From: an uncultured Opitutia bacterium
Lineage (GTDB): Bacteria; Verrucomicrobiota; Verrucomicrobiia; Opitutales; Opitutaceae
Length of the DNA stretch: 64,000 nt
NCBI GenBank assembly: GCA_903859715.1
Contig: CAIONS010000061.1
Location: 1 to 64,000 of the forward strand
Direction of reading: 5' to 3'
Of the stretch, positions 1 through 64,000 are shown in pieces. Position numbers and translations under genes: made by a program. The first letter of the stretch is position 1. Each line of letters opens with the position of its first letter. The notes below the pieces were generated by a model that did not search any database, had not been told where the DNA came from, and saw only the letters and a list, made by a program, of their open reading frames with translations.

Positions 1-2231
1 CTGGTTTCGAAGCCCTGGTCTTCAAGGCCTCGCGCGGCATCGAGGACATCTATGAGCTCACCTACATCCGCAAGGACGGCAGCCGCTTTCCGGCCATCGT
101 CTCCGTCACGGCACTGCGCGATGAGCAGGCCGGGATCATTGGTTACCTGCTGATCGGCACCGACAACAGCGCCCGCAAGCGGGCCGAGGAAGCCCTGCTC
201 AAGGCTGGTGCGCTGCAGAGCGCCATCTTTAACAGCGCCAATTTTTCCAGCATCGCCACCGATGAGAAGGGCGTCATCCAGATCTTCAACGTCGGCGCCG
301 AGCGCATGCTCGGCTACTCAGCCACCGAGGTGATGAACAAGATCACGCCCGCCGACATCTCGGATCCGCAGGAAGTGATTGCACGCGCCAAGGCGCTGAG
401 CCTCGAACTGGCCACCCCGATCACCCCCGGTTTCGAAGCCCTGGTCTTCAAGGCCTCGCGCGGCATCGAGGACATCTATGAGCTCACCTACATCCGCAAG
501 GACGGCAGCCGCTTTCCGGCCATCGTCTCCGTCACGGCACTGCGCGATGCGCGAGGCGGCATCATCGGCTACCTGCTGATTGGCACCGACAACACCGCCC
601 GCAAGCAGGTCGAGGAAGAACGGAAGAAGCTCGATCAGCGCCTGCGCGACCAGCAGTTCTACACCCGCTCGCTGATTGAATCCAACATCGACGCCCTGAT
701 GACCACCGATCCGCTCGGTATCATCACCGACGTCAACAAACAGATGGAGGCGCTGACCGGATGCACGCGCGATGAGCTGATCGGCGCACCGTTCAAAAGC
801 TATTTTACCGACCCCGAACGGGCCGAGGCCGCCATCACGCTGGTGCTGGGCCAAAAGAAGGTCACGGACTACGAACTCACGGCGCGGGCCCGGGACGGCA
901 AGGAAACCGTGGTGTCCTACAACGCGACCACTTTCCATGACCGCGACCGGCGGCTTCAGGGCGTGTTTGCCGCGGCGCGCGATGTGACGGAACGCAAGCG
1001 CTTCGAGCAGGCGCTGCAGGAGACAAATGTGGAGCTGGCGAGCGCGAAGTTTACCGCGGAGAAGGCCAATCTCGCGAAGTCCGATTTTCTTTCCAGCATG
1101 AGCCACGAGCTGCGCAGTCCGCTCAATGCGATCCTCGGGTTTGCCCAGCTGATGGAGTCAGCTGAACCGGTGCCGACCGCCGCCCAGGCGGCCCGCATCA
1201 CCCAGATCCTCCAAGCGGGATGGCACCTGCTGAAACTGATCAATGAGATTCTTGATCTCTCGGTCATTGAGTCCGGGCAAGTGTCACTGTCGAAGGAAGC
1301 GGTGTCACTGGCGGAAGTGATGGACGAATGCCGCTCGATGATGGAACCGCTCGCGCGGGAACGAGGCATCCACATGCGTTTTCCCCGCTTCGACAACCCC
1401 GTCTTTGTCCAGGCCGACATGACGCGCCTGAAGCAGATCGTCATCAACCTGCTTTCCAACGCCATCAAATACAATCGGGAGCATGGGCTGGTGGTCGTCG
1501 ACTGCAGCATAAGCGCACCGGATCGGATCCGCGTCAGCGTCAAGGACACCGGCGAGGGCTTGACGACGGACAAGATTGCGCAGCTTTTCCAGCCCTTTAA
1601 CCGGCTCGGCCAGGAAGCCAGCGGTGTGGCCGGCACGGGTATCGGGCTCGTGGTAACCAAGCGGCTCGCCGAACTGATGGAAGGAGCCCTCGGCGTGGAA
1701 AGCATCCCCGGGACTGGAAGCGTGTTCTGGTGCGAACTGACCTCAACCGCGGCGCCCCAATTCAAGAGTCAGCTTGGCGAAACCGAGCCATCCGTCCGCG
1801 CCCCGCTTTCCGGCGGCGCATCGCCCCGTACCCTGCTCTACGTCGAGGACAACCCCGCCAATATGGAATTGGTCGAGCAACTCATCGCCCGTTGCCCTGA
1901 CATCCGGATGATGAGCGCGGTGAATGCCACCCTCGGCATTGAGCTGGCCCTCGTCCACCGGCCAACGGTCATCCTGATGGACATCAATTTGCCGGGCCTC
2001 AGCGGACTCAAGGCACTGAAGATCCTGCGGGACAATCCGGTCACGGCCCACATTCCCGTGGTGGCCCTGAGTGCCAATGCCATGGCCCGCGATATGGACC
2101 GGGGCCTGGAGGCGGGATTTTTCCGCTATCTGACCAAGCCCATCAATGTCAAAGATTTCATGGACACGCTGAACACGGCCCTGGAATTCGCGGAAGCCGA
2201 ACCGGCCCGGACCCATTCTCCCGCACCATGA
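1..2231 (+). CDS. Hybrid sensor histidine kinase, 5' end outside window
   Basis: The frame is open from base 3 with no stop, so the gene starts upstream; the ATG at 306 is internal. Visible order: end of one PAS/PAC module, a second near-copy of it (to about 600), a third PAS (about 650-1000), HisKA with H-box MSHELRSPLNAI, HATPase_c (N box NLLSNAIKYN, G boxes DTGEG and GTGIGL), and a C-terminal receiver (ILMDINLPG). Counting from codon 306, the phospho-acceptor His is residue 267 and the receiver Asp is 559. No membrane segment or DNA-binding output is visible in this part, so it probably passes phosphate within a phosphorelay. The stop overlaps the next kinase by ATGA, so the pair is probably translationally coupled. 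The signal sensed is unknown. Confidence 0.93.
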   Translation, partial: GFEALVFKASRGIEDIYELTYIRKDGSRFPAIVSVTALRDEQAGIIGYLLIGTDNSARKRAEEALLKAGALQSAIFNSANFSSIATDEKGVIQIFNVGAERMLGYSATEVMNKITPADISDPQEVIARAKALSLELATPITPGFEALVFKASRGIEDIYELTYIRKDGSRFPAIVSVTALRDARGGIIGYLLIGTDNTARKQVEEERKKLDQRLRDQQFYTRSLIESNIDALMTTDPLGIITDVNKQMEALTGCTRDELIGAPFKSYFTDPERAEAAITLVLGQKKVTDYELTARARDGKETVVSYNATTFHDRDRRLQGVFAAARDVTERKRFEQALQETNVELASAKFTAEKANLAKSDFLSSMSHELRSPLNAILGFAQLMESAEPVPTAAQAARITQILQAGWHLLKLINEILDLSVIESGQVSLSKEAVSLAEVMDECRSMMEPLARERGIHMRFPRFDNPVFVQADMTRLKQIVINLLSNAIKYNREHGLVVVDCSISAPDRIRVSVKDTGEGLTTDKIAQLFQPFNRLGQEASGVAGTGIGLVVTKRLAELMEGALGVESIPGTGSVFWCELTSTAAPQFKSQLGETEPSVRAPLSGGASPRTLLYVEDNPANMELVEQLIARCPDIRMMSAVNATLGIELALVHRPTVILMDINLPGLSGLKALKILRDNPVTAHIPVVALSANAMARDMDRGLEAGFFRYLTKPINVKDFMDTLNTALEFAEAEPARTHSPAP
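3..549 (+). repeat. Internal PAS duplication with 121-bp exact repeat
   Basis: Bases 3-123 recur exactly at 429-549. The offset is 426 bp, which is 142 codons, so the reading frame is kept and one PAS/PAC unit is duplicated. Outside the exact block the copies diverge slightly, for example DEQAGIIGYLLIG against DARGGIIGYLLIG. This suggests a recent duplication or gene conversion. More copies could lie upstream of the window. Confidence 0.95.
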
Positions 2232-5002
2232 TCACGGCCGCGGACATTCTCAAGGCCCAGATCCTGATCGTCGATGATCAGCAGGCCAACGTCTCCCTGC
2301 TGGAACAAATGCTGCAGGGCGCCGGCTATGTTGCGGTCACGGCCACGCGTGATCCCCACACCGTCTGCGAGCTTCACCGCCGGCACCGTTATGATTTGAT
2401 CCTCCTCGACCTGCAGATGCCCGGCCTGGACGGATTTCAGGTGATGCAAAGCCTGAAGGAAATCGAACCGGGCGGAGATCTCCCCGTCCTCGTGATCACC
2501 GCCCAGCCCGGGCACAAGCTCCGCGCGCTCCGGGCCGGGGCGAAGGATTTCGTCAGCAAACCGTTCGATCTCGTCGAGATCCTGGTCCGGGTGCACAACC
2601 TGCTCGAAATCCGCGTGCTGCACCGGAATGAGGCGCGCCTCAATTTCACCCGGCTCGAAAGCTCGCAGCGCATCGCCGGACTGGGCGACTGGCAATACGA
2701 CTTGTCCGACCATCAGCTGCTTTGGTCGGACGGGGTCTACCAGATTCTCGGCATCGCGCGGAAGGATTTTCCGCCCGACTCCGAGACCTTTTACCACCAG
2801 GTGCATCCGGACGATCTCGCCTTCGTCCATCAGGAAAAGAAGGCGGCCGCCGAAGGGTCCCGCCGCGTGGATTTCGAGCACCGCATCATCCGGCCCAATG
2901 GTGAAGTGCGCTACATTCATCAGGTCACCGAGATGCTTCTGGATGACCAAGGCAACCGGATCCGGGAGTCGGGCACCCTGCAGGATATCACGGAACGGAA
3001 ACTCGGGGAACTCGCCCTGCGCCAAAGCGAGGAACGGTATCGGCTGCTGTTCGAGCGCAACCCGTCGCCCATGTGGGTCTTCGATCCCCGGACCCTGGAA
3101 TTTCTCGCGGTCAACGAAGCCACCCTCGCGCTTTATGGCTATACCCGCGGGGAATTCCTGCGGTTGAGCGCCCGGGATATCCGCCCGCCGGGAGCAATCC
3201 CGGATTTCCTGCTTCGGACTGCCACGGCCCCCATCAATTTCCGCAGCGCGGGCCGGTATCAGCACCAGAAAAAGGACGGCACGGTCTTCCCCGTCGACAC
3301 GCTCGCCCATGGAATCGAATTCGCCGGCCGGCCGGCCCGGCTGGTGCTCGCCGTGGACATGACCGAACCGGAGCGCGTGAGCGCCGCCCTGCGCGAGAGC
3401 GAGGAGCGCTTCAGATTCGTCGCCCGCGCTGTGAGTGATGCGATCTGGGATTGGAACATCCCGGCCAACACCGTCTGGTGGAATGAGGGATTTCTGACCG
3501 CCTTCGGCTTCATCGCCGGTGAACTTGAACCCAGCGTTGAAGCCTGGAGCAGCCGTATTCACTCCGATGACCGCAGCCGGATCATCGAGAGCCTTCACCT
3601 CGCCATCGATTCCCGGGCGGAATCATGGAGCGCCGAATACCACTTTCGGCGCAAGGATGGCAGCTACGCCTTCGTGCAGGACCGCGGCTACATTCTCCGT
3701 GACGCAACCGGCCGCGGCCTCCGCATGGTGGGCGGCCTGCGCGACCTCACCGAACAGAAAAAAATGGAGGCGCAATACCTGCGCGCCCAGCGCATGGAAA
3801 GCATCGGGACGCTCGCCGGCGGCATCGCCCATGACCTGAACAATGTGCTCGCCCCGATCATGATGGCGATCGAGCTGCTCAAGGTCGATCCGGCCAACGA
3901 CCCCCGGCGCCGGAAAATGCTCGATACCATTTATGTCAGCTGCTGCCGCGGAGCCGATCTGGTGCGCCAGGTCCTCTCTTTCGGACGGGGAGTGGACGTT
4001 CGCCGCACTGGCATCCGCCTGCAGAACATGATCAGCGAGTTGGAGGGAATCATCAGCGAAACCTTTCCCCGGAACATCCGGATCGTGACCGAAGTGTCCA
4101 ATGATCTCTGGCATATCATCGGGGACGCGACCCAGCTTCATCAGGTGCTGCTCAATCTCGCCGTCAATGCGCGCGATGCCATGCCGCACGGCGGCCTGCT
4201 TACCCTGAAGGCGGCCAATGTCACGATTGACGACCAATACGCCGGCACCAGCCAGGCGGCCAAGCACGGCTTGGATCATCGGATCAAAGCCGGTCCGCAT
4301 GTGCTGTTGCGCGTGACTGATACTGGCTCCGGCATTCCGGCGGAGATCCGGGAGAGGATCTTCGAGCCTTTTTTCACCACCAAGGAAATCGGCAAAGGCA
4401 CGGGACTGGGCCTCGCGACCGTGCATGCCATCGTCAAGAACCACGGCGGATCCATCAGCGTTTACAGCGAGGTCGGCCGCGGCTCGACCTTCTCGGTCTA
4501 CCTGCCGGCGGATCCCGCTTACGGGACCCCGGCGAGCGAACACCCGTTCAAGGACAACCTCCCGCTCGGCCAGAACGAACTCGTGCTGGTGGTCGATGAC
4601 GAAGTCTCGATCCGGGAGATCACGCAGCAGACCCTTCAGGCCTTTGGCTATCGCGTGCTGATCGCCCGCGACGGCGCCGAGGCCACGGCGCTTTACGCCA
4701 AAAATGCCGGCGAAATTGCCCTCGTGCTCACCGACATGATGATGCCTGTAATGGACGGGGCCGCAACCATCCAGGTCCTCCGCAGTATCAATCCTTCCGT
4801 CCGGATCATCGCCGTCAGCGGCATCGAGGTTGCCACCAACACCGCCCAGCCGACTGGAATCGAACTATGCGATTTCCTGCCCAAGCCCTATACCGCGCAA
4901 ACCCTCATCATGCTGGTCCGCGAAGTCCTCGACCGGCCAACCCCGCGCGCCGTGGTGACCGATACGAACAGCCCTGCGCTCCTCGCCGGCCACCACCCTT
5001 GA
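2228..5002 (+). CDS. Hybrid histidine kinase, REC-PASx3-HisKA-HATPase-REC
   Basis: A 924-residue cytoplasmic-looking kinase with receivers at both ends. The N-terminal receiver covers about residues 10-125 (acceptor D61 in [11 protein letters not shown], then SKPFD). Three PAS/PAC modules follow at about 140-260, 265-385 and 390-510. HisKA has the H-box [11 protein letters not shown] with H535. HATPase_c shows [18 protein letters not shown] and GKGTGLGL. The C-terminal receiver has D836 in [11 protein letters not shown]. The GGIAHDLNN type of H-box is typical of NtrB/FixL-like kinases. It starts inside the stop of the upstream kinase (ATGA). The N-terminal receiver could accept phosphate from that kinase. 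No output domain is present, so the downstream target is unknown. Confidence 0.95.
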
Positions 5003-5083
5003 TGCCTTTCGGATCCGGGCGGATTTTTACCGATCGGCCTTTCGCCGCACGGTTCCGAAGCCTTCGCTGTGCCGGGATAAAAA

Positions 5084-5110
5084 ACGCCGCCTGCGTGATG
5101 CAGGCGGCGT
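5084..5110 (-). terminator. Rho-independent terminator of the DUF5069 gene
   Basis: A perfect 11-bp stem (5084-5094 with 5100-5110, core GCCGCCTGC/GCAGGCGGC) encloses a 5-nt loop. On the minus strand it is followed by a run of T residues (the A run at 5079-5084). It lies between convergent genes and may also stop readthrough from the kinase operon. Confidence 0.85.
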
Positions 5111-5137
5111 GAAAACGAAACCGGAGGGCTTCCGCGC

Positions 5138-5581
5138 TTATTTCAGCACGTCGGCGTGGAATTCCTGCCAGCTGTCGAGGTCGTTAAGGTGCACCGCGTC
5201 CTTCACGGCCGACGCATCATCCGGCAGACCGTTGTTCTTGAGGATGCCCTGGCGGGTGGCGTCGTCGTGGTTGTAGCCGAGCACACTCGCGTTGTGTTTC
5301 GCGATGGTAGCGGCGTCGAGCTTCACGCCGGGCTGCTTCTTGATCCACGCCTCGAGCTGCGGGTACGTGGGGCGGCTGTCCTTGATGAATTTCAGGATGG
5401 CGTCTTTGTTCAGGCCGAGTGCATTGAGGGTCATCATGTCATAGCCACCGCCGCAGCCGGGATAGCGGGGGTCGAGCTTGCCGCGGGCCTCGAGTGAGGC
5501 TTTTTGCCAGAAACGGGGCAGATGCAGCACGCCGAGCGGGCCAGTGGTGCCGGAACTGATGAGAGGAATGAAGGTACTCAT
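5138..5581 (-). CDS. DUF5069 domain-containing protein
   Basis: A 147-residue soluble protein starting MSTFIPLISSGTTGPLGVLH. A longer reading back to 5749 exists, but its extra residues are basic and low in quality, and this ATG gives the usual family start. The segment LPRFWQKASLEARGKL followed by YPGCGGGYD resembles the DUF5069 family, whose function is unknown. No signal peptide or membrane segment is seen. It is a single-gene unit with its own terminator downstream. Confidence 0.7.
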   Translation of the reverse strand: MSTFIPLISSGTTGPLGVLHLPRFWQKASLEARGKLDPRYPGCGGGYDMMTLNALGLNKDAILKFIKDSRPTYPQLEAWIKKQPGVKLDAATIAKHNASVLGYNHDDATRQGILKNNGLPDDASAVKDAVHLNDLDSWQEFHADVLK

Positions 5582-5735
5582 AATAGTTAGGGTTATGGGG
5601 TTGAAGATCAGTGGTCGAAATGACCGCAGTGGAAAAATCCTAGGCATCGGGAGGCGTTTGTCTAGGGCGGCGCGAAAAAATCGCCGGCGGTGCGATGTCC
5701 TCGACCGGACCCGCCGGATGGTATGCCATGATTCC

Positions 5736-6266
5736 ATGCCGGCCCTCACGCGAACCCAGCTCCGCCAGCTTCATCGCAGACTCGGAATCCCCGCGAATTA
5801 TACCGTGCAGCGGCACCTGCCCTGGCAGCGCGAGGCCCGGCGGCTTGTCTCAATCGGCCCGGCGGCCGACGACGGCCAACCGGTTCGGCTCACGCCGCGT
5901 GCCGCCGCCGCGTGGGCCAAAATGCAGGCTGCGGCCGCGCGCGATGGCATAACGCTGCTCCCACTCTCCGGCTTCCGCAGCGTGGCCCGGCAGGTCAAAA
6001 TCATCCGGGCAAAACTCGCCGCCGGCAAATCCATCGGCCAGATCCTGCGTCTCGTTGCCGCCCCCGGCTGCAGTGAACATCACACGGGTCGCGCCCTCGA
6101 TCTTGGCTCGCCGGCGAATCTCCGGCTCGAAACCGCCTTCGCCCGGACCCGTGAATTCCGCTGGCTCCGCCAACACGCCGGCGCCTTCGGCTTTCACCTC
6201 TCCTACACCCGCCACAACCCCCACAGCATCGGCTACGAACCGTGGCATTGGTGCTGGAAATCCTAA
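5736..6266 (+). CDS. D-alanyl-D-alanine carboxypeptidase, M15B (VanY) family
   Basis: The 176-residue frame has the M15 zinc signature SEHHTGRALDL (His and Asp ligands) and the C-terminal third ligand in GYEPWHWCW. LPLSGFRSVARQ is the usual substrate-side motif. Family members trim the terminal D-Ala of peptidoglycan stem peptides. The ATG at 5736 is chosen; an in-frame ATG at 5718 would add six residues. No clear signal peptide is visible, which is unusual for a periplasmic enzyme, so export is uncertain. It diverges from the DUF5069 gene. Confidence 0.85.
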   Translation: MPALTRTQLRQLHRRLGIPANYTVQRHLPWQREARRLVSIGPAADDGQPVRLTPRAAAAWAKMQAAAARDGITLLPLSGFRSVARQVKIIRAKLAAGKSIGQILRLVAAPGCSEHHTGRALDLGSPANLRLETAFARTREFRWLRQHAGAFGFHLSYTRHNPHSIGYEPWHWCWKS

Positions 6267-6300
6267 TCAACCCATTGCGGTTCATCGGGATGGGTACTAG

Positions 6301-6345
6301 TTTAGAATAGTTCTAATTATCACTTGCTACTTAGAACCATTCCAA
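6301..6345 (+). promoter_or_regulatory. Two operator-like palindromes (ICE/Per-box type)
   Basis: Box 1 at 6302-6316 is TTAGAA-TAG-TTCTAA, a perfect 6-3-6 palindrome preceded by another T. Box 2 at 6331-6345 is TTAGAA-CCA-TTCCAA, with one mismatch. Their centres are 29 bp apart. They lie 49 and 20 bp upstream of the Fur-family start at 6365, and box 1 contains a -10-like TCTAAT. The pattern fits the alpha-proteobacterial Irr box (TTTAGAA-N3-TTCTAAA, from memory) and is also close to PerR boxes. Autoregulation and control of suf are inferred. Confidence 0.75.
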
Positions 6346-6364
6346 TTGCTTGAGTCTCCCGATC

Positions 6365-6796
6365 ATGTCCCCGACCCCCATCACTACCCCCGACGCGCTC
6401 GCCCAACGCCTCGCCCACAGCGGACTGCGCTCCACGCCCCAGCGTGAAGTCATTTACGACGTGCTCCTGAAAAAGCGCGATCATCCCACGGCGGATGAGG
6501 TTTACGCCCGCGTGCGCACCGACCTGCCGAGCATCTCGCTCGCCACCGTTTACAACTGCCTGGAAACCCTCGTCCAGTGCGACCTCGTCCGCGCGGTCAA
6601 CTTCGAGCGCGGTCCCACCCGCTACTGCCCGAATCTCCGCCCGCACGCCCATTTTCACGACGAACAGAGCGGCTCGACCCACGACATCGATCTGCCCGCC
6701 GACCTGCTCGAAAAGGTCAGCGCCGTCCTGCCCCCCGGCTATGATGCCAAATCCGTCGAAATCACCTTCCGCGGCAAAGCCCAGGCCAAGCACTGA
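6365..6796 (+). CDS. Fur-superfamily regulator, Irr/PerR-like
   Basis: A 143-residue protein with the Fur winged helix ([32 protein letters not shown]) and a C-terminal dimer/metal domain. The usual zinc CxxC pairs are absent: where Fur/PerR has CxxCG this protein has [12 protein letters not shown]. The regulatory site keeps H40, H94 and H96, but the acidic ligand is replaced by C88 inside YCPN, giving a Cys-Pro dipeptide of the kind used in heme-regulatory motifs. This arrangement is closer to Irr than to Fur. ATG 6365 is preferred over the upstream TTG at 6350. It sits 46 bp before sufC, so it probably controls iron-sulfur assembly and itself. Confidence 0.85.
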
Positions 6797-6842
6797 CCTC
6801 GCTGGATCCTTTCACATTCCAGCCTTCAACTTTCAACTTCGT

Positions 6843-7598
6843 ATGTCCTCGCTCGAAATCAAAGACCTCCACGTTTCCATCGGCGAAAAACAAATCGTCA
6901 AGGGCCTCACGCTCACCGTCCGCAGCGGCGAGGTGCATGCCATCATGGGGCCCAACGGCACCGGCAAGTCCACCCTCGCCAAGGCCGTGGCCGGCCACCC
7001 CAGCTTCACCATCACCTCGGGTGACGTGCTGCTCGACGGCCGCTCCATCCTGGCGATGCAGCCCGACGAGCGCGCGCGCGCCGGCCTCTTCCTCGCCTTC
7101 CAGTACCCGAGTGAAATTCCCGGCGTCTCCATCGCCAACTTTCTCCGCGCCGCCGTGCAGGCCCGCATGGGCGAAGGCGAGGAGCTCGACGCCACCGGTT
7201 ACTACAAGCGGCTGTATTCGAAAATGGATCTGCTCAAGATCGACCGCAAGTTCACCTCGCGGGCGATCAATGACGGCTTCTCCGGCGGCGAGAAAAAGCG
7301 CTGCGAGATCCTCCAGATGGCCATGCTCGAGCCCAAGTTCGCGCTGATGGACGAGACCGACTCCGGCCTCGACATCGACGCCCTCCGCATCGTCGCCGAC
7401 GGCGTCAACGCCCTCCGCAGCACCAACCTCGGCGTCCTCATGATCACCCATTACCAGCGCCTGCTCGGCTACATCGTGCCCGACCACGTGCACGTCATGT
7501 GGGATGGCCGGATCGTGAAGAGCGGCGACAAATCCCTCGCCCTCGAGCTCGAGGCCAAGGGCTACGACTGGGTCAAGAAAGAGCTCGTCCGCGCCTAA
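6843..7598 (+). CDS. sufC: Fe-S cluster assembly ATPase SufC
   Basis: The 251-residue ABC ATPase has Walker [10 protein letters not shown] (36-44), Q-loop FQYP, the SufC-type signature FSGGEKKR, Walker [12 protein letters not shown] and switch His in MITHYQR. SufC powers the SufBCD scaffold in the cytoplasm. The frame stays open upstream across the regulator's end, but this ATG gives the standard SufC start [13 protein letters not shown]. It is followed 21 bp later by sufB. Confidence 0.97.
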
Positions 7599-7619
7599 AC
7601 CTTCCACCTTTCCCGCCCT

Positions 7620-9077
<1,458 letters not shown>

Positions 9078-9086
9078 CGCCGACCG

Positions 9087-9170
9087 AATTTTCGATTTTG
9101 GAGGCCTGATTTTCGATTCCCCGAAAATTCCGCCTCCCAGTCGAAAATCGAGAATCCAAAATCGAAAATT
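9087..9170. repeat. Double inverted repeat between sufB and sufD
   Basis: Outer arms 9087-9102 and 9155-9170 are a perfect 16-bp inverted repeat (AATTTTCGATTTTGGA). Inner arms GATTTTCGA (9108-9116) and TCGAAAATC (9141-9149) form a second stem. The whole 98-bp gap is filled by this element. As RNA it would be a long hairpin inside the suf transcript and could stabilise or attenuate it. The sequence looks like a dispersed intergenic repeat rather than a terminator, as no T tract follows. Confidence 0.9.
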
Positions 9171-9175
9171 TTCTC

Positions 9176-10495
9176 ATGTCCGCCTCGCCCACTCTCGCCC
9201 CCGCCGCCTTGGGATCGTTCACGCCCGAGGTCTTTGCCGCCCATCTCGCCTCCGTCTCGCACCTCCCGGCGTGGTGGCTCGACCGCAAGCGCGCAGCCTA
9301 TGAAAAATTCGCCTCGCTCCCGCTGCCGAAGCGCACCGACGAATCCTGGCGCTTTGCCACGCTCACCGGCCTGAAGCTCGACGGCTACGTGCTGCCCGCC
9401 GCCGTCACGGCCGCCCAGCTCGGCCACTCGCCCATCGGCATCGCCAAGGCCGGCAAGCTCGTCCTCGCGAACAACCGCCTGGTGGCGCAGGAACCCATCT
9501 CCGCTGAACTCGCCGGGCGCGGCGTCATCTTTGAAACGCTGCAAAACGCCCTCCTGAAGCATGGCGACCTCGTGAAGGCGCATCTCCTGGCCCAGCCCGC
9601 GAAGCAGGGCTCCGAGAAATTTTCCGCCCTGCACACGGCGCTGCTCAATGATGGCGCCTTCATCTACCTGCCGCGCGGCGTCGAGCTCGCGGAGCCGCTC
9701 GCCGTGTTCCACTACGCGCACGGTGCCGCCGCCGCGGTGTTTCCGCACACGCTCGTGATCGCCGAGGGCAATTCCCGGGCGACCGTCGTGGATTTCTTCC
9801 GCTCCGCTGATGACGGCGCCCATTTCGCCTGCGGCCAGAACGACCTCTATGCCGCCCATGGCGCCCAGCTCACCTACACGGCCGCCCAGACGTGGTCGCG
9901 CGAAACCCTCTCGTTCCAGTCCAATTCCATCGTCGCGCGTCGCGACGCCCGGGTGCAGTCGTTCAACCTCCATCTCGGCGGCCGCCAGTCCCGCCACGAG
10001 AGCCATAGCGAGCTGCAGGCCCCCGGCGCGCACAGCGAAATGCTCGCCCTGACCGTCGCGCACGGCAGCCAGGAGTTCGACCAGCGGACCCTGCAGATCC
10101 ACCAGGCGCCGCACACCAGCTCAAACCTGCTCTACAAGAACGCCCTGCTCGACCAGTCGAAGACCATTTTCTCCGGGCTCATCGTCGTCGACCCTGACGC
10201 ACAGAAAACCGACGCCTACCAGAGCAACCGCAACCTGATGCTGAGCGACGACGCCGAGGCCAATTCACTCCCCGGCCTCGAAATCCAGGCCAATGACGTC
10301 CGCTGCACTCACGGCGCCACCTCCAGCCGCATCGATCCCGAGCAGGAGTTCTATCTGCAGGCCCGCGGCATCCGGAAGGACGACGCCGGCGAACTCCTCA
10401 CCTTCGGATTTTTTGAGGAGGTCCTCAGCAAGCTCGCCAGCGAGCCGCTGCACGACGCCTTCCGCGACCTGATCAAGACGAAGTTCAAGAAGTAG
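9176..10495 (+). CDS. sufD: Fe-S cluster assembly protein SufD
   Basis: A 439-residue SufB/SufD-family protein. The N-terminal helical part includes WWLDRKRAAYEKF and KRTDESWRF, typical of SufD. The core has QSKTIFSGLIVVDPDAQKTD, then NLMLSDDAEANSLPGLEI and CTHGATSSRIDPEQEFYLQ, the usual SufD C-terminal motifs. SufD pairs with SufB and helps iron entry into the scaffold. It starts after the inverted repeat and is followed 8 bp later by sufT. Confidence 0.96.
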   Translation: MSASPTLAPAALGSFTPEVFAAHLASVSHLPAWWLDRKRAAYEKFASLPLPKRTDESWRFATLTGLKLDGYVLPAAVTAAQLGHSPIGIAKAGKLVLANNRLVAQEPISAELAGRGVIFETLQNALLKHGDLVKAHLLAQPAKQGSEKFSALHTALLNDGAFIYLPRGVELAEPLAVFHYAHGAAAAVFPHTLVIAEGNSRATVVDFFRSADDGAHFACGQNDLYAAHGAQLTYTAAQTWSRETLSFQSNSIVARRDARVQSFNLHLGGRQSRHESHSELQAPGAHSEMLALTVAHGSQEFDQRTLQIHQAPHTSSNLLYKNALLDQSKTIFSGLIVVDPDAQKTDAYQSNRNLMLSDDAEANSLPGLEIQANDVRCTHGATSSRIDPEQEFYLQARGIRKDDAGELLTFGFFEEVLSKLASEPLHDAFRDLIKTKFKK

Positions 10496-10503
10496 CCCCT
10501 CCC

Positions 10504-11046
10504 ATGAACACCGACCGCATCCTCTCCCGCGAGGTCACTGCCACGCAGATTCCTTCCGGCGACAAGACTCCCCTGCCCGCGGGCACGCGCATCACGATCT
10601 CGCAGACGCTTGGCGGCACCTACACCGTCGCCACCGACTTCGGTCTCTTTCGCATTGAAGCCAAGGATGGCGATGCCCTCGGCGAAACCGTGGCCGATAC
10701 CACGGTCAAGGCCGCCACCCTGGCCGGCGGCGCGCCCGACCCCGAGGCCATCTGGACCCAGTTGCGCCACGTCTTTGATCCCGAGATTCCCGTCAACATC
10801 GTCGACCTCGGCCTCGTGTACTCGATGGATGTGTCCGGCGACACGGCGGCCGGCTACAAGGTCGACGTGGCCATGACGCTCACCGCGCCTGGCTGCGGCA
10901 TGGGCCCGGCCATCGCCGAGGATGCGAAGACCAAAATTCTCCTGGTCCCCGGTGTCGGCGCGGCCGATGTCCGTATCACGTGGGAGCCCGCGTGGAACCA
11001 GTCGATGATCAGTGAGGAAGGAAAGATGAAGCTCGGCCTGATCTGA
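10504..11046 (+). CDS. sufT: Fe-S assembly factor SufT (DUF59/MIP18 family)
   Basis: 180 residues. An N-terminal beta-rich extension (1-75) precedes a DUF59 domain with FDPEIPVNIVDLGLVY (91-106) and the conserved cysteine C131 in TAPGCGMGP. SufT proteins act in Fe-S maturation when demand is high or iron is scarce. The position 8 bp after sufD supports this role. The N-terminal extension is characteristic of the long SufT form. Confidence 0.92.
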   Translation: MNTDRILSREVTATQIPSGDKTPLPAGTRITISQTLGGTYTVATDFGLFRIEAKDGDALGETVADTTVKAATLAGGAPDPEAIWTQLRHVFDPEIPVNIVDLGLVYSMDVSGDTAAGYKVDVAMTLTAPGCGMGPAIAEDAKTKILLVPGVGAADVRITWEPAWNQSMISEEGKMKLGLI

Positions 11047-11064
11047 TCGCGTTCGCCGGAAATT

Positions 11065-11172
11065 GAATCGCAAAGACGCGAAGGCCCAAAGGGCGAAGCC
11101 AAGTCTGATTCCTCTGCCAAGACCGACCGGCCTTCACGATCGAACTTAGCGCCTTCGAGTCTTTACGCTTAA
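11065..11172. repeat. Intergenic inverted repeat, family B
   Basis: The left arm reads GAATCGCAAAGACGCGAAGG and the right arm ends CGCCTTCGAGTCTTTACGCTT. Similar elements occur near 20.8, 34.1, 43.9, 45.2 and 51.3 kb. It fills the gap between the converging sufT and glycosyltransferase genes and could act as a bidirectional transcription stop. Confidence 0.8.
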
Positions 11173-11175
11173 ACT

Positions 11176-12831
11176 TCAGGGCGCGCTGCTCTCGACCGGA
11201 TCCTTGGGCTTCGGCCGCCAGACGCGGACCGGGCTGTGCCCGAAGTAGGTGAAATAATCCACCTGCTCGACCTTGTCGTAATTCCGCTTGAGCAGCTCTG
11301 GGTCGCAAAAATACGGCTCATCAAACTCCGTCAGCACCATGGCGTAATTCCGGCCCGCCACTTTCGCCCGGACGTCGGCTTCCGTCCCGTTGTACCGCCG
11401 GGCCAGGGCCCCGACCATGGGATCCCGCTCCGCGCGATTGTCCGCGAAGGCGAACCCGATGAACATCGTGTTGCCGTTGTGCAGTACCCGGCGGTTGTCG
11501 CGCTCGAAAATATCCGTCACGCACGCGATGCCCAGCACCTCGGCATGGGTATCGAACACCAGGCGTTCCAGCCGGTGGTAGGCCGCGCTCGAGTCCGGTA
11601 CCCCCGGGATGTCCATGAAGACTGTGACGAAAACGATCAGGATCAGCCCGAAGCCGATCTTGAACCACCGCTGGCTGGCCGCATGCGCCGCCAGCAGGAA
11701 CATGAGCGGGAACAGGAGATGGAGATGGTACGTGAAATAGGCGCCGGCGTTGTGGCCCATGTAGAAGTAGACCAGCGAGAGGAAGATGATGAAGACCGTG
11801 CCCATCGCCAAAAACCGCAGCTCGCCCCGGCGGGCCTTCTTGTCGATCCGGCCAGTGATTTTTTCCTGCCGCCGGGCCACCTGCCGCTGCCAGAGCCAGC
11901 CGACCAGACCGCACCCCATCAGGAGGAAGAACGGCCATCCCCGCTGGAACAGCATGAGCGTGTGCATCAACGACACGTCCTCCCGCCAGTTAACGATGGC
12001 CCCGCCCCGCTGCACGATGACCGTCTCGATGTAATAATAGGGATAGAAATGGCATGAGAGCCAGAAGGTCAGGCCCAGCAGGGCGAAAAATCCCACGCCC
12101 AGCCAGCAGGCCTCGCGCTTGTCGCGCACGATGAAGTGACTCAGCAGTGTCGCACATCCCGCCAGCGCGAAGTAGGATTTGCATTGGAACGCCACGAGCG
12201 CGCACCCCAGCCCCACAATCGTGGACCAGCGGGTATAGCCGCGCTCCCATGGCACATAGATGCCCAGCAGGAAAAAACACAGGCCAAGGGTGTCCGGCCG
12301 GGCCGTGATCTCGATGTTGCCGAGGCTCATCCAGTAATAAAACACGGCCGAGAGCAGCGCGATGCCGAGCCCCGCCCCCGCTTTCTGCATCACGCGCACG
12401 ATCAGCCAGAGTGAGGCGAGCAGGAAGATCAGCACCACCATGCGGTGCGCCGGATAATCGAGGCCCAGCAGCGGCTTGAAGGCGATGACGACGTAGTTGT
12501 AGAGCGGACCGAAACAATACGCCGCTCCCGGCAGCTCGGCGATCGTGTACGGATTCCGGCCATGATCGAGCAGCCAGGTCACCTGCCAGATGGCCGGCTC
12601 GTTGTACTCCTGCGGGCCCGGCTGGGTGATCATCTTCACGTGGGAGAACACCAGCGGAATAAACCAGCCGATCGCGACCACGATGCCCGCGAAGTTCACC
12701 AACCGCGAAAGCTGGTCCACCGAGCGCCTCCGCCACAGTTCCAGCAGCCAGCCCGGGATGCCTTTGAAAAAGGCCTTGAGCCGGACAATCGGGCCGGCGG
12801 CCGGGGCCTTGGGATTCCTACTTTTCGACAT
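11176..12831 (-). CDS. Multi-spanning membrane protein, GT-C glycosyltransferase-like
   Basis: 551 residues with a basic cytoplasmic N-terminus and about ten hydrophobic segments (for example FAGIVVAIGWFIPLVF, MVVLIFLLASLWLIV, CATLLSHFIV, FFLLMGCGLVGWLW). After the first segment the loop QEYNEPAIWQVTWLLDHGRN resembles the acidic first loop of GT-C enzymes that use lipid-linked sugars. The C-terminal soluble part (about 440-551) is unassigned. Family placement (GT39/GT87-like) is tentative and the acceptor is unknown. It is probably transcribed alone. Confidence 0.65.
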   Translation of the reverse strand: MSKSRNPKAPAAGPIVRLKAFFKGIPGWLLELWRRRSVDQLSRLVNFAGIVVAIGWFIPLVFSHVKMITQPGPQEYNEPAIWQVTWLLDHGRNPYTIAELPGAAYCFGPLYNYVVIAFKPLLGLDYPAHRMVVLIFLLASLWLIVRVMQKAGAGLGIALLSAVFYYWMSLGNIEITARPDTLGLCFFLLGIYVPWERGYTRWSTIVGLGCALVAFQCKSYFALAGCATLLSHFIVRDKREACWLGVGFFALLGLTFWLSCHFYPYYYIETVIVQRGGAIVNWREDVSLMHTLMLFQRGWPFFLLMGCGLVGWLWQRQVARRQEKITGRIDKKARRGELRFLAMGTVFIIFLSLVYFYMGHNAGAYFTYHLHLLFPLMFLLAAHAASQRWFKIGFGLILIVFVTVFMDIPGVPDSSAAYHRLERLVFDTHAEVLGIACVTDIFERDNRRVLHNGNTMFIGFAFADNRAERDPMVGALARRYNGTEADVRAKVAGRNYAMVLTEFDEPYFCDPELLKRNYDKVEQVDYFTYFGHSPVRVWRPKPKDPVESSAP

Positions 12832-12844
12832 GAGCTATGAAGAG

Positions 12845-12920
12845 TGACAGGTCCCGCCCAGTCTCGGGGCGCAACAGCCTGATGCAATGTCGAATGAGTT
12901 CAGTCCCGCGGGCCTGTCGC
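12845..12920. repeat. Imperfect inverted repeat in a 195-bp gap
   Basis: GTGACAGGTCCCGC at 12845-12858 pairs with GCGGGCCTGTCGC at 12908-12920, allowing one bulge and one mismatch. The rest of 12832-13026, upstream of the glycosyltransferase and downstream of the MFS gene, shows nothing else I can recognise. Confidence 0.5.
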
Positions 12921-13026
12921 TTTCACGATCCGTTTACCCGCTGAAAGGTAGCCGGGAGAAACGGGAAAAACTGGCCTTGGCCCGACAGGCTGATCCGGTC
13001 CGCCATGAACCGCTCAGCTGTGCAGC

Positions 13027-14313
13027 CTAGGCGCGCTCCGCTTCAATTTGTTCCAGCGATTTGCCCGAGGTGTCGGGCATGAAAAAGAAACCGACCACGC
13101 CGCTGATCGCGAGGAACAGGGTCAGCAGCGCGGCGATTTCCCTGATGCCCGCGTGCGCCAGCACTGGCACAAAAAAACTCCAGATGCCGAGGAAGGTGCG
13201 CGCCACCCCAAAGGTGAAACCTTGCGCCGTGCCGCGCAGTTTTGTCGGGAAGAGTTCCTGGCTGAAAACCTTGTAGAACGCTTCGCCCGCCAGCGCCGAG
13301 CCCACCGCGAACAGCCCGATGTTGGCCACGACCGACATGATCGTGAACGGGAAGATCAGGAACAGGCCGTAAGCCATGACCTGCATGACCGCGCCGACGC
13401 CCCAGATAAGCCGGCGGGTGCGAAAATCGCGGTCCGCATACTTCATGAAGACGGTAACCGTCACGATCATGGTGACCGCGAAGTTGGCGCTGGAGAGGCC
13501 GACACTCATCGCCTGGCCGCCCGCGTGGAGCGTGCTGATGATATAGGGGTTGAAGATCCCCGCCGTGCCGGCCGCGATATTCCAGAAGAGGTAGATCGTC
13601 GCGGTCCAGACCAGGGCCTTGAAATTCGAGCCGCGAAACAACTCCGCCACGCTGCCCAGTGCGCCCTGGGCCGACTTCGCAGCTTCCTGCCAGCGGGCGG
13701 ACTCGGCAAGGCCGCGGCGCAGCGCCCAAGTGACAACCGCCACCACAAAGAGGTGCAGAAACACGATACGGATGCCGAGCAGCCCCCATGGCGCCAAGAC
13801 CAGGGCCATCCACAGAACGACCACCGGACCAAGACACCAGGCGACTTGGGTGAACCCGAGCAATTTGCCGCGCGCCTTGGCCGGGGCGAATTCACCCACC
13901 AGCGCCAACGAGGTCGGCACGTCGGCTCCCACCGCCACACCCACAATGAAGGTGCCGGCGAACAGCATGGTCGAATTGACCGCCAGCGCGATCAGCAGGA
14001 TGCCGAATGCGTAGACCATCAGGTCGTATTGGTAGATGCGTTTGCGGCCGAGCTTGTCCCCGAGCCGGCCGCCGAGAAATGCCCCGATCGCGCAACCAAG
14101 CGCATTGGGGCCGATGGCCGCGAGCACGCCAATGGCTCCGTCCGTCAGGCCGAATTCCTTTTGCAGGATCGCGAGACCGGCCCCGAGGGCGACAATGGAG
14201 CCGGCATCGAGATAAGACGCCATGCCCGCAAGCGCGGACCACTTCCATTGCTGACGGGTAATCGGCGAGGAATCGTCCGAAGACGAAACAGGGAAAGGGG
14301 TAGTCAAGCTCAC
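13027..14313 (-). CDS. MFS transporter
   Basis: About 428 residues with 12 hydrophobic segments and the loop 2-3 MFS signature GGRLGDKLGRKRIY. The motif VGEFAPAKARGKLLG resembles the sugar-porter and related acid-symporter branches. The start is uncertain: GTG at 14313 (MSLTTPF) is chosen, a TTG at 14352 also fits, and the first ATG lies at the first membrane helix. It follows adenine deaminase on the same strand with a 61-bp gap, so its substrate may be a purine or related compound. That link is inference from position only. Confidence 0.85.
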   Translation of the reverse strand: MSLTTPFPVSSSDDSSPITRQQWKWSALAGMASYLDAGSIVALGAGLAILQKEFGLTDGAIGVLAAIGPNALGCAIGAFLGGRLGDKLGRKRIYQYDLMVYAFGILLIALAVNSTMLFAGTFIVGVAVGADVPTSLALVGEFAPAKARGKLLGFTQVAWCLGPVVVLWMALVLAPWGLLGIRIVFLHLFVVAVVTWALRRGLAESARWQEAAKSAQGALGSVAELFRGSNFKALVWTATIYLFWNIAAGTAGIFNPYIISTLHAGGQAMSVGLSSANFAVTMIVTVTVFMKYADRDFRTRRLIWGVGAVMQVMAYGLFLIFPFTIMSVVANIGLFAVGSALAGEAFYKVFSQELFPTKLRGTAQGFTFGVARTFLGIWSFFVPVLAHAGIREIAALLTLFLAISGVVGFFFMPDTSGKSLEQIEAERA

Positions 14314-14374
14314 GCGGGGTAAAGGCGTCGGGATGGGATGATGGCAGCTCAATCCGTCAAATCAGGCAACCTCA

Positions 14375-16018
14375 TCACTCAGCTTTCGCAAAAACACTTT
14401 GAATCGCCCACTTCGTCCCGGAGAAGAGTCCGCGATCGCTGAGCTTCAGATCCGGAATGACCAGCAACGCCATGAACGACAGCGTCATGAAGGGCGCATC
14501 CAGCCGCGAACCGAGTTTCTTGGCCAGCGCATCCAGTGCCGTATAGCGGCGCGCCACCGTCCGTCCGTCCGCATCGGACATCAGGCCGGAGATCGGCAGC
14601 GGCAGCACCGCACGGCGGCGCGGTCCGACCACGCTGATTCCGCCCCGGTGCGCAATGACCAGGTTCACGGCTGCCGCCAGCGAAGCGTCATCCGCACCGA
14701 CAGCGACGATGTTGTGCGAATCGTGCGCCACCGATGACGCCAGCGCTCCCGCGCGCAGTCCGAATCCCCGCACAAACCCCACGGCCACGGGTGCACGCGG
14801 CGTATAGCGGTTGACCACGGCGATCTTGAGCAGGTCGCGACCGGGGTCGGCGACCGCATGGCCGGCCACGATTTTGGCCGGCAGCCGCAGCGCGCGGGTG
14901 ATGAGCTGACCGTTCAGCGCCCCGATGACATTCAGTTTCCCGGATCCTGCCGACACGGCAAAATCCTCCGCTCGTCGCGGCCGGGCGCGGAATTTGTTCA
15001 CCACGCGGACCCGCTGGCGCGGCAGCAGGCTCCGGCCCTTCCGGGCCACCAGGTGGCCCGCGATCCAGGTGCGCTGCACGCGGAAATTTTTCCAGTTATC
15101 CACTTCGATAAAATCCGCCGGATCGCCCACGCGCAGCAGCCCGACAGCCAGGTTGTAATGCCGCACCGGGTTGACCGTCGCGCAGGCCATCACGTCGAAA
15201 CGATCCGTGCCCAGCGCCAGCGCCCGCCGCACATGCTCGTCGAGATGCCGCACCATCAGCAGATCGGGGTGCAGGTCGTCGCAGCAGAACATGCAGTCCG
15301 CGGGATCCGTTTTCAGAAGCGGCGCCAGCGCGGCAAAATTCCGCGCGGCCGAGCCTTCCCGAATCAGGATCTTCATGCCTGCGGCCAACTTGTCCTTCGC
15401 CTCGGCGAGCGTGAAGCATTCGTGGTCGGTCGTGATTCCCGCCGCGGCGTAACGCTTGACCAACGCTCCCCGCAGACCGGGCGCGTGGCCGTCCACCGGT
15501 TTTCCGGCCTTCTTCGCCGCCGCGATCATGGCGAGGAGTTGCGGGTCGCCGTTCAGCACGCCGGGAAAGTTCATCACCTCGGCGAGGAATTTCACCGCGG
15601 GCAACGCCAGCAGTTTCTCCACTGCGCGGGCGTCGAGCGCCGCGCCCGCCGTCTCGAACGTCGTCGCCGGCACACAGGACGGCACTCCAAAATTGAACTT
15701 GAACGGCGAGCGGCGTCCGTCCGCGATCATATAGCGTACACCCGCCGCCCCGAGGACATTGGCGATCTCGTGCGGGTCGGACACCGTCGCCACCGTGCCA
15801 TGCACCACCGCGTGCCGGGCAAATTCCACCGGCGGCAGCATCGAGCTCTCAATGTGGATGTGCGCATCCACCAGTCCGGGCATGAGCAGATGAGGACCGC
15901 GGACCCGGGCGTCACGGGTGATCCGGCGGATGACTCCGCCCGCCACTTCAATCGTCCCCGGATACTCCGCGCGATTGAGCACATCGACGATTCGGCCGGA
16001 GATGCGTTGGACGGTCAT
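14375..16018 (-). CDS. ade: Adenine deaminase
   Basis: The 547-residue protein belongs to the amidohydrolase-type adenine deaminase family, which converts adenine to hypoxanthine and ammonia. Visible metal and active-site motifs: VDAHIHIESSM near residue 50, EVMNFPGV, DGHAPGL, TDHECF and CCDDLHPD, followed by NPVRHYNL and the C-terminal SHDSHNIVAVG block. It starts an apparent two-gene unit with the MFS transporter, which suggests purine salvage. Confidence 0.95.
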   Translation of the reverse strand: MTVQRISGRIVDVLNRAEYPGTIEVAGGVIRRITRDARVRGPHLLMPGLVDAHIHIESSMLPPVEFARHAVVHGTVATVSDPHEIANVLGAAGVRYMIADGRRSPFKFNFGVPSCVPATTFETAGAALDARAVEKLLALPAVKFLAEVMNFPGVLNGDPQLLAMIAAAKKAGKPVDGHAPGLRGALVKRYAAAGITTDHECFTLAEAKDKLAAGMKILIREGSAARNFAALAPLLKTDPADCMFCCDDLHPDLLMVRHLDEHVRRALALGTDRFDVMACATVNPVRHYNLAVGLLRVGDPADFIEVDNWKNFRVQRTWIAGHLVARKGRSLLPRQRVRVVNKFRARPRRAEDFAVSAGSGKLNVIGALNGQLITRALRLPAKIVAGHAVADPGRDLLKIAVVNRYTPRAPVAVGFVRGFGLRAGALASSVAHDSHNIVAVGADDASLAAAVNLVIAHRGGISVVGPRRRAVLPLPISGLMSDADGRTVARRYTALDALAKKLGSRLDAPFMTLSFMALLVIPDLKLSDRGLFSGTKWAIQSVFAKAE

Positions 16019-16097
16019 GCGTGCTGAAAATGGCCGCAGCCAGCGCTGTTGGCAAGGCCGCCACGGATCAGGACCCTAGCTCCCGAACTCCAGTCGA

Positions 16098-16172
16098 TTT
16101 TACAGGAGGAAACGGAGAGAACGGAGAAGCGAAAACCCGCTCTCTCGGTTTCCTCCGTTACCTCGTGTAAAA
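16098..16172. repeat. Intergenic inverted repeat, family A
   Basis: The left arm TTTTACAGGAGGAAACGGAG pairs imperfectly with CTCCGTTACCTCGTGTAAAA. Related copies lie at 20634-20708, 45149-45328 (interrupted) and 60881-60913 (half). It sits in the 252-bp gap between the divergent ade and clpP genes. Confidence 0.8.
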
Positions 16173-16270
16173 CGGATCGGTGATTCGAGCCATTCCCATC
16201 CGCAGTTGAAATCCACAGATCGGGCCAAACCACTTGCCAACCGGACGAAGCCCGCCAACCTTTCCAGCCT

Positions 16271-16924
16271 ATGCATTTCGACAATCTTCAGCCCGGTCTC
16301 GCCGCTCCCATCCCTCGCGCCGACGAGGATGACGACGACGAAGAGCAGGAAACCGCCGCCGCCAAGAAGAGCTCCGCGCCCGTGGCGATGCTCATCCAGA
16401 AGAAATTCCTCGAGCAGCGGAAAATCTTTCTCTGGGGCGCCGTGACGGATGAATCCGCCAAGGACCTCACCGAGAAACTGCTCTATCTCGAGGCCGTGGC
16501 CCCGGGCCAGCCCATCACGTTTTATATCAATTCCCCCGGCGGCTCCATCACCGCGGGCATGGCGGTCTACGACACGATGAAGCTCGTGACCTCCCCCATC
16601 ACGGTCGTCGTGACCGGCATGGCCGCCTCGATGGGCTCCATCCTCCTTTCCGGTGCGCCGAAGGGCCGCCGGCTGCTCTATCCGCATTCGCGCGTGCTGA
16701 TTCACCAGCCGCTGATCTCCGGCCGCATGGTCGGGCCGGCGTCGGACATCAACATCCAGGCGAAGGAAATGGAAAAGATCCGCGCTGAGCTGAACCAAAT
16801 CCTCGCCACCGCCTCGGGCCAGCCGCTCGAGCGCATCAACCGCGACACCGACCGCGACTTCTACCTCAACGCGCAGGAAGCCATCGCCTACGGCCTGGCG
16901 GATCGCATCGTCGACCAGGTCTGA
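16271..16924 (+). CDS. clpP: ATP-dependent Clp protease proteolytic subunit
   Basis: 217 residues. The catalytic triad is S120 (GMAASMGS), H145 (LIHQPL) and D196 (RDTDRDF), with the same Ser-His spacing as E. coli ClpP. The oxyanion-side NSPGGSITAGM motif is present. An acidic stretch at 18-27 (ADEDDDDEEQE) extends the N-terminus beyond most ClpPs and may be a propeptide. The subunit forms tetradecamers fed by ClpX or ClpA. No clpX or tig gene is adjacent, so it is a solo locus. Confidence 0.96.
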   Translation: MHFDNLQPGLAAPIPRADEDDDDEEQETAAAKKSSAPVAMLIQKKFLEQRKIFLWGAVTDESAKDLTEKLLYLEAVAPGQPITFYINSPGGSITAGMAVYDTMKLVTSPITVVVTGMAASMGSILLSGAPKGRRLLYPHSRVLIHQPLISGRMVGPASDINIQAKEMEKIRAELNQILATASGQPLERINRDTDRDFYLNAQEAIAYGLADRIVDQV

Positions 16925-16945
16925 GCCGGCTTTGTTCGCTCTTTG

Positions 16946-16976
16946 GCGCGGTCCTCACCGGCCGCGCTATTTTTTT
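16946..16976 (+). terminator. Rho-independent terminator of clpP
   Basis: GCGCGGTC at 16946-16953 pairs with GGCCGCGC at 16960-16967 (one G-T pair), followed by TA and seven T residues. It overlaps the stop codon of the converging TIGR03790 gene. Confidence 0.85.
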
Positions 16977-18625
16977 GCCTCGGCCGGCAGATCATCCAGC
17001 GCACGGTTCCATTCTGCCGCCTGCCCATTGTCCCCGGCGGACAGCGCCGCTTCGCGCGCCTCGTGCAGCCAGGGCTCGCGCAATTCCCAGGGCAACGCCT
17101 GATCCTGCAGCAAGTGACCGTAGAGCTGCGCGGCCTGGGCGGACGACCCCGTCCGTTGCAACAGGCGGGCCGACTCATGAGCCAGCGCCCATTCATCCGA
17201 TGGGAATGCCGGCAATGACGCCGCAAATCCGAGTTCCTGGGCCGCACCCGCCCGGTCACCGGCCTGCTCCCGGAGCCGTGCCAGTGCGTAGCCGAGCGCC
17301 AGCGTCGGGCGCTCCCGCATGGCAGTCCGGGCGACGGCCAAAGCCCAAGCCGGCTGGTGCGCCGCCTCAAGCCGGTGCATCTGCCGGAGCGCCGCATAAC
17401 CCGCCAACCGCGCAGGCAGCTCCGCGCGGTTTTTCCATTGGATTTCGAACGGCACGGCAAAAGGCCGGTAAAGCGGATCGCCAATTGCGATCGCCTGCCA
17501 GCTCAGCACCGGTTCCGCATAATACGCCGCATCGCCAAACGTGTCGCCCCGCGCCAAGGCGCGCAGGAGAAAATCGGGGCGGTGCGTCAGCTGCAGATAG
17601 GGCTCGAAGACATTCCCCACCGTCGCCGTCACGCCGTGGGCCACGAGAGGACCGCACCATCCCGTCGTGGCCGAATGCAGGGTCGCCGCAGAAAAACTGT
17701 GGATATGTATGGCGATCGCCCCGACGGGAAATTGAAACCCCGGCAGCGCGAACGGTCCATTGAGGTTGGGCGCATACCAGCCGAAGTAGAGTACCGGGGC
17801 ATCCATCCGCGCGGTGGCGGGAAATGTGGCGGGCGCATCGTCCTCATCGGTATCAAACCCGAGCTCCGCCAGTTGTCCGGCCACCGCCTTGAGCCAACGA
17901 TCTCCGTCGGGATGATAACCACCGAGGTCGACATAGGCGCGCCCCGCCAGACCCGTGCGCTCCGCTGCCACCGCCCGGTCCACGAGCGCGGCGGCGTCCG
18001 CAGCCGTGGGGCCGTCGAGCCGCGAGACTTTCACCACCTGCGCGAGCTCGAACATTGTCGGGTGGTCATTGCGGAACAGGGGGTTGGGGACAAACGCGTT
18101 GATCGCACTGTCGGTCTGCGCGAGCAGGCTCAGCTCGGAATCCACCGCCGCCTCATTGGTACGAAACTTGGGATCATCGGTCAGCGGCGGCATCACATGA
18201 TAGAGCGCCGGATCGTGGACGATGCGCAGCGGCACTCCGCGGCAGACGACCAGGTACGAAATCCGATGGCCGGAAATGGCGGGCTTCCTCCGCCCGGCCG
18301 CATCCGTCAGCGCCATCGGGATGGCGTCGATCCACTGGCGCCGCACCAGCTCATCCTGCAGAGGCTGCCACACTGTGGTGACGAAGTCGGTCCACGAAAT
18401 GGTCTCCGTGAGCGGCATGCTTTGCGCGATGATATTTTCGGGCGGTACCCCGCGGACCGCGGCGTAATGGCGGGCAATGCGCAACGAGTCGGGATCGTCG
18501 CGGTTCGCGAGCAGGATCACCCGGGCGGCCAGCCCATCAGCGCCGGCCAGCGGGACCGCCGGCAACCAGGCCGGCAGGAGCAGCAGCGGTAGGATTTTGC
18601 GCAGTAAGCTCAACCCGGCGACCAT
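16967..18625 (-). CDS. TIGR03790 family protein with C-terminal repeat region
   Basis: 552 residues. Residues 1-30 form a signal peptide (LLRKILPLLLLPAWLPAVPL). The main domain includes VILLANRDDPDSLRIARHYA, VPPENIIAQSMP, YLVVCRGVPLRI and HSFSAATLHS, which resemble the TIGR03790 family of unknown function. From about residue 400 onward the sequence is Ala-rich and helical, like TPR repeats. It is predicted to be exported. A functional role cannot be stated. The stop overlaps the clpP terminator. Confidence 0.8.
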   Translation of the reverse strand: MVAGLSLLRKILPLLLLPAWLPAVPLAGADGLAARVILLANRDDPDSLRIARHYAAVRGVPPENIIAQSMPLTETISWTDFVTTVWQPLQDELVRRQWIDAIPMALTDAAGRRKPAISGHRISYLVVCRGVPLRIVHDPALYHVMPPLTDDPKFRTNEAAVDSELSLLAQTDSAINAFVPNPLFRNDHPTMFELAQVVKVSRLDGPTAADAAALVDRAVAAERTGLAGRAYVDLGGYHPDGDRWLKAVAGQLAELGFDTDEDDAPATFPATARMDAPVLYFGWYAPNLNGPFALPGFQFPVGAIAIHIHSFSAATLHSATTGWCGPLVAHGVTATVGNVFEPYLQLTHRPDFLLRALARGDTFGDAAYYAEPVLSWQAIAIGDPLYRPFAVPFEIQWKNRAELPARLAGYAALRQMHRLEAAHQPAWALAVARTAMRERPTLALGYALARLREQAGDRAGAAQELGFAASLPAFPSDEWALAHESARLLQRTGSSAQAAQLYGHLLQDQALPWELREPWLHEAREAALSAGDNGQAAEWNRALDDLPAEAKK

Positions 18626-18696
18626 GCCGGCCGGACGTTGGACTTTCGAGCCGCAATCGTGCGGCTTGCCAAAAGAACGGCGGCCGTTTCAATCCG

Positions 18697-18784
18697 GTCG
18701 GCGATGGATTCCGCCCTCCCGCAAGGGTAAACCGCCCCGCACCCGCAGGGCTGATGACTCCTGTTAAACTCAAACGCTAACAGG
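18697..18784 (+). promoter_or_regulatory. Fluoride riboswitch (crcB motif) with expression platform
   Basis: The aptamer runs from GGCGATGGATTCCGCC (18700-18715) through AAACCGCC to GGGCTGATGACTCCTG (18748-18763), which matches the crcB-motif consensus as I know it. A second hairpin, CCTGTTA (18760-18766) with TAACAGG (18778-18784), shares the final CCTG of the aptamer, so the two structures are likely mutually exclusive. Fluoride binding would free expression of the CLC gene starting at 18843. Confidence 0.9.
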
Positions 18785-18842
18785 CCATGTCATTTCCTCC
18801 CTTGTCTTCCTGCAACCTCGCGCTCCTCCGGCGCCACCGCTC

Positions 18843-20144
18843 ATGAAGCGGGTGCTCAACATCCGGGAGCACCTCGGCAGTCTCTGGCAGCTGCTCCGCT
18901 GGACCGTCCTCGTGCTGCCCGTCGCCGTGCTCGCCGGCTCGGCGAGCGCACTGTTTCTCTGGGCCCTCGATCAGGTCACGCGCCTGCGCTGGGAACATGG
19001 CTGGCTGCTTTTCCTCCTGCCGGTCGCGGGCCTGGCCGTCGGCTGGCTTTATCACACCTTCGGCCGGCGTGCAGAGGGCGGCAGCAATCTTATCATGGAG
19101 GAAATCCATGAGCCCGGCGGCGGCGTGCCGGGACGGATGGCTCCGCTGGTGCTCGTGGGCACGCTGATCACCCATCTCTTTGGTGGCTCCGCCGGGCGCG
19201 AGGGCACGGCGGTGCAGATGGGCGGAAGCCTGGCCAGCGTCTATGCGCGGCTGGGCCGCATCCATCCGGCAAACCTGCGCGTGCTGCTGATGGCGGGGGT
19301 GGCGGCCGGCTTTGGCTCCGTCTTCGGCACGCCGCTGACCGGCGCGATCTTCGCGATGGAAGTGCTGGTCGTGGGCCGCATGCAGTACGACGCGCTGATT
19401 CCGGTCCTGGTCGCCAGCCTCGTCGGCGATTTCACCTGCACCGCCTGGGGCATTCACCACGCGGTCTATCATATCGATTTCGCCGGGGCCGCGGGCGGAA
19501 CTCACTTCCTCGACGGACCGCTGCTGGGCAAAGTCGTGCTCGTCGCCATCCTGTTCGGTCTCGCCAGCCAGCTTTTCGCCGAGCTCACGCACACGCTTAA
19601 GGAGCAATTCACCCGTTTCATCGCCTACGCGCCGCTGCGTCCCGCCGTCGGCGGCATCCTCGTGATTGCACTGGTTTATCTGCTGGGCACGCGCGATTAC
19701 CTCGGCATCGGCGTCACCTCGCCCGAGCCCGGCGCCGTGACCATCCTGTCGGCCTTCAATCCCGGCGGCGCGCCGCCATGGAGCTGGTGGTGGAAGCTGC
19801 TCTTCACCGCGGTCACGCTCGCCAGCGGTTTCAAGGGTGGCGAGGTCACGCCGTTGTTCTTCATCGGCGCAACGCTCGGCCATACCCTCGCCGTGCTCCT
19901 CGGCGCACCCGTCGATTTGTTTGCGGCCCTCGGTTTCATCGCGGTCTTTGCCGGCGCAACCAACACTCCCCTGGCGTGCACCATGATGGGCATCGAGCTG
20001 TTTGGCGCCCATCACACCGTTTACTTCGCCGTGGCCTGTTGCGTCGCCTATCTCTTCAGCGGCCATTCCGGCATCTATAGCGGGCAGCGGCCCGGCGTCG
20101 CCAAGAAAGAGGCGCCCTTGGTGCCGCGGTCTTCACCCAAATGA
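18843..20144 (+). CDS. CLC-F type fluoride/proton antiporter
   Basis: A 433-residue CLC-family membrane protein with about ten hydrophobic segments. It has [18 protein letters not shown] with the gating glutamate E120, where chloride CLCs usually have GREGP. The GSGIP anion motif is replaced by [12 protein letters not shown] (79-90). Both changes fit the fluoride-specific CLC-F branch, and the riboswitch upstream supports it strongly. The protein would export fluoride from the cytoplasm in exchange for protons. The next gene starts 4 bp after its stop. Confidence 0.9.
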
Positions 20145-20148
20145 TTCC

Positions 20149-20568
20149 ATGAACTGGCTCTTCTGGTCCCTCCTCTCCGCGTTGTTTGCCGGCGCAACCG
20201 CCGTCCTCGCCAAGGTCGGAGTCGCCGGCGTGAACTCCAATCTCGCCACGGCCATCCGCACTTCCGTCGTGCTCGTTTTCGCCTGGGCGATCGCCTTCGC
20301 CACGGTCAAGCCCATGGCCTTGGGCGAACTGTCACGGCGCACGTGGCTCTTTCTCGCGCTCTCCGGTCTCGCGACCGGGCTGTCGTGGCTCTGTTATTTC
20401 CGCGCGCTGCAGCTGGGCGAGGCCTCGCAGGTCGCGCCCATCGACAAGCTCAGCGTGATCTTCGTGCTGGTTTTCGCCGCGTTGTTTCTGCAGGAGCCGC
20501 TCACGCTCAAAAACGGGCTCGGCGGCGCGCTCATTGTCGCCGGCGCCATCATCCTGGCATTGAAATAA
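20149..20568 (+). CDS. Single-domain EamA (DMT) family transporter
   Basis: 139 residues with about five hydrophobic helices, starting MNWLFWSLLSALFAGATAV and ending GGALIVAGAIILALK. It contains one EamA repeat, so it would work as a dimer. ATG 20149 is 4 bp after the antiporter's stop, so both are probably under the fluoride riboswitch. The substrate is unknown. A longer frame upstream overlaps the antiporter and is not used. Confidence 0.85.
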   Translation: MNWLFWSLLSALFAGATAVLAKVGVAGVNSNLATAIRTSVVLVFAWAIAFATVKPMALGELSRRTWLFLALSGLATGLSWLCYFRALQLGEASQVAPIDKLSVIFVLVFAALFLQEPLTLKNGLGGALIVAGAIILALK

Positions 20569-20633
20569 GGCAGGGTGGCGGTGGCATGCGCGGCGATTGG
20601 AACATGGCTTGAGGATCCCAAACCAACGATCCC

Positions 20634-20708
20634 TTTACAGGAGGTAACGGAGGAAACAGAGAAGCCCGCGAAGGCCTTTGCTCCGTTCTCTCCGTTACCT
20701 CCTGTAAA
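20634..20708. repeat. Intergenic inverted repeat, family A (best copy)
   Basis: TTTACAGGAGGTAACGGA at 20634-20651 and its exact reverse complement at 20691-20708 form a perfect 18-bp inverted repeat with a 39-bp spacer. This is the cleanest copy of the family. Confidence 0.92.
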
Positions 20709-20767
20709 ACGGCTGAAAGTCCGGCGATGGGGTTTCGATCCGGGTGAGACCAAGCCCAAGGACTCTT

Positions 20768-20833
20768 ACACCAAGATCGCGAAGAGCCTGGCTTTGCCCG
20801 GACTCTTTGCGGACTTCGCGACCTTCGAGTAAA
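20768..20833. repeat. Intergenic inverted repeat, family B (degenerate)
   Basis: CACCAAGATCGCGAAGAG near the left end and CTTTGCGGACTTCGCGACCT near the right end resemble the arms of the family B elements, with several mismatches. Confidence 0.6.
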
Positions 20834-20952
20834 ATCCCGAAGCCCGGCAAGAGCAGGCCAAAAACGTGTCGCAAGTGGAACGATGCCTCGAGATGCGGGC
20901 ATAGGGACAGGCCCAACCACCCAAGCCGATGAAAACAGGACGAGCCAACCGA

Positions 20953-22050
20953 TCAGGGCGCGGCCTTGGCCGGGGTCGGCAATGCTGCCGCCTGACGCTT
21001 CAGCAGGCTCGCCTTCAGATAGGTATCGGGCTGCGCATTGCGCCAGGCCGTGTACCAGATCGCACCCAGCATTTCGCCGCCGCGGAGCAGCTGGGTCTCG
21101 ATGAAGGCGCGGCCTTCGTCCGTGACCGGGCGCTTCTCATGGATCGTCTTTCCCTCCGTAGAATGCGTGACCTTGTCGTCGCCCAGCTTGCCCGCCTTCT
21201 GGAGCTGATAAAGCGGCTCCACGAGTTTGTTCGTGCCGAGGATGTAATCCATCGTCGCAACGAACATCGGGTCGCGCCCGTCGGCTCGCGGGGTCAGCGG
21301 GATCAGCGTCGCCGGTATGACCCGGGGCAGAATTACGTCAGGAGTGATCCGGGCCTTCCCGATCAGGCCGCCATCGATCCAGGCGTGGATGCCCACCCAG
21401 GTCGTGTAACCGTTCGGATTGGCGCCGACCCAGCCGTGATGATGAATCGTCGCGTGCAACGGCTGGGAGCAATCGCCGACATAGTGGCCCATCACGCCCA
21501 TGACGTAGAGGATGTTGGCCTGCGCATTGGCGATCTCATCGGAATGCCCCGCTTCCTGGTAAGCCTTGAGATAGGAGAAAGCCGACTTGAGCTTGCCGTA
21601 GTACTCGGCGATGGCCCACGGCGCAAAGCCGGGCCACTCGCGCGAATGGTCGGTATTTTTTTCGGGATCGATCGGCGAAAAATTGGCGGCATGGGCGGCG
21701 CGACCGAGCGCAAATTGCACCGCAAAATCATACCGGTAGGACGGCACCGTCGCGGGATCGAGGCCGGCCTCGGCCAGTTCCTCGAGATCGAGGTAGTGGT
21801 CCATGCCGTTCACGTGCGAGATCGGCAGGTCGCCGGGCACGTTGCGCCAGCGATCAGGTTCGCCGGCGAGAAAAGCGATGCGCTCGGCGGCCGCAGGCTC
21901 GTGCACGAACGCGGGAAAATCCTTCGGCAGTGACGCCAGCGCGAGCTCGTTGACGATGCGGTGCCCCTCGTAGTCCCACGCGCGCACCGAAGTGGAACAG
22001 GCGAGGAAACCGGCGAGGCACATGACGCGGATCAGGTGGGACATTTTCAT
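20953..22050 (-). CDS. S1/P1-type nuclease or phospholipase C-like zinc enzyme
   Basis: 365 residues. The signal peptide MKMSHLIRVMCLAGFLACS ends so that W25 becomes the mature N-terminus, followed by H30 (WDYEGH), as required for trinuclear zinc binding in S1/P1 enzymes. Other ligands are visible in GMDHYLDL and in the pattern HYVGDCSQPLH. The family cleaves single-stranded nucleic acids and 3'-nucleotides outside the cytoplasm. Its ATG overlaps the amidase stop (ATGA), which decides the start over a longer frame reaching 22344. Confidence 0.9.
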   Translation of the reverse strand: MKMSHLIRVMCLAGFLACSTSVRAWDYEGHRIVNELALASLPKDFPAFVHEPAAAERIAFLAGEPDRWRNVPGDLPISHVNGMDHYLDLEELAEAGLDPATVPSYRYDFAVQFALGRAAHAANFSPIDPEKNTDHSREWPGFAPWAIAEYYGKLKSAFSYLKAYQEAGHSDEIANAQANILYVMGVMGHYVGDCSQPLHATIHHHGWVGANPNGYTTWVGIHAWIDGGLIGKARITPDVILPRVIPATLIPLTPRADGRDPMFVATMDYILGTNKLVEPLYQLQKAGKLGDDKVTHSTEGKTIHEKRPVTDEGRAFIETQLLRGGEMLGAIWYTAWRNAQPDTYLKASLLKRQAAALPTPAKAAP

Positions 22051-23177
22051 GGGTGGGAAGAGGAAGGGACGGTGGCGGCCGGAGGTTTCGGCTGCAGCGC
22101 AGCCACGGTATCGGCGTAAGCCGAGATGCCGCGGGCGATCGCCTCGGCGATCTGCTGGCGGCCGGCTTCCGCCGCGGCGCGGTTCGCCTCGGCGTCGTTG
22201 GACAGAAAGACCGACTCGACCAGGACCCCGGGACAGGCCAGCCCCTTCAGCACGAGCGAATGCATGGTCTTCTGCCCGCGGTCGACCGTCTTGAGCGAGC
22301 CGAGGACCTCCCGCTGCAGGTTCTCGCGGAGCAGCGCGCTCCACGCATCGTAGCGGTTGACGGGCGCGGCCTCCCGCTCGGTGTCATCCTTTTCGAGTGC
22401 GCCCCACGCGCGGTCCGACCGCTGGAACTGACGGGTGAACACATAGCTCTCCGTGCCGGTCGTCTTGGTGTCGGGATAAAGCGAGTTGAAGTGGATGCTC
22501 ACGAGCAAATCCGACCCCGCCCGGTTGGCAATCTCGTCGCGCCTCTGGAAATCCGTGGGCTTGTCAGGCGCCAGCTGCCGGTCCTCGGTCCGGGTGAGCA
22601 CGACCTTAAAGCCGCGGGCCACCAGCAGCCGCTGGAGGCGCAACGCCACGTCGAGGGTGAGGATTTTCTCCTTCAGCCCCAGTTTCTTGTTCTCCATCCC
22701 GTTGTCGGTGCCGCCGTGGCCCGGATCGATCGCGATCACCCGCGGGCGGGGCGGCGGGGCGGCGAGTAGCGCCGGCCGCAACTGGGCGAGGAGCATGCGC
22801 TCGAAATCGATCTGGCTGACATAGAAGGTCCCATTGTGGAGCAGCGCCGGCATGCCGAGAAAGAGGCGCAGGCCATTCAGGCTGACCTCGCGGCTGCCGG
22901 CTTCGAACTCGGCCCTGGTCCCGGCATCAAAAAGTGTCAGGCGGCGCTCCTTCTCCTGCCATGCCGTTTTCATTCGCACAAGCGTCGCGACGTCCTGCAT
23001 CGCGACATACTCCACCGGGCCGAGCCGGATGCCCGGCAGCGACGCGGGCCGGGCCGGGACCGGCGCGCCGTTACCCTCCGGACGGGTCGGGGCGGTGCGG
23101 CCCTCGGGCTGGCCCCAAGCAGTTGCGGCCCAGCAGAGGGACGCAAGCAATGCGAAACGTAATGCCGCCGGCAACAT
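22047..23177 (-). CDS. N-acetylmuramoyl-L-alanine amidase (Amidase_3)
   Basis: 376 residues with an N-terminal signal peptide (LRFALLASLCWAATAWG), a domain at about 50-135 that resembles copper-amine-oxidase-like N-domains, and a C-terminal Amidase_3 domain. Zinc ligands are H154 (DPGHGG), E170 (LKEK) and the His in SIHFNS, with the catalytic Glu in VLVESVFLSN. It cleaves the amide between muramic acid and the stem peptide in the periplasm. It lies 12 bp after infC and overlaps the nuclease gene. Confidence 0.93.
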   Translation of the reverse strand: MLPAALRFALLASLCWAATAWGQPEGRTAPTRPEGNGAPVPARPASLPGIRLGPVEYVAMQDVATLVRMKTAWQEKERRLTLFDAGTRAEFEAGSREVSLNGLRLFLGMPALLHNGTFYVSQIDFERMLLAQLRPALLAAPPPRPRVIAIDPGHGGTDNGMENKKLGLKEKILTLDVALRLQRLLVARGFKVVLTRTEDRQLAPDKPTDFQRRDEIANRAGSDLLVSIHFNSLYPDTKTTGTESYVFTRQFQRSDRAWGALEKDDTEREAAPVNRYDAWSALLRENLQREVLGSLKTVDRGQKTMHSLVLKGLACPGVLVESVFLSNDAEANRAAAEAGRQQIAEAIARGISAYADTVAALQPKPPAATVPSSSHP

Positions 23178-23189
23178 GGCGGCGCGGGG

Positions 23190-23852
23190 TCAGGTGCCGG
23201 TCGGAGACTCGGCAGCGGGTGCCTCGTCCTCGGGCTCCTCCTCATTCTCCGGCACGTGGAACTTCGGCTTGCGCTTGTTCACGGGGAGCGGGGTGAGCAT
23301 GACATGGATGTTGCGGCCGATGAGCTTCGGGTCGGCATCGGGATGGCCCATGCCAATGAGGTCGGCAACCGCGCGCTTCATGACGTCGAAGCCAATCTCG
23401 GTGTGGGCCATTTCACGGCCGCGGAACTTCAGGCGGAGCTTCACCTTGTTGCCGTGCGCGAGGAACTCCTCGGCGTGGCGCAGCTTGGTGTAAAAGTCGT
23501 TCTGCTCGATGCGCGCGCTGAACTCGATCTCCTTGATCTTGCTCGCGGTGGACTTCACGTGGGAGGTCTTCTTCGATTCCTCGTACACGTACTTGCCGAA
23601 ATCCATGATGCGGCAGACCGGCGGCGTCGCGTTCGGCGCGACCTCGACCAGATCCAGCCCGACTTCCAGCGCGAGATTGATGGCTTTGGCGGTGTCGATC
23701 ACGCCGAGCTGCTTGCCCTCGGGCGAGATCAGGCGCACCTGCGGAACCTTGATACGGTGGTTGCGGCGGATGGCCGCGAACGGGTCGACATTGCGACGCT
23801 GATAAGAGCCGGTGCGGTTGCCGCCGCCGGCGGGAGGGAACGAAGTAGCCAT
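23190..23852 (-). CDS. infC: Translation initiation factor IF-3
   Basis: 220 residues. N-domain: NHRIKVPQVRLISPEGKQLG and GLDLVEVAPNATPPVCRIMD. Linker: DFGKYVYEESKK. C-domain: EIEFSARIEQNDF, KLRLKFRGREMAH and MLTPLP. There is an N-terminal extension of about 25 residues (GGGNRTGSYQRRN) and an acidic C-terminal tail. ATG 23852 is used; a TTG directly before it is possible. The usual partners rpmI and rplT do not follow: the next gene is the amidase. Confidence 0.96.
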   Translation of the reverse strand: MATSFPPAGGGNRTGSYQRRNVDPFAAIRRNHRIKVPQVRLISPEGKQLGVIDTAKAINLALEVGLDLVEVAPNATPPVCRIMDFGKYVYEESKKTSHVKSTASKIKEIEFSARIEQNDFYTKLRHAEEFLAHGNKVKLRLKFRGREMAHTEIGFDVMKRAVADLIGMGHPDADPKLIGRNIHVMLTPLPVNKRKPKFHVPENEEEPEDEAPAAESPTGT

Positions 23853-23956
23853 CAATTAAGGTTGGATCGGGTGATTGGGTCGGGCGGTTTTTCTCCCGGC
23901 AGCGCCGGAATGACAACACCTATTTAGCCCGGGTTCCCTCGTAGCGCCAGTCGGAC

Positions 23957-24367
23957 TCACACACTGAAGCTTTCGCCGCAGGAGCAGCTCGCCTTGGCAT
24001 TGGGGTTGGAGAACTTGAAGCCGCCGGCGACCATCGCGTCCGAATAGTCGAGATGCGTGCCCTTGAGATAGAGCGCGCTCTTGCTGTCCACGAGCACCGG
24101 GACATCCGCCGTGCGCACCAGAATGTCACCGCGCTTCGCCGCCGGCATGAATTTCATCTTGTAGCTGAGGCCGTTGCAGCCGCCGCCGGAGATCGCCAGG
24201 CGCAGGAACGTCCCCTGCCCTTCGCGTGCCATCAACGTCGCCACTTTGGTCCCGGCCGCCGGCGTGAGCCGCACCAGCTGCTCGCTGCCCAGCCGCACGC
24301 CCTCCGGCAGGCCGGCCGCGGGGGCCGCTGCCGCGGAGTCGGTGGAAAGGGTGCTGGTTTCAGGCAT
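23957..24367 (-). CDS. HesB/IscA-family A-type Fe-S carrier
   Basis: 136 residues. The three conserved cysteines are C64 (GGGCNGLSY), C128 and C130 (SCSCGESF), which bind the cluster in IscA, SufA and ErpA. Residues 1-25 are an Ala/Ser-rich extension. The protein would carry clusters from the SUF scaffold to apo-enzymes. Which A-type class it belongs to cannot be decided here. ATG 24367 is chosen over a GTG at 24379. Confidence 0.93.
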   Translation of the reverse strand: MPETSTLSTDSAAAAPAAGLPEGVRLGSEQLVRLTPAAGTKVATLMAREGQGTFLRLAISGGGCNGLSYKMKFMPAAKRGDILVRTADVPVLVDSKSALYLKGTHLDYSDAMVAGGFKFSNPNAKASCSCGESFSV

Positions 24368-24430
24368 GGCGTACGGCACTGTTGGCAGGCTCCGGGCTTT
24401 CGCAAGCGCCGCGGAGCCTGCCCGACGGGG

Positions 24431-26311
24431 TCAGGCGGCCTTTTTCATCGCCAGCAGCAAGGCGAGGCTCCGCTTCGGGTTGATCAGGTTGATGCGGCCG
24501 TCAGCGCTCCGGTCCGCGCCCAGTTTGATGAGACTGATCACCTGCTCGACCGTGAGACTGGGTTCGAGCGCGAGTAATTTGGCCGCCAGATTCACGACGT
24601 TGGGCGACGCCATGGAAGTGCCGGAATATTTCATGCGCTCGCCACCGGGCAGATAGCTTTCCACTTCGAAGCCATTGGCGTGTACGGCGACGTTGCGGCC
24701 GAAGCTCGAGAACGAGGTTTCCTCGCCCGCCTGGTCCACCGCTCCGACCGTCAGGATGTTCGGCAGCTGGATGCCTGAGGGCACAAACTCGTCGAATTCC
24801 GCATCGCTGTTGCTGTTGCCGGCGGCGGCCACAAACAGGATCTCGGGCGCGCTGCGCATCGCCTCGGTCATGGCGGTGCGGAACAGCTGGAAATACTCGC
24901 GCGCGGTCTTGCGGCGCTGCTCCGGTGTTCCGCCCGCGCCGTTCGCCTCGAAGGCGCCCTCGATGTCGCGGGGCGATCCGCCCCAACTCATGTTCACCAC
25001 GCGCACGTGGTTTTTCTTCAGGTATGCGACGACCGTCCGGGCGGCGGCGGCATCGCGCTCAGCCTGCTCGAGCGTGGGCACGTCGGGAATCATGCGATAG
25101 TCGAACGTGATGCGAGCCACCATCAGCCGGATCGCGGGATTGCCCGCCGACGCGATGCCCGCGACGTGGGTACCGTGCGTATAATTGCCAAACAGGCCGA
25201 GACTCTCGATGAAGGGCCTCACCTCCGCCTGCTTGAGCGTGGCCAGATGCTGCTTCACCAAAGTAGCCTCGGGGCTGTCCACATTGGCCTGAAGGTCGAC
25301 AAAACCCTTCGTCGAGTTGCGCATGGCCGGATAGGCCGCGCGCTGCTCGGCCGTCAGCGGCATGAGCAGATCCGTGGACGGCAGCGATTTCAGGTCGAAG
25401 GCGATGCCATGCGGGCCGTCGATGGTACCGTTGGCGTCCACCTTGCCGTCGAATTCCTTCACCGGGTTGGTCCACTGCTGTTTGGGATACACCGCCAGGT
25501 CCACGCCGCTGTCCCAGATGGCCACGACGACCGGATGCAAGCCGGCATCGGAAGAAAGACTGATCTGCCGCTCCGACCAGATATCCTTCTTCACCTTGGT
25601 GTGCGCGGCAACGAAGGCCGTAAGCACGGCGACCCGCTCGGCCTTGAGCGGAAGAAAATACGCATAGGTGGTGCGGGCGCTGACCAGCGTGTGGGCGACT
25701 TCGCCGCTGATGCGGCCGGTCTTGTCGACCCCGGGCTGGTACTGGCTGCCCAGGTTACCCGTGATGAGCGCACCCGAGGTGATCTCGGCGCCCGCCTTTG
25801 CCGACTTGAGATTGTCGGCCACCAACTCCCACGGCAGCGCCGCCAGTTTGGCGGCATAGATCTTGGCGAACGCCGCGTTGAACGCCGCCTCGGTGGCATA
25901 GTCGCCGCTCCGGCGGGCCGCAATGTACGCCTCCGCCAGCAGCCCGATCGTGAGCTTCGCGGCCGGCTTTTCCTCGAGCGAGCGAGCCTGGGCGATGCCC
26001 TTGAGCGCAGCGTCGTAATGCCCTTCGCCCACATCCATGGCCACCAGCGTCAGCAGGATGCCCTGCAGCGTGGCCCGGTCGGCGATGTCGTAGTCGTTCA
26101 GCAATTTCTCCAGGTCCGCCCGCACCGCCGGGGCCAGCTTTTCGTAGGCCGCATCGCTCGTGACGACGTCGGTGACTTTTCCCGTCAGCGGGTAACTGAA
26201 GCGCGGCAGCTGGTCTTGGGAGGTGATACGCGGCTTTTCAGCGCGCAAGGGCAACACGGCGAGCACGCCGGCGAGGAGGAACGGAATGACGGATTTCATA
26301 GGGGAAGGCAT
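24431..26311 (-). CDS. S8 family serine protease (subtilase)
   Basis: 626 residues with a signal peptide (SVIPFLLAGVLAVLPLRA). The catalytic triad appears as Asp in IWDSGVDLA, His in THGTHVAGIAS and Ser in YSGTSMASPNVV. About 220 residues of helical sequence precede the catalytic domain and may be a pro-region. The domain also carries a long insertion between Asp and His. The ATG at 26311 overlaps the pdxA stop (TAATG); an in-frame ATG at 26299 would start right at the signal peptide. It is expected in the periplasm or outside the cell. Confidence 0.93.
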   Translation of the reverse strand: MPSPMKSVIPFLLAGVLAVLPLRAEKPRITSQDQLPRFSYPLTGKVTDVVTSDAAYEKLAPAVRADLEKLLNDYDIADRATLQGILLTLVAMDVGEGHYDAALKGIAQARSLEEKPAAKLTIGLLAEAYIAARRSGDYATEAAFNAAFAKIYAAKLAALPWELVADNLKSAKAGAEITSGALITGNLGSQYQPGVDKTGRISGEVAHTLVSARTTYAYFLPLKAERVAVLTAFVAAHTKVKKDIWSERQISLSSDAGLHPVVVAIWDSGVDLAVYPKQQWTNPVKEFDGKVDANGTIDGPHGIAFDLKSLPSTDLLMPLTAEQRAAYPAMRNSTKGFVDLQANVDSPEATLVKQHLATLKQAEVRPFIESLGLFGNYTHGTHVAGIASAGNPAIRLMVARITFDYRMIPDVPTLEQAERDAAAARTVVAYLKKNHVRVVNMSWGGSPRDIEGAFEANGAGGTPEQRRKTAREYFQLFRTAMTEAMRSAPEILFVAAAGNSNSDAEFDEFVPSGIQLPNILTVGAVDQAGEETSFSSFGRNVAVHANGFEVESYLPGGERMKYSGTSMASPNVVNLAAKLLALEPSLTVEQVISLIKLGADRSADGRINLINPKRSLALLLAMKKAA

Positions 26312-27234
26312 TAAATGGATCGACGCCAGGCGACAAGCCGCCGGGCAACCGTGACGGCATTGGCAAAACTGGTCGTCCGGGCCTTGCCCTGACCGGCGAT
26401 GCCAAAGGCCGTTCCGTGATCGGGACTGGTACGGACAAAAGGCAGGCCGAGCGTGACATTCACCGCTTCGTCAAAATCCACCGCCTTCAGCGGCGCGAGG
26501 CCCTGGTCGTGGTAAAGCGCCACGATCACGTCGAATTCGCCGCGCAACGCCCGCGCGAACAGCGTGTCCGCCGGCTCGCACCGTGAAACACCGGGAAACT
26601 CCGCGCGCAGCTGATCGAGCGCGGGATTTAGGAAATCCCGCTCTTCCTCGCCCAGCAGTCCGTTCTCGCCGGCATGAGGATTGAGTCCGCAGACGCCGAT
26701 CCGCGGCCGCGTCACCCCGTCGGACCGCGCCAGTACGTCCGCCGCCGCTACCGTGCGATGCAGCAAATGCGGCCCGAGGATCCGCGAAACCTGGTGCAGC
26801 GGCACATGCCACGTCGCGAGCACGACCCGCAACCGGCCGCCACAAAATCCCATCACCGGCTCGCCACCCCAGCGGGCCGCAAAAAATTCGGTCTGCCCCG
26901 GATACGGATAGCCGATGCGCGCCAGCCATTCCTTGCTGACGGGCCCGGTCACGACGGCCGAAAATTCGCCGGCCTTGCAGCCCTGCGCCGCGCGCTCCAT
27001 CGCCGCCCAGGCCACCAGCGCGCCGTCGCCGATCGGCTGGCCCGGCGTCGCGGAAAATTCCTCCAGTCCGACCGCGATTTTCTGCGCCGGAGTTTCGAGC
27101 GAAGCCAGCCAGCGCGCCGGCCCGATGACAGCCACGTCCTGCGCTTCGTCCGGCTGCGCGGCGAGCCAGGACGCAATGATTTCCGGCCCGACGCCCGCCG
27201 GATCGCCGCAGGTGATGGCGAGCTTAGCCGGCAT
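26311..27234 (-). CDS. pdxA: 4-hydroxythreonine-4-phosphate dehydrogenase
   Basis: 307 residues. MPAKLAITCGDPAGVGPEI is the standard PdxA start. Metal-binding histidines are visible in ATWHVPLHQVS, LNPHAGENG and LYHDQGLAPLK. The enzyme makes the 3-amino-2-oxopropyl phosphate precursor of pyridoxal phosphate with NAD. The start at 27234 overlaps the end of lpxA by 11 bp, so the two are probably coupled. An upstream extension to 27291 lies inside lpxA and is not used. Confidence 0.94.
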   Translation of the reverse strand: MPAKLAITCGDPAGVGPEIIASWLAAQPDEAQDVAVIGPARWLASLETPAQKIAVGLEEFSATPGQPIGDGALVAWAAMERAAQGCKAGEFSAVVTGPVSKEWLARIGYPYPGQTEFFAARWGGEPVMGFCGGRLRVVLATWHVPLHQVSRILGPHLLHRTVAAADVLARSDGVTRPRIGVCGLNPHAGENGLLGEEERDFLNPALDQLRAEFPGVSRCEPADTLFARALRGEFDVIVALYHDQGLAPLKAVDFDEAVNVTLGLPFVRTSPDHGTAFGIAGQGKARTTSFANAVTVARRLVAWRRSI

Positions 27235-27985
27235 CGTTTTCTTCCGCGGTGGCTCGCCTCGCCCGGGCGAAGCTGCGTTTGCCATCCGCAAAGAACTCCA
27301 GGAACCGACGCGCTTCGGGCGTGGTGAACTTCCCGTCGGCCTGCGCCGCCGCGGCCACGGTGCGAATGTTTCCCGACGTGAAATACACGTCGTGGTAAGC
27401 CTGCTTCAGCTGCGCGATGACCTCACGGCCGATCCCGCGGCGCTTGAGCCCGATCAGGTTGATTCCGATGACGTCGTCGCGCTCGGCCACCATCACGAAA
27501 TGCGGAACGTCGCGCGTGATCGACGCGTGGCCGGCCACCATCACGCCCTCGCCGATCCGGCAAAACTGGTGCACCGCCGCGCCCCCGCCAAAAAACGTGT
27601 GGTCGCCCACCGTCACATGGCCTGCCAGCAGCGCCCCGTTCGCCAAAATCACTTGGTTTCCCACAACGCAGTCGTGAGCCACATGGCTCGCCGCCATCAG
27701 GAAACAGCCCTCTCCGATCACTGTAAATCCGTCCGCATGAATAGAGCGGTTGAGAGTGACATGTTCGCGGATGACCGTGCCGGCGCCCACGCGTAGGCCG
27801 GCGGCGCTCGCCCGGTCAAATTTCAAATACTGCGGATCCCCGCCGACCACGGCGTACGGGTGCACCACGACGCGGTCGCCCAGCACGCAGTGCTTCGTGA
27901 CGATCGCCCCGGCCATGATTTCACAGTCCGCGCCCAGCTGCGCGCCAGGCTCGACGAGGGCGGTGGGATGAATGCCGGTGGGCAT
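27224..27985 (-). CDS. lpxA: UDP-N-acetylglucosamine O-acyltransferase
   Basis: 253 residues made of hexapeptide repeats forming a left-handed beta-helix, then a helical C-terminal part. The catalytic histidine is H104 in SHVAHDCVVGN, equivalent to H125 of E. coli LpxA. It catalyses the first step of lipid A synthesis, so the cell should make lipopolysaccharide. lpxD, fabZ and lpxB are not adjacent here. Confidence 0.95.
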   Translation of the reverse strand: MPTGIHPTALVEPGAQLGADCEIMAGAIVTKHCVLGDRVVVHPYAVVGGDPQYLKFDRASAAGLRVGAGTVIREHVTLNRSIHADGFTVIGEGCFLMAASHVAHDCVVGNQVILANGALLAGHVTVGDHTFFGGGAAVHQFCRIGEGVMVAGHASITRDVPHFVMVAERDDVIGINLIGLKRRGIGREVIAQLKQAYHDVYFTSGNIRTVAAAAQADGKFTTPEARRFLEFFADGKRSFARARRATAEENDAG

Positions 27986-27991
27986 GATCGG

Positions 27992-28624
27992 TCAGGGTTT
28001 CGCGCCGCGCCGCGCGGCCGCGCGGTCAGGAAACATGTCGAGCTGCGTGTCCTTGAGCAGGTCGTAATTCTTGAGGATGCGCATCACCTGCAGCGTGTCG
28101 CTCTTGCTGTAGTTCTGGTTGATTTCAATCTTGTCGAGGATGTCGAGCAGCATGGCGCGAAACGAGATGATCGCGTCGACGCCGTGCGCCTTGAGGAGTT
28201 CCACGCTCTGGGAACGAAACGGCTCGGCCGTCGGCAGGCTCGGCAGCACCAGGATCTTGGTCAGCACGCCGCCGGCGTCATCTGTCGGATCCGTTGGGAA
28301 GAAATTAGTGGCTTCCTTGAGCACCTTTTCCTCGAGGAAACGGAAGATTTCCGGGCTGTTTTTCAGCGTGGCCGGCGTGAACACACCCGTATGCCAGCCC
28401 TTCACCGCCACGACCGCCCGCTGGACAAATCCCAGCTCGCTTGAGAACAGGAAGAAATCCGGCCGCCGCGAGCCGCGCCGCCACGCCGGGTTGTATACCA
28501 TCAGGTCGATCTCCTCGTCGCCGGTCTTGCGACGCGCCGACACCTGGTACTTGCGCGCCTGGCGGACCAGAAATCCGTTTTGCTCGAAGTACTCGCGGAC
28601 AATGCCTTCGTCGATGGCCGACAT
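27992..28624 (-). CDS. Conserved-looking protein of unknown function
   Basis: A 210-residue soluble protein lying 6 bp upstream of lpxA and 32 bp downstream of aroB, in an apparent operon. I do not recognise a family. The segments EEIDLMVYNPAW and AVVAVKGWH, about 25 residues apart, have the spacing of an Asp...x-x-Lys nuclease-like core, which is only a hint. The C-terminal third has NYSKSDTLQVMRILKNYDLL and ends in a basic tail. No signal peptide or membrane segment is seen. Confidence 0.75.
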   Translation of the reverse strand: MSAIDEGIVREYFEQNGFLVRQARKYQVSARRKTGDEEIDLMVYNPAWRRGSRRPDFFLFSSELGFVQRAVVAVKGWHTGVFTPATLKNSPEIFRFLEEKVLKEATNFFPTDPTDDAGGVLTKILVLPSLPTAEPFRSQSVELLKAHGVDAIISFRAMLLDILDKIEINQNYSKSDTLQVMRILKNYDLLKDTQLDMFPDRAAARRGAKP

Positions 28625-28656
28625 AGGGTGCAGTTAACCGTTAAAAGCCGGAAAAG

Positions 28657-29754
28657 TCACAGGGAATCCACCGCGCCGGCTTCACGAAAGCACGCCTCGA
28701 CCATCGCCGGAGTGATCCCGTCATGCCGCGTGACCGCCTCGCCGATTTTCTGTAACACAACAAACCTCGGCAGCCCGGCGCGGACTTTTTTGTCCCGCGC
28801 CACCGCCGTCATCAGTGCCGGCAACGCCAAGGGCGCGCGCAGTCGGACCGGCAACGCATGCGCCGTCAGGACCGCCTCAATCCTAGCCGTTTCGTGGCCG
28901 GAAATTGTCCCGAGCTGCTGCGAGAGACGCGCCGCCGCCGCCAGACCGATCGCCACCGCCTCACCGTGCAGGTAAGTGCCGTAGCCCGCACTCTGCTCGA
29001 TCGCATGCGCAAAGGTGTGGCCGAGATTGAGCAGTGCGCGGCCGCCCTCCTTTGCGAGCTCGCGCTCATCCGCCTCAACGATGCGGGCCTTCAGCGCGCA
29101 GCAGCGGCGCACGACCGTCGCCAGTCCCGTGCTCGCGACGGTCAGCGGCGCACGTTCGAGCCGGGCAAAGAGTTCCTCATCGCCGAGGAGACCATACTTG
29201 ATGACCTCGGCCATCCCAGCGGCAAATTCCCGTGCCGGCAGCGTAGCGAGCAACCCTGTGTCGATGTACACGCCGCGCGGCTGGTGAAACGCGCCGGCCA
29301 GATTTTTCCCCGCCGCGAGATTGAGGCCCGTTTTTCCCCCGACCGAGCTGTCGACCATGGCGAGCAACGTCGTGGGCACCTGATAAAATTCAATCCCGCG
29401 CAGATAGCTCGCCGCGGCGAAGCCACCGAGATCACCGATCACTCCGCCACCCACCGCAAAGAGCGCACCCGTGCGGTCAAGCTGCTGGGCGGCCATGAAA
29501 TCCAGCACTCGGCCGAATTCCGCGAGTGATTTGGTTTCTTCGCCCGGTTTGAGCACCAGCGTCGGCGCTGCTCCAAACATCGCCTGCAAGGCGGGCCCGT
29601 GCTGCTTGGCGATGTTCTGATCGGTAAGCGTGATGACCTTTCGGCCGGCATTCGTCAGCTCGGCGACTTTAGTCCGGACGTCAGCCTGCAAGCCCGACCC
29701 AAATGAGATCGGGTAGCTGCGCTCACCCAAGTTGACTATTAAAGCTTCGACCAT
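28657..29754 (-). CDS. aroB: 3-dehydroquinate synthase
   Basis: 365 residues. The NAD-binding region GGGVIGDLGGFAAASYLRG, the substrate region PTTLLAMVDSSVGGKTG, and metal ligands in GMAEVIKYG, NLGHTFAHAIE and LHGEAVAIG identify the enzyme. It makes 3-dehydroquinate from DAHP in the shikimate pathway. ATG 29754 (MVEALIV) is preferred to a TTG at 29766. It heads a long run of minus-strand genes and diverges from the TonB receptor. Confidence 0.96.
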   Translation of the reverse strand: MVEALIVNLGERSYPISFGSGLQADVRTKVAELTNAGRKVITLTDQNIAKQHGPALQAMFGAAPTLVLKPGEETKSLAEFGRVLDFMAAQQLDRTGALFAVGGGVIGDLGGFAAASYLRGIEFYQVPTTLLAMVDSSVGGKTGLNLAAGKNLAGAFHQPRGVYIDTGLLATLPAREFAAGMAEVIKYGLLGDEELFARLERAPLTVASTGLATVVRRCCALKARIVEADERELAKEGGRALLNLGHTFAHAIEQSAGYGTYLHGEAVAIGLAAAARLSQQLGTISGHETARIEAVLTAHALPVRLRAPLALPALMTAVARDKKVRAGLPRFVVLQKIGEAVTRHDGITPAMVEACFREAGAVDSL

Positions 29755-29804
29755 GTGCAGGATCAAAGATGTGCGATAACTAACATCAATTGAAGCATTT
29801 TAGA

Positions 29805-29862
29805 TGATATTGAGACGGAATATCAAAATAATATTGACCGCCTCTTGCTCGTTAACTGTATT
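29805..29862 (+). promoter_or_regulatory. Promoter and operator-like palindrome before TonB receptor
   Basis: TTGACC (29834-29839) and TGTATT (29857-29862) are separated by 17 bp, giving a sigma-70-like promoter. Just upstream, TGATATT-N7-AATATCA (29805-29825) is a perfect 7-7-7 palindrome in an AT-rich stretch unlike the surrounding DNA. It is not a canonical Fur box. Regulation by iron is inferred from the gene downstream. Confidence 0.55.
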
Positions 29863-29915
29863 GAGACCCGTACGCAACAAGTACCGGATTTTCACCTTTT
29901 AGCTCTTAAGCTTAG

Positions 29916-32285
29916 ATGCCCTCTTCTGCTCCCTTCCTCCAGGCAACGCCTTCCCACTTGCGCCACACCGCCGCGACGATCACGGCCCTCATCATGGCTC
30001 AAGGTCTGGCAACGAGTGCCCGGGCCAATGCCGACGACATGATGGCGGCGGAAAATGACACGCCTACTTCGCTGCCCAAGGTTCAGGTTCAGGCGGATCG
30101 TCCCAAGGAAGCCGCGTCGCCCAAATTCACCGAACCCGTGCGCGATACGCCCCAGACCCTGGTCGTCATTCCCAAAGCCGTTTTCGAAAGCCAGGGCGCC
30201 ACGACCCTGAGCGATGTCCTCCGCAATACTCCCGGCATCACGTTCTTTGCCGGCGAGGGCGGCAGCGCCAATCGCACCGGTGGCGACTCCTTCTACCTGC
30301 GCGGCTTCGACACCTCGAACAGCATCTTCATCGATGGCGTGCGCGACGAGGGCGCCTCCACTCACGATACCTTCAACATCGATCAAGTGGACGTCGTGAA
30401 GGGCCCCTCCGCGGAGAATGGCCGCGGCGGCACCGCCGGGTATGTCAACTTGGAGACCAAGGTGCCGGTACCGTACGCCTTTCAAGCCGGCACCCTCAGC
30501 GACGGGTTCGACCACAGTGGGGCGGAAGACATGCACCGTGCGACCCTCGATCTCAACCAGCCGCTGAACACCACGGCGGTCAAGGGTGCGGCCCTCCGGC
30601 TGAATCTCATGGATCAACGCGGTGGCATTCCCGGCCGCAAGGTGGCCGAGAAAAACCGCTGGAGCGTGGCCCCGTCGCTCGCACTCGGCCTGGGCACGCC
30701 CACGCAATTCATCCTTTCCTTCCAGCATACCCGCGAAAACAACCTGCCCGATTACGGCCTCCCTTCCACCATCGTGGCCAACCAGGTGCCCACCGGCTAT
30801 GCCTACCTCTATGCGCCCGGCGTCAACCCGGCTAATTACTACGGTTTCGCGAATTTCAATTACGAGCACATTGGCAACGACGCTGTCACCGCGCGACTCA
30901 CCCACGAATTTTCCCCCACCCTGAAGGTCAGCAACCAGACGCGGTACAGTAATACCAACCGCATGATCGAGGCGACGTCGCCCAGCAGCACCGCCACGAC
31001 TCCCGCCGGGCAGGTCACCCTTAGCCAGGGCATCTACCAGACTCGGAATAACATCGTCTCCAACCAGACCAACGTCACCGCCGACGTGACCACTGGCGCG
31101 ATCGAACACGCCCTCACGACCGGGTTGGAGCTGAGCCGGGAGGAATCCCGCAATCCCATCTGGGCCGTCGTCCCGTTCGGGACCGCGAATCCTTCCTATC
31201 TTGTCAGCATCTACCAGCCCAACAATTTCCCGAACGCCCTGCTGAATTATGCGCCGCATCAGACCGGCACGCTGACCGACACCCAGATCGATACCGGCGC
31301 ACTCTACGCCTTCGATACCATCAAGCTGAGCAAAGCCTGGCAGCTGCTCACCGGCTTCCGCCTGGAACACTACGATATCCAGGAACTGAGCATCACGACA
31401 GCGTCACCCGCCATCGCCGCCACGCCCGGCACCCCGGCCACGGCGCTGACACCCGCCACGGCCGCGACCGCATTGGTGGCCGCCGTCCCGGCCTCGACCC
31501 TCAACCTCGAGGCAGCCAAGACGACGGTCTCATGGAAGGCCGGCCTCGTCTACAAGGCCTCCGATAACGGCAGTTTCTACGCTTCGTACAATACCTCCGT
31601 CCGTCCGCCCGGCACCTCCGGCGTCACCAACGCCCTCTCGACCACGGTCACCAGCGCCGACAATCCCCTGCTCAAGCCCCAGGATACAGTCAATTACGAG
31701 GTCGGTACCAAATGGGACTTCGTGCACCACCGGCTGCTCGCCACCGTCGCGCTGTTCCGCAGCGTCAACTCCAACGTCCCCGCCGCCGATCCGATCACCG
31801 GCCTCACCGACCAGACCTCCGACCAGACCGTCCAAGGCGTCGAGTTCGGTCTCTCCGGCCAAGTCACGGAAAACTGGCTGATCTTCGCCGGCTATTCCGT
31901 GATGCAATCCAAGGTTTCCTCCCTGATCAGCACCAATGCCCAGGGCCTGACTCTGCCGCTGCTGCCGAAGGAATCGGGCAACCTGTGGACCACCTACCGG
32001 CTGCCGTTCAAGCTCACCCTCGGCGGCGGCCTCCAGTATATGGGCGAGACCCAGCGGCTGCAGGCCACGACCGCGCCCCTCGCGACCACGTTCTCCGGCC
32101 AAGTGCCGTCCTATTGGCTCTTTAGCGGCACCGCGGCCTATGAATTCACCCGCAATTTCACCCTGCGCGTCAACGCCACCAACCTTGCGAACCGCACCTA
32201 TATCGCCAGCCTCAACAACAACGGCTACCGCATGAACCTCGGCGCCCCGCGCGCGTTTGTCGTCACGGCCGAATTCAAATTCTGA
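29916..32285 (+). CDS. TonB-dependent siderophore receptor
   Basis: 789 residues. After an N-terminal export region (1-38) comes the plug domain: RDTPQTLVVIPKAV, SDVLRNTPGITFFAGEGG, FYLRGFDTSNSIFIDGVRD and VDVVKGPSAENGRGG. A 22-strand barrel follows, ending GAPRAFVVTAEFKF with the terminal aromatic residue typical of outer-membrane proteins. The plug motifs match catecholate siderophore receptors of the Fiu/PiuA type. Around residues 495-530 an Ala/Thr/Pro-rich stretch (ATPGTPATALTPATAATAL) fills an extracellular loop. The dioxygenase downstream fits the Fiu-YbiX pairing. Confidence 0.94.
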   Translation: MPSSAPFLQATPSHLRHTAATITALIMAQGLATSARANADDMMAAENDTPTSLPKVQVQADRPKEAASPKFTEPVRDTPQTLVVIPKAVFESQGATTLSDVLRNTPGITFFAGEGGSANRTGGDSFYLRGFDTSNSIFIDGVRDEGASTHDTFNIDQVDVVKGPSAENGRGGTAGYVNLETKVPVPYAFQAGTLSDGFDHSGAEDMHRATLDLNQPLNTTAVKGAALRLNLMDQRGGIPGRKVAEKNRWSVAPSLALGLGTPTQFILSFQHTRENNLPDYGLPSTIVANQVPTGYAYLYAPGVNPANYYGFANFNYEHIGNDAVTARLTHEFSPTLKVSNQTRYSNTNRMIEATSPSSTATTPAGQVTLSQGIYQTRNNIVSNQTNVTADVTTGAIEHALTTGLELSREESRNPIWAVVPFGTANPSYLVSIYQPNNFPNALLNYAPHQTGTLTDTQIDTGALYAFDTIKLSKAWQLLTGFRLEHYDIQELSITTASPAIAATPGTPATALTPATAATALVAAVPASTLNLEAAKTTVSWKAGLVYKASDNGSFYASYNTSVRPPGTSGVTNALSTTVTSADNPLLKPQDTVNYEVGTKWDFVHHRLLATVALFRSVNSNVPAADPITGLTDQTSDQTVQGVEFGLSGQVTENWLIFAGYSVMQSKVSSLISTNAQGLTLPLLPKESGNLWTTYRLPFKLTLGGGLQYMGETQRLQATTAPLATTFSGQVPSYWLFSGTAAYEFTRNFTLRVNATNLANRTYIASLNNNGYRMNLGAPRAFVVTAEFKF

Positions 32286-32320
32286 CCGTCCTCGCGCCAT
32301 CGGGCCTTCCGGTTTCCGCC

Positions 32321-33004
32321 ATGATCAATGTCATCCCCCACGTCCTGCCGCCCGCCCAGCTCGCCGAGGCGCGCCGGCTGCTCGCGACCGCTGAGTGGGT
32401 CGATGGCCGCGCGACGGCGGGACATCAGGGCGCGTGGGTGAAGGATAACCAGCAGACCTCCGAGAATCATCCCGTCACCCTCCAGGTCGGCGGAATGATC
32501 CTGCAGTCCCTCGCGCAGAATTCCCTCTTCATGTCTGCGGCCCTCCCGCTGCACATCCTGCCGCCGCTGTTCAACCGCTACTCCGGCGGCCAGCAGTTCG
32601 GCACGCATGTGGACGGTTCCATCCGCACGATGCCGGGCACCGGCCAGCGCCTCCGCACCGACCTTTCCTGCACGGTGTTTCTCTCCGATCCTGCGGACTA
32701 CGACGGCGGCGAACTCATCATTGAGGAGCAGGCCGGCACCAAGCGCGTGAAGCTGCCCGCCGGCCAGATGATCCTCTACCCGTCGACCAGCGTGCATCAT
32801 GTCACGCCCGTCACGCGCGGCACGCGCCTCTGCTCGTTCTTCTGGCTGCAAAGCATGATCCGCGACAACGGCCGGCGCGCGCTCCTCTTCGAGATGGATG
32901 TCGGCATCCAGCGCGTCGCGGCTGACAGCAAGCCCGATCATCTCGGGGTCATCCAGCTCACCGGCGTTTACCACAATCTGCTCCGCCAATGGGCGGAGGT
33001 GTGA
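32321..33004 (+). CDS. Fe(II)/2-oxoglutarate dioxygenase, PiuC/YbiX family
   Basis: 227 residues, the family length. Iron ligands are H96 and D98 (THVDGS) and H159 (SVHHVTPVTRG), with the 2-oxoglutarate-binding Arg just after. The start MINVIPHVLPPAQLAEAR is typical. It lies 35 bp after the receptor gene. PiuC proteins accompany siderophore receptors and are thought to act on siderophore uptake or related iron metabolism; the substrate is not established. Confidence 0.95.
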   Translation: MINVIPHVLPPAQLAEARRLLATAEWVDGRATAGHQGAWVKDNQQTSENHPVTLQVGGMILQSLAQNSLFMSAALPLHILPPLFNRYSGGQQFGTHVDGSIRTMPGTGQRLRTDLSCTVFLSDPADYDGGELIIEEQAGTKRVKLPAGQMILYPSTSVHHVTPVTRGTRLCSFFWLQSMIRDNGRRALLFEMDVGIQRVAADSKPDHLGVIQLTGVYHNLLRQWAEV

Positions 33005-33135
33005 GCCGCCCTTTAATTTTCCATCCCCGCCGTTCGTTCCCTGATGCGCCTCATTATGGTTAGACTCCAAAAGGCCCGCGTCAGGCCGGCGTGGATGGAA
33101 CTGTTTTTTTATCCGGCTCCATCTTCGGCCCCGTC

Positions 33136-33350
33136 ATGAAATTCGCGCCTTTGTCCGATGGCCGGAAAAGCACGGCGGAGTGGTTGCTTCGCGGCAAAGC
33201 CTTGGAAACCCAAGGCACCGCCTCTGCGCTCACCGAGGCCGTGCAGGCGTATGATGCCGCGCTGACACTCCTGCACGCAGAGCCACTGAACGGCTCCGAC
33301 GATTTCCGCCACGAACTCGCCATCGTCTGGATGAATCGCGGACGGGCCCG
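33136..33350 (+). pseudogene. TPR-like protein, 5' fragment
   Basis: From ATG 33136 the frame reads like a tetratricopeptide protein: EWLLRGKALETQGTASALTE, YDAALTLLHAEP, then HELAIVWMNRGRA. About 70 codons in, it switches to sequence belonging to the PepSY gene in another frame, and it ends at a stop at 33439-33441 after nonsense residues. The likely cause is a deletion that removed the rest of this gene and the start of the next. A TPR or Sel1-like gene between PiuC and a PepSY protein is a common order. Confidence 0.65.
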
Positions 33351-34040
33351 GTCAGCGGCGCCTGCAATCTCGCCTTCTGCCTCCTCGCGATCACCGGCCT
33401 TTACCTGTGGTGGCCCCGATCCTGGTCATGGCGCGGAGTGAAGGGCGTGCTTTTCTTCGACTGGAAACTCCGCGGCAAGGCCCGCGATTTCAACTGGCAC
33501 AACGTCACCGGCCTGTGGTCGGCGCCCATCCTCATTCTCCTCACCCTCACCGCGATTCCGATGTCGTACCGCTGGGGCACCAACCTGATCTACCAGCTCG
33601 TGGGCGAAGCTCCTCCCGCGCCATCCGCCCCCGGCGCCGGCACGCCCACCGTCACCGTCCCCGCACCTGCGACCGGCGCACGTCGCGATGGTGACACTCC
33701 GCGTCCGCGGGAAAATCGCGGCGGCACGACTCGTCCACCAGCATCCGCCGTGACCGTCACGGTCAAGCAACCGCACACGTGGCCCCGCACCGCAACGACC
33801 ACACTCCTGCTCAATCCCTATACCGGCGAGATCCTCAGCCACGAGGGCTACGCTGATCTGTCCACCGGCCGGCAGATCCGTTCATGGACGCGTTTCCTGC
33901 ACACCGGCCAGGCCCTGGGCACCATCGGCCAGCTGGTCGCCGGCCTGGCATGCCTCGGCGGCTGTCTGCTGGTCTACACCGGCTTCGCCCTCGCGTGGCG
34001 GCGGTTTCTGGGCCGCAAGAAAATCCCGGCCAGTACCTGA
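33351..34040 (+). pseudogene. PepSY-associated membrane protein, 3' fragment
   Basis: Homology resumes at about 33354 with NLAFCLLAITGLYLWWP, then FNWHNVTGLWSAPILILLTL and a Pro/Ala-rich periplasmic region, LLLNPYTGEILSHEG, and a last helix LGGCLLVYTGFALAWRRF. These are the middle and end of a PepSY_TM protein of the PiuB type, linked to reductive siderophore processing. The first helices and first PepSY domain are missing, and no start codon fits except an internal GTG at 33438. I regard it as non-functional unless an assembly error created the junction. Confidence 0.75.
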
Positions 34041-34050
34041 GCAGCGGTTT

Positions 34051-34169
34051 GATTTGAAGCGCCAAGACGCCAAGGCCCAAAGTCCCGGAACAGACAGGGC
34101 CGCTGGGCCATCGTCCGGACTTTGCTCCGGCCTTCGCCTCTTCGCGTCTTTGCGCTTTTCCTCCAAATC
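34051..34169. repeat. Intergenic inverted repeat, family B
   Basis: Left arm GAAGCGCCAAGACGCCAAGG and right arm CTTCGCGTCTTTGCGCTT are near-complementary, enclosing about 70 bp. The element fills the gap between the PepSY fragment and xylA. Confidence 0.85.
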
Positions 34170-34229
34170 TTCGGCTTTCGTTTTCCGCTGGTTCCGGCGC
34201 GGCGCGCTGTCTAGCTTCGCCGTCCCCTT

Positions 34230-35558
34230 ATGAAAAAAGCGAAGTCCCACTTCCCCAAAATCCGCCGGATCGCCTATGAAGGCGCCTCGACCACGAACCC
34301 GCTGGCGTTCCGCCACTACAACCCCGACGAGCTCGTCGACGGCAAGCCGATGTCGGCCCACCTCCGCTTTTCCATCGCCTACTGGCATGCGTTCCGCGGC
34401 GTCGGCGCCGACCCGTTCGGCCCGGGCACGATCCAGCGTCCGTGGGAACAGGGCACCGATGCCATCTCCATCGCCAAGACGCGCATGGATGCCGCCTTTG
34501 AGTTTTTCCAGAAGATCCGCGTCCCGTATTATTGCTTCCATGACCGCGACATCGCGCCCGAGGGCAAGACGCTCGCCGAATCCAACCGCAACCTGGACAA
34601 AATCGTCGCCCACGCGAAGGACCTCCAGAAAGCCACGGGCGTGAAGCTCCTCTGGGGCACCGCGAACCTCTTCTCCAACCGCCGCTACATGTGCGGCGCC
34701 GCCACCAATCCCGACGCCCACGTTTTCGCCTACGCCGCCGCGCAGGTGAAGAAAGCCCTCGAGGTCACCAAGGCCCTCGGTGGCGACGGCTATGTTTTCT
34801 GGGGCGGCCGCGAAGGCTATGAGACCCTCCTCAACACCAACCTGAAGCGCGAACAGGACCATCTCGCGGCGTTCCTTCACATGGCGGTGGATTACGCGAA
34901 GAGCATCGGCTTCAAGGGCCAGTTCCTCATCGAGCCCAAGCCGAAGGAGCCGACCAAGCACCAGTACGACTTCGATGTCGCCAGCGGTGTCGCTTTCCTC
35001 CGCACCTACGGCCTCGACCGGGACTTCAAGTTCAACATCGAGACCAACCACGCCACGCTCGCTGGCCACACCTTCCAGCACGAGATCGAGACCGCCGCGG
35101 CGCACGGCATGCTCGGCTCGATCGACGCCAACGCCGGCGACGAACTCCTCGGCTGGGACACCGACCAGTTCAATACCAACGTCAAGGAGCTCACGCTCGC
35201 AATGGTCTCGGTGCTGCGCGCCGGCGGCCTCGGCCGCGGCGGCCTGAATTTCGACGCGAAGCTCCGCCGCCCGAGCATCGATCCCGAGGACCTTTTCCAC
35301 GCCCACATCGGCGGCATGGACGCCTATGCCCTCGCCTTCAAGTTCGCCCGCCGCCTCCTGGCCGACGGGAAGTTCACGGCCTTCCTCAAGGACCGGTACG
35401 CCAGCTATGACACCGGCTTTGGCCGCGACATCGAGAAAGGCCGCACCAACTTCCGCGAGTTGAACAAGCTCGTCCTGAACAAGCTCGGCGAACCCAAGCC
35501 GCGCTCCGGCAAGCAGGAGTATCTGGAAAACCTGCTGAACACCTACCTGCACGGCTGA
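34230..35558 (+). CDS. xylA: Xylose isomerase
   Basis: 442 residues, the length of class II xylose isomerases. The active-site H104 and D107 occur in [11 protein letters not shown]. Metal-binding regions are [28 protein letters not shown] and SIDANAGD, with the C-terminal metal loop [10 protein letters not shown]. It converts D-xylose to D-xylulose in the cytoplasm. No xylulokinase or xylose transporter gene lies nearby. Confidence 0.97.
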
Positions 35559-35576
35559 GCCTTGGCCGGTTTGAAG

Positions 35577-35663
35577 GTGGGCGGGCCCGTCCCATGCCCG
35601 CATTTCCCGATGCGCCAGCCCTGGTTGAAAACTCATGCAGGCACGGGACGTGCCTGCCCACCG
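35577..35663. repeat. Intergenic inverted repeat, family G
   Basis: GGTGGGCGGGCCCGTCCCAT (from 35577) pairs with the arm ending ACGTGCCTGCCCACC at 35663, about 20 of 23 positions. It follows xylA directly and may serve as its transcription stop. Confidence 0.8.
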
Positions 35664-35728
35664 ATCAGTCGGCGGCATTTGTTCGCGATTGTTTGCCACC
35701 TTGGCCGTTCTGCGGCGTCTATGCCGCG

Positions 35729-36142
35729 ATGAAAGTCTCTTTTCTCCTGCTTCTCGGCTGTATGCTGCTCGCCGGCTGCTCGTCCCTGACCACGCATCAA
35801 TCCGGCGATCTGGGCTCCTTGAAGCACATCTATGTGGAGCATCTTTTGAACGACAATTACCGCATGGACGAGTCGATCGCCGCGGAATTGAAGGCCCTGG
35901 GCTATGATGCCTCGGCGGGCCCGCTCACCATGATGCCCGACAACGTCGATGCGATCATCACCTACGACGCGCGTACCGCGTGGGATTTCAAGAGCTACGT
36001 GATCGAGCTGAACGTCCTCGTGAAGGCCAACTTCACGGAAAAGATCCTCGGGACCGGCCGCTATTATCAGGCGTCCATCACCACCAAATCACCCGAGGAA
36101 ACGGTCCACGAGGTGATCACGTCGCTGTTCAAGCACCGGTGA
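35729..36142 (+). CDS. Small lipoprotein of unknown function
   Basis: 137 residues. The signal peptide ends in a lipobox (MLLAGCS), so the protein should be lipidated on Cys. The body, about 115 residues, includes YVEHLLNDNYRMDESIAAEL and TIFKHR-like C-terminal helices, and ends TVHEVITSLFKHR. It resembles small DUF4136-like lipoproteins in layout but I cannot assign a family. ATG 35729 is chosen because the signal peptide starts there. Confidence 0.8.
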   Translation: MKVSFLLLLGCMLLAGCSSLTTHQSGDLGSLKHIYVEHLLNDNYRMDESIAAELKALGYDASAGPLTMMPDNVDAIITYDARTAWDFKSYVIELNVLVKANFTEKILGTGRYYQASITTKSPEETVHEVITSLFKHR

Positions 36143-36164
36143 GAACCCGATCCGCCGGGGTCAC

Positions 36165-37370
36165 TCAGCGTACGATGGTGTAGCCGAAGCGGAGCTGGGA
36201 AGGATCGCGCTTGTCGTAATCGAGCAGGCTCTCGCCCCAGCCGTTGAAATACTGCAGCTGCAGGTAGCCTCCTGCGTTGGGTGAGACGCCCGGCACCAGC
36301 CGCAACGGCCATGTGACATCCAGTTGGCCGCTGCCGTAGCCGGAATTATTCCCTTTCCGCAGGAGCGCGTTCAGCTGCAGCCCCTTGTCCTGGCCAAAGC
36401 GTATCTGCAGCTCGACGTTGCCCCGGTAGCGCGCGATGTCGGAGTTCTCGCCCTTCTCCAGGTAGGCGACGAACCGCGGCGCGACTTGCAGCCGCCATTT
36501 CCCCTCCATGGACCAGAGCGCAATCGGGGTGAGATAGGCCGTGTTCAGGCTGCGCGAGTCGGTCGAGCCCTTGCCATTGGACTCGTGCTGCAACCCCGCC
36601 TGCAGGCCGAGCCGGCTCAGCCAGTCGGGCTTCAGCGCCAGGGATTCCCGGTAATAAAAAAGCGTGGGCTTGTAGGTCGTATCATAGAACGGGGCGGACG
36701 GCGCCGACAGGTCCCACAGCGAGGTCTGGGTATAACCCAGGTAAAGGGAACGCCACCATTCCGGGTCATTGTTGTTGGGCGCAATGAGCCGGTATTTGAA
36801 GCTGAACTGGAACTTGGCGTTCGCGCCGTCGTTGAATCCCACCGCAAAGTAGATGGGCTCGTAGACGGAGATGTGACGCCGGACATTTTCGCGGTCGGTC
36901 GTCAGATCGACATCCTCGCCTTTGTTTTCCGCCGCGATTTCAGCCGCGCGCGCCGCGCGCGGGGTGGCGCGCACCACCGGCGCCGGCGTGACGGCAAACA
37001 TCACGGCGTTGGTCTGCAGATCGACGAGCCGCAACGAGATCGTCCCGTCGAGTGTGTCCGGCAGCACCACCGCCACGGTCAGCGTGGTGAAGCTCATCGG
37101 CGCCACCCGGATCCGCGCCCCGGGCAGGAGGCCTGGCGCCACGACCGCCAGCCGGCGCTGCTCGCTCGCACTGGCGATGTCGGCGCGCATGTCATCCGGC
37201 ACGACGAAGTCATACGGCTCGGCGGACGGGTTGTTCAGGTAGACTTTCAGCTTGAGCAGCCGGCCCGCCTGGACCTCGTCGGTCGGTGGCACGAGCAGCG
37301 CCTCGGAGGCGGCACGCAACGAGACGATTCCGGCGAGGAAAACCAGGACGGGAAGCAGAATTTTTTTCAT
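36165..37370 (-). CDS. pldA: Outer-membrane phospholipase A (OMPLA/PldA family)
   Basis: 401 residues. A signal peptide (MKKILLPVLVFLAGIVSLRA) is followed by a domain of about 125 residues not found in E. coli PldA and then the 12-strand OMPLA barrel. Catalytic residues are H262 and S264 (LQHESNGKG) and N276 (SRSLNTAY), with the same 2- and 12-residue spacing as H142, S144 and N156 of E. coli. The enzyme hydrolyses phospholipids that reach the outer leaflet. ATG 37370 is chosen over a longer frame because it begins the signal peptide. Confidence 0.92.
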   Translation of the reverse strand: MKKILLPVLVFLAGIVSLRAASEALLVPPTDEVQAGRLLKLKVYLNNPSAEPYDFVVPDDMRADIASASEQRRLAVVAPGLLPGARIRVAPMSFTTLTVAVVLPDTLDGTISLRLVDLQTNAVMFAVTPAPVVRATPRAARAAEIAAENKGEDVDLTTDRENVRRHISVYEPIYFAVGFNDGANAKFQFSFKYRLIAPNNNDPEWWRSLYLGYTQTSLWDLSAPSAPFYDTTYKPTLFYYRESLALKPDWLSRLGLQAGLQHESNGKGSTDSRSLNTAYLTPIALWSMEGKWRLQVAPRFVAYLEKGENSDIARYRGNVELQIRFGQDKGLQLNALLRKGNNSGYGSGQLDVTWPLRLVPGVSPNAGGYLQLQYFNGWGESLLDYDKRDPSQLRFGYTIVR

Positions 37371-37470
37371 GAAGCGGAGGGAAGGAAGGTGCAAACCCCG
37401 CCGCTGAAAGCGAGGGGGAAGCGGACTTTGGGCTTTGCGGTGCCGGTGACGCCCACCAAGCTCGCCCACC

Positions 37471-38994
37471 ATGAGCACCGCCCCTGCCCGTCTCATCCCG
37501 TCCGACCTTGGCCCGGTTCCCACCCTCGATCCATTGGCCACCGGCGGCATCGGCGGCCAGCCGCGCGGCCTGACCACGCTTTTTCTCACCGAGATGTGGG
37601 AGCGCTTCAGCTTCTATGGCATGCGGGCGCTGCTCGTGCTGTTCATGACCCTGGGCATCGCCGAAGGCGGCCTGGGCTTCACCGACAAACGGGCGGCGGC
37701 CATTTACGGCACTTACACCATGAGCGGATATCTGCTCAGCATTCTGGGCGGGTACATTGCGGATAATTTCATCGGTGCCCGCCGCGCCGTCCTCTGGGGC
37801 GGCAGTATCATCGCCCTGGGCCATTTCTCCATGGCGCTGCACAGCCAGTCCACGTTCTTCGCCGGCCTCGCGCTGGTCGCGTTGGGGACCGGCCTGCTGA
37901 AACCCAATATCTCCACGATGGTCGGCGGCCTCTACTCCGCGACGGACGCGCGACGCGACGCGGGATTCTCCATTTTCTACATGGGGATCAACATCGGGGC
38001 GGTGGCCGCCTCCATCATCTGCGGTTTTCTCGCCCAACACGCGGCGTTCCGGGGTTTCCTCGGGTCCCTCGGCCTCGATCCCCATCAAAGCTGGCACTGG
38101 GCCTTTGGTGCCGCTGGCGTCGGCATGACCCTCGGCCTGATCACGTATGTCCGCCGGCGCGCCACCCTGAGTCATGTCGGACATCCGCCGGCCGCGCATC
38201 AACCTCGCCCTTGGGGCATCCTTGCCCTGGTGGCGTTGGGCTCGCTGGCGTTGGTGGGCGTCATGATCGCCGCCGACTACTACCGCGCGATCGTCTACGG
38301 CCTGTTCGTGCTGCAGATCGCGCTGATTCTTTTCTTTGCCTTCCGTCCGACCCTGGAAAGCCGCCGCATCGCCGCGATCCTCGTCCTGTTCGTCGCTGCG
38401 CAGGTTTTCTGGTCGATCTTCGAGCAGGCGGGTTCCTCGATGACCTTATTCGCCGACCGGCTGACGAACAACCGGATCTTGGGTTGGGAATTTCCTTCGA
38501 CTTTCTGGCAGTCCGTCAACTCGGCGTGGGTCATTCTCCTCGCTCCCTGCTTCGCGTGGCTCTGGATCAAGCTCGGCAGCCGCCAGCCATCGAGTCCGGC
38601 GAAGTTCGCCCTCGGGCTGCTTTTTGTTGCGCTCTCCTTTGTCTGGATGGTTCCAGCCGCCCGCCTGACCGTCGAGGGACGGGTCAGCCCCCTCTGGCTC
38701 CTCGGCCTCTATTTCCTGCAGACCGCCGGAGAGATGCTAATCAGTCCCGTCGGCCTCAGCACCATGACCAAGCTCGCGCCCGCCCGATTGACCGGCCTTG
38801 TGATGGGCATCTGGTTCATGGCGGCGGCGCTGGGCAACAAACTCGCCGGCGTCCTCGCCGGGGATTTCAAAAGCGATAGTGCCGCAGAGCTCGTGACCTT
38901 CTTCTGGCACCAGGCCATTGGCGTCGGCCTCTGCACGCTGGCGCTCTTCGCCCTCGTGCCGTGGGTCAAGCGCCTGATGGGCGGCGTGCGCTGA
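37471..38994 (+). CDS. POT/PTR family proton-peptide transporter
   Basis: 507 residues, about 12-14 helices. The POT signature [18 protein letters not shown] carries the ExxER proton motif, followed by [15 protein letters not shown] and the PTR2 motif [12 protein letters not shown]. The family imports di- and tripeptides with protons. There is a hydrophilic N-terminal leader of about 30 residues. It is followed 16 bp later by the SMR gene and probably co-transcribed. Confidence 0.94.
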
Positions 38995-39010
38995 TTCTTC
39001 CGACCGGATC

Positions 39011-39328
39011 ATGAACTGGACCTTCCTCTTCATTGCGGCCGCGCTCGAAATTGTCTGGGCCGCCGGCCTGAAATCCACGGCCGGCTTCACGCGGCTGTGG
39101 CCTTCGCTCGGTGTCGGCGCCGCGATGGCGGGTAGCATGGCCCTGCTTGCACTCGCGGCCCGCGGCCTGCCGATCGGCACGGCCTACGCGGTGTGGACGG
39201 GCATCGGCGCGGTCGGCACCGCCATCGCCGGCATCATCCTTTTCCACGAGGACGCGTCCGCCCTGCGGCTCGTCTGCATTGCGCTCATCATCACCGGCGT
39301 CGCCGGCTTGAAGTTATTGGCGAAATGA
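39011..39328 (+). CDS. gdx: SMR-family exporter, Gdx/SugE type
   Basis: 105 residues with four hydrophobic helices and the essential E13 ([17 protein letters not shown]). The motif [17 protein letters not shown] and the absence of an EmrE-type tail place it in the guanidinium-exporting Gdx (former SugE) branch. There are only 16 bp to the upstream gene, so a guanidine riboswitch is absent here. It works as an antiparallel dimer in the inner membrane. Confidence 0.9.
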
Positions 39329-39348
39329 AATGAGCAGACGCCCGCGCG

Positions 39349-40155
39349 TCAGCCGCCTCCGTTCGCGAGAATGGTTTTCGCCCGCTTCCAGAATTGCTCG
39401 TACTCCGGCGTGGTGGCCGAGCAATGCAACGTCGCGCGTTTCCGGTACGGCACATAACTGCCCGTGTGCCAGGCAATGCTGCGATAAATGGCCAGGTCTC
39501 CGGCCTGCAATCGCAGCGGCACGGCTCCCGGCATGCCCCTGCAATAATCGTCGAGCAGGATCTCCTGCTCGGCCTCGGTGCGTTCCCGCCGCTTGTTCGC
39601 CAACGCGGCGGAGTCCGCCGCCTTCACGGCCCGGATTTCTCCGGGCGTGTCCTGCAGCCGGCGGTGGCTCCCCGGCACAAACCAGGTGCAGGGATCCTCG
39701 TAGAGCGCACAGTTGATCTGGTTGAACAGCCTGGGATCGGCCGCGAGGGTTTCCCAGCCCTCGGCGAAGACCTTGCCAAAATTTTCCGCGCTCATGTGGT
39801 CGCGCCAGTCCCGGTGCCACTCCATCGCCCAGCAACCCTCCGCCGGCTCGAAGAGCAGCGACGTGTCCTGCACGCCACTGATCCGATGGCGCGGCGTCAG
39901 CAGGGCTTGGATCGCCACGTTCAGTTCCGGCAGCTCGGAAAACGCCCGCACCGCGGTAACGTCCCCGGCGTCTAGTTGGTTCAGTTCGGCCAACCGCTGC
40001 GCCTGCGGGCCATGGAGCCGGCGCGCGACTTCAATCGCCTTCGCCGCCGTGCGCCGCAGGTCCGTGATGAGATTCGCCGGCACCGCCTGGCGAAAAATAA
40101 GGTAGCCGTTGGCCTGGTAGAACGCGATGTCCGCGCCGGTCAGTGCTGATTTCAT
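39349..40155 (-). CDS. Phytanoyl-CoA dioxygenase (PhyH) family protein
   Basis: 268 residues. The start ADIAFYQANGYLIFRQAVP is typical of PhyH. Iron ligands are in MEWHRDWRD (His and Asp) and AIYRSIAWHTGSYVP (His), with an Arg in YRKRATLHC for 2-oxoglutarate. The substrate is unknown. Its start lies 98 bp from that of a second oxygenase transcribed the other way, so the two may share a control region. Confidence 0.88.
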   Translation of the reverse strand: MKSALTGADIAFYQANGYLIFRQAVPANLITDLRRTAAKAIEVARRLHGPQAQRLAELNQLDAGDVTAVRAFSELPELNVAIQALLTPRHRISGVQDTSLLFEPAEGCWAMEWHRDWRDHMSAENFGKVFAEGWETLAADPRLFNQINCALYEDPCTWFVPGSHRRLQDTPGEIRAVKAADSAALANKRRERTEAEQEILLDDYCRGMPGAVPLRLQAGDLAIYRSIAWHTGSYVPYRKRATLHCSATTPEYEQFWKRAKTILANGGG

Positions 40156-40253
40156 GGCGTTCGCCAGCGTGGCACCGCGCCGCGTTCCGCCAAAGGAAAA
40201 GATCGTGATTTTTCACCGTTGCCGCGGGAAATCCCGTGGCAAACCATCGGCTC

Positions 40254-40871
40254 ATGCCCGTCCGCTCCTGGTTCCCCACGCTCATCTATTCCGAGCCGCT
40301 GCAACCGTCAGGACTGGTCCGCTTCAACGCGGAGCTGGCCGACGAATGCCGCCGCCTGCGGGAATTCGACGCCGCCGGCCGGCGCTGGTCCGCGAAAAAT
40401 TATCTCGGCGGCTATACGAGCTACGCCTCGATGAACGAGCTGCACCGTTTCTCCAGTACGTTCTCCGCTCTCGAGAAAAAACTCCTGCGCCATGCCCGCG
40501 CGTTCGCCCGCACCCTCGACCTCGATCTGCACGGGCGCACCGTGCGGATGTCAGATTGCTGGGTGAACATCATGCCGCCCATGACCGCGCACTCGCTCCA
40601 TCTGCACCCGCTCTCCTTCCTCAGCGGCACATACTATGTCAGCACCCCCCGCGGCTGTCCCGGCCTCAAGTTTGAGGACCCGCGCTTGAGCAAGTTCATG
40701 GCCGCGCCGCCGAAACTCGCCTCCGCCCGGCCCAGCCACCGGACCCACGTCACCTACCCGGCCGTGGCCGGCCACGTCATTCTCTTCGAGAGTTGGCTGC
40801 GCCACGAGGTCGCCGCCAACCGCATCGACGAGGAGCGCATCAGCATCAGCTTTAATTTCCAGTGGGCCTGA
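40254..40871 (+). CDS. TIGR02466-type 2OG-Fe(II) oxygenase family protein
   Basis: 205 residues. WFPTLIYSEPL at the N-terminus, DCWVNIMPPMTAHSLHLHPL, SGTYYVSTPRG and LFESWLRHEVAANR match the TIGR02466 family, which is related to prolyl hydroxylases. The His residues in HSLHLHP and LRHEV are likely iron ligands. The substrate is unknown. ATG 40254 is used; GTG 40236 is possible. It diverges from the PhyH gene. Confidence 0.85.
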   Translation: MPVRSWFPTLIYSEPLQPSGLVRFNAELADECRRLREFDAAGRRWSAKNYLGGYTSYASMNELHRFSSTFSALEKKLLRHARAFARTLDLDLHGRTVRMSDCWVNIMPPMTAHSLHLHPLSFLSGTYYVSTPRGCPGLKFEDPRLSKFMAAPPKLASARPSHRTHVTYPAVAGHVILFESWLRHEVAANRIDEERISISFNFQWA

Positions 40872-40936
40872 GTGAGGACTCCGCCCGCAGTCGCGAAACT
40901 TTCCACCCGACTGCGCGTCATCAGGCAGCTGACTCC

Positions 40937-41596
40937 ATGGAAAAATCCTCCGCCGGTTTCGACCACCTCTGTCTTCTAATCCTCACCTGCTTTGCCCTCG
41001 CCGGCTGCTCGTCTGGCCCTGACCGGCATGCGATGGAGGAAGCCCGCCGCTCCGTCCCGCCGATGGCAGCCGATGATACATTCTTTGCCGGTAAAATCGC
41101 GGCTCATTTGACGCTCGGCAGCGGCCTGCCCGACAATGCCCAAGCTGGCGGCAAGGACGGCTCCGGCAGCGGCGGCAAGGGACCGGGTGGCGCTGGCGGA
41201 CACGCGCACGGCGGTCGCCGGGGTGGCGGTGACCAAGGCAGCTCCGGCGGAAGCGACGCTTCCGATGACCCCCGTTCACATCTCACCGACAGTCCCATGC
41301 CGCCGGCCCTGCTGCGGCTGCGGCTCGACAACATGTCCGCCGTTTCACTGGTCGTGGAGATCCGCGACCTGAATTCCGAACTCGGCGACTTTGCCGTCCG
41401 CCCCGACACCTTCACGCTGGCACCTGGCGCGTCGGGCGAGCCCGATGGCATGCAATCCCTGCTCGGCCTGGATACCCTCGCCCTGCCCGTGACCATCACC
41501 CTTCGGGCCGACGGCAAGACCGAGACCAAGATCCTCACCTTGCGGCCAGTGACACCTCCGGTCGAAACCCCGCCACCGGCCACGGACCAGAAATAA
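40937..41596 (+). CDS. Lipoprotein with Gly-rich linker
   Basis: 219 residues. The signal peptide ends in a lipobox (FALAGCSSG). Residues about 75-115 are a low-complexity Gly/Ser/Asp/His linker (GGKDGSGSGGKGPGGAGG). The C-terminal domain is beta-rich (LLRLRLDNMSAVSLVVEIRD, then LPVTITLRADGKTETKI) and may be immunoglobulin-like. The tail is Pro-rich. Function unknown; probably a surface or periplasmic anchored protein. ATG 40937 is preferred because it begins the signal peptide. Confidence 0.8.
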   Translation: MEKSSAGFDHLCLLILTCFALAGCSSGPDRHAMEEARRSVPPMAADDTFFAGKIAAHLTLGSGLPDNAQAGGKDGSGSGGKGPGGAGGHAHGGRRGGGDQGSSGGSDASDDPRSHLTDSPMPPALLRLRLDNMSAVSLVVEIRDLNSELGDFAVRPDTFTLAPGASGEPDGMQSLLGLDTLALPVTITLRADGKTETKILTLRPVTPPVETPPPATDQK

Positions 41597-41614
41597 AATT
41601 TCGGACTGCCTGGC

Positions 41615-42385
41615 CTATCCGCGCATATCCTGGCCACCGTCCACGGTCAGGGTCATGCCCGTGACAAATTGCGCGAGGTCCGAAAGCAGGTAAACCGTGG
41701 CGCCGGCAATATCCTCGGGCTGACCGATCCGGCCGAGCGGGAATCCGGCGATGAGTTTGTCCCGTCCAATGGTGGCGATCGAATCCCGGGCCATGTCGGT
41801 TTCGGTCCAGGCCGGTGCGATGCAGTTGACCCGGATCCGGGCCGGGGCGAGTTCCCGGGCCATGCTGCGCATGAACATGATCTGGCCGGCTTTGCTCGTG
41901 GCATAGGCCGAATAGATATCGCTGCCCCGCTGGCCGGCGGTGGAGGTGTAAATAACGATGCCGCCGGGACCCGCCTTTTTCAAATGCGGCACCGCGGCCT
42001 TCACCGCGAGAAACGTGCCCGTGAGATTGGTCGCGAGCACCCGGTTCCAGAGTTCCAGCGTCATCTCCTCGATCGGACTGCCCTCAAAAATTCCGGCGGA
42101 GACCACGAGGCCGTTCAATCCCCCCAGCGCCTCGGCGGCGCGGTCGATGGCCCCTTTGATTTCCGCTTCGGCGGTCACGTCGGCCTGAACCGCGATCGCC
42201 TTGCGGCCGAGCGCCTCGATTTTCTTGACGGTCGCAAGGGCTGCGACGCGGTCACGCGCGTAGCCGATGGCGACGTCCGCGCCGGCTTCAGCGGCCATCA
42301 CTGCCGCAGCGCGCCCGATGCCTCGTCCGCCACCCGAGATGAAAATGCGATGGCCGGTCAGGTTCAGCATGGGGTGGAGGTTCAC
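41615..42385 (-). CDS. Short-chain dehydrogenase/reductase, FabG-like
   Basis: 256 residues. The Rossmann glycine motif is SGGGRGIGRAA, NNAG is represented by VVSAGIF, and the catalytic Ser-Tyr-Lys appears in YTSTAGQRGSDIYSAYATSK. The C-terminal NCIAPAWTETDMA and VTGMTLTVDGGQ are typical of classical SDRs of the 3-oxoacyl-ACP reductase type. NAD(P)-dependent; the substrate is not predictable. An in-frame ATG 15 bp downstream (MLNLTGHR) is an alternative start. Confidence 0.9.
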   Translation of the reverse strand: MNLHPMLNLTGHRIFISGGGRGIGRAAAVMAAEAGADVAIGYARDRVAALATVKKIEALGRKAIAVQADVTAEAEIKGAIDRAAEALGGLNGLVVSAGIFEGSPIEEMTLELWNRVLATNLTGTFLAVKAAVPHLKKAGPGGIVIYTSTAGQRGSDIYSAYATSKAGQIMFMRSMARELAPARIRVNCIAPAWTETDMARDSIATIGRDKLIAGFPLGRIGQPEDIAGATVYLLSDLAQFVTGMTLTVDGGQDMRG

Positions 42386-42571
42386 AAAATCTGGGTTCGC
42401 CGGCAGCGGTGGCGAGCTTTCTTCGCGGGCCTAAGGCAAAGGCAATCCCGGGTGCGAACCAGGGACCTTGTCTCCTCGAGTGCTCGCCCTTGGCGCTAGA
42501 AATTCTGCGTTTGTCGAATCGCCAAAGAATGCACTTCCGCCCCGTCCGGACGTGGCCTAGTGTGCCGGATC

Positions 42572-42982
42572 GTGGCAACTCCCACCCAAAATCCCGAGCT
42601 CAAGAAGCGCAGCTTTCGTAATTTCATCGCGTCCGTGCGCTACTCCATCGACGGGTTCTTCGCCGCGCTGAAGCACGAGCCGTCGTTCCGCGAGGACCTG
42701 ATTTTTGCGATCCTGCTCGTGCCCCTCGCAATCATCCTGCCGATCAACGCCGTCTCCACCGCGCTGATGATCGCATCCCTCATTCTCATCCTGATCGTCG
42801 AGCTGCTCAACTCCGCCATCGAGTGGATCATCGACTACCTGCGCCCGGAGCAACACCCGCTTGCCAAGCGCATCAAGGACATGGCCAGCGCCGCCGTGTT
42901 TCTCAGCTACATCAATTGCATCGTCGTGTGGACCATCATGCTCTGGCCCAGCAACGCCGTCTGGCGCCGCCTCGTTGGTTGA
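42572..42982 (+). CDS. dgkA: Diacylglycerol/undecaprenol kinase family protein
   Basis: 136 residues, three hydrophobic helices. The DgkA signature is ELLNSAIEWIIDYL, followed by KRIKDMASAAVFLS. The N-terminal amphipathic part SVRYSIDGFFAALKHEPSFR is also characteristic. The enzyme phosphorylates diacylglycerol or undecaprenol in the inner membrane. No ATG fits; GTG 42572 (ATPTQNPELKK) is chosen, GTG 42560 is possible. Confidence 0.92.
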   Translation: MATPTQNPELKKRSFRNFIASVRYSIDGFFAALKHEPSFREDLIFAILLVPLAIILPINAVSTALMIASLILILIVELLNSAIEWIIDYLRPEQHPLAKRIKDMASAAVFLSYINCIVVWTIMLWPSNAVWRRLVG

Positions 42983-43263
42983 GCTGGGTTCAAGCAAAAA
43001 GGCGCGTGTCTTGAGATGCGCCGTGCATTGTTCGGCCAGGAATATTTTTAGGCTCCGACTGGACCTCGGATAAATTCGTCAGACCAATCGCAACTGCACT
43101 GCTGATTCAATCTGACGGAATCGGCCTTTGGCGTTGCTCTTCCAACGCCCGGCGCTGCAGATTTCGGTCCCATCAAGGTCACCCTGCAATCTGACATCGG
43201 CCCTCCGTTCGCCGTCCTCCGTGCCGACGTCACCGACGGGAAACAGATCCGAGTTTCAAGGCC
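42983..43263. other. 281-bp gap with possible gene remnant
   Basis: No intact gene. Around 43150-43255 one frame reads FGPIKVTLQSDIGPPFAVLR then ADVTDGKQIRVSR, which looks protein-like but has no start and runs into ORF6N sequence in another frame. It may be a decayed fragment. Nothing else is recognised. Confidence 0.3.
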
Positions 43264-43830
43264 ATGCCCGCAAACCCCGAACTTCCGCCCATCCACATCG
43301 TGCGCAGCCAGCGGGTGATGCTGGATGGCGACCTTGCTCGGCTCTACGGCGTGACCACGATGGCCTTCAATCAAGCCATCAAGCGAAACCTCGCTCGATT
43401 CCCACAGGATTTCATCTTTCGTCTTACTCGTGAAGAACTTGGAAACTTGATATCACAAATTGTGATATCAAGTCAGAAGCCGGCCGGACCTTTAAGATCA
43501 CAAAATGTGATCTTAAAGAATTCCCGGCGTGGGCAGCATCGAAAGTACCTTCCACTCGTTTTCACCGAACACGGCGCGATCATGGCCGCCACGATTCTGC
43601 GCAGTCCGCGAGCCGTCACCATGAGCGTTTATGTTGTCCGCGCCTTCGTGCGCATGCGGGAAGAGCTGCTCACCAATGCCGTCATTCTCAAACGGCTCGC
43701 CCAAATCGATAAAAAACTCCTGGAGCACGATGTCGTGCTTCAGGATGTCGTGGAAAAGCTCCTGCCGCTGTTGAACCCGCCCCCCGATCCGCCGAGACCC
43801 AAAATCGGCTTCCATTCGGGCAACCGCTGA
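43264..43830 (+). CDS. ORF6N domain-containing protein
   Basis: 188 residues. The N-terminal ORF6N domain has VMLDGDLARLYGVTTMAFNQ, KRNLARFPQDFIFRLTREE and, after an unusual stretch, YLPLVFTEHGAIMAATILRS. ORF6N is a DNA-associated domain first known from phage and large DNA viruses, and is found scattered in bacterial accessory DNA. The C-terminus is a predicted coiled coil (LAQIDKKLLEHDVVLQDVV). Where relatives have a short SxxxTSSWGG-type loop, this protein has about 20 extra residues encoded by two palindromes. Its lower-GC middle suggests acquisition. Confidence 0.88.
   Translation: MPANPELPPIHIVRSQRVMLDGDLARLYGVTTMAFNQAIKRNLARFPQDFIFRLTREELGNLISQIVISSQKPAGPLRSQNVILKNSRRGQHRKYLPLVFTEHGAIMAATILRSPRAVTMSVYVVRAFVRMREELLTNAVILKRLAQIDKKLLEHDVVLQDVVEKLLPLLNPPPDPPRPKIGFHSGNR
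43445..43518. repeat. Two perfect palindromes inside the ORF6N gene
   Basis: Palindrome 1 (43445-43473) has 14-bp arms, ACTTGATATCACAA and TTGTGATATCAAGT, around one central base. Palindrome 2 (43490-43518) has 13-bp arms, CTTTAAGATCACA and TGTGATCTTAAAG, around AAA. Both contain ATCACA-N-TGTGAT type cores and their centres are 45 bp apart. They encode SQIVISSQ and SQNVILKNS. They could be binding sites for the encoded protein or copies of a small coding-region mobile palindrome. Confidence 0.95.
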
Positions 43831-43860
43831 GACCCCGCCGCCATGCGGGCTGAGTTGGGT

Positions 43861-43950
43861 TAAGCGCTAAGACCGGAGCAAAGTCCTGATTTGTACCAGA
43901 CCCCGCTCTTCCTTTCCTCCGAACTTTGCCTCTTCGCGTCTTTGCGCTTA
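43861..43950. repeat. Intergenic inverted repeat, family B
   Basis: TAAGCGCTAAGACCGGAGCA on the left and CTTCGCGTCTTTGCGCTTA on the right. The right arm is almost identical to that of the copy at 34.1 kb. It separates the converging ORF6N and LptF/G genes. Confidence 0.8.
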
Positions 43951-43965
43951 TCCGGATTCCCCGCT

Positions 43966-45081
43966 TCAGCGCAGCTTCGCGAACAGCCACACCGCCAGCC
44001 CGGTCATCCCGATGTTCGGCAGCCAGGCAGCCAGCAGGGGATCGATGTACTGCTTCGCCGCCAGCGACGAAGCGATGTTCGCGAAAATGTAGTAGAGGAA
44101 AAACAGCCCGAAGGACTTCGACACGCCCACCGCCGGATTCACCCGCACTCCCGCGACGGCAAACGGGATGGCGATGGCGATGACGATCAGCGGCCCCAGC
44201 GTGTCCGCGATGAGACTGAAGTACCGCACCTCGTAGGGCGTGGCCTTCTCCTGGTTCTCAAACTGCAGGTAATCGATCAGCCGCCTTAACTCTGAAAACG
44301 ATAGGTCCACCGGCCGCCGGTCGATCAGGAGCATCAGCTTGGGATCCTCGCGATACTGGCTGCGGATCTCCTGCGTGAACGGCACCGCACTCAGCAATTC
44401 GCCCGTCTCGGGATTGAACGACATCGCGCGCCCGTCCTTGAACACCCAGCCTCCGCCGCGTTCGTCAAACGATGCCTCCGTCGCCACCAGCCGCGTCAGT
44501 TCGCGCCGCTGCGGATCGAGCTCGGAAACCGTCACGCCGTAACCACGGTGCAGAAACTGGCTGTAACGGTTGAAAAACCACATCCGCCGCGAGCGCTGGT
44601 TGTCGAACGCCACGCTTTCGATCACGCCCACCTGGTCCGCCGCCTTCGTGGTCGCCTGTTTGCGGAAATCCAGGTTGTCGCGGAGTTCCCGCGAGGTCTC
44701 GACCGACCAGGGCACGACCGTGGAGTTGAGCCACCAGGAAAGTCCGCAGGCCAGCATGCCTACGAGCCAGATCGGCGCCGTGATGCGCCAGAGGCTCACC
44801 CCCGCGGCCCGCAACGCGGTGAATTCATTTGCCCGGTGAAGCTTGCCCAGCACGAACAGCAGCGAAACCAGCAGGGCCACGGGCAGCATGTTCGCCAGAA
44901 AGCTCGGCATCGTCACGAGCACATACATCCACAGGTCCAGTCCGCGTGCCCCGAGGTCGCGCATCGTGCGGAAATCGTCATACATCACCTGCACCAACAT
45001 CAGGCCGACGGTGGCACCGAGCACGAGGCCGAGGATCGCGAGCCACTCGCGCAACAGGTGTCGGTCGTAAGTGTTCAACAT
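43966..45081 (-). CDS. LptF/LptG family permease
   Basis: 371 residues. MLNTYDRHLLREWLAILGLV is a typical LptF/G start, followed by three helices, a periplasmic beta-jellyroll domain (about 120-260) and three C-terminal helices ending GLAVWLFAKLR. With LptB it would drive lipopolysaccharide from the inner membrane to the LptC-A-D bridge. Which of the two subunits it is cannot be decided. ATG 45081 is preferred: the upstream extension of the frame translates repeat sequence. Confidence 0.9.
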   Translation of the reverse strand: MLNTYDRHLLREWLAILGLVLGATVGLMLVQVMYDDFRTMRDLGARGLDLWMYVLVTMPSFLANMLPVALLVSLLFVLGKLHRANEFTALRAAGVSLWRITAPIWLVGMLACGLSWWLNSTVVPWSVETSRELRDNLDFRKQATTKAADQVGVIESVAFDNQRSRRMWFFNRYSQFLHRGYGVTVSELDPQRRELTRLVATEASFDERGGGWVFKDGRAMSFNPETGELLSAVPFTQEIRSQYREDPKLMLLIDRRPVDLSFSELRRLIDYLQFENQEKATPYEVRYFSLIADTLGPLIVIAIAIPFAVAGVRVNPAVGVSKSFGLFFLYYIFANIASSLAAKQYIDPLLAAWLPNIGMTGLAVWLFAKLR

Positions 45082-45448
45082 CGCCAGCAAAACCGGCGTC
45101 CCCGTGAAAGCAAAACCCAAACCGCGCCGGCCAATCCCCGTCCGGAATTTTCCTAGGAGAGAACGGAGTGCCGATTGGACTGGGACTCTTCCGCTCTGTT
45201 TTTCACCTGAAGCCCGCAAAGAGTCGCAAAGATTGGAGCCCATCTGCTGCTCTTCGCTTCCTTTGCGACCTTGGTGTTCAATGTCCGAGACCTTCAGCCT
45301 CGGTTGCCTCCGTTACCTCCTGTAAAACCAGACTGGTCTTCGGACCCCGGCCGGCACGCCGGCTGCTGACAGGAGCCAACAGATTGGTTGAAAATCCACC
45401 CGGCCTGCCCTTCGCTCCCCTCTCCGTTAATCCCTCCTCCGTTCCTTT
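45082..45448. other. 367-bp divergent gap with nested repeats
   Basis: No gene. It holds a family A element split by a family B element (45149-45328). The last 120 bp before the binding-protein gene should contain its promoter, but I see no convincing -35/-10 pair. Confidence 0.6.
45149..45328. repeat. Nested repeats: family B inside family A
   Basis: Family A arms lie at about 45149-45168 (TTTTCCTAGGAGAGAACGGA) and 45302-45328 (ending CGTTACCTCCTGTAAAAC). Between them a family B element spans about 45206-45279 (CGCAAAGAGTCGCAAAGA to CTTCCTTTGCGACCTTGGTG). The arrangement looks like one element inserted into another. Confidence 0.75.
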
Positions 45449-46579
45449 ATGATCAAAGCCCTCCGCTCCCTCTTCCTTCCCGCGCTCATGGCCGCCGTTT
45501 TCACCGGCGCCCGCGCCCAAGACACCGTCAAGATCGGCGAGTTTGCCTCGCTCACCGGCAAGGAGGCCGCCTTCGGCCAATCCTCGCACAAGGGCACCCT
45601 CCTCGCGGTCGAGGAGTTGAACGCCACCGGCGGCATCCTGGGCCGGCAGGTCGAGCTCATCACCGAGGACAACCAGTCCAAGCAGGGTGAATCCGCCACG
45701 ATCGTCAAAAAGCTCATCTCCCGCGACAAGATCATCGCCCTCCTCGGCGAGGTCGCGTCCGGCCGCTCCCTCGAGGCCGCGCCCATCGCCCAGAACTACA
45801 AGATCCCGATGATCTCGCCTTCGTCCACCAATCCGCGCGTGACCGAGATGGGTAGCTACATTTTCCGCGTCTGCTTCATCGACCCGTTCCAGGGCACCGC
45901 GATGGCGAAGTTCGCGAAGGACAGCCTCCACCTGAAGAAGGTCGCGCTCCTCACCTCGGTTTCCTCGCCGTACAGCGTCGGCCTGGCCAAGTACTTCAAG
46001 GAAACCTTCGCGGCCATCGGCGGCGAGATAACCATCGAGCAGAAGTACTCGGAGGGCGACAAGGACTTCAAGGCCCAGCTCACCGCCATCAAGGCCGCCG
46101 GCGTCGACGGCATTTTCGTCCCCGGCTATTATACCGAGGCCGCACTCATCTCCAAGCAGGCGCGCGAGCTGGAACTGAACTTCCCCATTTTCGGCGGCGA
46201 CGGCTGGGAAGCCCCCCAGCTCATCGAGATCGGCGGCAAGGCGATGGAGGGCACCTATTACTCCACGCACTATTCCCCGGAAAACTCCTCCCCCGCCGTG
46301 CAGAATTTCGTGAAGAAATTCCGCGCCCGTTTCGCCGGCGAAACCCCGGACGCCATGGCCGCGCTCGGGTATGATTCCGCCATGGTGCTCGCCGATGCCA
46401 TCAAGCGCGCCGGCACCACCGACGGCCCGAAGCTCCGCGCCGCCCTCGCCGCCACCCGGAATTACGATGGGGTCACCGGCCGGACCACGATCGACCCCCA
46501 CCGCAATGCCACCAAGGCTGCCGTGGTCATCACCGTGAAGGACGGCCAGTTCAAATTCGTCGAATCCATCGCTCCGTGA
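45449..46579 (+). CDS. Branched-chain amino-acid-type ABC binding protein 1
   Basis: 376 residues with a signal peptide (ALRSLFLPALMAAVFTGARA). The Peripla_BP_6 fold is shown by IGEFASLTGKEAAFGQSSHK, NQSKQGESATIVKKLISRD and ISPSSTNPRVTEMGSYIFR. It is the periplasmic receptor of a Liv-type importer; the ligand may be branched-chain amino acids, urea or related compounds. It begins a six-gene operon and is followed, with a TGATG overlap, by a close paralog. Confidence 0.93.
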   Translation: MIKALRSLFLPALMAAVFTGARAQDTVKIGEFASLTGKEAAFGQSSHKGTLLAVEELNATGGILGRQVELITEDNQSKQGESATIVKKLISRDKIIALLGEVASGRSLEAAPIAQNYKIPMISPSSTNPRVTEMGSYIFRVCFIDPFQGTAMAKFAKDSLHLKKVALLTSVSSPYSVGLAKYFKETFAAIGGEITIEQKYSEGDKDFKAQLTAIKAAGVDGIFVPGYYTEAALISKQARELELNFPIFGGDGWEAPQLIEIGGKAMEGTYYSTHYSPENSSPAVQNFVKKFRARFAGETPDAMAALGYDSAMVLADAIKRAGTTDGPKLRAALAATRNYDGVTGRTTIDPHRNATKAAVVITVKDGQFKFVESIAP

Positions 46580-47730
46580 TGCGATTCGGTCCGTTCCAAG
46601 CCACGCGCAGCCTCATCCGCTGCGCGTTGTTTTTTACTCCGCTGGCCCTGAGCCTCGCCGCGACAACGGTCGAGCCCATCCGGGTCGGCCAGTTTGCCTC
46701 GCTCACCGGCAAGGAGGCCTCATTCGGCGTTGCAGCCCATCAGGGTGTCGTCCTCGCCGTCGAGGAGCTCAACGCCCGCGGCGGCGTGCTGGGCCGGCCG
46801 GTGGAATTCCTCGTCGAGGATATCGAATCCAAGGCGGGCGAGTCCGCCACGGTGGTGAAAAAGCTGATCGCCCGCGACAAGGTCGTTGCGATTCTCGGCG
46901 GCAACGCCTCCACCAATTCCCTCGAGGCCGCGCCCATCTGCCAGGCCGCCCACGTGCCAATGATCGCCATTTCGTCGACCAATCCGAGGGTCACTGCCAT
47001 GGGCACCTATATTTTCCGCGCCTGTTTCATTGATCCGTTTCAAGGCGCCGTGCTGGCAAAGTTTGCCCGGGAGACCTTGCACGCCAAACACGTCGGCTTG
47101 CTCACTTCCGTCTCCGCCCCCTACAGCGTCGGCCTGTCCAAGGTCTTTCGCGAACGCTTCACGGCCGCAGGCGGCGAGATTGCGGCCGAGCAGAAATATA
47201 CCGAGGGCGACAAGGACTTCCGCGCCCAGCTCACCGCGCTCAAGGCCCTCCAGCCCGACGCCATCGCCGCCACCGGCTATTACACCGAGGCCGCCCTGAT
47301 CTGCCAGCAGGCCCGCGCCCTCGGGATCGATGTCCCCATCTTCGGCGGCGACGGCTGGGAGGCGCCCCAGTTGCTGGAACTCGGCGGCAAGGCCGTCGAG
47401 GGCACCTATTATTCCACCCATTACTCGGCGGAGTCGCCCGCTCCGGAAGTGCAGGCCTTCATCCGGAAATTCCGCGCCCGTTACGATGGCCAGGTTCCCG
47501 ATGCTGTCGCCGCCCTCGGTTATGATGCGATGATGCTCCTCGCCGACGCCATGCAGCGGGCGGGCACCACCGACGGACCGCGCGTCCGCGATGCCCTTGC
47601 CGCGACGAAGGACTTTCCCGGCGTCACCGGTCGCACCACGATCGACGCCCAGCGCAACACCTCCAAACCCGCCATCATTCTCACCGTCCGGGATGGCCGC
47701 GTACAATTTGTCACCGCCATGCGGCCCTGA
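46579..47730 (+). CDS. Branched-chain amino-acid-type ABC binding protein 2
   Basis: 383 residues, clearly a paralog of the gene before it (VGQFASLTGKEASFGVAAH, FGGDGWEAPQLLELGGKAVE). The signal peptide differs (LFFTPLALSLAATT). ATG 46579 overlaps the previous stop by one base; the GTG at 46576 is possible. Both receptors would feed one permease, so ligand range or affinity may differ. The key difference near the pocket is GNASTNSLEAAPI here against GEVASGRSLEAAPI in receptor 1. Confidence 0.93.
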   Translation: MRFGPFQATRSLIRCALFFTPLALSLAATTVEPIRVGQFASLTGKEASFGVAAHQGVVLAVEELNARGGVLGRPVEFLVEDIESKAGESATVVKKLIARDKVVAILGGNASTNSLEAAPICQAAHVPMIAISSTNPRVTAMGTYIFRACFIDPFQGAVLAKFARETLHAKHVGLLTSVSAPYSVGLSKVFRERFTAAGGEIAAEQKYTEGDKDFRAQLTALKALQPDAIAATGYYTEAALICQQARALGIDVPIFGGDGWEAPQLLELGGKAVEGTYYSTHYSAESPAPEVQAFIRKFRARYDGQVPDAVAALGYDAMMLLADAMQRAGTTDGPRVRDALAATKDFPGVTGRTTIDAQRNTSKPAIILTVRDGRVQFVTAMRP

Positions 47731-47821
47731 CCCTGGATCGCCCGGTCCCGGTGTGTGCGTCATCGCCAAAGCAGCGATTGACCCGTGCTGATCCCTCACT
47801 CAACTCATCCCACCTTACCAC

Positions 47822-48712
47822 TTGTCTGAATTTCTCCAACAGCTGCTCAACGGTCTTTCCCTCGGTGCGATCTATGCGCTGATCGCGCTGGGCTACACGA
47901 TGGTTTACGGCGTGCTGCGCTTCATCAATTTCGCGCACTCTGATGTGTTCATGGTCGGCGCCTTCATCGGCTACTACATGGGCAAGCTGGTGCCCGAGGG
48001 CACGCTCTGGGGCGGGCTCGCCGTCCTCGGTGTCGCGATGATCGGCTGCGCCCTCCTCGGCATGACGATTGAGCGACTCGCCTATCGCCGCCTGCGCAGC
48101 GCGCCGACCCTCAATGTTCTCATCACCGCCATCGGTGTCTCCCTGCTGCTCGAGTACACCGGTCAGGTCTTCTTCGGCGCCGCCCCGCGGAATTTCCCGG
48201 CGATTTTCCCCGTGCGGAACTTCCAAATCGGCGGAGTCATCATCGGCAGCAACCAGCTCATCGTCATCGCGGTCTCGGTCGTCCTGATGATCGTGCTCCA
48301 GCTCATCGTCTACCGCACCCGGATCGGCACCGCCATGCGCGCCGTCTCGCTCAACCCGAAGGCCGCCGTGCTCATGGGAGTGAACAACGATGTCGTCATC
48401 TCGTTCACCTTCGGCCTCGGCTCTGCCCTCGCCGCGGCCGGCGGCATCCTCTACGCGCTGAATTACCCTTCGATTGACCCGCTCATGGGCGTGATGCCCG
48501 GTCTCAAGGCCTTCGTGGCCGCCATCCTCGGTGGCATTGGCAACATCCCCGGCGCCGCACTCGGCGGGCTGATCCTCGGCACGGTCGAGACGTTTGTGAG
48601 CGGCAGCCAGTGGTCGACGTACAAGGACGCCATCGCCTTCGCGATCCTCATCATCATCCTGCTGTTCCGTCCGGCCGGCTTGCTCGGCCGGTTCACCGTC
48701 GAGAAAGTCTGA
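47822..48712 (+). CDS. livH: Liv-type ABC permease, LivH family
   Basis: 296 residues, about eight helices. SEFLQQLLNGLSLGAIYALI is the standard LivH start, read here from a TTG codon at 47822; no ATG or GTG fits this position. Other family motifs are GYTMVYGVLRFINFAHSD, RAVSLNPKAAVLMGVN and AAILGGIGNIPGAALGGLIL. It forms the inner-membrane channel with LivM, whose gene starts 6 bp later. Confidence 0.95.
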   Translation: MSEFLQQLLNGLSLGAIYALIALGYTMVYGVLRFINFAHSDVFMVGAFIGYYMGKLVPEGTLWGGLAVLGVAMIGCALLGMTIERLAYRRLRSAPTLNVLITAIGVSLLLEYTGQVFFGAAPRNFPAIFPVRNFQIGGVIIGSNQLIVIAVSVVLMIVLQLIVYRTRIGTAMRAVSLNPKAAVLMGVNNDVVISFTFGLGSALAAAGGILYALNYPSIDPLMGVMPGLKAFVAAILGGIGNIPGAALGGLILGTVETFVSGSQWSTYKDAIAFAILIIILLFRPAGLLGRFTVEKV

Positions 48713-48718
48713 CGCGCC

Positions 48719-49660
48719 ATGCCCAAGCCGCATCTCGCCCTGCTCGCCGCGCTGCTGGCCGCTTTCGGAGTCCAGTATTTCTCCGACCGGATCGACCCCT
48801 ACTACCTCGATGTCCTCACCGGCATCGGCATCAACGTCATTCTCGCCGTCTCGCTCAACCTCGTGAACGGCTACACCGGCCAGTTCTCGCTCGGCCACGC
48901 GGGCTTCATGTCGGTCGGCGCGTATCTGTCCGCGGCAGTGACGATGCTGCTCGGCCCCAAACTGTTTGGCGACGACGGCGGCACGGCGCTCCAGCAGGGC
49001 GGCCTCTTCCTCGCCGCGCTGCTCGCCGGCGGCCTCAGCGCCGCGCTTGCCGGCCTCCTCGTTGGCGTACCCTCGCTGCGCCTCAAGGGCGACTACCTCG
49101 CGCTCGTCACGCTCGGCTTCGGCGAGATCATCCGCGTCATCTTCCAGAACGTCGATGCGCTCGGCGGCGCGCTCGGCCTGAATGGCATTCCGCCCTACAC
49201 GAATATCTTCTGGGTCCTCGCCTTCGTCGCCATTACCGTCTTCGTCGTGACGTGCCTGGTGAACTCCACCTACGGCCGTGGTTTTCTCGCCACCCATGAC
49301 GACGAGATCGCCTCCGAGGCCGTCGGCCTCAACACCACGCGCTACAAGATCGTGGCCTTTGTCGTCGGCGCTTTCTTCGCCGGCATCGCGGGCGGCCTCT
49401 ATGGCCACTTCAAGCAGACCATCACGCCCACCGGCTTCGACTTCACCAAGTCGATCGAGATCGTCGTCATGGTCATCCTCGGCGGCATGGGCAACACCCT
49501 CGGCGTCATCCTCGCCGCCATCCTGCTCACGCTGCTGCCCGAGGTGCTCCGGCCCATCGCCGAGTACCGCATGGTGCTCTACTCCTTCCTCCTGATCGTG
49601 CTCATGCTCGCCCGGCCGCAAGGCCTGTTCAATTTCAAGTTCGGCAAAGCCAAAGCCTGA
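48719..49660 (+). CDS. livM: Liv-type ABC permease, LivM family
   Basis: 313 residues, about nine helices. Motifs: SLNLVNGYTGQFSLGHAGFM, LRLKGDYLALVTLGFGEIIR and MVILGGMGNTLGVILAAILL. It is the second permease subunit. The N-terminus (LALLAALLAAFGVQYFSD) is short compared with E. coli LivM, matching the compact version in most bacteria. Confidence 0.95.
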   Translation: MPKPHLALLAALLAAFGVQYFSDRIDPYYLDVLTGIGINVILAVSLNLVNGYTGQFSLGHAGFMSVGAYLSAAVTMLLGPKLFGDDGGTALQQGGLFLAALLAGGLSAALAGLLVGVPSLRLKGDYLALVTLGFGEIIRVIFQNVDALGGALGLNGIPPYTNIFWVLAFVAITVFVVTCLVNSTYGRGFLATHDDEIASEAVGLNTTRYKIVAFVVGAFFAGIAGGLYGHFKQTITPTGFDFTKSIEIVVMVILGGMGNTLGVILAAILLTLLPEVLRPIAEYRMVLYSFLLIVLMLARPQGLFNFKFGKAKA

Positions 49661-49695
49661 CCTCCGCGCTTCCGCTCCTCCGCGTTTCCGCGATT

Positions 49696-50487
<792 letters not shown>

Positions 50488-50505
50488 GCCGGCAATAGGC
50501 ACTGA

Positions 50506-50574
50506 GCTTTAAGCGATAAGCTTCCGAATGATTTCCACCTCCGAGCCTATAGCCTCCAGCTTACCGCCTAAAGC
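50506..50574. repeat. Intergenic inverted repeat, family E, between livG and livF
   Basis: GCTTTAAGCGATAAGCT (50506-50522) pairs with AGCTTACCGCCTAAAGC (50558-50574), 15 of 17 positions. An ATG inside it at 50528 is in frame with livF but would add 18 residues translated from the repeat, so it is rejected as the start. The hairpin could lower livF expression relative to livG. Confidence 0.85.
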
Positions 50575-50581
50575 GTCGGCG

Positions 50582-51289
50582 ATGCTCAGCATCACCGACC
50601 TCTCCGTCAGCTATGGCGCCATCTCCGCGCTCAGCGGGATCTCCTTTTCGATCAACCAGGGTTCCATCGTCACGCTCATCGGCGGCAACGGCGCCGGCAA
50701 GACCACCACGCTCCGCACCATCTCCGGCCTGCTCCGGCCCAAGGCGGGCAGGATCGAGTTCCTGGGCGAGGACATCACCAAGCTCGCCGCCCACAAGATC
50801 GTCGCCCGCAGCCTCTGCCACGTCCCCGAGGGCCGGATGATTTTCTCCAACCTGACCGTCGACGAAAATCTTTCCATGGGCGCCTACCTGCAGCGCGATC
50901 CGGAGCTCATCGCGAAAAACCGCGACTACGTCTTCAGCATTTTTCCCCGCCTGAAGGAACGCGTGAAACAGATGGCGGGAACCCTCTCCGGCGGCGAGCA
51001 GCAGATGCTCGCCATCGGGCGCGCGCTCATGAGCAATCCCAAGTTCCTGATGCTCGACGAACCCTCGCTGGGCATCGCCCCGCGCCTGATCAGCACCATC
51101 TTCGAGAAGATCGTGGAGATTAACCAAAAGCAGGGCATCACCATCCTCCTCGTCGAACAGAACGCCAACCTCGCCCTCGAGGTCAGCCAGCAGGCCTACG
51201 TCCTGGAGACTGGCCGCATCGTCATGCAGGGCGAAAGCAAGCAGCTCCGCACCGACCCGCAGCTGAAGGCCACCTACCTCGGCGGCTGA
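50582..51289 (+). CDS. livF: Liv-type ABC ATPase, LivF family
   Basis: 235 residues from ATG 50582 (MLSITDLSVSYGAISAL), the normal LivF length and start. Walker A is GGNGAGKTT, Q-loop HVPEGRMIF, signature LSGGEQQM, Walker B FLMLDEPSLGI and switch region LLVEQNANLAL. It completes the importer and is the last gene of the operon. Confidence 0.95.
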   Translation: MLSITDLSVSYGAISALSGISFSINQGSIVTLIGGNGAGKTTTLRTISGLLRPKAGRIEFLGEDITKLAAHKIVARSLCHVPEGRMIFSNLTVDENLSMGAYLQRDPELIAKNRDYVFSIFPRLKERVKQMAGTLSGGEQQMLAIGRALMSNPKFLMLDEPSLGIAPRLISTIFEKIVEINQKQGITILLVEQNANLALEVSQQAYVLETGRIVMQGESKQLRTDPQLKATYLGG

Positions 51290-51316
51290 CCCGCCAAGTC
51301 GACAGGACGTCCCTTC

Positions 51317-51383
51317 ACCACAAAGGGCGCAAAGGTCGCTCGTTTTGAGGATTGGCCTTCGCGCGCTTCGTGCCCTTCGTGGT
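51317..51383. repeat. Intergenic inverted repeat, family B variant
   Basis: CACCACAAAGGGCGCAAAGG on the left and GTGCCCTTCGTGGT on the right; the outer 12 bp pair with one mismatch. It follows livF and probably marks the operon end. Confidence 0.8.
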
Positions 51384-51412
51384 AAACATCCGTCGCTTGC
51401 ATTTTTTCCGAA

Positions 51413-51429
51413 CCCGCTAAACTAGCGGG
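51413..51429 (+). terminator. Small hairpin before htpG
   Basis: CCCGCTA at 51413-51419 pairs with TAGCGGG at 51423-51429 around a 3-nt loop, followed by CTCTTTGCGTTT. The T tract is broken, so termination is uncertain; it could instead belong to the htpG leader. Confidence 0.4.
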
Positions 51430-51485
51430 CTCTTTGCGTTTCCTCCCTTTCAACGTACCCCTTACACCTTAACACTCCTCCTCCC

Positions 51486-53327
51486 ATGCCCACCGCCACG
51501 CCGCAAAAATTCGAGTTCCAGGCTGAGATCAAGCAGCTCCTCGATATCGTCATCCACTCCCTCTACACCGAGAAGGAAATCTTCGTCCGCGAACTCGTTT
51601 CCAATGCGTCCGATGCCCTCGAGAAACTCCGGCACACGCAGATCACCGAGAAGGACATCGCCGACGACCAGCTCGCGCTCGAGATCAACGTCACCACCGA
51701 CGACAAGGCCAAGACCATCACCATCCAGGACACCGGCGTGGGCATGACCCGCGCCGAGCTCGTCGAGAATCTCGGCACCATCGCCCACTCCGGCTCCAAG
51801 CAGTTCCTCAAGGCCCTCGGCGAGGGCGGCGCCAAGAACTCCAACCTCATCGGCCAGTTCGGCGTCGGTTTCTATTCCGCCTTCATGGTCGCCAAGAGCG
51901 TGAAGGTTTACTCCCACTCGTGGCGCAAGGACGAGCCTGGCCACGTCTGGACCAGTGACGGCTCCGGCAGCTATGAGGTCGAGGAGGCCGACGGCCAACA
52001 ACGCGGCTCTAAGATCGTGATCGAGCTCAAGGACGACTGCGCCGACTACGCGACCGACTGGAAGATCAAGGAGATCCTCGAGCGCTACAGCGCGTTCGTC
52101 TCCTTCCCGATCAATCTCAACGGCAAGCACGTCAACACCGTGCAGGCCCTCTGGCTCCGCTCGAAGAACGAGATCAAGGACGAGGAGTACACCGAGTTCT
52201 ACAAGTTCCAGGCCCACGCCTTCGACGAGCCGCGCCTGCGCCTGCATTTCTCCGCCGACGCCCCGCTCGCGATCAACGCCCTCCTCTTCGTCCCGAAGGA
52301 AAACACCGAGAAGATGGGCTTCGCCCGCACCGAGGCCAGCGTCGCGCTCTACTGCCGCAAGGTGCTGATCGACGCCAAGCCCAAGGATCTCCTACCCGAG
52401 TGGCTGCGCTTCCTGAAGGGCGTCGTCGACAGCGAGGATCTCCCGCTGAACATCTCCCGCGAGACGATGCAGGACCGCGCCCTCATCGAGAAGCTGAACA
52501 AGGTCATCACAAAGCGCTTCCTCAAGTTCCTCGAGGAGGAGGCCAAGAACCACGCCGAGGCCTACGCCGAGTTCTACGCGGAGTTCGGGATTTTCCTGAA
52601 GGAAGGCGCCGCCATGGACTTCGCCCACAAGGAGCAGCTCGTGAAGCTGCTCCGCTTCGAGTCGTCCCTCACCGAAAAGGGCAAGACCACCAGCCTCGCC
52701 GACTACGTCTCGCGCCTCGGCGCCGACCAAAAGGAGATTTACTACCTCGTCGGCCCCAATCGCGCCGCCATCGAGAGCGGCCCGTATTTGGAGGGCTTCA
52801 AGGCCCGTAACCTCGAGGTGCTGTTCTGCTACGAGGCTGTGGATGAGTACGTGATGAGCAATGTGCGCGAATTCGACGGCAAGAAGCTCACCGGCGCCGA
52901 CCATGCCGACGTGAAGCTCGCCGATCTCCCCAAGCCCGAGGGCGCCCTCAGCGAGGACGACACCAAAAAACTCACCGTCTGGCTCAAGGACACACTCGGC
53001 GAACGCGTCACCGAGGTGAAGGCCAGCGACCGCCTCGTGGACTCACCCGCCCTGGCGCTCAACGCCGACAAGTTCATGTCGCCCCAGATGCGTCGCATGA
53101 TGAAGGCCATGAACAAGGACAGCGCCGAGACGCCCCTGAAGGTGAACCTCGAGATCAATCCGCGCTCCGCCGTGATGAAGCGCCTCTTCGAGACGCACAC
53201 CGCGTCGCCCGAAAAGGCCAAACTCGTCGCCGAGCAAATCCTCGACAACGCCCTGATTTCCGCCGGCCTCCTCGACGACGCGACCCCAATGGTCGCCCGC
53301 CTCTACAAGCTGCTGGAATCGGTCTGA
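51486..53327 (+). CDS. htpG: Chaperone HtpG (Hsp90)
   Basis: 613 residues. The N-terminal GHKL ATPase has YTEKEIFVRELVSNASDAL, DTGVGM and GQFGVGFYSAFMVA. The middle domain includes NISRETMQDRALIEKLN, and the C-terminal dimerisation domain ends with DDATPMVARLYKLLESV. It folds client proteins under stress in the cytoplasm. No CIRCE-like operator is seen in the 196 bp upstream. It is transcribed alone. Confidence 0.97.
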   Translation: MPTATPQKFEFQAEIKQLLDIVIHSLYTEKEIFVRELVSNASDALEKLRHTQITEKDIADDQLALEINVTTDDKAKTITIQDTGVGMTRAELVENLGTIAHSGSKQFLKALGEGGAKNSNLIGQFGVGFYSAFMVAKSVKVYSHSWRKDEPGHVWTSDGSGSYEVEEADGQQRGSKIVIELKDDCADYATDWKIKEILERYSAFVSFPINLNGKHVNTVQALWLRSKNEIKDEEYTEFYKFQAHAFDEPRLRLHFSADAPLAINALLFVPKENTEKMGFARTEASVALYCRKVLIDAKPKDLLPEWLRFLKGVVDSEDLPLNISRETMQDRALIEKLNKVITKRFLKFLEEEAKNHAEAYAEFYAEFGIFLKEGAAMDFAHKEQLVKLLRFESSLTEKGKTTSLADYVSRLGADQKEIYYLVGPNRAAIESGPYLEGFKARNLEVLFCYEAVDEYVMSNVREFDGKKLTGADHADVKLADLPKPEGALSEDDTKKLTVWLKDTLGERVTEVKASDRLVDSPALALNADKFMSPQMRRMMKAMNKDSAETPLKVNLEINPRSAVMKRLFETHTASPEKAKLVAEQILDNALISAGLLDDATPMVARLYKLLESV

Positions 53328-53334
53328 TGTAGGG

Positions 53335-53357
53335 CGGGGTCGCCGACCCCGTCTTTT
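53335..53357 (+). terminator. Terminator of htpG
   Basis: CGGGGTC (53335-53341) pairs with GACCCCG (53345-53351) around a 3-nt loop, followed by TCTTTT. It lies 7 bp after the stop codon. Confidence 0.65.
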
Positions 53358-53361
53358 CCAA

Positions 53362-53493
53362 GGTGGAGCGCATTGCCCCCAATGCGCTGCTCGGTTGGAG
53401 ATGCGGCGCCCTCGCCGCGTCTTGGACCCATCCGGGCGAGGGCGCCGCGGCTCCAATTAAAGGCCCACACGTTGGGGACAACGCGTTCCACCC
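53362..53493. repeat. Intergenic inverted repeat, family C
   Basis: The outer arms are GGTGGAGCGCATTGCCCCCA and the complement of it near TGGGGACAACGCGTTCCACC. An inner stem has GGAGATGCGGCGCCCTCGCC and GGCGAGGGCGCCGCGGCTCC. The same inner stem occurs in the copy at 54361-54465, on the other side of the broken Hsp70-like gene. Confidence 0.88.
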
Positions 53494-53762
53494 GCTGAGC
53501 AGAGAGGACGCCCGCATGCTTTCTCACGCACACCTTAGCGTGCTTTCCAGCCTACGTTATGGCCGCCGCCAACCTTTGTTTTATGAAAGCGACCCGCGGA
53601 ACGCAATCTTCCAGCCCGACTTAAAAATCATGGCGAAAAGCCGATGAAGCTTGTGCAAGACACTCGGGTTCAGTGGTTTCTCCGCCCTTCGTCCAGAGGA
53701 CCGTGGCGTCCCCTGTTTCCTCCGTTTTCTTTCACCGTCGTTTTCCCGCCCGGAGACAAGCC

Positions 53763-54360
53763 ATGTCCACCTACATCTACGGCATCGATTTTGGCACCAG
53801 CAATTCCTCGATCACCATCTGGGATGTGGAGCGCCGCACCCTCGTGCGCGACCCGCACATCGCCGGCGTCGAGTCGTCGTTCATGTACTTCCCTTACACG
53901 CTGCGGAAGGACCCGCCGCTCATCGGCAACGCCGCCAAGCTCCGCTACGTGCAAGATGAAATGCGCGGCCGTTTCTTCCAGGCCATCAAGACGATCCTGC
54001 CCAATCGCACGTTTTCCGAGACGATCGTCAACAACCAGCCCTTCCACCGCCCCGCTGCGTTTTACGCATCCACGCATCGCGCTCGACGAGATGCTGACGC
54101 TCGCTGAATTCAACCAAAACTCAGCCGACCTCACGGCGCAGATCACCGGTTATCTCGACCGGTTCTTGGGCGATGCCGGCATCGCGCCGGCCAGCATTGA
54201 GACAGTGTTCCTTACTGGAGGCACTTCGCTCATCCGCAGCCTGCGGAGTGAGTTCGTCCAACGCTTCGGCGGGGAGAAACTCCGGGACGGCGGTGAATTT
54301 ACCAGCGTCGGTGATGGGCTGGCCCTGAGCGCCCCGCTATTTTTCGCGGGGCTGTACTGA
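53763..54360 (+). pseudogene. Hsp70-family protein, internal deletion and frameshift
   Basis: The 5' part reads MSTYIYGIDFGTSNSSITIW (phosphate-1 motif of Hsp70/actin ATPases) to about codon 100 (AIKTILPNRTF, then NNQPFHRP), and then runs to a stop at 54107. From about 54060 another frame carries the 3' part: IALDEMLTLAEFNQ, IETVFLTGGTSLIRSLRSEF and GGEFTSVGDGLAL, the usual end of YegD-like Hsp70 proteins. Roughly 200 or more central residues are missing and the frame shifts at the junction. Family C repeats flank it on both sides. Confidence 0.85.
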
Positions 54361-54465
54361 GGCGGACTGCGTTGCCCTCAACGCGCTGGTCCCTGGAGAT
54401 GCGGCGCCCCCGCCGCGTTCAGTCTCCAACCGCGGCGAGGGCGCCGCGGCTCCAACGGGCTGGAA
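54361..54465. repeat. Intergenic inverted repeat, family C
   Basis: It starts directly at the end of the broken Hsp70-like frame. CTGCGTTGCCCTCAACGCG is followed by the inner stem GGAGATGCGGCGCCCCCGCC with GGCGAGGGCGCCGCGGCTCC. Only the left outer arm is well preserved. Confidence 0.82.
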
Positions 54466-54506
54466 GCCATGCGTCCCGCCTGGGGGAGAACTCGGGCGTG
54501 CTCCGC

Positions 54507-55121
54507 TCAGCAATTCTCGTACTTCCAGTTCCTCTTCTTGCCTGAGGCGAGCCACTCCAGCGTCTCCGCCAATCGCTTTGCGCGGGTCTCCGGACGTTTC
54601 GCCTCGGTGATCCACTCGATGTATTCTCGGCGATGGCTCGGGCTGAACCCCTCCCAGTTCGCAGCGGCTTTCGGATTTTTCTTCAGCCCCGCCGCCAAGT
54701 CCGCCGGCACCGGGAGCGGTTTTCTCGTCTTGGGCCTCGCCCGGGCAGGACCGCCGGTTTCGTTCAGCTCCTTTGTCTTGCGGACATAGCCGAGAATCGT
54801 CTGGTCGGATGGCAGTTCAGCCAGACTCGTGATGCGGCCCAGGTTGCCCATGGCCTCTCCCGTCTTCGCATTCTTGCTTCGCTCCGCAATTCCGCGCATT
54901 TTCTGATGCCAGAACCAGACGGCACAGTGCGCCTTGAAGGCCGCCATGCCGCACAGGATACGGCCGTCATGGGTGAACGCCGGCATGCTCCACTTGATCG
55001 TCTCCACTGCTTCGGGACAGCCCTGATGGATCAGCTGGCGCAGGTGGCGCAGGATCGGTTGGGCGAAGCTCGCGGACTTGGTGATGTAGGCGTCAATCCG
55101 GGGATCGGTCGTTGGTTTCAC
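54507..55121 (-). CDS. YdeI/OmpD-associated family protein (DUF1801)
   Basis: 204 residues. The N-terminal DUF1801 part has DAYITKSASFAQPILRHLRQ, EAVETIKWSMPAFTHDGRIL and HCAVWFWHQKM. The C-terminal OmdA-like region has FSPSHRREYIEWITEAKRPE then TRAKRLAETLEWLASGK. The function is unknown; the fold is that of small soluble proteins. A much longer frame extends upstream, but GTG 55121 (KPTTDPRID) gives the normal family start. Confidence 0.88.
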   Translation of the reverse strand: MKPTTDPRIDAYITKSASFAQPILRHLRQLIHQGCPEAVETIKWSMPAFTHDGRILCGMAAFKAHCAVWFWHQKMRGIAERSKNAKTGEAMGNLGRITSLAELPSDQTILGYVRKTKELNETGGPARARPKTRKPLPVPADLAAGLKKNPKAAANWEGFSPSHRREYIEWITEAKRPETRAKRLAETLEWLASGKKRNWKYENC

Positions 55122-55247
55122 GGAGCCTGATTTGGGGATTTTCCACCCGGCGCGCAATCTTGCGATGAATTCGGCGGTACTGCCGGCCCGGCAATTTGTT
55201 TGGCAGCCCCCCGATTTTCCGGAAGCCTGTGCCCAACTATTCCCCAT

Positions 55248-58200
55248 ATGTTGAAAAACACCCGACTGCTCTGCGCGTTCCTTGCGTGCATGCTCGCTAA
55301 ACTCACCGCGGCCGACCTCACCGCCGCCGGTTCCCCGACCAAACTGCTTCGTTTCCCCGCCACCAACGGCACCTCGATCGTCTTCTCCTACGCCGGCCAG
55401 CTCTACACCGTCGGCGCCGACGGCGGCACCGCCCGCCGTCTCACCGACGGCCCGGGCTATGCGATCTTCCCTCACTTCTCGGACGACGGCACGCAGCTCG
55501 CGTTCACCGCCCAATACGACGGCAACACCGAGGTCTACGTCATGCCCGCTGACGGCGGCTCGCCGAAGCGCCTCACGACGTCCGCCACGCTCGACCGCGA
55601 CGACCTCGCCGACCGCATGGGCCCCAACAACCTCGTCATGGGCTGGAAGCACACCGCCAACGAGGTCGTGTTCCGCTCCCGCTGGCGCTCGTTCAACCCG
55701 TTCCTCGGCGAACTCGACACCGTCGGCCTCGACGGCGACGTCCCCACCCAGCTGCCTGTGCCGCGCGGCGGCTTCGTGTCCTTTTCGCCCGACGATACCA
55801 AGATCGCCTATAACCGCGTCTTCCGGGAATTCCGCACGTGGAAACAATACCGCGGCGGCATGGCCGACGACATCTGGATCTTCGATCTCAAGACCGGCGC
55901 ACTGGAGAACATCACCAACAACCCCGCCCAGGACATCTTCCCGATGTGGGCGCCCAACGGCAAAATCTACTTCGTCTCCGAGCGCACCCAGCGCGCCAAC
56001 CTTTTCAGCTACGACCTCGCCACCAAGCAGACGAAGCAGCTGACCAGCTTCGACAAATACGACGTCAAGTTCCCGTCGCTCGGCAAGGGCGCCATCGTGT
56101 TCGAGCAGGCCGGCCAGGTCTGGAAATTCGACCTCGCCACCGAAAAAGCCGCGCCCGTGCCGATCACCGTGCGCGAGGATTTTGCCGCCGCCCGTCCGGT
56201 CCTCACCAACGTTTCCCATTTCATCGAGGGCGTGCAGCCTTCGCCTGACGGCCAGCGCGTCACGGTCGTCGCCCGCGGCGATGTCTTCACGGTCCCCGCC
56301 AAGGATGGGCCGACTCGCAATCTCACCCAGACGCCCGGCGTGCACGAGCGCGCCGCCAGCTGGTCGCCCGACGGCCGGCTGATCGCCTACCTGTCCGACG
56401 CCACGGGCGAGTTCGAACTCTACGTCCGTCCGCAGGACGGCAAGGGCACGGCCACGCAGCTCACCTTCAACGACGACACCTATCCGTTCTCACCCGTCTG
56501 GTCGCCCAACTCGAAGAAACTTCTCTGGGCCGACCGCAAGCAGCGCCTGCGCTTCGTCGACCTCGAGACCAAGGCTGTCACGACCGTCGACGAAGACCCC
56601 GACGCCCCGATCCAGCAGTACGCCTGGGCCCCGGATTCGCAGTGGATCACGTACGTCCTCCGGGAGCATGGCACGCTCGCCAAGGTCATGCTCTACGGCC
56701 TCGCCGTCCAGCAGTCCGTGGCCGTCACCGACGGCTGGTACGACTCCAGCGCGCCCGTGTTCAGCGACGACGGCAAATGGCTCCTCTTCGCCTCCGCCCG
56801 CGATTACCGCCCCATCTACTCCGACACCGAATGGAACCACGCCTACCAGGATATGGAACGCGTCTACCTGGTCGCGCTCTCCAAGGACACTGCCTCGCCT
56901 TTCGCCCCGAAGAGCGACGAGGTCGCCATCGCGAAGGATGACGAACCGGCCAAACCGGACGGCGCGAAAGCCGATGGCGAAAAGGCCGACTCAGGCAAAT
57001 CCGAAAAGAAGGAAGCCAAAAAAGCTGTCGTGGTGAAGGTCGACGTCGATGGCCTCGCCGAACGCGTCATCAGCCTGCCCGTCACGCCCTCCAACTACGG
57101 ACCGATCCGCATGATTGGCGAAAAGGTTTACTACCGCCGCGCGCCCGGCGGACCCGTGACCGGCGGCGGTGGCGGCGAAGGCTTCGGCGGCGCCAGCAAC
57201 AGCCGCGCCATGGTCGCGCTCTACGATCTCAAGACCCGCAAGGAAACCGAGCTCGGCAATTTCGACAACTTCGAGATCACGGCCAACGGCAAGAAGATGC
57301 TGATCCGCCTCGGCCACGATTACTCGTTCATCGATTTGCCGGTCGCCAAGATCGAGCTCAAGCCCGACGCCAAGCTCGATTTCTCCGCCTTGGAGGTCCA
57401 GCTCGACCACCACGCCGAGTGGACCCAGGTCTTCAACGAGAGCTGGCGCCAGATGCGCGACTTTTTCTACGCGCCGAATATGCATGGCGTCGACTGGGCC
57501 GGTCAGCGCGACAAATACGGCGCCCTGCTGCCCTATGTGAACACGCGCAACGATCTCACGTACCTGATCGGTGAGATGATCGGTGAACTCCACATCGGCC
57601 ACACCTATGTCACTCCCGGAGACCGCCCCGAAGCTCCGCGCGTCCGCACCGGTCTCCTCGGCGCCCAGGTCTCCCGGGACCCGGTCAGCCGCGCCTACCG
57701 TATCGACAAAATCCTCCCCGGCGAAAACTGGCAGACCCGGACCCATTCGCCGCTCACCGAGATCGGCGTCAATGTGAAAGCCGGCGACTACATCCTCGCC
57801 GTCAATGGCCATCCCGTCCGCGACCTGGCAAATATGTATTCCGCCCTCATCGACACCGTGGGCAGGCAGGTCGTCCTCCGGGTAAACTCAAAACCGGTCG
57901 AGGAAGGTGCCCGTGACATCACCATCGTGCCGATCGGCGACGAGGCTCCGCTTTACTATGATGCCTGGGTGCAGGGAAACATCGACTACGTCGCCAAGAA
58001 GACCGGCGGGAAGGTCGGCTACCTCCACATTCCCGACATGGGTCCGGAAGGTCTCAACGAGTTCGTCCGCCGCTACTACCCACAGCTCGACAAACAGGCG
58101 CTCATCGTCGACGTGCGCGGCAACGGCGGCGGCAACGTTTCGCCGATGATCATCGAGCGCCTCCAGCGCGAACTCACGATGATCAACATCCGGCGCAACG

Positions 58201-58625
58201 GCACGCCCACGCCCAATCCCGCGCAGACCATGCTCGGGCCCAAGGTCACGCTGCTCAACGAATACTCCGCCTCCGATGGCGACCTGTTCCCGTACCGCTT
58301 CCGGGAAAACGGCCTCGGCAAGCTCATCGGCAAGCGCTCCTGGGGCGGCGTGGTCGGCATCGCCGGCACCCTGCCGTTCACGGACGGCGGCGGACTCACC
58401 AAACCCGAGTTCGCGCCCTACTCCAAGGACGGCAAAACGTGGATCATCGAGGGCCACGGCGTCGATCCCGACATCGTCGTCGACAACGATCCCGCCCGGG
58501 AATTCCGCGGCGAGGACCAGCAGCTCGACAAAGGCATCGAGGTCATCCTTGAGGAGCTGAAGACGCAGGCCCAGACCCTGCCGCCCCCGCCCCCGTGGCC
58601 GGACAAGTCGAAGATTCAGCCGTAA
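55248..58625 (+). CDS. Tricorn-type protease, S41 family
   Basis: 1125 residues with a signal peptide (LLCAFLACMLAKLTAA). Two beta-propeller regions built of PD40-like repeats (for example SFSPDDTKIAYNR, ASWSPDGRLIAYLS) cover about 25-580. A Lys/Glu/Ala-rich linker lies at about 565-600 (KADGEKADSGKSEKKEAKKA). The C1 helical domain, a PDZ domain (VKAGDYILAVNGHPVRDLAN) and the S41 domain follow. The nucleophile is S1009 in EYSASDGDLFPYRF. The family degrades peptides; the signal peptide places this one in the periplasm. A terminator follows 35 bp later. Confidence 0.94.
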   Translation: MLKNTRLLCAFLACMLAKLTAADLTAAGSPTKLLRFPATNGTSIVFSYAGQLYTVGADGGTARRLTDGPGYAIFPHFSDDGTQLAFTAQYDGNTEVYVMPADGGSPKRLTTSATLDRDDLADRMGPNNLVMGWKHTANEVVFRSRWRSFNPFLGELDTVGLDGDVPTQLPVPRGGFVSFSPDDTKIAYNRVFREFRTWKQYRGGMADDIWIFDLKTGALENITNNPAQDIFPMWAPNGKIYFVSERTQRANLFSYDLATKQTKQLTSFDKYDVKFPSLGKGAIVFEQAGQVWKFDLATEKAAPVPITVREDFAAARPVLTNVSHFIEGVQPSPDGQRVTVVARGDVFTVPAKDGPTRNLTQTPGVHERAASWSPDGRLIAYLSDATGEFELYVRPQDGKGTATQLTFNDDTYPFSPVWSPNSKKLLWADRKQRLRFVDLETKAVTTVDEDPDAPIQQYAWAPDSQWITYVLREHGTLAKVMLYGLAVQQSVAVTDGWYDSSAPVFSDDGKWLLFASARDYRPIYSDTEWNHAYQDMERVYLVALSKDTASPFAPKSDEVAIAKDDEPAKPDGAKADGEKADSGKSEKKEAKKAVVVKVDVDGLAERVISLPVTPSNYGPIRMIGEKVYYRRAPGGPVTGGGGGEGFGGASNSRAMVALYDLKTRKETELGNFDNFEITANGKKMLIRLGHDYSFIDLPVAKIELKPDAKLDFSALEVQLDHHAEWTQVFNESWRQMRDFFYAPNMHGVDWAGQRDKYGALLPYVNTRNDLTYLIGEMIGELHIGHTYVTPGDRPEAPRVRTGLLGAQVSRDPVSRAYRIDKILPGENWQTRTHSPLTEIGVNVKAGDYILAVNGHPVRDLANMYSALIDTVGRQVVLRVNSKPVEEGARDITIVPIGDEAPLYYDAWVQGNIDYVAKKTGGKVGYLHIPDMGPEGLNEFVRRYYPQLDKQALIVDVRGNGGGNVSPMIIERLQRELTMINIRRNGTPTPNPAQTMLGPKVTLLNEYSASDGDLFPYRFRENGLGKLIGKRSWGGVVGIAGTLPFTDGGGLTKPEFAPYSKDGKTWIIEGHGVDPDIVVDNDPAREFRGEDQQLDKGIEVILEELKTQAQTLPPPPPWPDKSKIQP

Positions 58626-58659
58626 TTCAAACGGCCCTGAAGCCCTGTTGAATCAACCA

Positions 58660-58690
58660 GGCCCCGGAAAATTCCGGGGCCTTTTCTTTT
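58660..58690 (+). terminator. Rho-independent terminator of the tricorn gene
   Basis: GGCCCCGGAA (58660-58669) pairs perfectly with TTCCGGGGCC (58672-58681), followed by TTTTCTTTT. Confidence 0.93.
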
Positions 58691-58725
58691 CCTCGCGGAC
58701 TCCAGCAGCCAAACCGCTGGACTGA

Positions 58726-58824
58726 AGGGTGGAACGCATTGTCACCAATGCGTTGGCTTGGCTCCGTCAACGATCCAAGCCGGACCGATGCACCCAGCGC
58801 GTTGAGGACAACGCGCCCCACCCT
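58726..58824. repeat. Intergenic inverted repeat, family C variant
   Basis: The left arm GGGTGGAACGCATTGTCACC and the right arm GAGGACAACGCGCCCCACCC match the outer arms of the copy at 53.4 kb. The inner stem is different (GGCTTGG to CCAAGCC). Confidence 0.8.
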
Positions 58825-58842
58825 CAACCGCATGAGGCGGGC

Positions 58843-59928
58843 TCAGCCCTTCACCTTGCGCAGCCAGATCTGCCCGCCGCCACCGCGGGCGCAGAGCGGC
58901 ATGTGCTCGCGCAGCCAATCGTGCCGCGTCATGGCCAGCCACGAGGGGAAGAGTTCCACCCGGAAAGCCGGGTTATACATGAGGAAGGCCCGGAGCAGGT
59001 ATTGTTCGTTCCATGCCCGACCCTGCTCCAGCCAGTCGCGCGGGTACTCGAAGTTGCCCGTGATATCGTGAATGTGCACCAGCACCCCGGGCGCAAGACT
59101 GGGCAGGATATTGAAAAAGATCCGGTTTACGTCGCTGCCGATCTTCGCGACATGAGAGGAGTCGATGAAGAGAATGTCGTTCTCTCCCAAGCTTGAGAAG
59201 ACTTCGAGCGGCACATCCTGCACGGGCTTTTCGATCAGCGTCACCAAGGACTGATCGTCGGGCAGCAATAGCTGCCGTAACCGGGCCATGTCGGGATCGA
59301 TGAAGGTCAGCGCGATGGTCCCGTTCATGCGCTGCTCGTTGACGTCCAGCATCGCCGCGGAACTGAAACCGGAACCGACTTCGATGATCCGCCGGGGACG
59401 CGCGTGTCGCATCATGCAGTAAAGCATCACCGCGTCGAATTGACCGTACGAGCCGTTGGCCAAATGGAAGCGATGCCCGGGCGTGGGGGTTTCCGGAAAA
59501 GGCTGCCTCGCATAGTCAGCAACGAAGCTCTGCAGCAGCTTGAATTGCCCGCTCGCGTTGAGATCAATCGCGGCAAACGGCGGGCCAAAGTCAGCACGCG
59601 CAAAGGCCGCCGCCACTTCGGCCGGCGATGGCGCAGCGGAGAAATGATGTCCCGCGGGATAAGGCGTGCCGCTGATGCGCGCCCGCTCCTGCTCAAGCGC
59701 AAGAGTCAGCCGGGCATTGGCCCGCTCCAGGCGCCGGAAAGCCCGAAACCAGCGAAGGAAATCGACCGCCGTGAAACTCGGCCGCCAGCCGAGCACTCGG
59801 CTTGCCCGGGACCAAAAACGACGAGGCAAATCCGGCCAGGGAAAGGCGCTTGGCAGCAAACCCCTCTCCACCCGGCCCTCCGTTCCCGGCCTGGTCAGTG
59901 TTGACGACGGCATCACGCTCACCCTCAT
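58843..59928 (-). CDS. Class I SAM-dependent methyltransferase-like protein
   Basis: 361 residues. The SAM-binding motif I is RRIIEVGSGFSSAAMLDV (about 180-197), followed by ALTFIDPDM and DILFIDSSHVAKIGSD, and HIHDITGNFEYPRDWL. This is the Methyltransf_24 pattern. Residues 1-100 are basic with a helical stretch (RLERANARLTLALEQERARI). The substrate is unknown; relatives often occur in glycan or polyketide loci, but nothing nearby supports either. Confidence 0.82.
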   Translation of the reverse strand: MRVSVMPSSTLTRPGTEGRVERGLLPSAFPWPDLPRRFWSRASRVLGWRPSFTAVDFLRWFRAFRRLERANARLTLALEQERARISGTPYPAGHHFSAAPSPAEVAAAFARADFGPPFAAIDLNASGQFKLLQSFVADYARQPFPETPTPGHRFHLANGSYGQFDAVMLYCMMRHARPRRIIEVGSGFSSAAMLDVNEQRMNGTIALTFIDPDMARLRQLLLPDDQSLVTLIEKPVQDVPLEVFSSLGENDILFIDSSHVAKIGSDVNRIFFNILPSLAPGVLVHIHDITGNFEYPRDWLEQGRAWNEQYLLRAFLMYNPAFRVELFPSWLAMTRHDWLREHMPLCARGGGGQIWLRKVKG

Positions 59929-60010
59929 GACAACCCGGCATCCAAAACCCGCTACTCATTCTGCAGATTTCGTAGATTCGCGGCTATGTCAGCCGTAGGC
60001 CCGGTGAAAC

Positions 60011-60100
60011 TGGCGGAGAGGGAGGGATTCGAACCCCCGGTACCCTTGCGGGCACGCCTGATTTCGAGTCAGGTACGATAGACCACTCTGCCACCTCTCC
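60011..60100 (-). tRNA. tRNA-Ser (anticodon CGA)
   Basis: Read on the minus strand, GGAGAGG opens the acceptor stem and the gene ends in an encoded CCA. The anticodon loop is CTCGAAA between CTGA and TCAG, giving CGA for UCG codons. The long variable arm (GTGCCCGCAAGGGTAC region) and GGTTCGAATCC T-loop identify tRNA-Ser. Length 90 nt. Confidence 0.97.
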
Positions 60101-60163
60101 GTTCAGGAACGCGAAAACGTAGGCTTCAGGCGTGAAAACGGAAGCAGAAAAACCTGTCGTTTG

Positions 60164-60227
60164 AATGTGGAACTCAGGAAAGGGGGAAACAAACCCTCCG
60201 GCTTCCTGCTTTCCTGTGTTCCATATT
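60164..60227. repeat. Intergenic inverted repeat, family H
   Basis: AATGTGGAACTCAGGAAAG (60164-60182) pairs with CTTTCCTGTGTTCCATATT (60209-60227), 17 of 19 positions. It lies between the tRNA-Ser gene and the DUF983 gene's end. Confidence 0.8.
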
Positions 60228-60296
60228 CCCAGGCCCGTCGGTTGTCAGTCGCGTGGCGCAGCCGATCTTCCAATCTCCCATCTCCGCCGGCCAGCC

Positions 60297-60707
60297 TCAG
60301 GTGTTCTCGTCTTCATCCACCCGCTTCAGGCCGGTCTGGTTGGCGGGCAGGTGGTGCGGGACGACGAGATAGTAGTTCATCAGCCACCAGCTGCGGGATG
60401 AACGGTAGAACAACGCCGGGAAGCCGAGCGCCCCCACTCCCGCCACCACGATCCCCGCCGTCGTGCCCAGCACCTTGTAATACACCAGCAGCATCACCGG
60501 CGTGAGAAAACACACCAGGGTCACGCCATAATTGAGCGACATCGCGCCGAGAAAGCTGCCTTCGTCCCGCTCAATCTTCAGCCCGCAGGTCGTGCAGGCC
60601 GGGTTCACCTGAAAGAAGCTGCCGGCCTTGAACAGCGTGCGGCCGCCGCAGTTGGGGCACCGGTTGGCCAGGCCGCGGGCGATGATCTGGATGCGGGTGA
60701 CTTTCAT
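60297..60707 (-). CDS. DUF983 domain-containing protein
   Basis: 136 residues. Two zinc-ribbon halves, CPNCGG and CTTCGL, precede two hydrophobic helices (YGVTLVCFLTPVMLLVYY and GTTAGIVVAGVGALGFPALF), then WWLMNYYLVVPHHL. This is the DUF983 layout. The function is unknown; it should sit in the inner membrane with the zinc site in the cytoplasm. ATG 60707 (MKVTRIQIIARGL) is chosen over a longer frame. Confidence 0.87.
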   Translation of the reverse strand: MKVTRIQIIARGLANRCPNCGGRTLFKAGSFFQVNPACTTCGLKIERDEGSFLGAMSLNYGVTLVCFLTPVMLLVYYKVLGTTAGIVVAGVGALGFPALFYRSSRSWWLMNYYLVVPHHLPANQTGLKRVDEDENT

Positions 60708-60773
60708 GGACACAGGACAACTACGGATGACATGACCACGCGAAGCCGCAACCAAACTAACGCCTCGAACATT

Positions 60774-60872
60774 TTAACCACGGATTACACTGATCGATCC
60801 GGATAAAGGCAGCAGACTTCGAATTCCGGTTCCTAATTCCGGATCCGTGATATCCGTGCAATCCGTGGTTAA
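60774..60872. repeat. Intergenic inverted repeat, family D
   Basis: TTAACCACGGATTACAC at the left and GTGCAATCCGTGGTTAA at the right pair at 16 of 17 positions, with a second inner similarity around ATCCGGATAAAGG and CCGGATCCGTGATATCC. Confidence 0.88.
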
Positions 60873-60880
60873 GAAATCTC

Positions 60881-60913
60881 CTCTCCGTTGCCTCCATTAC
60901 CTCCTGTAAAAAC
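60881..60913. repeat. Half copy of repeat family A
   Basis: CTCCGTTGCCTCCATTACCTCCTGTAAA-like sequence matches only the right arm of family A; the left arm is missing, possibly replaced by the family D element just upstream. Confidence 0.6.
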
Positions 60914-60931
60914 AGCCTGGACCAGGCCCAC

Positions 60932-60962
60932 AAAAAAAGGCGCTCCGTTGCCGGAGCGCCTT
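60932..60962 (-). terminator. Rho-independent terminator of rpsB-tsf
   Basis: GGCGCTCCG (60939-60947) pairs with CGGAGCGCC (60952-60960); two further A-T pairs extend the stem. On the minus strand seven T residues follow. It lies 20 bp after the tsf stop. Confidence 0.93.
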
Positions 60963-60982
60963 GGAAATGAAAACCACCCGGC

Positions 60983-61588
60983 TCAGGCGCCGAGCTGGAA
61001 GCGGGCGAAGCGGCGGATCTGGATGTTCTCGCCGATCTTCGTGATCAGCTCGGTGAGTTTGTCCTTCACCGACTTCTCCGGCAGCTTCACGAACGGCTGG
61101 TCGAGCAGGCAGATCGTGGAGTAGAACTTGTCGATCTTGCCCTCGACGATCTTCTGCACGGCCGCGGGCGGCTTGCCCAGGACCTGCGCCGCCGCGATGT
61201 CGCGCTCCTTGGCGACTTCGGCCTCGGGCACCTGGTCGCGGGAAACATACAGCGGATTCGCCGCGGCGATCTGCAGGCAGATGTCCTTGCAGAACGACTT
61301 GAAATCGTCGTTGCGCGCCACGAAGTCCGTCTCGCAGTTGATCTCGATCAGCACGCCGACTTTGCCGCCAACGTGGATGTAGCTCTCGATCAGGCCTTCC
61401 TTGGTGACCCGGTCCGCCTTCTTGGCGGCCGACGCCGCGCCTTTCTTGCGCAGGATCGTGGTCGCTTCGTCGACGTTGCCGTTGGCCTCGGTGAGGGCCT
61501 TTTTGCAGTCCAGCAACCCGGCGCCGGTGACGCCGCGCAGGTCGTTGACCATTTGAGCGGTAATGATGGTGCTCGTGGCAGTACTCAT
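60983..61588 (-). CDS. tsf: Translation elongation factor Ts
   Basis: 201 residues, the short form of EF-Ts. ITAQMVNDLRGVTGAGLLDC and KKALTEANGNVDEATTILRK are the N-terminal UBA-like domain, and INCETDFVARNDDFKSFCKD is the conserved core motif. The C-terminal dimerisation part of E. coli EF-Ts is reduced. It exchanges GDP on EF-Tu. It follows rpsB by 36 bp. Confidence 0.97.
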   Translation of the reverse strand: MSTATSTIITAQMVNDLRGVTGAGLLDCKKALTEANGNVDEATTILRKKGAASAAKKADRVTKEGLIESYIHVGGKVGVLIEINCETDFVARNDDFKSFCKDICLQIAAANPLYVSRDQVPEAEVAKERDIAAAQVLGKPPAAVQKIVEGKIDKFYSTICLLDQPFVKLPEKSVKDKLTELITKIGENIQIRRFARFQLGA

Positions 61589-61624
61589 AAAATCAGAGGG
61601 AGGAGAGGGAAATGAGAGAAGGGA

Positions 61625-62509
61625 TTACTCGGCCTTGACCGGGGCCTTCTTGGCGCGGACCGGCTTCTTGGCCACCGGCAGGACCTCGGCATCGCCTTCG
61701 ACGGCCGCGACCACATCGGCCGGCAGATCGATCTTGGAGAGATCGACCTCGCCCGGGGCGAGCGGAACCTCGGCACCGGCGTTGGCGACCTTGATGTCGG
61801 CCGCACCGCGCTGGGCGCGGCGCGTGTCGCGCTGGGCCAAGCCGCTCTGGATGGCGGCGACGATGGTCTCCACGATGATGCGGATCGACTTCACCGCGTC
61901 ATCATTGCCCGGGATCGGGTGACTGAGCGTGGTCGGGTCGGAGTTGGTGTCGACGAGGCCGACGCACGGGATGCCACAGCGGGCGGCCTCGGCCACGGCG
62001 ATCTTCTCGTGGTTGACGTCGACGACGAACATCGCGGAAGGCAGGCCGACCATGTCGACGATGCCGCTGAAATTGCGCTGCATGCGGACCATCTCGCGTT
62101 TGATGGCGGCTTCCTCCTTCGAGGACAGCTTGGCCAGCTCGCCGCTGGTCTCCATGGCCTGGTACTTCTTGAACTTGGCGATGGATTTCTTGACGGTCTC
62201 GTGGTTCGTCAGCGTGCCGCCGAGCCAGCGGTCAACGCACACCGGCATGCCGGTCGCGCTCGCGGCCTCGCGGATGATTTCCTTGGCCTGGCGCTTGGTG
62301 CCGACGAAGAGGATATTGCCGCCGTTGGCGACGGTGTCCTCGACAAACTTCACGGCCTTTTCGAGGGCGGCGTGGGTCTTGGCGAGGTCGATGATGGAGA
62401 TGCCCTGGCGGTGGTCGAAGACGAAGGGCTTCGAGCGCGGATTCCAGCGTTTGGTCTGGTGCCCGAAATGCACGCCGGCATCGAGCAGGTCTTTGGGAGT
62501 GAGGTTCAT
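61625..62509 (-). CDS. rpsB: 30S ribosomal protein S2
   Basis: 294 residues. MNLTPKDLLDAGVHFGHQTK, then RWNPRSKPFVF and IIDLAKTHAALEKAVKFVED identify S2, with DRWLGGTLTNHETVKKSI and VDTNSDPTTLSHPIPGNDDA later. About 50 extra residues form an Ala/Lys/Pro-rich C-terminal tail (KKPVRAKKAPVKAE). ATG 62509 is the normal start; the longer frame upstream is not conserved sequence. It forms the rpsB-tsf operon. Confidence 0.97.
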   Translation of the reverse strand: MNLTPKDLLDAGVHFGHQTKRWNPRSKPFVFDHRQGISIIDLAKTHAALEKAVKFVEDTVANGGNILFVGTKRQAKEIIREAASATGMPVCVDRWLGGTLTNHETVKKSIAKFKKYQAMETSGELAKLSSKEEAAIKREMVRMQRNFSGIVDMVGLPSAMFVVDVNHEKIAVAEAARCGIPCVGLVDTNSDPTTLSHPIPGNDDAVKSIRIIVETIVAAIQSGLAQRDTRRAQRGAADIKVANAGAEVPLAPGEVDLSKIDLPADVVAAVEGDAEVLPVAKKPVRAKKAPVKAE

Positions 62510-62706
62510 GGGATCTATGTTTTCGAAACACAGGTCGGCCAATGGGCCGCCTTGCGATCGTGACTGACGTTATGGTTGAGGGTTGTTAACTGGCAGAGCG
62601 GTCGAAAACAGGGAACGCCCGGGCAACTGGCAAGCGCGAAGTGCGGAAAAGCCCAAAAAGGCGTTGACAGGAAAAAGGGTGCGCCGCACGTTGCGCCTCC
62701 CCTTGT

Positions 62707-62783
<77 letters not shown>

Positions 62784-62788
62784 ATTTG

Positions 62789-62819
62789 AAACCTCCAGAA
62801 ACCTCTGGAGGTTTCTTGG
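62789..62819 (+). terminator. Rho-independent terminator of tRNA-Met
   Basis: AAACCTCCAGA (62789-62799) pairs perfectly with TCTGGAGGTTT (62804-62814) around AACC, followed by a short CTTGGTTT tract. It starts six bases after the tRNA end. Confidence 0.85.
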
Positions 62820-63006
62820 TTTCAGAGGGTTGCGAAAGTCCCTGAGACGCAGTTTTGGAAATGAAACATCAGGCAACTTGGGGCAACTTCGTGAAAGCGG
62901 TGACGCGCCATTCGCGGGTAACTGCCTTAACCGGGAACCGCGCCCCATGGTTGCGTACTACTCGGCCAGGGCTTTCATTCCTCCGCCGGCTTCACCCCAC
63001 CCTTCC

Positions 63007-63327
63007 ATGATCAACAGCATCAAAGACGCCCTCACGAGCCGAACTGCCCAAGCCTTCGTCAACGGCCGGATCGCCCGCTACGGCACGGTGCAGGACCTCA
63101 AGATCGACTCCAGCCAGAAGACCGTGGAAATTTCCGTCCAGCTGAACGGCGAATCCAGTCCCGTCACTGTGAAAGTGGAGAACTACGTGATCGAAACCGT
63201 GGGTGACAAGAAATTCATCTCCGCGACCCGCTTCAGTTGTCCCCGCCCCTGGCTCCAGAACCTCCTCACCGACCACGGCCAGAACCGCCGCGTCGAACTC
63301 CCCCCCTGGGCCGCCGCCGCGCTTTGA
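63007..63327 (+). CDS. Small protein of unknown function
   Basis: 106 residues starting MINSIKDALTSRTAQAFVNG. The middle is beta-rich (GTVQDLKIDSSQKTVEISVQ, then PVTVKVENYVIE) and the C-terminus is helical (RPWLQNLLTDHGQNRRVELP). No signal peptide, membrane helix or known motif is seen. Coding-like base composition and a clean ATG support it as a real gene. The frame extends upstream to 62830, but that part overlaps the tRNA terminator's downstream region and is poor in quality. Confidence 0.72.
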   Translation: MINSIKDALTSRTAQAFVNGRIARYGTVQDLKIDSSQKTVEISVQLNGESSPVTVKVENYVIETVGDKKFISATRFSCPRPWLQNLLTDHGQNRRVELPPWAAAAL

Positions 63328-63366
63328 GACTGGAAGGGGCGCGCTAGGCGCACAGCTTATCGCCAT

Positions 63367-64000
63367 CTAGACCGCCGGCGTCCGCAGCAAATCCAGATAC
63401 ACCGCCGACGCCTTCTGCAACTGCTCGAGTGCGACCCATTCATCCTTCGTGTGTGCCTGGGCAAGGTCGCCCGGGCCCAGCACGATCGTCGGCGCGCCGG
63501 CGGCGGCGTAGTGGCTCGCATCGGTCACGTACGGCGCGCCCCGTCCTGCCGCGTCACAGCCATGCCGTTCCAGCACCGGGCTGATCCAGCGGTGAAAATC
63601 CCGGCCCACCGCGTCGTCCATCGCCGGTACGACATAGAGTGAATCATGCTCGACTGCGTGGCCGGCCAGCGCTTCGTCCCGCTCGCGCAGCACCAACTCG
63701 GCCGTCTCGCCCGGCACCGTCCGACGGTCGCACTCGATCTCGCACGCCGCCGGGATGATGTTCACCGCCGTCCCACCGCGGATCACGTTCACGCTCGCCG
63801 CCGCGCGGCCCGTCAGCGGGTGGCTCCGCGTCACCGATGGCACGTACTTCGTCTCCAGCGTCTCCATCACCCGCAGCATCGCCGTGATCGCCGACACCCC
63901 CTTGCTCGGGTCCGACGAATGCGCCGCGCGTCCGCGCGTCGTCGTCTTCCAGCGGATCACACCATTGTGCGCTACCACCGGCCGCAGCATCGTCGGCTCG
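63367..64000 (-). CDS. M20-family metallopeptidase, C-terminal part
   Basis: The frame runs off the window end; about 211 residues are visible. EPTMLRPVVAHNGVIRWKTT and RGRAAHSSDPSKGVSAI are the dimerisation-domain motifs of M20 enzymes (ArgE/DapE/CPG2 group). VNVIRGGTAVNIIPAACEIE and DASHYAAAGAPTIVLGPGDL (with the last metal His in QAHTKDEW) complete the fold. It is closest in pattern to acetylornithine deacetylase-like peptidases, but the substrate cannot be fixed without the N-terminal half. Confidence 0.9.
   Translation of the reverse strand, partial: EPTMLRPVVAHNGVIRWKTTTRGRAAHSSDPSKGVSAITAMLRVMETLETKYVPSVTRSHPLTGRAAASVNVIRGGTAVNIIPAACEIECDRRTVPGETAELVLRERDEALAGHAVEHDSLYVVPAMDDAVGRDFHRWISPVLERHGCDAAGRGAPYVTDASHYAAAGAPTIVLGPGDLAQAHTKDEWVALEQLQKASAVYLDLLRTPAV

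Follow-up and report, generated by a model that had tools for sequence, protein, structure and literature searches.

A suf-linked, Fur-family candidate regulator of Verrucomicrobiae whose predicted sensing site holds an invariant cysteine

A gene for a Fur-family regulator of 143 residues, for which we have coined the name FurX, lies directly ahead of sufC, sufB, sufD and a sufT-like gene in the window, by which we mean the whole 64-kb stretch of DNA that was analysed (positions in contig C61 of genome G000, an assembly of 3.18 Mb in 71 contigs that is 97.8% complete). FurX is the first gene of this series, all members of which are on the same strand, and it is preceded by two predicted operators (Table 1). 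The protein scores 84.5 bits against the Pfam FUR model (PF01475; cut-off 23.1), placing it in the Fur superfamily. Its translation lacks CxxC as well as any N-terminal Cys, and hence an N-terminal Cys-Pro, and it contains a Cys88-Pro89 pair followed by H94-A-H96-F-H98. The lack of CxxC, the Cys-Pro at C88 and the HAHFH motif had all been named in an original prediction made for this DNA, as had the combination of a regulator, a palindrome and a suf operon, and each of these is present. What had been missed was a second operator and, in relatives, a split between features that are conserved (C88, HxH and the palindrome) and features that are not (P89 and the absence of CxxC). Just upstream of FurX, positions 5478-6266 of the window match PF02557 (123.6 bits), the domain of VanY-type D-Ala-D-Ala carboxypeptidases.

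Table 1. Features of the FurX-suf locus, in window positions.
Feature	Position	Strand	Basis
Operator 1 (predicted), TTAGAATAGTTCTAA	6302..6316	.	Pattern match
Operator 2 (predicted), TTAGAACCATTCCAA, 29 bp from operator 1	6331..6345	.	Pattern match
FurX, Fur-family regulator, 143 aa	6365..6796	+	ATG at 6365, translation
Cys88 codon of FurX	6626..6628	+	Aligns with PerR Asp85
sufC, Fe-S assembly ATPase	6840..7598	+	TIGR01978, 349.6 bits, passes cut-off
sufB	7620..9077	+	TIGR01980, 632.4 bits, passes cut-off
sufD	9176..10495	+	TIGR01981, 255 bits, passes cut-off
sufT-like	10504..11046	+	TIGR03406, 200.6 bits, slightly below cut-off of 202.6; PF01883, 57.6 bits

The association of FurX with suf extends well beyond this genome. 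A class-wide search returned matches, paralogues among them, in 195 of 236 genomes, and from these we compared 70 orthologues, consisting of the window copy, 29 of the best loci returned and 40 chosen from the list for spread. Suf genes lie directly 3' of FurX on the same strand in all 70, and sufC was found in 79 of 80 named relatives, the remaining contig being too short to tell. Across the 70 orthologues either sufC or sufB comes first after FurX, depending on the family, while the FurX-suf link is constant. When 288 genomes of the phylum were searched, class members bearing FurX scored at least 136 bits and the best match outside the class scored 114. Inspection of the loci of 18 PerR-like relatives (16 from outside the class and two from the same order) revealed no suf genes nearby except for one weak ABC-ATPase match. 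The window's own genome contains two Rrf2-family genes, so a second Fe-S regulator may exist there.

The TTTAGAA half-site of the original prediction begins at 6301, and the palindrome TTAGAATAGTTCTAA occupies 6302-6316; operator 2 has one mismatch to TTAGAANNNTTCTAA. Nothing else in the window matches with two mismatches or fewer, and 0.29 matches would be expected, although the window alone is a modest argument for operators because 4 of 100 shuffled versions of it contain two or more matches. Across all 3.18 Mb of the genome, too, no third site comes within one mismatch of the pattern. At two mismatches the pattern occurs at 8 places in that genome, compared with 36 for the reversed pattern, indicating that it is uncommon there. 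A wide FurX regulon in this genome was considered and rejected, as only the two suf sites have at most one mismatch. A consensus promoter scan of 6200-6900 yielded no forward promoter and only one minus-strand match.

Comparison with relatives turns the case for these putative operators from modest into strong. Scoring the best match to TTAGAATnATTCTAA within 230 bp around the start, we found a palindrome with at most three mismatches upstream of FurX in 66 of 70 orthologues, compared with 1 of 1166 random stretches from the same loci; the orthologue rows are related, and the 66 operators are therefore not 66 independent events. The upstream palindrome is weak or absent in the other four (L051, L060, L064 and L065, with 4 to 6 mismatches), one of which, L064, has a perfect palindrome just 3' of FurX, before sufB. 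In the set of 80 named loci, 79 have the palindrome and 66 have a second site at exactly 29 bp. As a control, we looked at 14 genomes of the class that lack FurX: all have sufC and sufB, and 13 are without the operator, their best matches upstream of suf having 4 to 7 mismatches. G427 (locus L302), which gave no FurX match, carries a decayed operator pair (at most three mismatches), 29 bp apart, before sufC, and no regulator gene intervenes; FurX was seemingly lost from this genome, with the presumed operators left behind. Among the matches listed, 23 sites are perfect, of which 17 are upstream of FurX and one is between FurX and sufB; the others are at sufD (two), dps (one), mbfA (one) and an unassigned position (one). 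Because the perfect sites cluster in this way, FurX appears tied to suf and, locally, to iron storage and export genes. With suf adjacent in 70 of 70 orthologues and the palindrome present in 66, one part of the original prediction, that suf in this class is controlled by a regulator of the Fur family acting at a palindromic operator, is very likely correct.

The residues of the predicted sensing site provided a further level of detail. In Bacillus subtilis PerR, the diagnostic residues are reported to be N61, which lies in the helix that reads DNA, and D104, which belongs to the sensing site (PMC8638851), and the metal ligands H37, D85, H91, H93 and D104 (PMC8063818). The equivalents of the two marker residues, N64 and D107, are present in all 70 FurX orthologues, as are H40 and H96, and H94 is found in 69, the exceptional row carrying an insertion there. 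The full PerR ligand set is not reproduced, as the residue corresponding to D85 is Cys (C88) in 70 of 70; for the 80 named loci, Cys at this position cannot count as independent evidence, one of the search patterns having included C88. A check set beforehand, that relatives should keep both C88 and the palindrome, did not fail. Across six positions of a reference alignment, PerR and Irr read H-N-D-H-H-D and FurX reads H-N-C-H-H-D in 36 of 37 rows; the row that departs from the pattern is the one with the insertion, and Cys occupies position 88 in all 37. The same position is Asp in each of the 18 PerR-like relatives, in the Bacillus and Listeria PerR proteins and in 3 of 3 Irr rows. The suggestion that C88 takes the place of an acidic metal ligand agrees with its alignment to PerR Asp85, but the accompanying description of this feature as Irr-like is not supported, since Irr keeps the Asp. 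Two more Fur-family paralogues in the window's own genome, L002 (contig C48) and L003 (contig C56), have altered sensing residues, their six positions reading H-R-H-Q-Q-E and P-R-N-N-H-E; the L003 gene faces an apparent superoxide dismutase gene.

An AlphaFold model of FurX has the ordinary Fur fold (mean pLDDT 85.8, pTM 0.77), in which C88 belongs to a predicted strand at 85-88 and the HxH motif to the next, at 94-99. A Foldseek search with this model returned a YlaN-Fur model as the top match, followed by PerR and Fur chains, and nearby solved structures include PerR-Zn-Mn (3f8n, TM 0.78/0.81) and Leptospira PerR (5nl9). Fold comparison did not separate PerR from Fur, and no match under 0.001 was found in a viral library. 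No NCBIfam model was passed, the best being PerR at 82.1 bits against a cut-off of 180, a strict threshold given that Listeria PerR itself reaches only 127.3 of 180 bits. In a tree of all rows FurX forms its own clade (96/91) and Irr a separate one (99/98); the two are again separate (99/98 and 100/99, respectively) when column 88 and nine long rows are left out. A group supported at 92/96 unites FurX and Irr with seven PerR-like rows and a PerR-like protein from a cyanobacterium, and Bacillota PerR is placed next to this group at a weak 67/32, so it is the residues, more than the tree, that speak for the designation 'PerR type'. Among the reference rows, E. coli Fur, E. coli Zur and one IrrA were labelled from records, two Irr rows are backed by NCBI cut-offs, and the Listeria, rhizobial Zur and Fur/Mur rows were named from motifs; according to its entry title, the row labelled CjFur in the all-row tree is the PerR of Campylobacter jejuni. 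The trees do not show FurX inside Irr or inside Zur, and instead give it a clade of its own in the PerR/Irr group.

We propose that FurX is a metalloregulator of the PerR/Irr group that probably represses its own gene and suf through the promoter palindrome, sensing by way of a metal-loaded site. The suf linkage, the candidate operator, the way it occurs together with FurX, the set of site residues and the unchanging Cys are taken directly from sequence, and the working outlined here extends from them by homology. A FurX homodimer would bind the 7-1-7 palindrome TTAGAATnATTCTAA when the sensing site is loaded with metal, with two dimers, 29 bp apart, bound in this family. The site would be the His3Asp2 site of PerR with Asp85 changed to a Cys thiolate, such that metal held by H40, the residue-88 ligand, H94, H96 and D107 closes the dimer on DNA, as in PerR; Fe2+ is the favoured metal, and C88 may act as a ligand or as a redox switch. 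Because the palindrome lies in FurX's own promoter, repression of FurX itself and of suf, rather than activation, is the most likely outcome of binding. Once the metal-loaded state is lost FurX would leave the DNA, and Fe-S cluster building would go up under iron shortage or under damage to clusters by oxidants.

Conservation of Cys residues could be read differently, with C88 acting together with C65 and C72 to sense oxidants, nitric oxide or sulfane sulfur, or to hold an Fe-S cluster, which would make FurX an analogue of IscR or SufR. The frequencies of these residues (C88 in 70, C65 in 65 and C72 in 44 of 70 orthologues) are compatible with such a sensor, as are the position of FurX as the first gene of suf, like that reported for SufR in Mycobacterium (PMC6034842), and the [2Fe-2S] cluster reported to bind E. 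coli Fur (PMC11001641). However, C65 and C72 are not invariant, and the full PerR-type set of metal ligands is kept, which would be needless for a pure thiol switch; we therefore consider this reading unlikely.

An Irr-like mechanism would have apo-FurX on the DNA, to be released or degraded when heme is bound at HxH or C88, so that suf would follow heme or iron status. The palindrome is ICE-like, agreeing with the ICE consensus. A sister relation of FurX to Irr is not rejected by the AU test (p-AU 0.44), the two share a tree group, and perfect palindromes occur in relatives at mbfA and sufD, while Irr is reported to affect mbfA and suf in Rhodobacter (PMC3413700). Nevertheless, FurX reaches only 64.9 bits (cut-off 150) and 59.9 bits (cut-off 170) on the NCBI Irr models, far under the cut-offs that two rhizobial Irr proteins pass (232.6/211.7 and 232/213.3 bits), and the Asp-to-Cys change is seen in 0 of 3 Irr rows. 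Bradyrhizobium Irr is reported to have Asp111 at the position of FurX Cys88 and to carry its heme-binding Cys29-Pro30 near the N-terminus (PMC4700492), where the window FurX has no Cys-Pro. A Cys-Pro heme motif at C88, also part of the original prediction, loses ground because P89 is Pro in 56 of 70 orthologues and replaced in 14, so such a motif is not what selection keeps. Nor can the absence of CxxC be counted as an Irr trait, since 28 of 70 orthologues do have a pair of CxxC motifs; the zinc motif was lost in part of the FurX family, the window protein included, with C88 kept, and its absence is a change within FurX. Taken together, Irr is a fair analogy for the regulon and the palindrome, not a demonstrated kinship or mechanism, and an Irr-like working of FurX strikes us as quite improbable.

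Equally doubtful is a Zur-like role, in which the thiolate site binds Zn2+ and suf answers to zinc or to zinc mis-metallation: the regulatory site of Zur does carry a Cys (N2OS composition, C79 in Streptomyces Zur; PMC11077047), and the nearest Cys of E. coli, Sinorhizobium and Shinella Zur aligns with position 88 or no more than one column from it, but FurX is not grouped with Zur in either tree (a joint clade, formally not rejected, has p-AU 0.17 and a log-likelihood 20.7 lower), it lacks the other Zur residues at aligned positions and keeps non-Cys sensing residues of the PerR type, and the genes observed in the regulon have to do with Fe-S clusters or iron.

Palindromes were also found away from the main suf promoter. 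At L102, L103 and L105 (G067, G216 and G083) they lie where an additional suf cluster or a sufD copy of its own begins, with 0, 0 and 1 mismatch, respectively. A perfect palindrome precedes the iron exporter gene mbfA (484.7 bits, passes cut-off) at L100 (G218), and another precedes a Dps-like ferritin gene (below NCBI cut-offs) at L099 (G076). At L082, L083 and L115, palindromes that are perfect in G033 and G051 and have one mismatch in G179 precede the gene for a heavy-metal P-type ATPase by 7 to 8 bp; iron-efflux pumps are found under PerR control. Since 2 to 5 Fur-family genes occur in each of the genomes with the ATPase, dps and mbfA sites, the protein that binds these sites may be one other than FurX. 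One-mismatch palindromes near genes read as tatA in two families (L104 and L106) may be due to chance, and a site in G194 was rejected as an mbfA site, as it lies at the 3' end of a gene read as hisA.

In genus g28, which we take to be Akkermansia, FurX is the single Fur-family match in 5 of 5 genomes tested. PerR-box-like palindromes are located there 10 to 12 bp before the genes for rubrerythrin (7 genomes aligned) and catalase (4 genomes), at loci L278-L282, L286, L287, L093 and L148, and another stands 17 bp ahead of a radical-SAM gene (TIGR04053; 4 genomes); at katA, the half-site TTATAAT resembles a -10 box, so that the palindrome there overlaps a likely promoter element. A degenerate PerR-box-like pattern was not enriched in six g28 genomes (72 forward matches versus 60 for the reversed control). 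The palindromes at peroxide genes would fit a PerR role of FurX, a suggestion that we treat as a lead only. Going further, it is conceivable, though we hold it only tentatively, that a lineage spanning the class rebuilt the PerR site to His3-Asp-Cys as a sensor built into suf, responding via thiolate-bound iron to oxidants, to iron itself and perhaps also to the state of sulfur or clusters, and that in the Akkermansia-like genus, where it is the sole Fur-family protein found, FurX may also run catalase and rubrerythrin. Sensing through thiolate-bound iron is not described for PerR or Irr in those parts of the literature that were compared. A search of the open-access literature found nothing on a Fur-family protein at the suf operon in Verrucomicrobia, or on an Akkermansia PerR with rubrerythrin.

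In conclusion, the main result holds: throughout the class, a probable regulator of the Fur family is linked to suf and has an invariant Cys in its predicted sensing site. If the proposed role is true, the head of the Fe-S operon, occupied in other bacteria by IscR or SufR, belongs to a Fur-family protein in Verrucomicrobiae, and Akkermansia-like genomes with one Fur-family gene found would have a single candidate for both iron and peroxide control. An invariant Asp-to-Cys change in the best-studied metal site of the family is, moreover, a natural test of that ligand's role in metal choice and peroxide sensing.

Among known systems, SufR and IscR resemble FurX in heading Fe-S operons, and we presume the role to be the same; they come from other protein families, IscR from Rrf2 and SufR from one outside Fur. 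Irr of the Rhizobiales and Rhodobacterales shares with FurX the HxH motif, the lack of CxxC seen in the window protein, the tree group, an ICE-like palindrome and suf and mbfA as targets, but it keeps the Asp and forms a separate clade, FurX falls below the Irr cut-offs, and the loss of the zinc site arose within FurX. Zur has a Cys at or adjoining the same position of the regulatory site; it belongs to another branch of the tree and differs in its remaining ligands. PerR of B. subtilis is like FurX in its marker Asn and Asp, the three His of its sensing site and its 7-1-7 palindrome. The operator half-site is TTAGAAT in FurX and TTATAAT in the PerR box, and FurX differs further in having Cys for Asp85, in physically heading the suf operon and in passing no PerR model. 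For the missing zinc site of the window FurX there is a reported precedent in Leptospira PerRA (5nl9), a PerR without structural zinc (PMC8638851), and suf is reported to be repressed by PerR in Streptococcus mutans (PMC11631912). PerR acting on suf, PerR without structural zinc and a Cys in the Zur site are thus precedents for features of FurX.
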